A stretch of DNA of 32,125 bases from Beijerinckiaceae bacterium. Its GTDB lineage: Bacteria > Pseudomonadota > Alphaproteobacteria > Rhizobiales > Beijerinckiaceae. Below the pieces are notes generated by a model. It was not told the DNA's origin and searched no databases. It saw nothing but the letters and a program-made list of their open reading frames with translations. The number at the start of each line of letters is the position of its first letter. The stretch's first letter is position 1. The DNA is taken from contig CANMLK010000015.1 of NCBI GenBank assembly GCA_947498445.1, positions 1-32,125 on the forward strand. The letters are read 5' to 3'. The position numbers were made by a program, and so were the translations under genes. Below are positions 1 to 32,125 of the stretch, piece after piece.

Positions 1-132
1 GAACGAAATCTCATCGAGCGCTTCTTCCTGAAGCTCAAACACTTCAGGCGCATCGCAACGCGCTACGAACAAACACCGAGAGCATTCATGTCCATGCTAT
101 CAATCGTCAACGCGCATATTTGGACACGATGA
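1..132 (+). CDS. IS5-family DDE transposase, C-terminal fragment
   Basis: Frame 1 is open from the window edge to TGA and gives 43 residues beginning ERNLIERFFLKLKHFRR. This contains the R-x3-E-x6-K spacing (RNLIERFFLKLK) that holds the catalytic glutamate in IS5-type DDE transposases. The start and the two catalytic aspartates lie outside the window, so activity of this copy cannot be judged. It differs from the right-hand copy by Arg for Ile and Asn for Ser. The family call is from motif recognition; the exact IS name was not determined. Confidence 0.85.
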   Translation, partial: ERNLIERFFLKLKHFRRIATRYEQTPRAFMSMLSIVNAHIWTR

Positions 133-146
133 ATGTCAACGCGCTC
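1..146 (+). mobile_element. 3' end of an IS5-family insertion sequence (left copy, cut by window edge)
   Basis: The first 146 bases match the reverse complement of the right end of the window (31911 onward) with two mismatches (positions 80 and 110). The element ends in GAGCGCGTTGACATTC (read inward), and a TA dinucleotide at 147-148 separates it from host DNA, as at the right copy. This fits the short TA-type target of many IS5-family elements. Only the 3' part of the transposase and the terminal sequence are present. Confidence 0.85.
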
Positions 147-148
147 TA

Positions 149-367
149 GAATGGACCGGCTATGTGTTTGCCAAGATGGCGGGCGACGAGACGACCGTAG
201 AGATCGAAGCCGCCGCCCGACGTGGTGCCAACGTAAAGATTCACATCGCGACCGCGATAGAAACTCTCCTGAGAAGACGCTAAATCCACCGGGCACGATA
301 CGCCAACGCACAGCGCCGCAGCCGATAGCGCCGCGCGTGTGAGCGTCGCGGAAAATGTATTCGCCAT
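149..367 (-). pseudogene. TctC/Bug-type tricarboxylate substrate-binding protein, truncated by IS insertion
   Basis: The minus-strand reading frame starts at an ATG with AAGGAGG about 8 nt upstream and encodes a signal peptide followed by SFYRGRDVNLYVGTTSGGGF and DLYGRLVARHLGKHIAGP. This is the typical N-terminus of the TctC/Bug family of periplasmic binding proteins, and it resembles the two intact family members in this window (7203-8219 and 15661-16716). The frame runs into the IS after about 72 codons and stops at a TAG formed at the junction. Family members are about 320-350 residues, so roughly three quarters is lost or lies beyond the element, outside the window. The product would be exported but non-functional. 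Confidence 0.85.
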
Positions 368-452
368 GCGCGTCCTCCTTGGCCTGATATCCACGGGATT
401 TTGCTAGCAAGTCATACGCCATCATGCAGGCTGGCGGTGGGGCGCGGCAACG

Positions 453-485
453 AAAAAACGCGCGGCCCAGTGGACCGCGCGTTTC
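453..485 (-). terminator. Rho-independent terminator of rpsD
   Basis: AACGCGCGG and CCGCGCGTT form a perfect 9-bp stem around a 9-nt loop. On the minus strand the stem is followed by a run of six T residues. It lies about 25 bases beyond the rpsD stop codon. Confidence 0.85.
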
Positions 486-509
486 AAATTGTGAGCTGGG
501 TTGCTCAGA

Positions 510-1127
510 TCAGCGCGAATAGAACTCGATCACGAGGTTCGGTTCCATGATGACCGGGTAGGGCACTTCCGAGGGAAGCGGAATGCGCGTCATTTTCGCG
601 GTCATCTTGGAGTGGTCGACTTCGTAATAGTCGGGCACGTCACGCTCGGCGAGCTGGCTTGCTTCAAGAACAAACGCGAACTGCTTGGAGGATTCCTTGA
701 TCTCAACGAGATCGCCCGGCTTCACGAGATAGGAAGCGATGTTCACGCGGCGGCCGTTCACACGGATGTGGCCGTGGTTCACGAACTGGCGTGCGGCGAA
801 CGGCGTAGCGGTGAACTTTGCGCGATACACGACGGCGTCGAGGCGGCGCTCCAGGAGGCCGATCATGTTGTCGCCCGAGTCGCCCTTCATGCGGATGGCT
901 TCCGCGTAATACATGCGGAACTGCTTCTCGGAGATGTTGCCGTAATAGCCCTTGAGCTTCTGTTTGGCCTTCAGCTGCGTGCCGAAGTCGGACATCTTGC
1001 CCTTGCGGCGCTGACCGTGCTGGCCGGGGCCGTATTCGCGGCGGTTCACCGGGCTTTTCGGACGGCCCCAGATGTTCTCGCCCATACGACGATCAAGTTT
1101 GTACTTGGATTCTGCGCGCTTGGTCAT
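510..1127 (-). CDS. rpsD: 30S ribosomal protein S4
   Basis: This encodes S4, a primary 16S rRNA binding protein that nucleates assembly of the 30S body and also acts in translational accuracy. The 205-residue product has the family's usual length. It has the N-terminal [14 protein letters not shown] segment, the [19 protein letters not shown] stretch, and the S4 RNA-binding domain (about residues 95-155: [32 protein letters not shown]). The ATG at 1127 was chosen because it gives the canonical N-terminus and has GAGG just upstream; the longer tracked ORF reads into the leader. In many alphaproteobacteria rpsD stands alone, as here, with its own promoter and terminator. Confidence 0.98.
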
Positions 1128-1351
1128 AGCTAACCTCGTAGATAAGCGCCGACGAGGCCACGGCTTTGCACGCGCTTGTGGCGCTGCTCGATCCGCGTCT
1201 CCTCCCGCCGGCAATGGCGGAGGAACGCGCCCTCCTCTGTTCCACACGCTTCGCGAGAAGCAGGGAACCGACAGGTTTCTCACCGATTTCGGGAAAAGCC
1301 ACGGGTGCGTCTAATTGTTATTTCGCCCCGGATGGAGCGTAACGACGTGTT

Positions 1352-1380
1352 CTCATAGGAGGGAAGGGCCCCGATGTCAA
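1352..1380 (-). promoter_or_regulatory. Sigma70-type promoter, probably of rpsD
   Basis: Read on the minus strand: TTGACA, 17 bases, TATGAG. The -35 is a perfect consensus, the spacing is optimal and the -10 is close to consensus. Transcription would start near 1345, giving rpsD a leader of about 215 nt. No nearer comparable promoter was seen. It lies just after the stop of the co-oriented oxidoreductase gene, so rpsD would not depend on readthrough. Confidence 0.65.
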
Positions 1381-1392
1381 ACAATTGGGGCC

Positions 1393-1977
1393 TCAGACGC
1401 CCTTGAAGCCCACCGCTCGCATCTGCGCCAGCCATTTTGCTCGCGTCGCCTCAGTCGCAGTCGAGACCATGCCGAACATGGTCTCCCGCACCGGCGAAAA
1501 GCCGACAAATCCCAAGATGTTGCGCGACAATCGACGTACGCCATGGGCCATGAACCACCAGCGGTATACGAAGGCAGGCATGCCCATCGTGACGACAACG
1601 CGCGCTGAGCGGCCCTTGAGCATGGTTTGCGTGCGTCCTGCGTCCAGATAGCGGAAGGCGTGGCCGGGTCGCATGGTCTGTTCGAGAAAAGCCTGCAAGA
1701 GGGCGGGGGCGCCGCCCAACCAAAGGGGAAAAACGATCACGATATGTTCGCACCAGGCAATGTCGGCGAGCGCCTCGCGGAGCGCGTCGGGCGGTTGGCC
1801 GGTCTCGAAGTCGGATTGGCGGCGGAGTATTGGAAAGTTGAGGTCGGCGATGTGGACTCGTCGCGTTTGGCCGCCGGATTCAATGACGCCGTCCGCGTAG
1901 GCGTCCGCCAGCGCATGACAATGGTGCGACCGATTGTCGTCGGGATGTCCTTGCACGATGAGTACGCGTTTAGGCAT
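1393..1977 (-). CDS. Flavodoxin-fold NAD(P)H-dependent oxidoreductase (KefF/MdaB-like)
   Basis: The 194-residue protein opens with a beta strand and FMN phosphate-binding loop region (KRVLIVQGHPDDNRSHHCHA). It continues with the family-typical IVIVFPLWLGGAPALLQAFL segment (about residues 78-97) and a MRPGHAFRY stretch. These mark the Flavodoxin_2 group of cytoplasmic quinone and nitro-compound reductases related to KefF and MdaB. The likely role is two-electron reduction of quinones using NAD(P)H; the substrate cannot be told. The start has a good ribosome site (AAGGTGAGGG). It is transcribed divergently from the iron transporter operon. Confidence 0.85.
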   Translation of the reverse strand: MPKRVLIVQGHPDDNRSHHCHALADAYADGVIESGGQTRRVHIADLNFPILRRQSDFETGQPPDALREALADIAWCEHIVIVFPLWLGGAPALLQAFLEQTMRPGHAFRYLDAGRTQTMLKGRSARVVVTMGMPAFVYRWWFMAHGVRRLSRNILGFVGFSPVRETMFGMVSTATEATRAKWLAQMRAVGFKGV

Positions 1978-2056
1978 CCCTCACCTTTCTCACTGATAGC
2001 TTGGACCTTTGACGGCACTTTAGAGCGAATACAGACGTTCGTCGAGCACTTCTCAA

Positions 2057-2073
2057 TTTAGAGGAATTATAAA
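2057..2073. promoter_or_regulatory. Candidate iron-regulator operator (imperfect dyad) upstream of fbpA
   Basis: TTTAGAGGAATTATAAA is an imperfect inverted repeat: five of the six outermost arm pairs match. It is AT-rich against a GC-rich background and lies about 75 bases before the start of an iron transporter operon. Its layout recalls the Irr ICE box of alphaproteobacteria (TTTAGAA-N3-TTCTAAA), but it deviates at several positions. This is a suggestion from position and symmetry only. Confidence 0.3.
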
Positions 2074-2147
2074 CTACTGACTTTGCTTGCAGTTTTTGGA
2101 AAATTTGAGAATGTGTCGGCGTCTAATCAAAGCGACGAGGAGCCCCG

Positions 2148-3167
2148 ATGATTTTCCGCGCGTCCCTTCTTCACATCGCCGCAGCGGCTATCGCCATTTC
2201 TGCGCCAGCTTCTGCTCAGGACGCCGTGAACCTCTACACCACCCGCGAGCCGGGCCTTGTGCGTCCGCTTCTGGAAGCCTTCACGAAAGAAACCGGCGTC
2301 AAGGTCAATACGGTTTTCGTGAAGCAGGGTCTTGCCGAACGCGTGCAGGCGGAAGGCGCTCGTTCGCCCGCCGACGTGCTGATGGATGTCGACGTCGGCG
2401 CCATTCTCGACATGGTGGACAAGGGCGTAACTCAACCCCTTCGCTCCGAAGTTCTGGAACAGGCGATTCCGGCCAATTTGCGCGATGCGAAGGGTCAATG
2501 GTTCGCGCTGTCGATGCGAGCGCGCGTCGTCTATGCATCCAGGAAACTCGGTCTGAAGGCTATCTCCTACGAGGATCTTGCAGACCCCAGGTTCAAGGGC
2601 AAAGTCTGCACGCGCTCTGGCCAGCATCCCTACAACACGGCGCTCATCGCCGCCTATATCGCCCATTACGGTCCTGAAAAGGCTGAACAATGGTTGCGCG
2701 GCGTGAAGGCGAACCTGGCGCGCAAGCCCGGCGGCGGCGACCGTGAAGTGGCGCGCGATATTCTTGCGGGCATCTGCGAGATCGGGATTGGCAATTCCTA
2801 CTATGTGGGCCTGATGCGCTCGGGCAAGGGCGGGCCGGATCAACTGAAGTGGGGCGAGGCGATCGACGTCGTCATTCCGACGCTTGAGGGCAAGGGCGCG
2901 CACGTGAACATCTCCGGCGCCGCGCTGGCCAAGAACGCGCCTAATAAGGAGGCGGGTGTAAAATTCATGGAATGGCTCGTCATGGCTGAGGCTCAGCGGG
3001 TCTATGCTGAAGGCAATTACGAGTATCCCGTCGTAAAGGGCGCCAAGGCCGATCCGATCATCGCGGCGCTAGGTGAACTTAAAATCGACCCGATGCCGGT
3101 GGCTGACGTCGTTCGTTATCGCAAACAGGCGAGCGAACTTGTCGACAAGGTTGGTTTCGACAATTAA
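2148..3167 (+). CDS. fbpA: Iron(III) ABC transporter periplasmic substrate-binding protein (FbpA/FutA type)
   Basis: The product is 339 residues with a signal peptide (cleavage likely near ASA-Q, residue 23) and a mature N-terminus VNLYTTREPGLVRPLLEAF typical of ferric-binding proteins of the FbpA/SfuA/FutA group. The lobe motif GNSYYVGLM (tyrosines about 218-219) matches the tyrosine pair that coordinates Fe(III) in this family. GVKFMEWLVMAEAQ near the C-terminus is also characteristic. It should capture ferric iron in the periplasm and hand it to the permease encoded next. GAGG lies just before the ATG. Confidence 0.93.
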   Translation: MIFRASLLHIAAAAIAISAPASAQDAVNLYTTREPGLVRPLLEAFTKETGVKVNTVFVKQGLAERVQAEGARSPADVLMDVDVGAILDMVDKGVTQPLRSEVLEQAIPANLRDAKGQWFALSMRARVVYASRKLGLKAISYEDLADPRFKGKVCTRSGQHPYNTALIAAYIAHYGPEKAEQWLRGVKANLARKPGGGDREVARDILAGICEIGIGNSYYVGLMRSGKGGPDQLKWGEAIDVVIPTLEGKGAHVNISGAALAKNAPNKEAGVKFMEWLVMAEAQRVYAEGNYEYPVVKGAKADPIIAALGELKIDPMPVADVVRYRKQASELVDKVGFDN

Positions 3168-3210
3168 TCGATAGCTTGGCGCCTGCGTATCAGGGCGCAG
3201 GTGGGGCGGA

Positions 3211-4971
3211 ATGGCTGGCAGGTTCAGCGTACATGGCGGCATGTTTGGCAAGGGCGGCGATCGCAGATGGCTCGTCAGCTCTGCGCTTGTCGCCGTTCTC
3301 GTGGTCGCGCCGGTTGTCTCTCTAGCGCTCATTGCAGCGCAGGGTTCTGGCGATCTGTGGCCGCACATCTTCGCTTTTGTGTTGCCTCAGGCGTTGAAGG
3401 AAACGGCCATCTTGCTACTGGGCGTCGGCGTCATGGTCGTGACGCTGGGCACGACGCTGGCGTGGTTGATGACGGCCTACGAATTTCCCGGCCGTCGCAT
3501 ATTCGACTGGGCGCTGCTGCTGCCGCTGGCGACGCCAACGTATATTGTTGCGTTCGCCTATCTCGATCTGCTGCATCCTATCGGACCCATTCAGACGGGC
3601 TTGCGCGCGCTGTTTGGCATTGAGGATGTCCGCGGCTTGTGGTTTCCGGATGTGCGCTCTATGGGCGGCTGCATCCTGCTGCTCGGGTTCGTGCTGTATC
3701 CATATGTCTATCTGTCGACGCGCGCGATGTTCCTGATGCAGGCGGGCAGCCTGCTCGAAGCCTCGCGCACTCTTGGCGCCAGCCGCAGCCGCGTGTTCTT
3801 TCGCGTTGCGTTGCCGCTTGCGCGCCCCGCCATCGCGGTGGGCGCTTCGCTTGCGCTGATGGAAGCGCTAAACGACATCGGCGCGTCGGAATTTCTGGGC
3901 GTCAGCACACTGTCGGTGTCGATCTATTCAACGTGGATCAATCGCTCCAATCTGCCGGGCGCCGCGCAGATTGCGCTGGCGATGCTCGTCATCGTCGTCT
4001 CGCTTATTCTGCTGGAGCGCTGGGCGCGGCGTCGGCAGCGATATGTCTCCATGGCGCAACGCGTGCGTCGCGCTGCGCCGATGCAGCTGACAGGCTGGTG
4101 GGCGGGCGCAACGATCGCCTTTCTGTGTCTGCCCATCGTCATCGGGTTTGTATTGCCCGCGCTGCATCTTGGCGCCGAGGCGTGGAAGCGTATCGCGTTC
4201 GCGGGCGTCTCGCAGCAGATCTGGCAAGAGATCCTGAATACGATCCTGATTTCTGCTGTGGCTACCTTTGTGGCGCTTTTGCTGGGCTTTCTTGTTGCGA
4301 GCGCTGCGCGCATTTCGCAGGCGCGGACGGCTGGCGTATTCCTGCGCGCGTCCTCACTCGGGTATGCGGTGCCCGGCACTGTGCTGGCCATCGGCCTGAT
4401 GACGCCTATCTTCGCGCTCGATAACATGCTGGCGGACGGGCTTGAGAAGGTCTTCGGCATTTCCGTAGGGTTGTTGATTTCAGGGTCGGGCACCGTGCTG
4501 GTTTACGCCTATGTGGTTCGCTTCCTTGCGATCTCCGCGGGCGGCGTTGAATCGGGGCTGTCCAAATTGTCGCCGTCCCTCGATGGCGCCGCACGGGCGC
4601 TGGGCGAGACGGCGGGGGGCGCGATGCGGCGCGTGCATCTTCCTTTGCTGCGGCCTGCGCTGGGCGCTGCGGCGTTGCTGGTTTTCGTTGACTGTATGAA
4701 GGAACTTCCGGCAACGCTCTTGCTGCGGCCGCTCAATTTCGAAACACTTGCAACTCATCTTTATGGTGAGGCGGCGCGTGGCACCTACGAGGACGGCTCC
4801 GTTGCAGCCACGTGCATTATTCTGGTAGGGCTTATTCCGGTGATCATGCTCGCGCGCCTTGGCCGTCGTCGTCAGTTCGCCCACGGCGGCGCCAGCCCCA
4901 CGCAGGAGGCGATTGCGCGCGATATCATCCTTGGCGATGGCGCGCCGGTTTCGGGACGCAGCGCTGCATGA
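3211..4971 (+). CDS. fbpB: Iron(III) ABC transporter permease (FbpB type, two fused permease halves)
   Basis: A 586-residue membrane protein with two tandem binding-protein-dependent permease domains of about six helices each, as usual for FbpB/SfuB. Each half has an EAA-type coupling loop: EASRTLGASRSRVFFRVALP (near residues 180-200) and DGAARALGETAGGAMRRVHL (about 450-475). It forms the transmembrane channel through which Fe(III) released by FbpA passes. The start has GGTGGGG about 6 nt upstream. The stop TGA overlaps the start of the ATPase gene (ATGA), implying translational coupling. Confidence 0.93.
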   Translation: MAGRFSVHGGMFGKGGDRRWLVSSALVAVLVVAPVVSLALIAAQGSGDLWPHIFAFVLPQALKETAILLLGVGVMVVTLGTTLAWLMTAYEFPGRRIFDWALLLPLATPTYIVAFAYLDLLHPIGPIQTGLRALFGIEDVRGLWFPDVRSMGGCILLLGFVLYPYVYLSTRAMFLMQAGSLLEASRTLGASRSRVFFRVALPLARPAIAVGASLALMEALNDIGASEFLGVSTLSVSIYSTWINRSNLPGAAQIALAMLVIVVSLILLERWARRRQRYVSMAQRVRRAAPMQLTGWWAGATIAFLCLPIVIGFVLPALHLGAEAWKRIAFAGVSQQIWQEILNTILISAVATFVALLLGFLVASAARISQARTAGVFLRASSLGYAVPGTVLAIGLMTPIFALDNMLADGLEKVFGISVGLLISGSGTVLVYAYVVRFLAISAGGVESGLSKLSPSLDGAARALGETAGGAMRRVHLPLLRPALGAAALLVFVDCMKELPATLLLRPLNFETLATHLYGEAARGTYEDGSVAATCIILVGLIPVIMLARLGRRRQFAHGGASPTQEAIARDIILGDGAPVSGRSAA

Positions 4972-6047
4972 TGAAAACCAACAGGGCAGCGTCTCTCGAC
5001 ATTCAGCATGTGCGGCAAGTTTTTGGTTCGACGCTCGCGGTGGACGACGTGTCGCTAGCGGTCAGGCCAGGGGAAACGGTTTGCCTGCTGGGACATTCGG
5101 GCTGCGGGAAGACGACTCTTTTGCGCGTGGTTGCGGGGCTTGAGCGCCCAACCTCCGGCAAGGTGATCCTCGACGGCCGTGAGGTGGCTGGGCCGGGCGT
5201 TTTTGTTCCCCCCGAGCAGCGCGGCGTTGGCCTGATGTTTCAGGACTACGCGCTGTTTCCCCATCTCACCATCCTTGAAAACGTGATGTTCGGTCTGGCG
5301 CGACTGTCCGGCGCAAAAGCGCGGGCGATTGCGGAGGCGTCTCTCTCGCGTGTCGGGCTGGTGAAATACGCGAGCGATTATCCGCACATGCTGTCTGGCG
5401 GCGAGCAACAGCGTGTTGCGCTTGCCCGCGCGCTCGCGCCACAGCCAGGCATCCTGCTGATGGACGAGCCCTTCTCGAATCTCGACCAGCGCATGCGCGA
5501 ACGCATTCGCGAGGAAACGATGGGTCTTCTGCACGAGAAGGACGCCACCGCCCTTGTCGTCACCCACGACCCCGTCGAGGCGATGATGATCGCAGACCTC
5601 ATCGTTTTGATGCGCGGCGGGCGCATCGTCCAGACTGGAACGCCGGAGGAGCTTTATGAGCGGCCGGTCTCACTGTTTGCGGCGCGGTTCTTTTGCGATC
5701 TGAACGAGATTGAAGGGCAGGCGCGCGACGGCCGGGTTGAAACGCCGCTGGGTTCGTTCGCCGCGCCCGCCGATGCTCCCAATGGTCGCTGCGTTGTGTG
5801 CGTGCGGACCACTTCGCTCCACATTGTGCCGCCCGAAGAGGCCGATGTGGTGGGGGTCGTGATCCGTCGCCGCTTTCTGGGCGACAGTGATCTGATCACG
5901 GCGCGTGTGGACGGGCTTATCGCGCCGCTAATTCTAAAGGCTTTGCCCGGCGTCGCGTCAACGCTGTCTGAGACTATCGGAGTGCGGGTGACGCATGGTC
6001 AGGCTCTTGTCTTCGCTCTGGGTGGTGATAGTTTAAATTCCGCTTAG
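4968..6047 (+). CDS. fbpC: Iron(III) ABC transporter ATP-binding protein (FbpC type)
   Basis: The 359-residue product carries Walker A GHSGCGKTT (about 42-50), the signature LSGGEQQRVALARAL, Walker B ILLMDEPF and the switch histidine in VVTHD. A C-terminal TOBE-like regulatory region of about 110 residues follows. This is the standard architecture of FbpC/PotA-like importer ATPases. The ATG at 4968 overlaps the fbpB stop by 4 nt; an adjacent in-frame ATG at 4971 is equally possible. With fbpA and fbpB it forms a complete ferric iron importer at the inner membrane. Confidence 0.93.
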   Translation: MMKTNRAASLDIQHVRQVFGSTLAVDDVSLAVRPGETVCLLGHSGCGKTTLLRVVAGLERPTSGKVILDGREVAGPGVFVPPEQRGVGLMFQDYALFPHLTILENVMFGLARLSGAKARAIAEASLSRVGLVKYASDYPHMLSGGEQQRVALARALAPQPGILLMDEPFSNLDQRMRERIREETMGLLHEKDATALVVTHDPVEAMMIADLIVLMRGGRIVQTGTPEELYERPVSLFAARFFCDLNEIEGQARDGRVETPLGSFAAPADAPNGRCVVCVRTTSLHIVPPEEADVVGVVIRRRFLGDSDLITARVDGLIAPLILKALPGVASTLSETIGVRVTHGQALVFALGGDSLNSA

Positions 6048-6162
6048 GGTTTGCTTGTCTCTGGACTTGAATTACTGATCACTAATACAACTTTCGTAGC
6101 GTTTCACTCGACGCATTGCAGAGGTGGTGCGAATTTCCCCTCAGAATTATTTCGAGGCACTG

Positions 6163-6453
6163 ATGATTCGTCCGAAACGCCAAAAGGCAAAACGCGGTTT
6201 TGCAGCCATGTCGCTGGAAAAGCGCCGGGAAATTGCTCGCAAGGGCGGGCAGGCCGTGAAGCCTGAAAACCGCGCCTTTGCAAAAGACAAGGAACTGGCG
6301 GCGGAAGCCGGCCGAAAGGGTGGCGCGCAATCGCCGGGAAAGCGTCGCGGCCGCAATTCTGCGGGCCGCGCCTTGGCCTCTGCGAAACTTGAGACGGTGG
6401 CGGCGATCGACGCTCACCAGTCAGCGTCTGTGCTTGCGCCGGTGCGCGAATAG
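6163..6453 (+). CDS. KGG-repeat stress-induced protein (con-10 / YciG-like)
   Basis: A small basic protein of 96 residues with two copies of the KGG motif: GFAAMSLEKRREIARKGGQA (about 12-31) and ELAAEAGRKGGAQ. This pattern defines the short hydrophilic general-stress proteins related to Neurospora con-10 and E. coli YciG. Their molecular function is not well established. The ATG at 6163 was preferred over the upstream GTG (6124) because GAGG lies 5 nt before it and the family homology begins there. The Ala/Val-rich tail after about residue 70 is not conserved in the family as I know it. Confidence 0.8.
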   Translation: MIRPKRQKAKRGFAAMSLEKRREIARKGGQAVKPENRAFAKDKELAAEAGRKGGAQSPGKRRGRNSAGRALASAKLETVAAIDAHQSASVLAPVRE

Positions 6454-6609
6454 ACAATTTGTGCGAAATCGAACCCTGCTGTCCTGTCGTGCGCTCGAAA
6501 AACGGCTGCGTCAGAGTCTGGCTACGCTGGGCAGGGACAGCTGAGGGGATTGGACGTCACCACAGGTTCGGTCTATGTCGGCGGCAGATCGAACCGCTGC
6601 GAGACTGTC

Positions 6610-7125
6610 ATGCGCACCAGCGAAGCTGAAATCCTGTTCGTCCCGGGCGCCAGCCCCGATGATCCCGAACACTGGATGACCCGCTGGCAAAGCCGGCTTA
6701 CGACTGCCCGGCGCGTCACGGCGGAGAGCGACAATATCGCGAGCCTCACCGCCGCGCTTTCGCAGGCGTTGGCGGTGGAGGGGACGCGCCCGATCGTGCT
6801 GATCGGCCATGGCGCGGGCGTCTTCGCCATTGCGCAGGTTGCGCGCACCAGCGACGTGTCGCGTGTGCGCGGGGCCTTTCTCGTCAATCCCTCGTCCGCG
6901 TGGAATGTACCGGCGCCCTCGCGCGAGCCGCTGCCGTTTCCCTCGCTCGTCGTCCTCAGCCGCGATGACCCGTACGCAAGCTATGAGGAGATGCAGGACG
7001 TCGGCCTGGACTGGGGCGGGCATATTGTAGACGCGGGCGCCATAGGTCGCCTCGACAGCACATCCGGGCATGGCCCGTGGCCAGAGGGCCTGATGCGCTT
7101 CGGCGCATTCATGGCGCGCCTTTAG
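6610..7125 (+). CDS. RBBP9/YdeN-like alpha/beta hydrolase fold protein, catalytic residues apparently lost
   Basis: The 171-residue product matches the short RBBP9/YdeN serine-hydrolase family: ILFVPGASPDDPEHWMTRWQ at the N-terminus, a nucleophile-elbow region LIGHGAG (about 65-70), SRDDPYASYE (about 117-126) and a C-terminal SGHGPWPEG. The family elbow is normally GHSLG and the late histidine sits in GHIN. Here the nucleophile position is Gly68 and the aligned GH is GR (Arg147), while the Asp in DDPY remains. It therefore looks like a pseudoenzyme. The ATG at 6610 was chosen because it sits directly before the conserved domain; the tracked start is a TTG further up. Confidence 0.75.
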   Translation: MRTSEAEILFVPGASPDDPEHWMTRWQSRLTTARRVTAESDNIASLTAALSQALAVEGTRPIVLIGHGAGVFAIAQVARTSDVSRVRGAFLVNPSSAWNVPAPSREPLPFPSLVVLSRDDPYASYEEMQDVGLDWGGHIVDAGAIGRLDSTSGHGPWPEGLMRFGAFMARL

Positions 7126-7202
7126 GACGGTTCACAGCGCAGCAATTTTTGGTAAGCTCCGCTCAGACGCAAAAAACCGCGCATTCTTGGAAGGGAACAC
7201 CG

Positions 7203-8219
7203 ATGATCAAACGCACATGGCTTGCCGCTGGTTTGGCGCTTACTGCACTTGGCGCCGCCGCGCCAGCGAAGGCGCAGAGCGTCGCAGAATTTTACAAAGG
7301 CAACACGATCCGCATCGTGATCTGGGCGGCTGCCGGCGGAGAATACGACATCCACGCAAAGCTCGTCAGCCGGCATCTGGGCAAGCAACTGCCTGGCAAC
7401 CCCGCTGTCATCGCCACGCAAATGACGGGTGGCGGTGGTCTGGTCGCGGCCAATCATCTCTACAACGTGGCGCCCAAGGACGGCACCGCCATGGGCATGA
7501 TGGTGTCGAGCCTGCCGTTCCTGCAGGCTATTGGACTTGAAGGCGTGAGGTTCGACGCCGCGCGCTTCAATTGGGTCGGCACGATTGCGCCCACGCAGGA
7601 AGGACTCGTGGCCTGGCACACGGCGCCAGTGAAGACGTTTGAAGATCTGCGCAAAGTGGAATTCGTGCTTGGCGCTTCTGGCGCAGGCTCAACCAGCGTT
7701 CTCACGCCCACGATGATCAACGCGCTGCTTGGCGCAAAGATCAAGATCGTGCCCGGCTATCCCGGCGGCAGCCAGATTAATCTGGCGATGGAGCGCGGCG
7801 AATCCATGGGGCGCTGGAACACATGGTCTTCGTGGAAGACTACCCACCCGGACTGGATTTCAGAAAAGAAGATCAACTTCCTGCTGACGTCTGCGTTGCG
7901 CAAGCCGAAAGATCTTCAAGGGCCGCCCTTGCTGACAGAGCTTGCCACAACAGACGATGACAAGCGCATCTTCGAATTGCTCGCCACCAATGCTGAAATG
8001 GGCCGGCCGATTGTTGCGACGCCGGATGTTCCGGCTGACCGCATGAAGGCCATTCTGGCCGCTTATCGCGCGATGATCGTCGATCCCGAGTTTGTCACCG
8101 AGGCGAACAAGTTGAAGATCGAGATTGATCCGATCATCGGCGACGATCTCAAAGCCATGGCGGTTAAGGCGCTGTCGACGCCTAAGCATCTTACTGAGCG
8201 GGTGAAGAAGCTGATGTGA
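7203..8219 (+). CDS. TctC/Bug-type periplasmic substrate-binding protein (orphan)
   Basis: 338 residues with a signal peptide (cleavage near AKA-Q, residue 24), then SVAEFYKGNTIRIVIWAAAG, SRHLGKQLPGNPAV, and the family core AANHLYNVAPKDGTAMGMM. It belongs to the Bug/TctC family, binding proteins that capture carboxylic acids or related small anions in the periplasm. The expected membrane partners TctA and TctB are not encoded in the window, a common situation for this expanded family. AAGGGAA precedes the ATG. The ligand cannot be inferred. Confidence 0.9.
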   Translation: MIKRTWLAAGLALTALGAAAPAKAQSVAEFYKGNTIRIVIWAAAGGEYDIHAKLVSRHLGKQLPGNPAVIATQMTGGGGLVAANHLYNVAPKDGTAMGMMVSSLPFLQAIGLEGVRFDAARFNWVGTIAPTQEGLVAWHTAPVKTFEDLRKVEFVLGASGAGSTSVLTPTMINALLGAKIKIVPGYPGGSQINLAMERGESMGRWNTWSSWKTTHPDWISEKKINFLLTSALRKPKDLQGPPLLTELATTDDDKRIFELLATNAEMGRPIVATPDVPADRMKAILAAYRAMIVDPEFVTEANKLKIEIDPIIGDDLKAMAVKALSTPKHLTERVKKLM

Positions 8220-8267
8220 GGGGGCGTCTTTAAGCGTCGTTTTTTGCACCTGGCAATTGCGTGATGT

Positions 8268-8344
8268 GCGGACTTGATCCGCGCATCCAGACGCGATGCA
8301 AGTCATTGAGCCGCACTGCTTGATGGCCGGATCAAGTCCGGCCA
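8268..8344. repeat. Paired REP-like hairpins between convergent genes ('VMAGLDPAI' repeat)
   Basis: Two hairpins lie 41 bases apart: GCGGA-CTTGA-TCCGC (8268-8282) and TGGCCGGA-TCAAG-TCCGGCCA (8324-8344, perfect 8-bp stem). Their loops are reverse complements, so the unit is an inverted pair. On the minus strand it reads AVMAGLDPAIK, a peptide seen in spurious ORFs over dispersed repeats in Hyphomicrobiales. It sits between the ends of the TctC gene and purB and could also help terminate transcription. Confidence 0.7.
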
Positions 8345-8368
8345 TGACGGCGCGGTGAGGTTGCCGCC

Positions 8369-9676
8369 TTAAGCCTGCCCAAACACGCGGTTGAAAATCG
8401 CATCGACGTGCTTGAGGTGATAGCCTAGGTCGAACAAATCTTCGAGTTCGGCGTGAGACAGTTTCGCCGTTACATCCTTGTCGGCTTTCAGCAGTGCGAG
8501 GAAGTCGCCTTCGTCGCGCCATACGGGCATGGCGTTGCGCTGCACGTATGAATAGGAATCCTCGCGCGACACGCCCTTCTGCGTCAGCGCAAGAAGCACG
8601 CGCTGGGAATGAATGAGGCCGCCCAGACGGTCGAGATTTTTCTGCATGTTGCCGGGATAGACGATCAGCTTTTCGATGACGCCGGTCATACGCGCCAGTG
8701 CGAAGTCGAGCGTCACGGTCGCATCGGGTCCGATCATGCGTTCGACCGATGAATGCGAAATGTCGCGTTCGTGCCAAAGCGCGACATTCTCCATCGCGGG
8801 CATCGCCATGCCGCGCACGAGGCGCGCCAGACCTGTCAGATTCTCCGTGAGCACAGGATTGCGCTTGTGCGGCATGGCCGACGAGCCCTTCTGGCCTTCG
8901 GAGAAAAACTCCTCGGCCTCAAGAACTTCCGTGCGCTGCAGATGACGAATTTCGGTTGCCAGTCGCTCGATGGACGAGGCGACGACGCCGAGCGTCGCAA
9001 AGAACATGGCGTGACGATCACGCGGAATGACCTGAGTCGAGACGGGCTCAGGCTTGAGGCCCATCTTCTGCGCGACATGCTCTTCCACGCGCGGATCGAT
9101 GTTGGCGAACGTGCCGACGGCGCCGGAAATTGCGCAGGTGGCTATTTCCTCGCGCGCATTCACAAGCCGCGTGCGGCAGCGGGCAAACTCGGCATAGGCC
9201 TGCGCCATCTTGAGGCCGAAGGTGACGGGCTCGGCGTGGATGCCATGGGAGCGGCCAATGCACGGCGTCATCTTGTGCTCGAACGCGCGCTTCTTGAGCG
9301 CGGCGAGCAGGGCGTCGACATCTGCAATGAGAATGTCGGAGGCGCGCATCAATTGCACGGCAAGGCATGTGTCGAGAACGTCAGACGACGTCATGCCCTG
9401 ATGGACGAAGCGCGAATCTTCGCCGATGAATTCGGCAAGGTGCGTGAGGAAGGCGATGACGTCATGTTTGGTGACGCGCTCGATTTCGTCGATGCGATCG
9501 ACGTTGAAGACGGCGCTTCCCGCGCGGTCCCAGATCGTCTTGGCGCTCTCCTTGGGGATGACGCCGATCTCGGCCAGCGCGTCGCAGGCGTGCGCCTCGA
9601 TTTCGAACCAGATGCGGAACCGCGTCTGCGGATCCCAGATCTTCACCATTTCGGGGCGGGAATAGCGCGGGATCAT
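8369..9676 (-). CDS. purB: Adenylosuccinate lyase
   Basis: 435 residues, the usual length for the shorter PurB form. It contains TSSDVLDTC (about 96-104), the histidine region IGRSHGIHAEP (about 140-150) and the fumarase/aspartase superfamily signature GSSAMPHKRNP (about 264-274), whose serine lies on the flexible catalytic loop. The enzyme removes fumarate from SAICAR and from adenylosuccinate, in purine synthesis and AMP formation. It lies 18 nt downstream of rpe on the same strand, so the two are probably co-transcribed. Confidence 0.97.
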   Translation of the reverse strand: MIPRYSRPEMVKIWDPQTRFRIWFEIEAHACDALAEIGVIPKESAKTIWDRAGSAVFNVDRIDEIERVTKHDVIAFLTHLAEFIGEDSRFVHQGMTSSDVLDTCLAVQLMRASDILIADVDALLAALKKRAFEHKMTPCIGRSHGIHAEPVTFGLKMAQAYAEFARCRTRLVNAREEIATCAISGAVGTFANIDPRVEEHVAQKMGLKPEPVSTQVIPRDRHAMFFATLGVVASSIERLATEIRHLQRTEVLEAEEFFSEGQKGSSAMPHKRNPVLTENLTGLARLVRGMAMPAMENVALWHERDISHSSVERMIGPDATVTLDFALARMTGVIEKLIVYPGNMQKNLDRLGGLIHSQRVLLALTQKGVSREDSYSYVQRNAMPVWRDEGDFLALLKADKDVTAKLSHAELEDLFDLGYHLKHVDAIFNRVFGQA

Positions 9677-9694
9677 CGCAAGGTCTTTCTGCGT

Positions 9695-10375
9695 TCAGAC
9701 GAGTTCGCCGCGCGCGGTCAGCGCTGCGCGGCGGATCGCGTCAATGTTGCTTTTGTAGGCCGGTTCGCCGCCCTTGAAGACGGCGGAGCCTGCGACGAGC
9801 CAATTGGCGCCGGCCGCGACGATGGCGCCAGCGTTGTCGGCGGTGAGGCCGCCGTCGACTTCCAGATCAATCGGCCGGTCGCCAATCATCGCGTGAATAC
9901 GGCGGATTTTGTCGAGGCAGGCGGGAATGAACTTTTGCCCGCCAAAGCCCGGGTTGACCGTCATCACAAGGATCAGGTCGAGATCGTCGAGCACATATTC
10001 CAGCACGCTTTCGGGTGTGCCGGGATTGAGCGAAACGCCGGCCTTTTTGCCCAGCGCCCTTATGGCCTGCAGCGAGCGATGGAGGTGGGGCCCGGCCTCT
10101 GCGTGGACCGTGATGATGTCCGCGCCGCCCTTGGCGAAGGCCTCTAAATAGGGGTCTACCGGGGAGATCATCAAATGGACGTCGAACACTTTGTCCGTGA
10201 CCTTGCGGATGGACTTCATCACATCCGGGCCAAACGTGATGTTGGGGACGAAATGGCCGTCCATGACATCTACGTGAACCACATCGCCGCCCGCAGCCAT
10301 GACCGCGCGCACGTCGTCGCCAAGCCGCGCGAAATCGGCGGACAGGATTGAGGGGCAAATTTGAAAAGGTCGCAT
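9695..10375 (-). CDS. rpe: Ribulose-phosphate 3-epimerase
   Basis: 226 residues with the TIM-barrel motifs of the family: [34 protein letters not shown] (metal-binding His and Asp), [30 protein letters not shown] and [10 protein letters not shown]. It interconverts ribulose 5-phosphate and xylulose 5-phosphate in the pentose phosphate (or Calvin) pathway. There is no sign of neighbouring Calvin-cycle genes, so the housekeeping role is likely. It is divergent from the MFS gene and precedes purB. Confidence 0.97.
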
Positions 10376-10524
10376 GGCGCGGCGGTAGCATGGGAGACGA
10401 CCGCGAGTCCATCATATCGGAGCTGCAGACTGGAGCGGCGGTTGGCAGGCCTCATGCATCCTGGGCGTGTCGCCCATGCGAAGGCGCAGATGAGAAAAAC
10501 TTGGCGGCGCCCTATGTTGATCTC

Positions 10525-11793
10525 ATGAACGCCGCTCCGCCCGCTCGCCCACCCTCCCGGCCGCCAAGATTCAGTGACAACGTCATCATCTTTGGAATAG
10601 CCATCGGCCAGATCCTGACGTTTGGCGTTCTTTTCCATTCGTTTTCGCTCTTCGTTGCGCCGTTGCAGCAGGAATTTGGCTGGACGACGACGCAAATCAC
10701 GCTGGCCTTCACCATTGGGCTTTTCTGCGCAGACCTGTTTGGAATTCCGGTCGGCCATTGGGTGGACAGAAGCGGCGGCCGTTGGGCGATGGCGGTGGGC
10801 TCGACTTTTGCAGCCATATTGCTCGCTCTTTGGTCACGGATCGATAGCCTGTGGGAGTTTTATGCGATCTGGGTCGCGCTGGGTTTTGCGCAATCCATGT
10901 CGCTCTACAACGTCGCCGCAGCAGTCGTGACGGCAAACACCAACGATTACCGCCGTGGGCTGACGCTGCTCGCCATCCTTACGGGTCTTTCGTCGGTGGC
11001 GGTCGTGCCGCTCGCAAGTCTGGCCATTGAGGCCTGGGGCTGGCGTCACGGCCTCGTCGTGCTTGCTATCGTCCAGCTTCTTGGGCCTGCCCTGATCTAC
11101 TTCACCGTTCTGCGCGGCACGGTCGGCAGCCGCACGGCGGAGTACGAACGGCGCAAAGTGGCGCTTTCCGAGGGGCGGCTGCCGTCTACCGGGGCCAGCT
11201 CACCGCTGCGTTCAGCAATTCGGACGCCAACCTTCTGGCTCTTTGCTGTTGCCTTCTCGGTTCACTGGTTCGTCATCACGTCAATGCTCATCCACATGTT
11301 GCCAATTCTGGTCGAGATGAGCGTGACGTATCAGGTCGCGGTGGCGATCTTTGCTATTAACGGACCAGCGGCGGTGATTGGGCGGCTCGCGCTTTACGTG
11401 TTCGATCCCAAGGCTTCCGCTCGCAAGAGCGGCCGCATCGCCTTTCCGATGTTTGCGGTGGGCATGTTGTTGCTGATCTTTGTCGCGCCGCTTGGCCTCT
11501 GGGGGCTCATCCTCTTCGCCACGGTGTATGGCATGTCGGCCGGCGTACTGATGGTCGTGCGACAGACCGCCATCGTGGAGGCGTTCGGTATCCGGGGGTA
11601 CGGCGCGATTACGGGAGCGCTGACGACGGTGTGCATCCTGCCGCGCACCATGGCGCCGGTGGCTGTCGCGGTGATGCGCGACGGCTTCGACTCCTATCAG
11701 CCGGTGCTGTGGATTTTGTTTGGGCTCATCCTGATTGGAACAGCCGCATTCTGGGTCGCTTTGCGGGGCGCGCGGTTTGGAGTTCAGCGATAA
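10525..11793 (+). CDS. MFS transporter (OxlT/MCT-like, 12 TM)
   Basis: A 422-residue polytopic membrane protein in the major facilitator fold. There are about 12 hydrophobic segments and a loop 2-3 motif region with GIPVGHWVDRSGGRWAM, a version of the MFS G-x3-D-R-x-G-R-R pattern. The GQILTFGVLFHSFSLFVAPL and EFGWTTTQITLAFT segments resemble the oxalate/formate antiporter and monocarboxylate subgroup. The substrate is unknown. The ORF is open further upstream; the ATG at 10525 was preferred because it leaves a normal short cytoplasmic N-terminus, but its ribosome site is weak and 10390 is an alternative. The 3' end overlaps the convergent small gene by 10 nt. Confidence 0.85.
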   Translation: MNAAPPARPPSRPPRFSDNVIIFGIAIGQILTFGVLFHSFSLFVAPLQQEFGWTTTQITLAFTIGLFCADLFGIPVGHWVDRSGGRWAMAVGSTFAAILLALWSRIDSLWEFYAIWVALGFAQSMSLYNVAAAVVTANTNDYRRGLTLLAILTGLSSVAVVPLASLAIEAWGWRHGLVVLAIVQLLGPALIYFTVLRGTVGSRTAEYERRKVALSEGRLPSTGASSPLRSAIRTPTFWLFAVAFSVHWFVITSMLIHMLPILVEMSVTYQVAVAIFAINGPAAVIGRLALYVFDPKASARKSGRIAFPMFAVGMLLLIFVAPLGLWGLILFATVYGMSAGVLMVVRQTAIVEAFGIRGYGAITGALTTVCILPRTMAPVAVAVMRDGFDSYQPVLWILFGLILIGTAAFWVALRGARFGVQR

Positions 11794-12110
11794 TCGGGCG
11801 GAAGGGCCTGGACCCGCGCCACTGCGTCCGCCCATTGCTTGCAAAACTCGGGGAGGTTGGCCGCTTCACGCTCTACGACGCCGTAAAGTTCGTCGAGTTC
11901 ATCCTCTTCCAGCCCGGATTTTTCCTCGACATGGGCAATTGCTGCTTCGAGGCGAAGCATCTCGGAAGCTGAGGGCGTAACGTCCTTGCAGGAGTCGAAG
12001 GCGATGTCATAGCGATAAAGGTCGTGCAGGGCTGTGCGCCAGTAAGCCTCCGTCTGGGCAAACGCGCCGGGGGCGCAGAGCATCAAGACGGCAAGGATCT
12101 TCAATCGCAT
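11784..12110 (-). CDS. Small exported protein of unknown function
   Basis: A 108-residue product with a clear signal peptide (ILAVLMLCAPGAFA-Q, cleavage about residue 18). The mature part is short, mostly helical-looking and acidic, with EEKSGLEEDELDELYGVVER and two cysteines (about 41 and 90) that could form a disulfide in the periplasm. I do not recognise a family. Its last 10 bases overlap the end of the MFS gene on the other strand. The gene is supported by its signal peptide and codon pattern. Confidence 0.65.
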   Translation of the reverse strand: MRLKILAVLMLCAPGAFAQTEAYWRTALHDLYRYDIAFDSCKDVTPSASEMLRLEAAIAHVEEKSGLEEDELDELYGVVEREAANLPEFCKQWADAVARVQALPPDYR

Positions 12111-12252
12111 ACTTTGTTCCAGTTCACGCGACCCCGTCGCCGCTTTCGGATTGGAGAGCCGCAGTTCACTCCAGCCCTACATGTGTTCGACGATTGTGAC
12201 TTTCGCAAGAGGCCAGCATATTCAAAGTCGTATTGAGCAAGAAGCGTTCCCT

Positions 12253-13248
12253 CTAGCGGCCAAAGCGATCCTTCCAGGCGGGCAAGGCGCCGACAAATGG
12301 CAACGCTTTGGCCTCATAGACAGCGCGCGCACAGGCGCGGCTGAGGCAAGATGCCGCTGCGCCGCCAAGCTCGGCCAATTGGCGCAGATCAACGGGCTTG
12401 CCGGATTCGCCTGTGCCCGCCGCAAAAACAACGTCGCCATCCATGGGCGCATGCGAGGGCCGGATCGCGCGCGCAAGCCCATCGTGCGCCATGATGGCGA
12501 TGCGCTTGGCTTGAGCCTTTGTCAGAACGGCGTCGGTCGCGACGATGGCGATGGTTGTGTTCTCGCGGGCCCGGTCGCCCTTGAGGGGTTGCGCATCGGC
12601 GCGATCCGGGTCGAACCGCGCCGGGGCGCCGAGTCCGCCAAATTCATTGTTGCGCTCGTCCGGGCCCGCCCAGAAGTGGGGCCCCCCATTGATCAGGACG
12701 CTCCCCACGGCGTTGACCACAACGAGGGCGCCGATCGTGAATCCGCTGCGGGTTTGCGCGCTGGCAGACCCGAGGCCGCCCTTAAGGTCCACAATCGTGG
12801 CCCCATAGCCGGCCCCAGCGGTGCCCAGCTCGAAATCGAGGGCTGCGTTGGCGGCGGCTTCGCGACCCAGTCCCCACCACGGCGGCGGGTCGGTCCAGTC
12901 AAGCGCACCCCCTGCGAGAAGGTCAAAGACGATGGCGCCCGGCGCAATGGGCACGCGCGCGGCGCCAATTTCCAGGCCACGGCCGATGGCGCGCAGGTGG
13001 GCCATGACGCCGCCCATGGAATCAAGCCCATAGGCCGAGCCGCCTGACAGGACGAGCGCATCTACAGTCTCGACGCTGGCTTCGGGCTCGAGCAATGCCG
13101 AATCACGCACGCCCGGCGCTCCTCCATGGATAGCGACCGAGGCGACGGAGGGTTTGTCGAACACAAGGGCGGTGACGCCGCTCGCAATTCGCGCGTCGTG
13201 GGCGTTGCCCACACTCAGTCCGGGTACGTCGGTGATGAGGTTGCGCAT
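12253..13248 (-). CDS. P1-family (S58) N-terminal-nucleophile peptidase, DmpA/NylC-like
   Basis: The 331-residue protein has ITDVPGLSVGNAHD at the N-terminus, LVLSGGSAYGLDSMGGVM (about 66-82) and AREN-TTIAIVATDAVLTK (about 227-244). These identify the DmpA / 6-aminohexanoate-oligomer hydrolase family, which self-cleaves to expose an N-terminal nucleophile. By analogy with NylC, which cleaves between Asn and Thr, the expected break is Asn230-Thr231, with Thr231 as nucleophile. Substrates of relatives include N-terminal D- or L-amino acid amides and short amide oligomers; the one here is unknown. No signal peptide is seen, so it is probably cytoplasmic. Confidence 0.9.
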   Translation of the reverse strand: MRNLITDVPGLSVGNAHDARIASGVTALVFDKPSVASVAIHGGAPGVRDSALLEPEASVETVDALVLSGGSAYGLDSMGGVMAHLRAIGRGLEIGAARVPIAPGAIVFDLLAGGALDWTDPPPWWGLGREAAANAALDFELGTAGAGYGATIVDLKGGLGSASAQTRSGFTIGALVVVNAVGSVLINGGPHFWAGPDERNNEFGGLGAPARFDPDRADAQPLKGDRARENTTIAIVATDAVLTKAQAKRIAIMAHDGLARAIRPSHAPMDGDVVFAAGTGESGKPVDLRQLAELGGAAASCLSRACARAVYEAKALPFVGALPAWKDRFGR

Positions 13249-13305
13249 GGATGCAGCGAATCACGAATCCGGGCGCGCGGGTAGCTCTATTGAGGAGCCG
13301 CGTGC

Positions 13306-13329
13306 AAAAAAACCGGCGTTTCCACCGGG
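13306..13329 (-). terminator. Rho-independent terminator in the leader of the P1 peptidase gene
   Basis: Read on the minus strand: CCGGTG-GAAA-CGCCGG followed by seven T residues. The 6-bp stem has one G-U pair and a GNRA tetraloop. It lies about 60 nt upstream of the peptidase start codon in the same direction, with no recognisable gene before it, so it would end either a small RNA or an attenuated leader. Confidence 0.6.
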
Positions 13330-13456
13330 CGTTCTGATTTGAGGACCTGAGAACAAGCTCAGATCGACGCCAGGCTTTTTTGTGTTCACGCGAACGTGCC
13401 GGCCTGCGACCTTGCGTGGCCTTCCTCGCGCCCCCGTCTCTGATTAAGAGCGTAGT

Positions 13457-14185
13457 ATGGTCGATGTCACGCTCACAGCCGCCGTTTTCGCGGGACTTTT
13501 GTCCTTCTTGAGCCCGTGCGTACTGCCTCTAGTGCCGCCGTACCTGACGTTCATCGCGGGGACGACCGTCGAGGAACTCGCGGAAGGGGGAGAGCGCCGC
13601 GCGCGGCGCGACGTCGCCTTTGCCGCCATTTTGTTCGTGCTCGGCTTTTCGACGGTCTTCGTGGCGCTGGGCGCGACTGCATCCGTGTTCGGCCAGGTGA
13701 TCCGTTCGCACATCGGCACGTTGTCCGCGCTTGCGGGCGTTGCGATCATCGCCATGGGGCTTCACTTCCTCGGCGTCTGGCGCATGGCGTTCATGTATCG
13801 AGAAAAGCGCGTCAACGTGGAAAAGCCGGTCGGGGTCTGGGGCGCCTATGTAATGGGGCTGGCCTTCGCGTTTGGCTGGACGCCCTGCATCGGGCCGATT
13901 CTTGCGGCCATTCTCACCGTGGCCGGGAGCGAGGACACCGCAGCCCGCGGGGCCATTTTGCTGGGCGCATATTCGGCGGGACTGGGCATCCCGTTCTTGA
14001 TGGCGGCGCTGGCCATCGAGCCGTTCATGAGGTTTCTCGGCCGCTTCAAGAAGAACTTCTACGTTGTGGAGCGGGTGGTCGGCGTCCTTCTGGTCGCTAC
14101 GGGAATCGCGTTCATGACCGGGGCCATGACCTCGATGTCTTTCTGGCTGCTTGAAACCTTCCCCGCGCTGGCAAAGCTGGGCTGA
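13457..14185 (+). CDS. ccdA: Cytochrome c biogenesis protein CcdA (thiol-disulfide electron transporter)
   Basis: A 242-residue integral membrane protein with about six helices and the two conserved cysteine-proline motifs: LSPCVLPLVPPYL (Cys21) and WTPCIGPILA (Cys144). It passes reducing equivalents from cytoplasmic thioredoxin across the inner membrane to periplasmic thioredoxin-like proteins that reduce apocytochrome c. The length fits the short CcdA form, lacking the periplasmic domains of DsbD. No other cytochrome c maturation genes are nearby. It is followed at once by a strong bidirectional terminator. Confidence 0.95.
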   Translation: MVDVTLTAAVFAGLLSFLSPCVLPLVPPYLTFIAGTTVEELAEGGERRARRDVAFAAILFVLGFSTVFVALGATASVFGQVIRSHIGTLSALAGVAIIAMGLHFLGVWRMAFMYREKRVNVEKPVGVWGAYVMGLAFAFGWTPCIGPILAAILTVAGSEDTAARGAILLGAYSAGLGIPFLMAALAIEPFMRFLGRFKKNFYVVERVVGVLLVATGIAFMTGAMTSMSFWLLETFPALAKLG

Positions 14186-14191
14186 CAAAAC

Positions 14192-14227
14192 AAAAAGTCC
14201 GGAAGCGCATCCGCTTCCGGCCCTTTT
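14192..14227. terminator. Bidirectional rho-independent terminator between ccdA and livK
   Basis: CCGGAAGCG-CATC-CGCTTCCGG is a perfect 9-bp stem with a 4-nt loop. It is flanked by CCCTTTT on the plus side and, read on the minus strand, by ACTTTTTGTTTT. It would stop both convergent transcripts. Confidence 0.9.
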
Positions 14228-14246
14228 CCAAAACTGTCGGATCGAC

Positions 14247-15362
14247 TCAGAGCTGCTCGTAGACCAGCTTGCCGTCGGCCGCTTTACGCCATTCGTAGAC
14301 CACGTAGTCGGCGTCCGTGCGGTCGCCCTTCTTATCGAATGACAGAGGGCCAAGAACCGTATCGAACGTGCGGCCCGAATGGATGACCTCGGCGACCTTC
14401 TTCGGGTCGAGGCTCTTGGCTGCTTCCGCCGCCTGCTTGAGGACCTGCACCGATGCGTAGCTGTAGAGCGTATAGGCCTCGGGGTTGATTTTCTTGGCCT
14501 CGAAACGCTTCACGATTTCGGCCACGCCGGGGCGCTTGGTCGGGTCGGGACCATAGCTCATCAGCGTGCCCTGACCGGCGTCGCCAGCGATGGCGCCGAA
14601 CTCGGCGGAGGCGATGCCGTCGCCGCCCAACAGGACAGCCTTGACGCCGGCGCCGCGCATCTGTCGCAAGATCAGACCCGCTTCCGTGTGCAGGCCGCCG
14701 AACATGATGACCTCCACGCCCTGTGTGCGAAACCGCTGGACGAGTGCGGAGAAATCCTTCTCGCCGACGTTGACGCCGTCATAGATGGCTTCCTTCACGC
14801 CAAGGCCGTTCATCGCCTTCTTGGTTTCGTCGGCGAGGCCCTTTCCGTAGGGCGTCTTGTCGTGGATCACCGCGACTTTCTTGCCCTTCATCTTGTCAGC
14901 AATGTACTTGCCGAGCACAGCGCCCTGCTGATCGTCGCGACCGCATGTGCGGAACACATTCCACAATTTGCGCTCGGTAAAGGTGGGGTTTGTCGAGGCC
15001 GGCGTGATCTGGAGGATGCCGTTTTCGTTGTAGACTTCGGAGGCCGGTATCGACACGCCGGAATTGAAGTGGCCGACGACGAACTTCACGCCATCGCCCA
15101 CGAATTTGTTGGCGACGGAGACGCCCTGCTCGGGGCGCGAAGCATCGTCGCCGATAAACACCTGAATCTTTTGTCCCAGGATGCCGCCCGCGGCGTTCAA
15201 ATCCTCGACCGCCTGCTCGGCGCCGTTCTTCAGCTGCGCGCCAAAGGCCGCAGATGCGCCGGTGACCGGACCTGCAATGCCAAGCCGGACTTGCGCGTGC
15301 GCTGTCGGCGCGAGGCTAAGGCCAGCCGCAAGTGCGATGCCGGTAAGCCAGAATTTTTTCAT
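14247..15362 (-). CDS. livK: Branched-chain amino acid-type ABC transporter substrate-binding protein (LivK family)
   Basis: 371 residues with a signal peptide (PTAHA-QVRLG, cleavage about 23) and a Peripla_BP_6 domain. Visible blocks include VRLGIAGPVTGASAAFGAQL, EDLNAAGGILGQKIQV, PASTNPTFTERKLWNVFRTC and VAVIHDKTPYGKG. It would bind a branched-chain or other hydrophobic amino acid in the periplasm; relatives also bind aromatic acids, so the ligand is open. GGAAGGGAGC precedes the ATG. It is separated from livFGMH by the TctC gene and a small membrane gene, so it probably has its own promoter. Confidence 0.93.
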   Translation of the reverse strand: MKKFWLTGIALAAGLSLAPTAHAQVRLGIAGPVTGASAAFGAQLKNGAEQAVEDLNAAGGILGQKIQVFIGDDASRPEQGVSVANKFVGDGVKFVVGHFNSGVSIPASEVYNENGILQITPASTNPTFTERKLWNVFRTCGRDDQQGAVLGKYIADKMKGKKVAVIHDKTPYGKGLADETKKAMNGLGVKEAIYDGVNVGEKDFSALVQRFRTQGVEVIMFGGLHTEAGLILRQMRGAGVKAVLLGGDGIASAEFGAIAGDAGQGTLMSYGPDPTKRPGVAEIVKRFEAKKINPEAYTLYSYASVQVLKQAAEAAKSLDPKKVAEVIHSGRTFDTVLGPLSFDKKGDRTDADYVVYEWRKAADGKLVYEQL

Positions 15363-15506
15363 GGAAAACGCTCCCTTCCGAGGTCGCTGCGGGCGTTCTT
15401 CGCCGGAGCGGAGGCTCGCAGCTTATCCCGATGGGGTAAAATTTGAAGCTATTTTCACGGATTGTGCCACTCTCCATTTCTGGAGTCTACGCGCATTTTT
15501 GGCCAA

Positions 15507-15629
15507 GCCCGGCAAGAGGCAATTTCCGCCGCCTACCTCCCCAACGTGGCCGCAAAGGATGGGACGGTGATCGGCGGGGTTCAGACCGGCGCATTGCTCG
15601 ACCAAGTCATCAGCGTGAATGCAGGGTAA
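15507..15629 (+). pseudogene. Decayed internal fragment of a TctC/Bug-type gene
   Basis: The plus strand reads ISAAYLPNVAAKDGTVIGGV then QTGALLDQVISVNAG and a TAA. This matches the TctC core normally seen as AANYLYNVAPKDGTVIG. Directly upstream, in another frame, CCCGGCAAGAGGCAATTT resembles the MPGAGGN codons, which implies a frameshift near 15520. No start, signal peptide or remaining two thirds are present. It lies between livK and the intact convergent TctC gene and is on the opposite strand to both. Confidence 0.75.
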
Positions 15630-15660
15630 AATGACAAAATATGTCGAGTGCAGTCTAAAA

Positions 15661-16716
15661 TTACTGCATCCCGATGGTTTTACGAACGCGCTCGATTTGA
15701 GCCGAAGGTAAGTTGTAAAGCGCCCTCACGCGCGTTTCCAACTCGTCACCTGACATGGGATCCACGCTCAGATTAAGCTTTTGCGCCTCGGCAAGAAGCG
15801 CTGGGTCTTGCAGCGCCGCCATAAAAGCTTTTTTCACCGCTTCGACGCGATGTGAGGGAACTTCCGGGGCCATGACAAAAGGCCGCGTGAACAAGAGTTG
15901 CGCATAAATAGCCTCAAGCAGCTGCCGATCATCGGCTGTCTTGGCGAAGTCGAGAGCTTTGGGAACGCCTTGCCTGTCAAGTTCGGGCTCTCCGCGCAGT
16001 GTTTCTTGTACTAACGCGCGCATGGGAGAGTCTGGCTTGAACCAATGCGGCCTTTGGGTGATGGTGGCCTGATAGCCGATCCCACAGAGGCCGTGCACCT
16101 CACCTTTTTCCATCGCTAACATGACATCGCGGGACCCGGCGTAGCCAGTCACGAGTTTAATGCGCGCGCCCAAGATATTGATGAGGGCCAGAGGCATGTC
16201 GCGGGTTGTTCCACCACTCGCGCCTATTATGATTTCTTTTGTAAATATCTCATCGAAGGTTTGTACAGGCGCATCTCGGCGTACGACGCAAACAGCGACT
16301 TCGGAGTTCGCACTGCCGATGAAGTTGAGTTTCAAAGGTTGATACCGAACAAGAGAGCGGTCGCCTAACAGGGCATCAAGCAGGGAGCCCGAAGAGGATG
16401 CAGCAATCACGGTTCCGTCTTTGGCGGCGAGTGCAGAAACATGAGCCACTGCAGTATTGCCGCCCGCCCCGGGCATGTTGGAGGGCGTTATAGTCGGGCG
16501 TCCTGGCAAATGGCTTGTGAGATGGCGCGCGACAAGACGTCCATAAAAATCGTAGCCGCCTCCCGCGCCTGACCCGATGATAAGCGACATTGACCGGCCG
16601 CGGTAAAAGTCTTCCACCTCTTTCTGCGCGAAAGCGTTGGTGGTCGCTCCGATAAGTCCGGTCGCAAGCGCTACGATCCCGGCGTAGCTCACGAAAATGC
16701 GAGACATGCGTCGCAT
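15661..16716 (-). CDS. TctC/Bug-type periplasmic substrate-binding protein (orphan)
   Basis: 351 residues with an N-terminal hydrophobic signal (VALATGLIGATTNAFA-Q), then EVEDFYRGRSMSLIIGSGAG, GGYDFYGRLVARHL, the NMPGAGGNTAVAHVSALAAK core and KDGTVIAASSSG. This is a second intact TctC/Bug binding protein in the window, again without TctAB partners. It shares YGRLVARHL with the IS-truncated copy at the left edge. The start was placed at ATG 16716 because the signal peptide begins there and AAGGG lies 8 nt upstream; ATG 16707 is also possible, while the longer tracked ORF lacks a plausible signal. Bases here look less GC-rich than in its neighbours, which could mean separate acquisition. Confidence 0.9.
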   Translation of the reverse strand: MRRMSRIFVSYAGIVALATGLIGATTNAFAQKEVEDFYRGRSMSLIIGSGAGGGYDFYGRLVARHLTSHLPGRPTITPSNMPGAGGNTAVAHVSALAAKDGTVIAASSSGSLLDALLGDRSLVRYQPLKLNFIGSANSEVAVCVVRRDAPVQTFDEIFTKEIIIGASGGTTRDMPLALINILGARIKLVTGYAGSRDVMLAMEKGEVHGLCGIGYQATITQRPHWFKPDSPMRALVQETLRGEPELDRQGVPKALDFAKTADDRQLLEAIYAQLLFTRPFVMAPEVPSHRVEAVKKAFMAALQDPALLAEAQKLNLSVDPMSGDELETRVRALYNLPSAQIERVRKTIGMQ

Positions 16717-16870
16717 AACTCCATCCCTTGGCGAATCTGGTGAACTTGAATTTGATCTTTGCGTCCAGGCGACGCCGAGGATCTTAACGCGTGTTCCGCG
16801 AGTCAAGCGCTGTCTGAGATTATCTGACCTCAGCCTCGAACACGTCGAGTGCGCGAAAAGCGCCCGGCGG

Positions 16871-17263
16871 TTAGATCTCGAATCCGTACTGCCGCTTCAT
16901 GGCGCGAACTCTCGTCAGGCGATAGCCGAACGCCGCAAACAGGCAGAGGGTTACGAAAATCAGGCCAAAGAGGCGGGCTTCCCAGCTCAGGGCGGCGAGC
17001 GAGGCGGCTGGATTGGCAGGCAAGCGTGCAAGAAGCGCCACGATTCGCGCGCCGGGGATGACCGATTCCGCAAACAGGACAAAGTGGAGAAACCCCACCG
17101 CCGCAGCGAGCGCCGCTGAATATGCGAACGCCTGCCACATCGGCCGCCATGTCTGCGCCAACGCCCGCCCGGCCGAGAACGCGGCGGCGCCGCCAAGACT
17201 CACTGTCACAAGGAGAAAACTCCATGGGGCATAGGGCGAGGGAACCCACAGCAGATCGCCCAT
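16871..17263 (-). CDS. Small four-helix membrane protein coupled to livF (DUF6867-like)
   Basis: A 130-residue hydrophobic protein with about four membrane segments (around SFLLVTVSLGGAAAF, AFAYSAALAAAVGFLHFVLF, ARIVALLARL and LFGLIFVTLCLFAAFGY) and a basic C-terminus (RLTRVRAMKRQYGFEI). Its ATG overlaps the livF stop by one base (TGATG), so it is very likely made together with the Liv transporter. I associate this position and size with a family of uncharacterised alphaproteobacterial membrane proteins (DUF6867), but that assignment is from memory. It may be an accessory of the transporter; this is inference from the overlap alone. Confidence 0.75.
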   Translation of the reverse strand: MGDLLWVPSPYAPWSFLLVTVSLGGAAAFSAGRALAQTWRPMWQAFAYSAALAAAVGFLHFVLFAESVIPGARIVALLARLPANPAASLAALSWEARLFGLIFVTLCLFAAFGYRLTRVRAMKRQYGFEI

Positions 17264-17985
17264 CAATGCCCCCCTTCGAGATAAGCGGCGCGCACTTCCG
17301 GCCGCGCGAGCAATTCGCGGCCCGCGCCTTCCAACGTCACGAGACCATTGACCATCACATAGGCGCGGTGCGCCAACTCCAGCGCATGGTAGGCGTTTTG
17401 CTCAACAAGAAAAACGGTGAGCCCCTGTTCGCGATTGAGGTCGCGAATCACGTCGAAGATGAGTTTCACGACGATGGGCGCGAGGCCCAGCGACGGTTCG
17501 TCGAGCAACAGAAGCCGGGGGCGTGTCATGAGTGCGCGGGCGATGGCGAGCATCTGCTGTTCACCGCCTGACAATGTGCCGCCGCGCTGGTGCATCCGCT
17601 CCTTCAGACGCGGGAAGATCGCGAATATCCGGTCGAGATCGGCGCGGAAATTTGCGGGATCGCCAAGCGAGGCGCCCATCTGCAAGTTTTCCCACACGCT
17701 CATGCGCGCGAAAATGCGTCGGCCCTCTGGCGATTGCGCGACGCCAAGCCGCGCGATCTCATGCGAGGGCAAGTTCGTGATGTCGCGGCCGTTGAAAACA
17801 ATTCGGCCCCGGCGCGCGCGCGGCTCGCCAAAGATCGTCATCATCAGTGTGGATTTTCCTGCGCCGTTGGCGCCGATGAGCGCGACGATCTCGCCGTTAT
17901 TGACGTGAACGTCAACGCCCTTGAGCGCGGCGATGGAGCCGTAATAACTTTCAACGCCGGTGATGGAGAGCAGGGGCGCAGTCAT
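17263..17985 (-). CDS. livF: Branched-chain amino acid-type ABC transporter ATP-binding protein LivF
   Basis: 240 residues, the usual LivF size. Walker A is GANGAGKST (about 38-46), then the family block VAQSPEGRRIFARMSVWENL, signature LSGGEQQMLAIARAL and Walker B LLLLDEPSLGLAP. It is one of two ATPases energising the importer at the inner membrane. The start overlaps the livG stop by 4 nt (ATGA), and the stop overlaps the start of the small membrane gene. Confidence 0.96.
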   Translation of the reverse strand: MTAPLLSITGVESYYGSIAALKGVDVHVNNGEIVALIGANGAGKSTLMMTIFGEPRARRGRIVFNGRDITNLPSHEIARLGVAQSPEGRRIFARMSVWENLQMGASLGDPANFRADLDRIFAIFPRLKERMHQRGGTLSGGEQQMLAIARALMTRPRLLLLDEPSLGLAPIVVKLIFDVIRDLNREQGLTVFLVEQNAYHALELAHRAYVMVNGLVTLEGAGRELLARPEVRAAYLEGGH

Positions 17986-18908
17986 TCGTGCGCCTCGCGG
18001 GCGATTTCGGCGACGACGTGTTCGGCCTCCGCCGCGTCCGCTACGCCAAGGTAGGCGGCGATCACGTTGGTGTCGTTGCGCACGAAGTCGGGCGGTCCAT
18101 CGGAGATCAGCGCGCCGTAATCCAGCACGACGACATGGTCGGAAATGTTCATCACCACGCTCATGTCGTGCTCGATGATGAGAATGGATGTGTCGTGTTC
18201 GTCGCGGATGAGGCGCAGCAGGTTGGCGAGTTCGCCTGACTCGCGGGGATTCAGGCCTGCGGCGGGCTCATCAAGGCACAGGAGTGCGGGGCCGGTGCAC
18301 ATGGCGCGCGCGATCTCCAGTCTGCGCTGGTCGCCGTAGGGCAGGGCGCCGGCGGGATCGTCGGCGCGGTGTTCAAGCCCGATGCGCTCAAGCCAGGCGC
18401 GGGCCGTCTCGATGGCCGCCGCCTCAGCCCTTCGCCAGGAGGGGGCCGAAAGGAGACCAAGGATCGACCAGCCAGAGGCGCGCATCAACGAATTGTGCTG
18501 CGCGACAACGAGATTTTCCAGCGTGGTCATGCCCGGGAACAGGCGAATGTTCTGAAACGTGCGCGCCACGCGCGCCTTTGCCGCGATCTCGAAATCCGGC
18601 ATGCGCTCAAGCAGATAAATATCGCCGGACGCCAGTTGCGCGTGGCGTTTTCCGGTTTTCGTAAGCGCGCGCACTTCCTGCGCATCGGCGCGGCCTTCGC
18701 GCGCAAACGCAAGTCGCCCTTGGGTTGGTTTGTAAAAACCGGTGACGCAGTTGAAGAGGGTTGTCTTGCCCGCGCCGTTAGGGCCAATCAGCGCGGTGAT
18801 ATCGCCGCGCCCAACGCTGAACGACACATCGTTCACGGCGACAAGTCCGCCAAAGCGCATCGAGAGATGTTCGACGCGCAGGATCGGGTCTGTCTTCCAG
18901 CGGCTCAT
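17982..18908 (-). CDS. livG: Branched-chain amino acid-type ABC transporter ATP-binding protein LivG
   Basis: 308 residues, somewhat longer than the typical 250-260 of LivG. Walker [10 protein letters not shown] (about 42-50), [20 protein letters not shown], the degenerate signature [15 protein letters not shown] and Walker [14 protein letters not shown] are all LivG hallmarks. The extra length comes from an insertion of about 30 residues between the Walker A region and the Q-loop (around [20 protein letters not shown]) and a longer acidic C-terminal tail. It pairs with LivF. It overlaps livM by 4 nt (ATGA). Confidence 0.95.
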
Positions 18909-20434
18909 CCGTGGCCCTCTTTCACGAGGGAGCCGGATACGCTGCGGCGTTCTTTCAGAAAGATCGAGGGTTCGCGAGTCGAGATGAGTCCGCGCGGTTT
19001 CCAGATCATCATCAAGACCATGGCGAGGCCGAAGATGAGCATGCGGTATTGGTTGGGATCGAAATCGTTGCCGAACAGCACTTTCAGGAAATCGAGTTCG
19101 CGCAGAATTTCCGTGCCGCCGACCATGGCGATTGCCGCGAGCGCAACGCCAATCTGCGAGCCCATGCCGCCGAGCACGACAATCGCGAGGATGGTCGCTG
19201 ATTCCATGAAGGTGAAAGAGTTTGGATTGATGAAGCCTTGACGTACGGCGAAAAATGCGCCGGCAAGCCCGCCAAACATCGCGCCAAGGGCAAAGGCGGT
19301 GAGCTTGGTGTTGGTCGTGTTCACACCCAGCGAGCGACAGGCGATTTCATCTTCGCGTAGCGCCTCCCACGCGCGGCCAATCGGTAAGCGGCGCAACCGG
19401 ATTGTCACGATGTTGGTGATCAGAGCCAAAACGAGGATGAGATAGAACAGGAAGATCGTGCGGTGGATTGGCGAGAAGGCGATGCCGAATGTCGCCGCAA
19501 ATCCATTCTCGGCGGTTGTGAACGGAAGACCGAAAAACGAGACGCGGGGAATCGACGATATTCCCGCCTCGCCATTCGTCAGGTCCACCCAATTGGTGAG
19601 CACAATGGTGACGATTTCGCCGAACGCGAGCGTGACCAGCGCTAGATAATCGCCGCGTAATCGCAGCACGGGAAATCCCAGCAATATGCCACAGAAGGCG
19701 GCGAGAATCCCCGCAAGCGGCAGACATATCCAGAAGGACAGGCCGAATGTCGTCGCCAGCAGCGCATAGGCGTAGGCGCCCACGGCATAGAAGGCGACGT
19801 AGCCCAGATCGAGCAGGCCTGCGAGACCCACAACGATGTTCAGGCCCCAGCCAAGCATTACATAGATGAGGATCTGGACGCCGTAATTGTTGATCCACTT
19901 CAGCGAGCCTTGCGGGCCAAGCCAAGCCAGCAAAACAAGCGGATAGGCGATGACAAAGCCAAGCGCCACGACGCCGACCAGATTGATATAGCCATTTGTG
20001 CGCGAAGCCTTTGAGGCTTGCGGCGCAGCGATGGGACGCTCAGGCGCGGTTCGGCCTTCACGCTCGAAGTAAAGTCCCGCAGCCAGCAGCGTTGAGCCGC
20101 CCGCTGCAAACCAGAGCGCAAGGCCGATCTGCGGCCGGTCGGGAAAAATCATCAGGCCAATGGCAAGCAAATCAGCAAGCGCGCCACTGATGGCGAGCGC
20201 GCGGGCGCGCCAGTCGTCGAGGATGGAGGACAGAAAGCGCGCCACGAAAATCGCGATCATCGCCACGCCCACAAACGGCCAGCGTTCTTCGAGAACGAGG
20301 CGGTTGTTCATGTCCGCTTCAACGCGCAGCGCAAGAATCGGGAATGATAGAAGCGCTGCGACTAGCCCCGCAAATGACGCCTCGCGCAGCGCCGTCTGCA
20401 CGCGTGTTGGTCGTTTGGCTGCGGCGTCGTCCAT
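18905..20434 (-). CDS. livM: Branched-chain amino acid-type ABC transporter permease LivM (long form)
   Basis: 509 residues. The C-terminal 330 form a LivM permease domain: [40 protein letters not shown], the coupling block [20 protein letters not shown] and [16 protein letters not shown]. The N-terminal 165 residues add several extra membrane segments before a linker ([20 protein letters not shown]); long LivM proteins with such an extension are known. It forms the transmembrane pathway with LivH. It starts 4 nt after the livH stop. Confidence 0.95.
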
Positions 20435-20438
20435 GGGC

Positions 20439-21362
20439 TCAGACCTTCTCGACTTCCGGGCGTCCGAGCAGACCGGAAGGCATGAAGATCAGAACAATGA
20501 TGAGGATCGAGAACGCGGCGGCGTTTTTGTAGTCGCTGGACACATAGGCCGCCCACAGCACCTCGATCAGTCCAATGAGCAGGCCGCCCAGTACGGCGCC
20601 GGGGATCGAGCCGATGCCGCCAAGCACGGCGGCGGTGAACGCCTTCACGCCCGGGATGAATCCATCGTCAAAGCGCACGACGCCATATTGCAGGAGGTAA
20701 AGCGTGCCCGCGACCGAGGCCAGCATGGCGCCGATGATGAATGTAATCGACACAGTCCTGTCGACGTTGACGCCAAGAAGCGCCGCCATCTTGCGGTCCT
20801 GCTCGACGGCGCGCTGGGCGCGGCCGAGCGCGGTTTTTTGCACCACGTACCAGAAGATGGTGAGGAGGATGGCGGTGGCGGCCATGATGATGATCTGGCG
20901 CGATGAGATGGTCACCGCGTTTGCCGCGCCGGGCTGTCCGTAAAGATAGAAAACATGCTCCAGAATTGGCGGCATGGGCTTGTTGCGCGGCCCCTGGGTC
21001 ACCTGCACGAAGTTCATCAGGAAGATCGACATGCCGATGGCGGAGATCAGCGGGGCGAGGCGGAATGAGCCGCGCAATGGCCGGTACGCCATTTTTTCGA
21101 TGGCCCAACTCCACACCGATGTCAGGATCATCGCCGCCACCATCACAAGGAAGAGGACGAGATAAATCGACGGGATTGCAAACAGAGTGGTCAAGGCGAG
21201 CAGGATGATCAGCGCAATGAAGGTCGACACCATGAAGACGTCGCCGTGGGCGAAGTTCACCATGCCGATGATGCCGAACACCATCGTGTAGCCGATGGCG
21301 ATGAGGCCGTAGATCGATCCGAGCGTGAGTCCGTTGATCAATTGCTGAAGAAAATTCTCCAT
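20439..21362 (-). CDS. livH: Branched-chain amino acid-type ABC transporter permease LivH
   Basis: 307 residues with about eight membrane segments and LivH-typical blocks: [32 protein letters not shown], the coupling loop [20 protein letters not shown] and [20 protein letters not shown]. The ATG at 21362 (MENFLQQL) was chosen as the canonical LivH start; the tracked ORF extends 18 residues upstream without family support. It is the first gene of the livH-livM-livG-livF-small membrane protein operon. Confidence 0.95.
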
Positions 21363-21482
21363 GCGCCCCGCAGCTGTTGTCCGGCGGCAGATTCGCCGGT
21401 TGGTGGAAGCTAGCAACCCCGACGTAGCGGGGCAATCGCGGACGATGTCTGCAAGCGCGATGTCCGCAGGAAGCAGTCCAGA

Positions 21483-21863
21483 CTAGACGCCCGCTTCCTT
21501 GAAGAACGCTTCGGCTTCCTTGAAAGCGTGGTTGGCGGCGGGCACGCTGGCGTAGACCGCACACTGGATCAGGATTTCCTTGATTTCGTCGCGGGTGAGG
21601 CCGTTGTTCAGCGCCCCGCGCAGGTGCAGACGAAATTCGTCCCACTGGGCGTTGGCCACGCATACACTCAGCACGACAATGGAGCGGGCGCGCCGGTCGA
21701 GGCCGGGCCGCTGCCAAACGTCGCCCCACGCGGTGCGCGTGATGTAGTCCACCCAATCGGCGTTGAAAGCGCTGCGGTTGGCGAGCGAACGGTCAACCCA
21801 TTCGTCGCCCAGCACCTCGCGCCGCGTCGCTTCGCCCGTCTTGCGCCGGGCCTCGTCGTCCAT
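21483..21863 (-). CDS. pcaC: 4-carboxymuconolactone decarboxylase
   Basis: 126 residues, the standard length for single-domain PcaC. It contains VLGDEWVDRSLANRSAFNAD, TRTAWGDVWQRPGLDRRARS and LHLRGALNNGLTRDEIKEIL with the HL-x-GA block of the carboxymuconolactone decarboxylase family. The enzyme decarboxylates gamma-carboxymuconolactone to beta-ketoadipate enol-lactone in the protocatechuate branch of the beta-ketoadipate pathway. Its product is the substrate of the preceding gene, pcaD, and the genes share TGATG (1-nt overlap). No other pca genes are in the window. Confidence 0.93.
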   Translation of the reverse strand: MDDEARRKTGEATRREVLGDEWVDRSLANRSAFNADWVDYITRTAWGDVWQRPGLDRRARSIVVLSVCVANAQWDEFRLHLRGALNNGLTRDEIKEILIQCAVYASVPAANHAFKEAEAFFKEAGV

Positions 21864-23110
21864 CAGCGCCGACCTCTGGCGTTTTTGCGCGCGGCCTTCT
21901 TTGACGCCGTCTTTGATGCTTTTTTGGCGGGCTTCTTCGCTGCCGTTCTTGTGGGCTTTTTGACCGCCTTTTTGGCGACCTTCCTGGCCGTTTTCTTTAC
22001 GATGGCCTTCGTGGATTTTTTGGCTGCTTTCTTTGTGGCCTTTTTGGCGACCTTCTTGGCGACCTTCTTTGAAGCCTGCTTGGCAGTCTTCTTGGCTGCT
22101 TTCTTCGCCACTTGTTTTAAAGCCTTGGGAGCAGCTTTCTTAGAGGCCTTCTTGGTAGCGGCCTTTACGCTCTTCTTCGCAGCTTTTTTGGCTCCCTTGG
22201 TCGCCGCTTTTGCAGCGGGGGCTTTGCTCGCTTTCTTGGTCGCTTTCTTCGCAGCTTTCCTGGTCGCCTTTTCGGGGGGCGTCTTGGCTGGCTTCTCTAC
22301 CATTGCCGCCTTGGCTGGCTGTGTGGCGGCGGGAGCCGTCAGGAAGGAGACAATCGTGCGCGTAAATTCGTTGGCTGCTTCGATGTTGGACAGATGCGCG
22401 GCTTCCAGCGCCACCAGCCGGGCGCCGGGGATGTGGTCTGCGATCAGCCCGCCAGCGGTGGGCGGCGTCGCTGCGTCCTGGGTGCCGACAATCACCAGCA
22501 CGCGGTTTTTAACGCCGCGGATCGCCTCACGCTGGTCCGCGTCGCGCAGCGCGGCGGCGGTGGCGGCGTAGGCCTCCGCCGATGTGGAGCGGAAACGCGC
22601 CGCCATGGCGTCCACCTCCGCAGGCGCGCGCTCCTGAAAATCGCGGGTGAACCAGCGGTCCATCGTGCCCGGCGCCATGGCGTCCAGCCCCTCCGCCAGC
22701 GCCTGTTTGATGCGGGCGTTCCACACGTCGGGGTGGCCAAAGCAGGCGTTTGTGTTGGAGAGAATCGCACGATCAATGCGCTCTGGCGCGTTGATCATCA
22801 GCCACATGCCCACCGCTCCGCCCAGCGACAGGCCCATGAAATGGGCTTTCTTGACCTTGAGCGCGTCGAGGATGGCCAGCGCGTCGCGTCCCAGTTGCTC
22901 GACGGAATAGGGCCCCGGCGTTGGTTCACTCAGGCCATGGCCGCGCGAATCGTAGCGGATGACCCGGAAGCGCCGCGTCAGGGAGGGCATTTGCGGCTCC
23001 CACTGGCTGAGATCCGAGCCCAGTGAGTGCGCGATGAGGAGCGCGGGCGCTCTGTCGTCGCCCTCAACCGAGACGTTGAAGGAAACGTCGCCGAGCTTGA
23101 TTTCCGCCAT
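21863..23110 (-). CDS. pcaD: 3-oxoadipate enol-lactonase with a C-terminal histone-H1-like Lys/Ala tail
   Basis: The 415-residue product has a complete PcaD alpha/beta hydrolase domain (about 1-258). The nucleophile elbow is FMGLSLGGAV with Ser95, the acid is Asp212 in VIVGTQDAATPP, and the histidine is His239 in LEAAHLSNIE. It hydrolyses beta-ketoadipate enol-lactone to beta-ketoadipate. PcaD is normally about 260 residues. Here about 155 more follow, made almost only of Lys, Ala, Thr, Ser, Val and Arg in AAKKA/ATKKAS-like repeats, ending KKAARKNARGRR. Such tails occur in bacterial H1-like proteins and AlgP and are expected to be disordered and to bind DNA, RNA or other polyanions. Stop and pcaC start overlap, so the tail is in the natural reading frame. 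Confidence 0.92.
   Translation of the reverse strand: MAEIKLGDVSFNVSVEGDDRAPALLIAHSLGSDLSQWEPQMPSLTRRFRVIRYDSRGHGLSEPTPGPYSVEQLGRDALAILDALKVKKAHFMGLSLGGAVGMWLMINAPERIDRAILSNTNACFGHPDVWNARIKQALAEGLDAMAPGTMDRWFTRDFQERAPAEVDAMAARFRSTSAEAYAATAAALRDADQREAIRGVKNRVLVIVGTQDAATPPTAGGLIADHIPGARLVALEAAHLSNIEAANEFTRTIVSFLTAPAATQPAKAAMVEKPAKTPPEKATRKAAKKATKKASKAPAAKAATKGAKKAAKKSVKAATKKASKKAAPKALKQVAKKAAKKTAKQASKKVAKKVAKKATKKAAKKSTKAIVKKTARKVAKKAVKKPTRTAAKKPAKKASKTASKKAARKNARGRR
21866..22330 (-). repeat. Degenerate Lys/Ala codon repeat encoding the H1-like tail of PcaD
   Basis: This stretch codes residues 261-415 of the PcaD fusion. The DNA is a diverged array of GCC/GCG/GCT and AAG/AAA codons with repeated units such as AAGAAGGTCGCCAAAAAGG. 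It gives long open frames on the opposite strand that are artefacts of the repeat. Codon variation between units argues that the amino acid pattern, not the DNA, is being kept. Confidence 0.85.
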
Positions 23111-23186
23111 TGCAGCCCCCCGAGCCAGACGCCAGCATATCTGGCGAAAATTTTCAGTTCGCCTCTGCTAGCGTTCACGCGCTCCA

Positions 23187-23236
23187 AGCGCAACAGGCGA
23201 GCGCAACAGGCGAGCGCAACAGGCGAGCGCAACAGG
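23187..23236. repeat. 13-bp tandem repeat, 3.8 copies, between pcaD and coxG
   Basis: AGCGCAACAGGCG is repeated head to tail at 23187, 23200 and 23213, with an 11-base partial copy at 23226. The copies are identical. The array sits in the 240-bp intergenic region between the divergent pcaD and coxG genes, 77 nt upstream of pcaD and 115 nt upstream of coxG. Confidence 0.95.
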
Positions 23237-23350
23237 ACTGCACGTTTTGCAGCAGCCTGTCGCGTTTGAAAGTGCGCGCGGCGACATCGCCCTTTACGGG
23301 GCGCACGGTCCAAGACATAAGTCGTCCCAGCCAACGCGAGGGAACCATAT

Positions 23351-23803
23351 ATGGCGATGACGATGAAGGGGGAGGTTCACCTCCCGGCCGAGCGGCAGAA
23401 GGTTTGGGACATGCTCAATGACCCGGAAGTGCTCAAGCAGTGCATCCCCGGCTGCCAGGAGCTTGAAAAGACCTCGGACACGTCCTTCAAGGCGATCGCC
23501 AAAATCAAAGTCGGGCCCGTCAGCGCAACCTTCAAGGGCAACGTCGAACTCACCGACCTCGACCCGCCGAATGGCTACAAGATTTCGGGGCAAGGCGAGG
23601 GTGGCATCGCGGGCTTCGCCAAGGGTGGCGCGGTCGTGGGCCTGTCGGACGCGCCGCAGGGCGGCACCATCCTCAGCTACAATGTGGAAGCCAACGTCGG
23701 CGGCAAGATCGCCCAGCTCGGCGGCCGTCTCATTGACGGGGTCGCCAAGAAAAACGCGGACGCCTTCTTCTCGAAGTTCGTCGAGGTCGTCAGCAAGGCG
23801 TAA
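23351..23803 (+). CDS. coxG: CoxG-like SRPBCC protein (carbon monoxide dehydrogenase subunit G family)
   Basis: 150 residues matching the CoxG family: [20 protein letters not shown] at the N-terminus, [12 protein letters not shown], and [19 protein letters not shown], a START-like helix-grip fold. In Oligotropha CoxG helps anchor CO dehydrogenase at the membrane; in other clusters relatives accompany various molybdenum hydroxylases. The C-terminus ([20 protein letters not shown]) is the usual end of the short form without a membrane anchor. It is the first gene of the plus-strand cox series. Confidence 0.9.
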
Positions 23804-23961
23804 TGGCCGTATAGGCTTGACCGCGCGGCGGCGGGCTCGCAAATTGTAGGTCACGCGGGCGCCAGTTGCGCCCGATCCCCGCAAATTCCATGGCGCTTGC
23901 GCGATCCGCGCGCGGCGCATCCACCTCACAGGGTGGAGATCGGCATTCAGGAGAAAATTGT

Positions 23962-24441
23962 ATGCCCAAGGTTTCGATGACCGTGAACGGCAAGCCGGTG
24001 TCCGCCGACGTTGATCCGCGCACGCTGCTTGTACAGTTTTTGCGTGAGACCCTGCGTCTGACCGGCACGCACGTTGGTTGCGACACGAGCCAGTGCGGCT
24101 GCTGCGTGGTTCACGTCGACGGCGTCGCCATGAAGTCCTGCACGCTGCTGGCGCTTACCGCCGATGGCGCGAACGTTTTGACAATCGAGGGCCTCGCCAC
24201 GGATGGCAAGCTGCATCCGATGCAGGAAGCCTTCCGTGAGAATCACGGCCTGCAATGCGGTTTCTGCACGCCGGGCATGATCATGTCCGCAGTCGACATC
24301 GTGCGCCGCAAGGGCAGCGAGCTGGATGAAAAGACCATCCGCCACGAGCTGGAAGGCAACATCTGCCGCTGCACGGGCTACCACAATATCGTCAAGGCGA
24401 TCGCCGCTGGCGCCGCCGCCATGGCGCCGGCAGCCGAATAA
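23962..24441 (+). CDS. coxS: Molybdenum hydroxylase small subunit, 2x[2Fe-2S] (CoxS type)
   Basis: 159 residues with the full two-cluster pattern: an N-terminal plant-type ferredoxin domain with [16 protein letters not shown] and a later cysteine in MKSC (about 40-62), and a C-terminal helical domain with [12 protein letters not shown] and [12 protein letters not shown] (about 102-142). It carries electrons from the molybdenum centre to FAD. The ATG at 23962 has CAGGAG 8 nt upstream and gives the canonical N-terminus; the tracked ORF begins too early. In related operons the large subunit gene sits next to it; here the FAD subunit follows directly. Confidence 0.95.
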
Positions 24442-24479
24442 CGTAGCCGCGCGCGACACAAATACGGGGAGCTTCAACG

Positions 24480-25283
24480 ATGTACCAGTTCGCCTATCAC
24501 CGGCCGGACACAGCGCGCAAAGCCGTCAATACGGCCGCCAAATCCGAGGATTCCAAATTCCTCGCCGGCGGCATGACGCTGCTGCCAACCATGAAACAGC
24601 GCCTTGCGGCGCCCACAGGGCTGATCGATCTTTCCCGCTGCGACGACATGCGCGGCATCGAGGTGAAGGGTCGTAACGTCGTCATTGGCGCCATGATGCG
24701 CCATTTCGACGTCGCCAATTCCGACATCGTGAAGGAGAAGATCCCCGCGCTTGCCGACCTTGCAGGCATGATCGGCGATCCCGCCGTGCGCCATCGCGGC
24801 ACGATTGGCGGCTCCGTCGCCAACAATGATCCGGCGGCCGACTATCCGTCCGCCGTGCTCGCGCTGGGCGCGACGGTGATCACCAACAAGCGCAAGATTC
24901 CGGCGGATGAGTTCTTCAACGGCCTGTTCGAAACGGCTCTTGAAGAGGGCGAACTGATCACGAAGATTTCGTTCCCGATCCCCAACAAGGCGGCTTACGA
25001 GAAGTTTCGCAATCCCGCTTCGCGCTACGCCATCGTTGGCGTGTTCGTCGCCAAGAAGGGCAGGGACGTGCGCGTCACTGTCACGGGCGCGGGTTCGGGC
25101 GGTGTGTTCCGCGCGGGCAAGCTCGAGGCGGCGCTGACTGCGAAGTTCCATCCCAAGGGGCTCGACGGCCTGACGTTCCCGGCCGAAGGCCTGAACACGG
25201 ACATCCACGCCGACGCCGAATATCGCGCGCATCTGATCATGGTGATGACGCGCCGAGCCGTGCAAAAGGCGCTGGCCAAGTAA
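24480..25283 (+). CDS. coxM: Molybdenum hydroxylase medium subunit, FAD-binding (CoxM type)
   Basis: 267 residues. The two FAD-binding motifs of the family are present: LAGGMTLLP (about 29-37) and GTIGGSVANNDPAADYP (about 106-122). The C-terminal CO_deh_flav_C domain follows from about residue 170. It takes electrons from the iron-sulfur subunit and passes them to an external acceptor. The gene lies 38 nt after coxS and ends 25 nt before a strong terminator. No gene for the large molybdopterin subunit is found anywhere in the window. Confidence 0.94.
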   Translation: MYQFAYHRPDTARKAVNTAAKSEDSKFLAGGMTLLPTMKQRLAAPTGLIDLSRCDDMRGIEVKGRNVVIGAMMRHFDVANSDIVKEKIPALADLAGMIGDPAVRHRGTIGGSVANNDPAADYPSAVLALGATVITNKRKIPADEFFNGLFETALEEGELITKISFPIPNKAAYEKFRNPASRYAIVGVFVAKKGRDVRVTVTGAGSGGVFRAGKLEAALTAKFHPKGLDGLTFPAEGLNTDIHADAEYRAHLIMVMTRRAVQKALAK

Positions 25284-25308
25284 GCGTTTTACGCGCGGAC
25301 GAGACTAC

Positions 25309-25337
25309 AATCCCTCCCCATCGGGGAGGGATTTTTG
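25309..25337 (+). terminator. Rho-independent terminator after coxM
   Basis: AATCCCTCCCC-ATC-GGGGAGGGATT is a perfect 11-bp stem with a 3-nt loop, running into TTTTTGTTTTT. It divides the structural genes (coxG-S-M) from the accessory genes (coxD onward). Confidence 0.9.
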
Positions 25338-25389
25338 TTTTTGGCGGGCGCCTGCGCTATAAGCAGCCGCCTTGACGGGGAAGTTTAGC

Positions 25390-26340
<951 letters not shown>

Positions 26341-26368
26341 CACGCGCACGACGGGGGCGAAGCAGAAC

Positions 26369-26914
26369 ATGAGCATGCAAGAAATCACACCAGCGCCGGG
26401 GCGAGCCTGCGGCTCATGCATGATGTGCTGCAAGGTCTTTAATGTGCCCGAACTCGCCAAGCCCGCTGGCCGCTGGTGCGTGAATGCGCGCGCTGGGGTG
26501 GGCTGCGTCATACATGACGCTCGCCCCATGTCATGCCGCATGTTCCAGTGCTTTTGGCTCAGCTCGTCAACGCTGAGCGACGAATGGAAACCGGACCGCG
26601 CGAAATTTGTCGTCGCAGTTGAGACCAATGGCGCGCTGCAGATCATGTGCGATGCAGCGCAACCGACCGCGTGGCGGCGCGAGCCTTATGAATCGCAAAT
26701 TCGCCGCTGGGCGGAGCATGGCGTGACTATAAAAAAGCCGGTGCTGCTGATGATCGGCGACAAGGCCAGCGTGATCCTGCCCAACACCGAATTGCCGATT
26801 GGCCAGCTCAATCCGGGCGACGGCGTTGAGCTGACCCACGACGGCACGCGCTTTCATGCAAGCGTGCGCAAGGCGAGTCTGGCGCAGACAAGCGCAGGGA
26901 AGACGAGCGCGTGA
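26369..26914 (+). CDS. YkgJ-like cysteine-cluster protein within the cox operon
   Basis: 181 residues. The N-terminal part has CGSCMMCCKVFNV (about 15-27), then WCVNARAGVGCVIHDARPMS and CRMFQCFW, the cysteine pattern of the YkgJ/UPF0153 group of putative zinc- or iron-chelating proteins. The C-terminal 90 residues (from about MCDAAQPTAW) resemble nothing I recognise. The ATG at 26369 was chosen because the cysteine domain follows at once; the tracked ORF begins inside coxD. Its stop overlaps the coxE GTG start (GTGA), so it is co-translated with cox maturation genes. A metal-handling role in cofactor or active-site maturation is possible, but this is inference. Confidence 0.8.
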   Translation: MSMQEITPAPGRACGSCMMCCKVFNVPELAKPAGRWCVNARAGVGCVIHDARPMSCRMFQCFWLSSSTLSDEWKPDRAKFVVAVETNGALQIMCDAAQPTAWRREPYESQIRRWAEHGVTIKKPVLLMIGDKASVILPNTELPIGQLNPGDGVELTHDGTRFHASVRKASLAQTSAGKTSA

Positions 26915-28152
26915 GCCAAGCGCGGGCGCCCGGACAGGACAAATCTGGCGGAGCGCTTGCCGAAAATATTTTGCACTTTGCGCGGGCGTTGCGCGCAGCG
27001 GGCCTGCCGATTGGCACGGGCGCGGCGCTCGACGCCATCAGCGCGATCGAGGTTGCGGGCGTGCGCAACCGCGATGATTTTCGCGTGACGCTGGAAGCGG
27101 TGTTCGTCAAAAAGCGTGAACACGCTGCGGTGTTTGACGAAGCGTTCCGCATTTTCTGGCGCCGTCGCGGCTTCCTTGAACAATTGATGACGCTGATGTC
27201 GCCGGTTGATCAGCCCGCAAACGGGCCAGGCGCGCCAGTTGAAAAGCCCGCTGCTGCGGCTGCACGGGTAGCGCAGGCGCTGATGGGCAAGCGCGAACCT
27301 GAGCGCGAGGAAAGCGCCGTCACTTACGATCAATCGTTCACGGTCTCGCAAGAAAAACTCCTGCAGCGCAAGGACTTTGCGCAAATGAGCGCCGCTGAGA
27401 TCGCGGACGCCTTGCGCGCCATCGCGGCGCTGGATCTGTCTGGCGATGAGCGGCGTACGAGGCGTTTTGCGCCTGCTCGCTCTGGCGCGCGCATCGATTT
27501 GCGCCGCACGCTGCGCCGCTCCATGCGCGGTGGCGGCAGTTTCATTGATCTTGCGCGCACCGCGCCGCAGGTGCGCAAGCCGCCCATCGTGATCTTGTGC
27601 GACATCTCGGGTTCGATGGCTGAATACACGCGCGTGTTTTTGCATTTCTTCCACGCGCTGACAGAGAAACGCGGGCGCGTGCACACGTTTCTGTTCGGCA
27701 CGCGGCTCACCAATGTCACGCGCGCGCTGCGCCACAAGGACCCCGACGAGGCGCTCGCGCAATGCTCCGGCGATGTTCTCGACTGGTCGGGCGGCACGCG
27801 CATCGGACAGTGCCTGCGCCAGTTCAATCGTGATTGGTCGCGGCGCGTGCTGGGGCAGGGCGCCACGGTATTAATCTTCACCGACGGACTTGAGCGGGAG
27901 GGCGTGAGCGAGCTTGCCCGCGAGATGGAGCGTTTGCACAAATCCGCCCGCCGCCTTGTCTGGCTCAATCCGCTGCTGCGGTTTGAGCGGTTTGAGCCGC
28001 GCGCGCAGGGCGTGTGGGCCATGCTGCCGCATGTGGACGAGTTCCGGGCGGTCCACAATCTGGCGAGCGTAGCCGCGCTGGCGGCGGCGCTTTCGGCGCC
28101 CCGAACAGGCGGCGCCGTCGATCCGCGGATGTGGTTGAAGCGCGTGGGCTGA
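26911..28152 (+). CDS. coxE: VWA-domain protein CoxE
   Basis: 413 residues. An N-terminal region (ILHFARALRAAGLPIGTGAA) and a C-terminal von Willebrand factor A domain starting VRKPPIVILCDISGSMAEYT, with the MIDAS motif DISGSM (about 231-236), are typical of CoxE/YehP-like proteins. It binds a divalent metal and works with the MoxR ATPase CoxD to assemble the CO dehydrogenase active site in Oligotropha. It begins at GTG, overlapping the previous stop. The middle is rich in basic residues (RRTLRRSMRGGG). Confidence 0.92.
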   Translation: MSQARAPGQDKSGGALAENILHFARALRAAGLPIGTGAALDAISAIEVAGVRNRDDFRVTLEAVFVKKREHAAVFDEAFRIFWRRRGFLEQLMTLMSPVDQPANGPGAPVEKPAAAAARVAQALMGKREPEREESAVTYDQSFTVSQEKLLQRKDFAQMSAAEIADALRAIAALDLSGDERRTRRFAPARSGARIDLRRTLRRSMRGGGSFIDLARTAPQVRKPPIVILCDISGSMAEYTRVFLHFFHALTEKRGRVHTFLFGTRLTNVTRALRHKDPDEALAQCSGDVLDWSGGTRIGQCLRQFNRDWSRRVLGQGATVLIFTDGLEREGVSELAREMERLHKSARRLVWLNPLLRFERFEPRAQGVWAMLPHVDEFRAVHNLASVAALAAALSAPRTGGAVDPRMWLKRVG

Positions 28153-28169
28153 AGCTCCACCTCATGCGC

Positions 28170-28214
28170 CGCTTGGTCATGAAACGCTTGGTCATGAAGC
28201 GCTTGGTCATGGCG
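28170..28214. repeat. 15-bp tandem repeat, 3 copies, between coxE and the xdhC-like gene
   Basis: CGCTTGGTCATGAAA, CGCTTGGTCATGAAG and CGCTTGGTCATGGCG follow head to tail from 28170. A short plus-strand frame over them (28164-28253, 29 codons) reads MRRLVMKRLVMKRLVMARG, but it has no ribosome site, so I do not call it a gene. Confidence 0.9.
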
Positions 28215-28268
28215 CGCGGGAGCGCTATATTCATTCGTACATTCCGACTTTAGCTCCGGGAGGCTCTC

Positions 28269-28592
28269 ATGCTCGCCACCGACGAAAACATTCTGGCCCG
28301 CGCCGAGGACTGGCGAAAAGCAGGCAAGGGCGTCGCCATTGCGACCGTTACGGAAACCTGGGGCTCGGCGCCGCGGCCGGTCGGCTCGCATCTCGTCATC
28401 GATGAAGATGGTCATTTCCTGGGCTCCGTTTCGGGCGGGTGCGTCGAGGGCGAGGTTGTCAGCGAGGCGATGGACACGATCGCCGATGGCAAGCCGCGCA
28501 TTCTGGAGTTTGGCGTGGCCGATGAAGCTGCGTGGCGCGTTGGCCTCTCGTGCGGCGGGCGTATTCGCGTCTATGTCGAGAAGGTGGTCTGA
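28269..28592 (+). CDS. XdhC/CoxI family protein, N-terminal domain only
   Basis: 107 residues with WGSAPRPVGSHLVIDEDGHF and GSVSGGCVEGEVVSEA, the XdhC/CoxI N-terminal domain, ending in LSCGGRIRVYVEKVV. In xdhC this domain is fused to a Rossmann domain; here the two halves are separate genes, an arrangement seen in other cox clusters. XdhC proteins bind and protect the sulfurated molybdenum cofactor before insertion into the apoenzyme. GGGAGG lies just upstream. The stop and the next start share TGATG. Confidence 0.92.
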   Translation: MLATDENILARAEDWRKAGKGVAIATVTETWGSAPRPVGSHLVIDEDGHFLGSVSGGCVEGEVVSEAMDTIADGKPRILEFGVADEAAWRVGLSCGGRIRVYVEKVV

Positions 28593-29311
28593 TGCGTTTC
28601 GATGTTCTGGCCGCAATGAATGGCGAACGCGCGGCGCGGCGCGCCTGTGTGCTCGTCACCGAAATGCCCGGCGGTGATCAGCGGTTTGTGAAAGCCGCTG
28701 ATCTGGCGTCCGATCCGCTCGCCGAGATTCTTGAGGCGAGCCTGCGCACTGGCAAGAGCGGCATGGTGGAGCACGAGGGCCGCTCGTATTTCCTTACCGT
28801 GCAGGCGCCGCCCGCGCGGCTGATCGTGATTGGCGCCGTGCATATTACGCAAGCGCTGGCGCCCATGGCGCGCGTCGCGGGGTTCGATCTGACGATCATC
28901 GATCCGCGCACCGCGTTCGCCACGCTGGAGCGTTTTCCGGACGTGACGCTGATTGCCGACTGGCCGCAGGAGATCATCCCGACGCTTGGGCTTGATCGCT
29001 ATACGGCGGTTGCGTGTTTCACGCACGATCCCAAGATTGACGATCCGGGGATCGAAGCGGCGTTGTCTGCGGAGTGTTTTTATGTCGGCGCGCTCGGCTC
29101 GCGAAAGACCCACGGCAACCGCGTGCAACGCCTGAAGGAGAAGGGTTTCTCCGATGAGCAGATTGCGCGCATCAAGGCGCCCATCGGCGTTGATATCGGC
29201 GCGGTGAGCCCGGCGGAAATCGCCGTGTCCGTGCTTGCGGAAATCGTGCTTTCGCTGCGCAAGAAGCCTTTGCGCGCGGACGCGCCGCAACGCGCTGGAG
29301 CAGCGGCGTGA
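28592..29311 (+). CDS. XdhC/CoxI family protein, Rossmann (C-terminal) domain
   Basis: 239 residues. The first 80 resemble a diverged N-terminal XdhC portion. Then LIVIGAVHITQALAPMARVA, FDLTIIDPRTAF, VACFTHDPKIDDPGIEAAL and YVGALGSRKTHGNRVQRLKE mark the XdhC Rossmann domain. The C-terminal block IGVDIGAVSPAEIAVSVLAE is also conserved. It should cooperate with the preceding small protein in molybdenum cofactor handling. The start ATG 28592 overlaps the previous stop by one base; the tracked GTG start is inside the upstream gene. Confidence 0.93.
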   Translation: MRFDVLAAMNGERAARRACVLVTEMPGGDQRFVKAADLASDPLAEILEASLRTGKSGMVEHEGRSYFLTVQAPPARLIVIGAVHITQALAPMARVAGFDLTIIDPRTAFATLERFPDVTLIADWPQEIIPTLGLDRYTAVACFTHDPKIDDPGIEAALSAECFYVGALGSRKTHGNRVQRLKEKGFSDEQIARIKAPIGVDIGAVSPAEIAVSVLAEIVLSLRKKPLRADAPQRAGAAA

Positions 29312-30339
29312 AGTTTGGACCTGTAGCGGTGGCCGACAGCGTTGGCGCCATCGCTGCACACAGCATTCGGTATGACAGTTTCGTCCTCAAGAAGGGGGAG
29401 ACCGTCACGCGCGCGCATGTGGAGAGCCTGCGCGGCGCGGGCATTCTGGAAATTGTCGTCGCGCAGCTTGAAGGTGATGATGTTGGCGAGAATGACGCAG
29501 CTGGCGCGCTGGCCCGCGCGTTGGCCGGCGCCCATGTTCGTATTGAAAAGCCATTCACCGGGCGTAGCAATCTGTTTGCCGAACGCGCGGGCGTGCTGGT
29601 CATCGACGAGGCGGGCGTCAATGGCGTCAACGATGTTGACGAAACGTTGACCGTCGCAACGCTGGCGCCATGGAAGGCTGTGGTCGCAGGCGAGATGATC
29701 GGCACGGTGAAGATCATTCCCTACGCTGCGCCAAGACGTGGGCTCGACGCCGCGTTGGCTCTGTCACGCAAGGACTTCATCAAGGTTGCCGCATTCAGCG
29801 GCAAGAAGGTCGGCGTCATCTCGACATTGCTGCCGGGCCTGAAGTCGGCGACGGTGACCAAGACGTTGCGCGTGATGAGCGAACGCCTTGCGCCAATGGG
29901 CGGCGAAATTGTATGCGATTTGCGCACGCCCCATGAGTCCGGGGCGCTCTCCGCAGCGATTCGCGAGGTCGCGCCGCTCGCTGACATTGTGGTGGTCTTC
30001 GGCGCCTCCGCGATCACCGACCGGCGGGACGTGATCCCCTCTGCGCTCGTCCATGCGGGCGGCGAGATTGTGCATCTGGGCATGCCGGTTGATCCGGGCA
30101 ATCTGCTGCTGTTGGGGCGCATCGCAGGCAAGCCGCTGCTGGGAGCGCCGGGTTGCGCGCGCTCGCCAAAGGAAAACGGCTTTGACTGGGTGCTGCAGCG
30201 ACTCTTTGCCGACCTTGAGGTTACGGCGTCCGACGTCAGGCGCATGGGCGTTGGCGGCTTGCTGATGGAAATCGTCACACGCGGTCAGCCGCGTGAAGGT
30301 CAGCAGGGCGAAACCGGCGGTTCTGGCGACGATGACTGA
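29308..30339 (+). CDS. Molybdopterin-binding (MoeA/MogA-fold) protein
   Basis: 343 residues. The N-terminal half begins MKFGPVAVADSVGAIAAHSI, a MoeA-like opening. The second half contains a MoCF-type molybdopterin-binding fold: VGVISTLLPGLKSATVTKTL, IVVVFGASAITDRRDVIPSA and HLGMPVDPGNLLLLGRIAGK. Such proteins occur next to MobA-like transferases in cox and xdh clusters and are thought to act in cofactor modification or delivery. It starts at GTG overlapping the previous stop (GTGA), and its last 8 bases overlap the next gene. Confidence 0.88.
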   Translation: MKFGPVAVADSVGAIAAHSIRYDSFVLKKGETVTRAHVESLRGAGILEIVVAQLEGDDVGENDAAGALARALAGAHVRIEKPFTGRSNLFAERAGVLVIDEAGVNGVNDVDETLTVATLAPWKAVVAGEMIGTVKIIPYAAPRRGLDAALALSRKDFIKVAAFSGKKVGVISTLLPGLKSATVTKTLRVMSERLAPMGGEIVCDLRTPHESGALSAAIREVAPLADIVVVFGASAITDRRDVIPSALVHAGGEIVHLGMPVDPGNLLLLGRIAGKPLLGAPGCARSPKENGFDWVLQRLFADLEVTASDVRRMGVGGLLMEIVTRGQPREGQQGETGGSGDDD

Positions 30340-30943
30340 GCGCCCGCGCATTGCGGCTGTCATTTTGGCCGCTGGACAGTCGAGCCGCTATCGGGCGGCC
30401 GATCCCTCCGCCGTCTCGAAAGTTGTTGCGACGCTCGCAGGTAAGCCCCTTGTGCGACACGTTGTGGAAGCGGCGTTCGCCGCTGACCTTGATCCGGTCG
30501 TCGTGGTCACCGGCTTTGCGCGGGAGGCGAGCGTAGCCGCACTTGAGGGGCTGGCGGTCAGCTTTGTCCACAATCTGTCCTTTGCGAGCGGTTTGTCGTC
30601 GTCGCTGAAGACCGGCGTTGCTTCCTTGCCTGATGACGTGGCGGGCGCCGCGATCTTGCTGGCTGACATGCCCAGGGTGAGCGGCGATTTGCTGCACACT
30701 CTTGCGGCGGTGTTCCACGATAATCCGCACGCCTCTGCGCTTGCGCCAAATCTGAATGGGCAGCGCGGCAATCCGGTTTTTATCCGCCGCGCGCTTTTCG
30801 ATGACGTTGCGCGGCTTGAGGGCGACGTCGGAGCGCGCGCGTTATTGCGAGGCCGCAGCGACGTTATTGACGTGGCGATGGACGACGAAGCCGTCGCATT
30901 TGATGTCGACACGCCGGACGCATTGACCGCGCGCGACGCGTGA
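30332..30943 (+). CDS. MobA-like nucleotidyltransferase (MocA type) for molybdenum cofactor
   Basis: 203 residues with the nucleotide-binding signature IAAVILAAGQSSRYRAA, VVVVTGFARE, SGLSSSLKTGVASLPDD, ILLADMPRVS and GQRGNPVFIRRALFDDV. This is the MobA-like NTP-transferase fold, in the subgroup (MocA) that forms molybdopterin cytosine dinucleotide. That dinucleotide is the cofactor of CoxL-type hydroxylases, which fits the cluster. The ATG at 30332 overlaps the upstream gene by 8 nt and gives the canonical N-terminus. It is the last gene of the series and is convergent with the EAL gene. Confidence 0.92.
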   Translation: MTERPRIAAVILAAGQSSRYRAADPSAVSKVVATLAGKPLVRHVVEAAFAADLDPVVVVTGFAREASVAALEGLAVSFVHNLSFASGLSSSLKTGVASLPDDVAGAAILLADMPRVSGDLLHTLAAVFHDNPHASALAPNLNGQRGNPVFIRRALFDDVARLEGDVGARALLRGRSDVIDVAMDDEAVAFDVDTPDALTARDA

Positions 30944-30951
30944 CGCCTCGC

Positions 30952-31749
30952 TTACGATGCGCCTGCGATGCGCAGCCTTGCCGAAGCCGAGCCGCAGCCG
31001 AACAGGGTATTGATGTCTGCGCACGGCAAGGGCCGCGAAAACAGGTAGCCCTGAAGCTCGTGGCAACCGGCCTCGATGAGCGCCCGCTGTTGCTCTGACG
31101 TTTCCACACCCTCAGCCGTGACGGTGAGGCCAAGGTTCCGGCCGAGCTGGACGATGGAGCGCACAAGAATATCCGATTCCGGGTCCATGGATTCGACGAA
31201 GGCGCGGTCAATCTTGATCTTGTCGAGCGGCAGCTTGCGTAAATAAATCAGGCCGGAATATCCGGCTCCAAAGTCATCAAGCGCAACCCTTATCCCGAGT
31301 TTGCGCAATGCCGCGAGTTTCGCGTAGGCGCGGGGCATGTCTTCGACAGGGAAATGTTCCGTCAACTCCAGTTCAAGCCGGTCAGGCGGAAAGCCTGTTT
31401 CATTTAAAATACGGCGAACGGTGTTGAGAAAGCCGAATTGCAGCTGCTTTGGCGAAATGTTGACGGCCACGCATACGCCCGGCCAGTTCAGGCCTTCCGA
31501 ACATGCGCGTTGCAACGCCCATTCGCCAAGGTCGCACACGAAGCCAGATTGCTCGGCGACCTCCAGAAAGTCTTGGGGGGAAGCCAACTGACCGGAAGGC
31601 AAGCGCATGCGCATGAGCGCTTCCACAGTGACCGTGCGCGCAGTCGTCGCCGATACGATGGGCTGATAATAAAGGGTAAACTGGTTGCGCTGGAGGGCCT
31701 GGGCCAAATCGTCCCGCGTAAACGCTGTCTCGGATCGATCTACAGTCAT
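30952..31749 (-). CDS. Standalone EAL-domain cyclic-di-GMP phosphodiesterase
   Basis: 265 residues consisting almost only of an EAL domain. Metal- and substrate-binding positions are visible: VEALMR (EAL), VAVNISPKQL (Asn), LELELTEH (Glu), VALDDFGAGYSGL (Asp-Asp), LDKIKIDRAFV (Lys), VTAEGVET (Glu) and LQGYLFSRPL (Gln). The domain is therefore probably active, hydrolysing c-di-GMP to pGpG. There is no GGDEF or sensor domain and no membrane segment. ATG 31749 is preferred over the tracked TTG at 31761. It is separated from the right-hand IS by about 160 bases in which I see nothing else. Confidence 0.92.
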   Translation of the reverse strand: MTVDRSETAFTRDDLAQALQRNQFTLYYQPIVSATTARTVTVEALMRMRLPSGQLASPQDFLEVAEQSGFVCDLGEWALQRACSEGLNWPGVCVAVNISPKQLQFGFLNTVRRILNETGFPPDRLELELTEHFPVEDMPRAYAKLAALRKLGIRVALDDFGAGYSGLIYLRKLPLDKIKIDRAFVESMDPESDILVRSIVQLGRNLGLTVTAEGVETSEQQRALIEAGCHELQGYLFSRPLPCADINTLFGCGSASARLRIAGAS

Positions 31750-31910
31750 TCTTTGTCCCAAGCGCGGATCAGATCCGGTGGCACGACAGAGTGCAGTGGC
31801 GGATCAAAAAAAAGTCATAGCCGGAAATCACATTCTTCAATCAGCGGAGACTAGACGGGATTTATTAACGAGCCCTTCCGCTACAACAAAGAAAGACGCA
31901 GCGGCAACTA

Positions 31911-32125
31911 GAGCGCGTTGACATTCATCGTGTCCAAATATGCGCGCTGACGATTGATAGCATGGACATGAATGCTATCGGTGTTTGTTCGTAGCGCGTT
32001 GCGATGCGCCTGAAGTGTTTGAGCTTCAGGAAGAAGCGCTCGATGAGATTTCGTTCGCAATATAGCGCGTAGTCGCAGCGAACCTGTGGCGACGTCGTTC
32101 TGGGCGGAATGACGGCGATCGCGTT
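31911..32125 (-). mobile_element. 3' end of an IS5-family insertion sequence (right copy, cut by window edge)
   Basis: This is the inverted counterpart of the left-edge element. The terminal GAGCGCGTTGACATTCATCG follows a TA dinucleotide at 31909-31910. It runs to the edge of the window, so its other end is not seen. The overlap with the left copy has two substitutions in 146 bases, so they are distinct copies. Confidence 0.85.
31925..32125 (-). CDS. IS5-family DDE transposase, C-terminal fragment
   Basis: The minus strand is open from the window edge for 66 codons, reading NAIAVIPPRTTSPQVRCDYA then LYCERNLIERFFLKLKHFRR to the stop. The IPPR block followed by the R-x3-E-x6-K motif is typical of IS5-type transposases (IS427/IS1031-like). 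The product continues beyond the window, so completeness is unknown. Confidence 0.88.
   Translation of the reverse strand, partial: NAIAVIPPRTTSPQVRCDYALYCERNLIERFFLKLKHFRRIATRYEQTPIAFMSMLSIVSAHIWTR

Follow-up and report, generated by a model that had tools for sequence, protein, structure and literature searches.

Proteins of the Pfam family PF06821 (Ser_hydrolase) are annotated by default as serine hydrolases, and annotation by family misses losses of the Ser-His-Asp triad. The human member RBBP9 is an aromatic aminopeptidase, and its S75A mutant is inactive (PMC8866121). In the literature searched, neither triad-less PF06821 proteins nor a link between these proteins and purB was found. 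Here, a PF06821 protein in which both the nucleophile and the base of the triad are replaced was analyzed in a 32,125-nucleotide stretch of the genome of a Beijerinckiaceae bacterium (GCA_947498445.1, contig CANMLK010000015.1), hereafter termed the window.

The open reading frame at 6610-7125 on the forward strand starts with ATG and runs for 171 codons without an internal stop (Table 1). Its product matches positions 1-170 of the 172 in the PF06821 profile at 3.4e-29 (102.4 bits; cut-off 22), which places it in the family. An alignment of 70 relatives includes 64 triad-intact rows, and in all 64 of these column 68 is Ser and column 147 is His; the window protein carries Gly68 in place of the Ser of the GHSxG motif and Arg147, in the context IGRLD, in place of the catalytic His, and the catalytic Asp is present as Asp120. 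The initial annotation had described the nucleophile elbow as GHGAG, the C-terminal GH as GR, and the Asp and the reading frame as intact, and each of these descriptions is borne out by the aligned family; it missed the absence of approximately 10 lid residues and the occurrence of the Gly/Arg pair in two further species.

Table 1. Features of the PF06821 locus in the window
Feature	Coordinates	Strand	Remarks
KGG (PF10685) protein, upstream neighbor	6124..6453	+	occurs near intact orthologues too
PF06821 (RBBP9/YdeN-like) alpha/beta-hydrolase-fold protein, Gly68-Asp120-Arg147	6610..7125	+	171 aa
Nucleophile elbow GHGAG, residues 66-70	6805..6819	+	Gly68 codon GGC at 6811-6813
Shortened lid segment, residues 93-107, NPSSAWNVPAPSREP	6886..6930	+	alignment with intact relatives
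Retained acid Asp120, SRDDP motif	6967..6969	+	sequence and alignment
GRLD, residues 146-149	7045..7056	+	Arg147 codon CGC at 7048-7050, replaces His
Putative tripartite-tricarboxylate-type solute-binding protein	7203..8219	+	identified by eye
purB, adenylosuccinate lyase, conserved neighbor	8369..9676	-	several families of the order

Orthologues sharing the Gly/Arg pair, for which the initial annotation had proposed a search, occur in two other species of the genus, each represented by a separate MAG: one from Beijerinckiaceae (G007, JAUXWZ010000157.1; 92% identity) and one from Hyphomicrobiales (G001, JAIXSM010000009.1; 59% identity), both with Gly and Arg at the equivalent positions. A contig scan yielded only seven loci, two of which were these known relatives. 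The three proteins form a clade (support 100/99) nested among intact sequences (L008, L005-L007 and L009), and the identical clade appears (support 100/97) when the triad columns are omitted from the tree. The codon for Ser68 is TCN in the intact sisters and that for Gly68 is GGC in the Gly/Arg clade, a replacement that takes a minimum of two base changes, and the exchange of His (CAC/CAT) for Arg (CGC/CGT) is a single base step. Measured from the common node, the protein branches of the clade reach approximately 0.9-1.1 changes per site versus 0.4-0.6 for the sisters, which would fit a changed function or a degree of relaxation and is incompatible with free decay; partial relaxation after the triad loss is possible. 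A PF06821 gene is found at E 1e-10 or better in 47 of the 51 genomes of the genus, and the genome of the window (G000) contains one. Because the clade lies among intact orthologues at a shared locus and the gene is single-copy, it represents a replaced orthologue rather than a spare paralogue; a degenerate paralogue beside an intact copy is ruled out by the lone PF06821 match in G000 and by the conserved synteny. The genomes of both pair-sharing relatives are MAGs, and the assembly from which the window comes is itself fragmented into 332 contigs, but a sequencing error or chimeric assembly is very unlikely, since the pair is present in three separately assembled species.

Between G000 and G007, the PF06821 genes differ at 15 non-synonymous and 37 synonymous positions (dN/dS 0.112, dS 0.36); unconstrained change would yield far more than 15 non-synonymous differences. 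Intact pairs at similar dS give dN/dS values of 0.079 and 0.083, and most neighboring genes give 0.03-0.11; a value near those of intact pairs and neighbors indicates that the gene is not decaying. Against G001, dN/dS is 0.28, close to the 0.30-0.37 obtained in comparisons with intact orthologues at similar dS, a range in which dS is near saturation. Such an active-site loss, conserved in three species under purifying selection, is expected of a pseudoenzyme. The view that the gene is retained rather than decaying, already put forward from the sequence, is thus strengthened by its persistence in three species down to 59% identity, its position at the orthologues' locus, its single copy, the dN/dS of 0.11 and a confident fold.

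The explanation that we favor, with a probability of about 0.68, is that this protein is the positional orthologue of a triad-intact PF06821 hydrolase that turned into a pseudo-hydrolase in one clade within a Beijerinckiaceae genus and has been kept by purifying selection. As the Ser-to-Ala mutant of RBBP9 is inactive and the window protein lacks both the Ser and the His, canonical hydrolysis by it appears very unlikely, and its job is probably something other than ordinary hydrolysis. The protein retains its fold, Asp120 and the C-terminal stretch surrounding GHGPWPEG. With Ser-His-Asp catalysis presumably lost, it would act by binding: Arg147 would pair with Asp120 in the place of His147 and would supply a fixed positive group in the former active site, which might accommodate an anionic ligand, such as one with a carboxylate, or else a protein surface, and the presence of what is bound would be reported to a putative partner. 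Binding of such a predicted ligand or partner is the most likely role.

The triad is complete in most members of the order, and losses occur in several places. Ser is replaced by Gly and His is kept in three genomes of one genus (G072, G118 and G150). The triad positions hold Ala, Asp and Gly in G051 and G194 (one genus); Gly, His and Thr in G017, elsewhere within the genus of the window; Gln, Asn and Thr in G103; Gly, Asp and Gly in a more distant copy in G144; and Gly, Asp and Arg in G408, identical to the window pair. His alone is replaced by Arg (GRIN), with Ser and Asp kept, in L142/L141 (G266/G283) and in L139 (G114), and in the tree without triad columns each of these two cases groups with intact sequences, the two groups being distinct and well supported. 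Two patterns with a residue other than His at the His position matched 9 of 398 genomes, that of the window included; the survey sample was partly picked for low scores, and no rate can be derived from it. Joining the G072 genus with the window clade gave an AU p of 0.012, and this Ser-to-Gly genus is demonstrably independent of that clade. G408, G051/G194 and G103 belong to different genera or families from the window clade; the AU test did not reject joining that clade with all of G408, G017, G051/G194 and G103 (eight sequences, p 0.135) or with G017 alone (p 0.127). Forcing G408 and the window clade together was likewise not rejected (p 0.43), and an independent origin of the Gly/Arg pair in G408 is therefore not shown. 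Judged from these sequences, triad losses happened more than once in PF06821, with independence proven for the G072 genus and not for most of the others. Asp120 is kept in every Arg147 protein found, and both Thr147 proteins have lost it (one has His, the other Asn), a distribution, over few lineages, that points to a possible pairing of Arg with Asp in the former active site. As separate observations, the sequences of the Gly-nucleophile genus (L119 in G118, L120 in G150 and L124 in G072) include one pair with a dN/dS of 0.31, and in G277 a PF06821 gene (L132/L133, C132:7448-7977) is apparently split over two frames, possibly by a frameshift.

The gene order rpsD, fbpABC, KGG, PF06821 gene, purB is common to the intact relatives G021 and G044 and partly to G047; in G001, the locus contains a local inversion. 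In several families of the order, purB adjoins a PF06821 gene or lies close to one (window 6610-9676, L028, L113, L119, L124, L136, L139 and L141). This adjacency, together with the members of the order without Ser, His or both, one of them independent by the AU test, leaves room for the tentative reading that the intact orthologues at this locus already had a non-catalytic role, for example as partners of a neighbor's product, so that catalysis was dispensable and the clade merely dropped it. Put more broadly, and just as tentatively, the purB-linked PF06821 protein of the order might be an old non-catalytic binder of a small molecule or protein that dropped catalysis several times through Ser, His or both. 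Against this stand the full triad kept by most members of the order and the fact that gene adjacency does not show interaction; we know of no interaction between a PF06821 protein and a neighboring gene product. Dispensable catalysis is a narrower form of the pseudo-hydrolase explanation and is not exclusive of it. The putative solute-binding protein downstream, which had no match in a Pfam search at 1e-5, occurs also in G001 and in triad-intact G047; its presence in the latter rules out a tie between it and the triad loss. Two further observations concern the window: the C-terminal part of the KGG-motif protein matches G007 in a different frame, and one open reading frame at 21866-23110 on the reverse strand encodes an Abhydrolase_1 domain (residues 22-245) with a Lys/Ala-rich, histone-H1-like C-terminal tail of approximately 150 residues, matched nearly full length in G007 (84%) and G047 (64%).

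The predicted model of the window protein is confident (pLDDT 94.6, pTM 0.91), the lid being its least certain part, and its best PDB match, 3bdv (TM 0.89, 28% identity), places it in the alpha/beta-hydrolase fold; YdeN and RBBP9 rank after 3bdv, among many other hydrolases. Ten lid columns that hold a residue in 80% or more of the intact relatives are missing in all three Gly/Arg proteins, and the clade differs at 20 further sites whose conservation in intact relatives is 70% or higher. Asp149 stands in place of the usual Asn, a change often seen beside triad losses; the intact sister orthologues have it too, and it is therefore by itself no mark of loss. That the protein has kept enzymatic activity through a different mechanism is unlikely. 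Such a mechanism could use a new nucleophile, for example Ser95 or Ser96 where the lid segment begins, paired with His154 or His138, or could be a non-covalent reaction without a nucleophile. Ser95 is found in each of the three Gly/Arg proteins, at a position occupied by Pro in 86% of intact relatives, and His138 and His154 are conserved within the clade, but the lid, which would have to hold the substrate, is shortened, the window protein contains no Cys, and His154 and Ser117 are common in intact relatives and hence not relocated residues. A relocated triad using His154 or Ser117, general residues of the family, is unlikely. The initial annotation had suggested modeling the structure to see whether another Ser or His could substitute; the fold came out confidently, but the proposed residue, numbered His153 and in fact His154, is an ordinary residue of intact relatives and an improbable substitute. 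Less probable still is early decay, in which function was lost recently and the gene is not yet broken or deleted: the long branches and the 20 altered sites would fit it, but two species that both carry the triad loss show the low dN/dS given above, the frame is unbroken across 59% identity, and the C-terminal GRLDSxSGHGPWPEGLMRFGAF is almost unchanged within the clade.

A conserved triad-less member that occupies the locus where relatives have a triad-intact orthologue, together with an intact sister clade, provides a clean pair for studying what this family may do besides catalysis. The described PF06821 members (RBBP9, B. subtilis YdeN 1uxo and Pectobacterium 3bdv) resemble the pseudo-hydrolase proposed here in fold, length and most motifs, whereas in the window protein the Ser nucleophile and the base His are replaced and the lid is shortened. 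Human RBBP9 shares its Pfam family and fold with the window protein but requires Ser75, and its amine-holding Glu108, Ser76 and Tyr99 have no evident counterparts there, so that the substrate of RBBP9 cannot be transferred to the window protein. The NDRG proteins and neuroligins are non-catalytic alpha/beta-hydrolase-fold proteins and, like the window protein, have a hydrolase fold without a working triad that is kept for other roles; they belong to other families, mostly eukaryotic, and are likened to it by description only.
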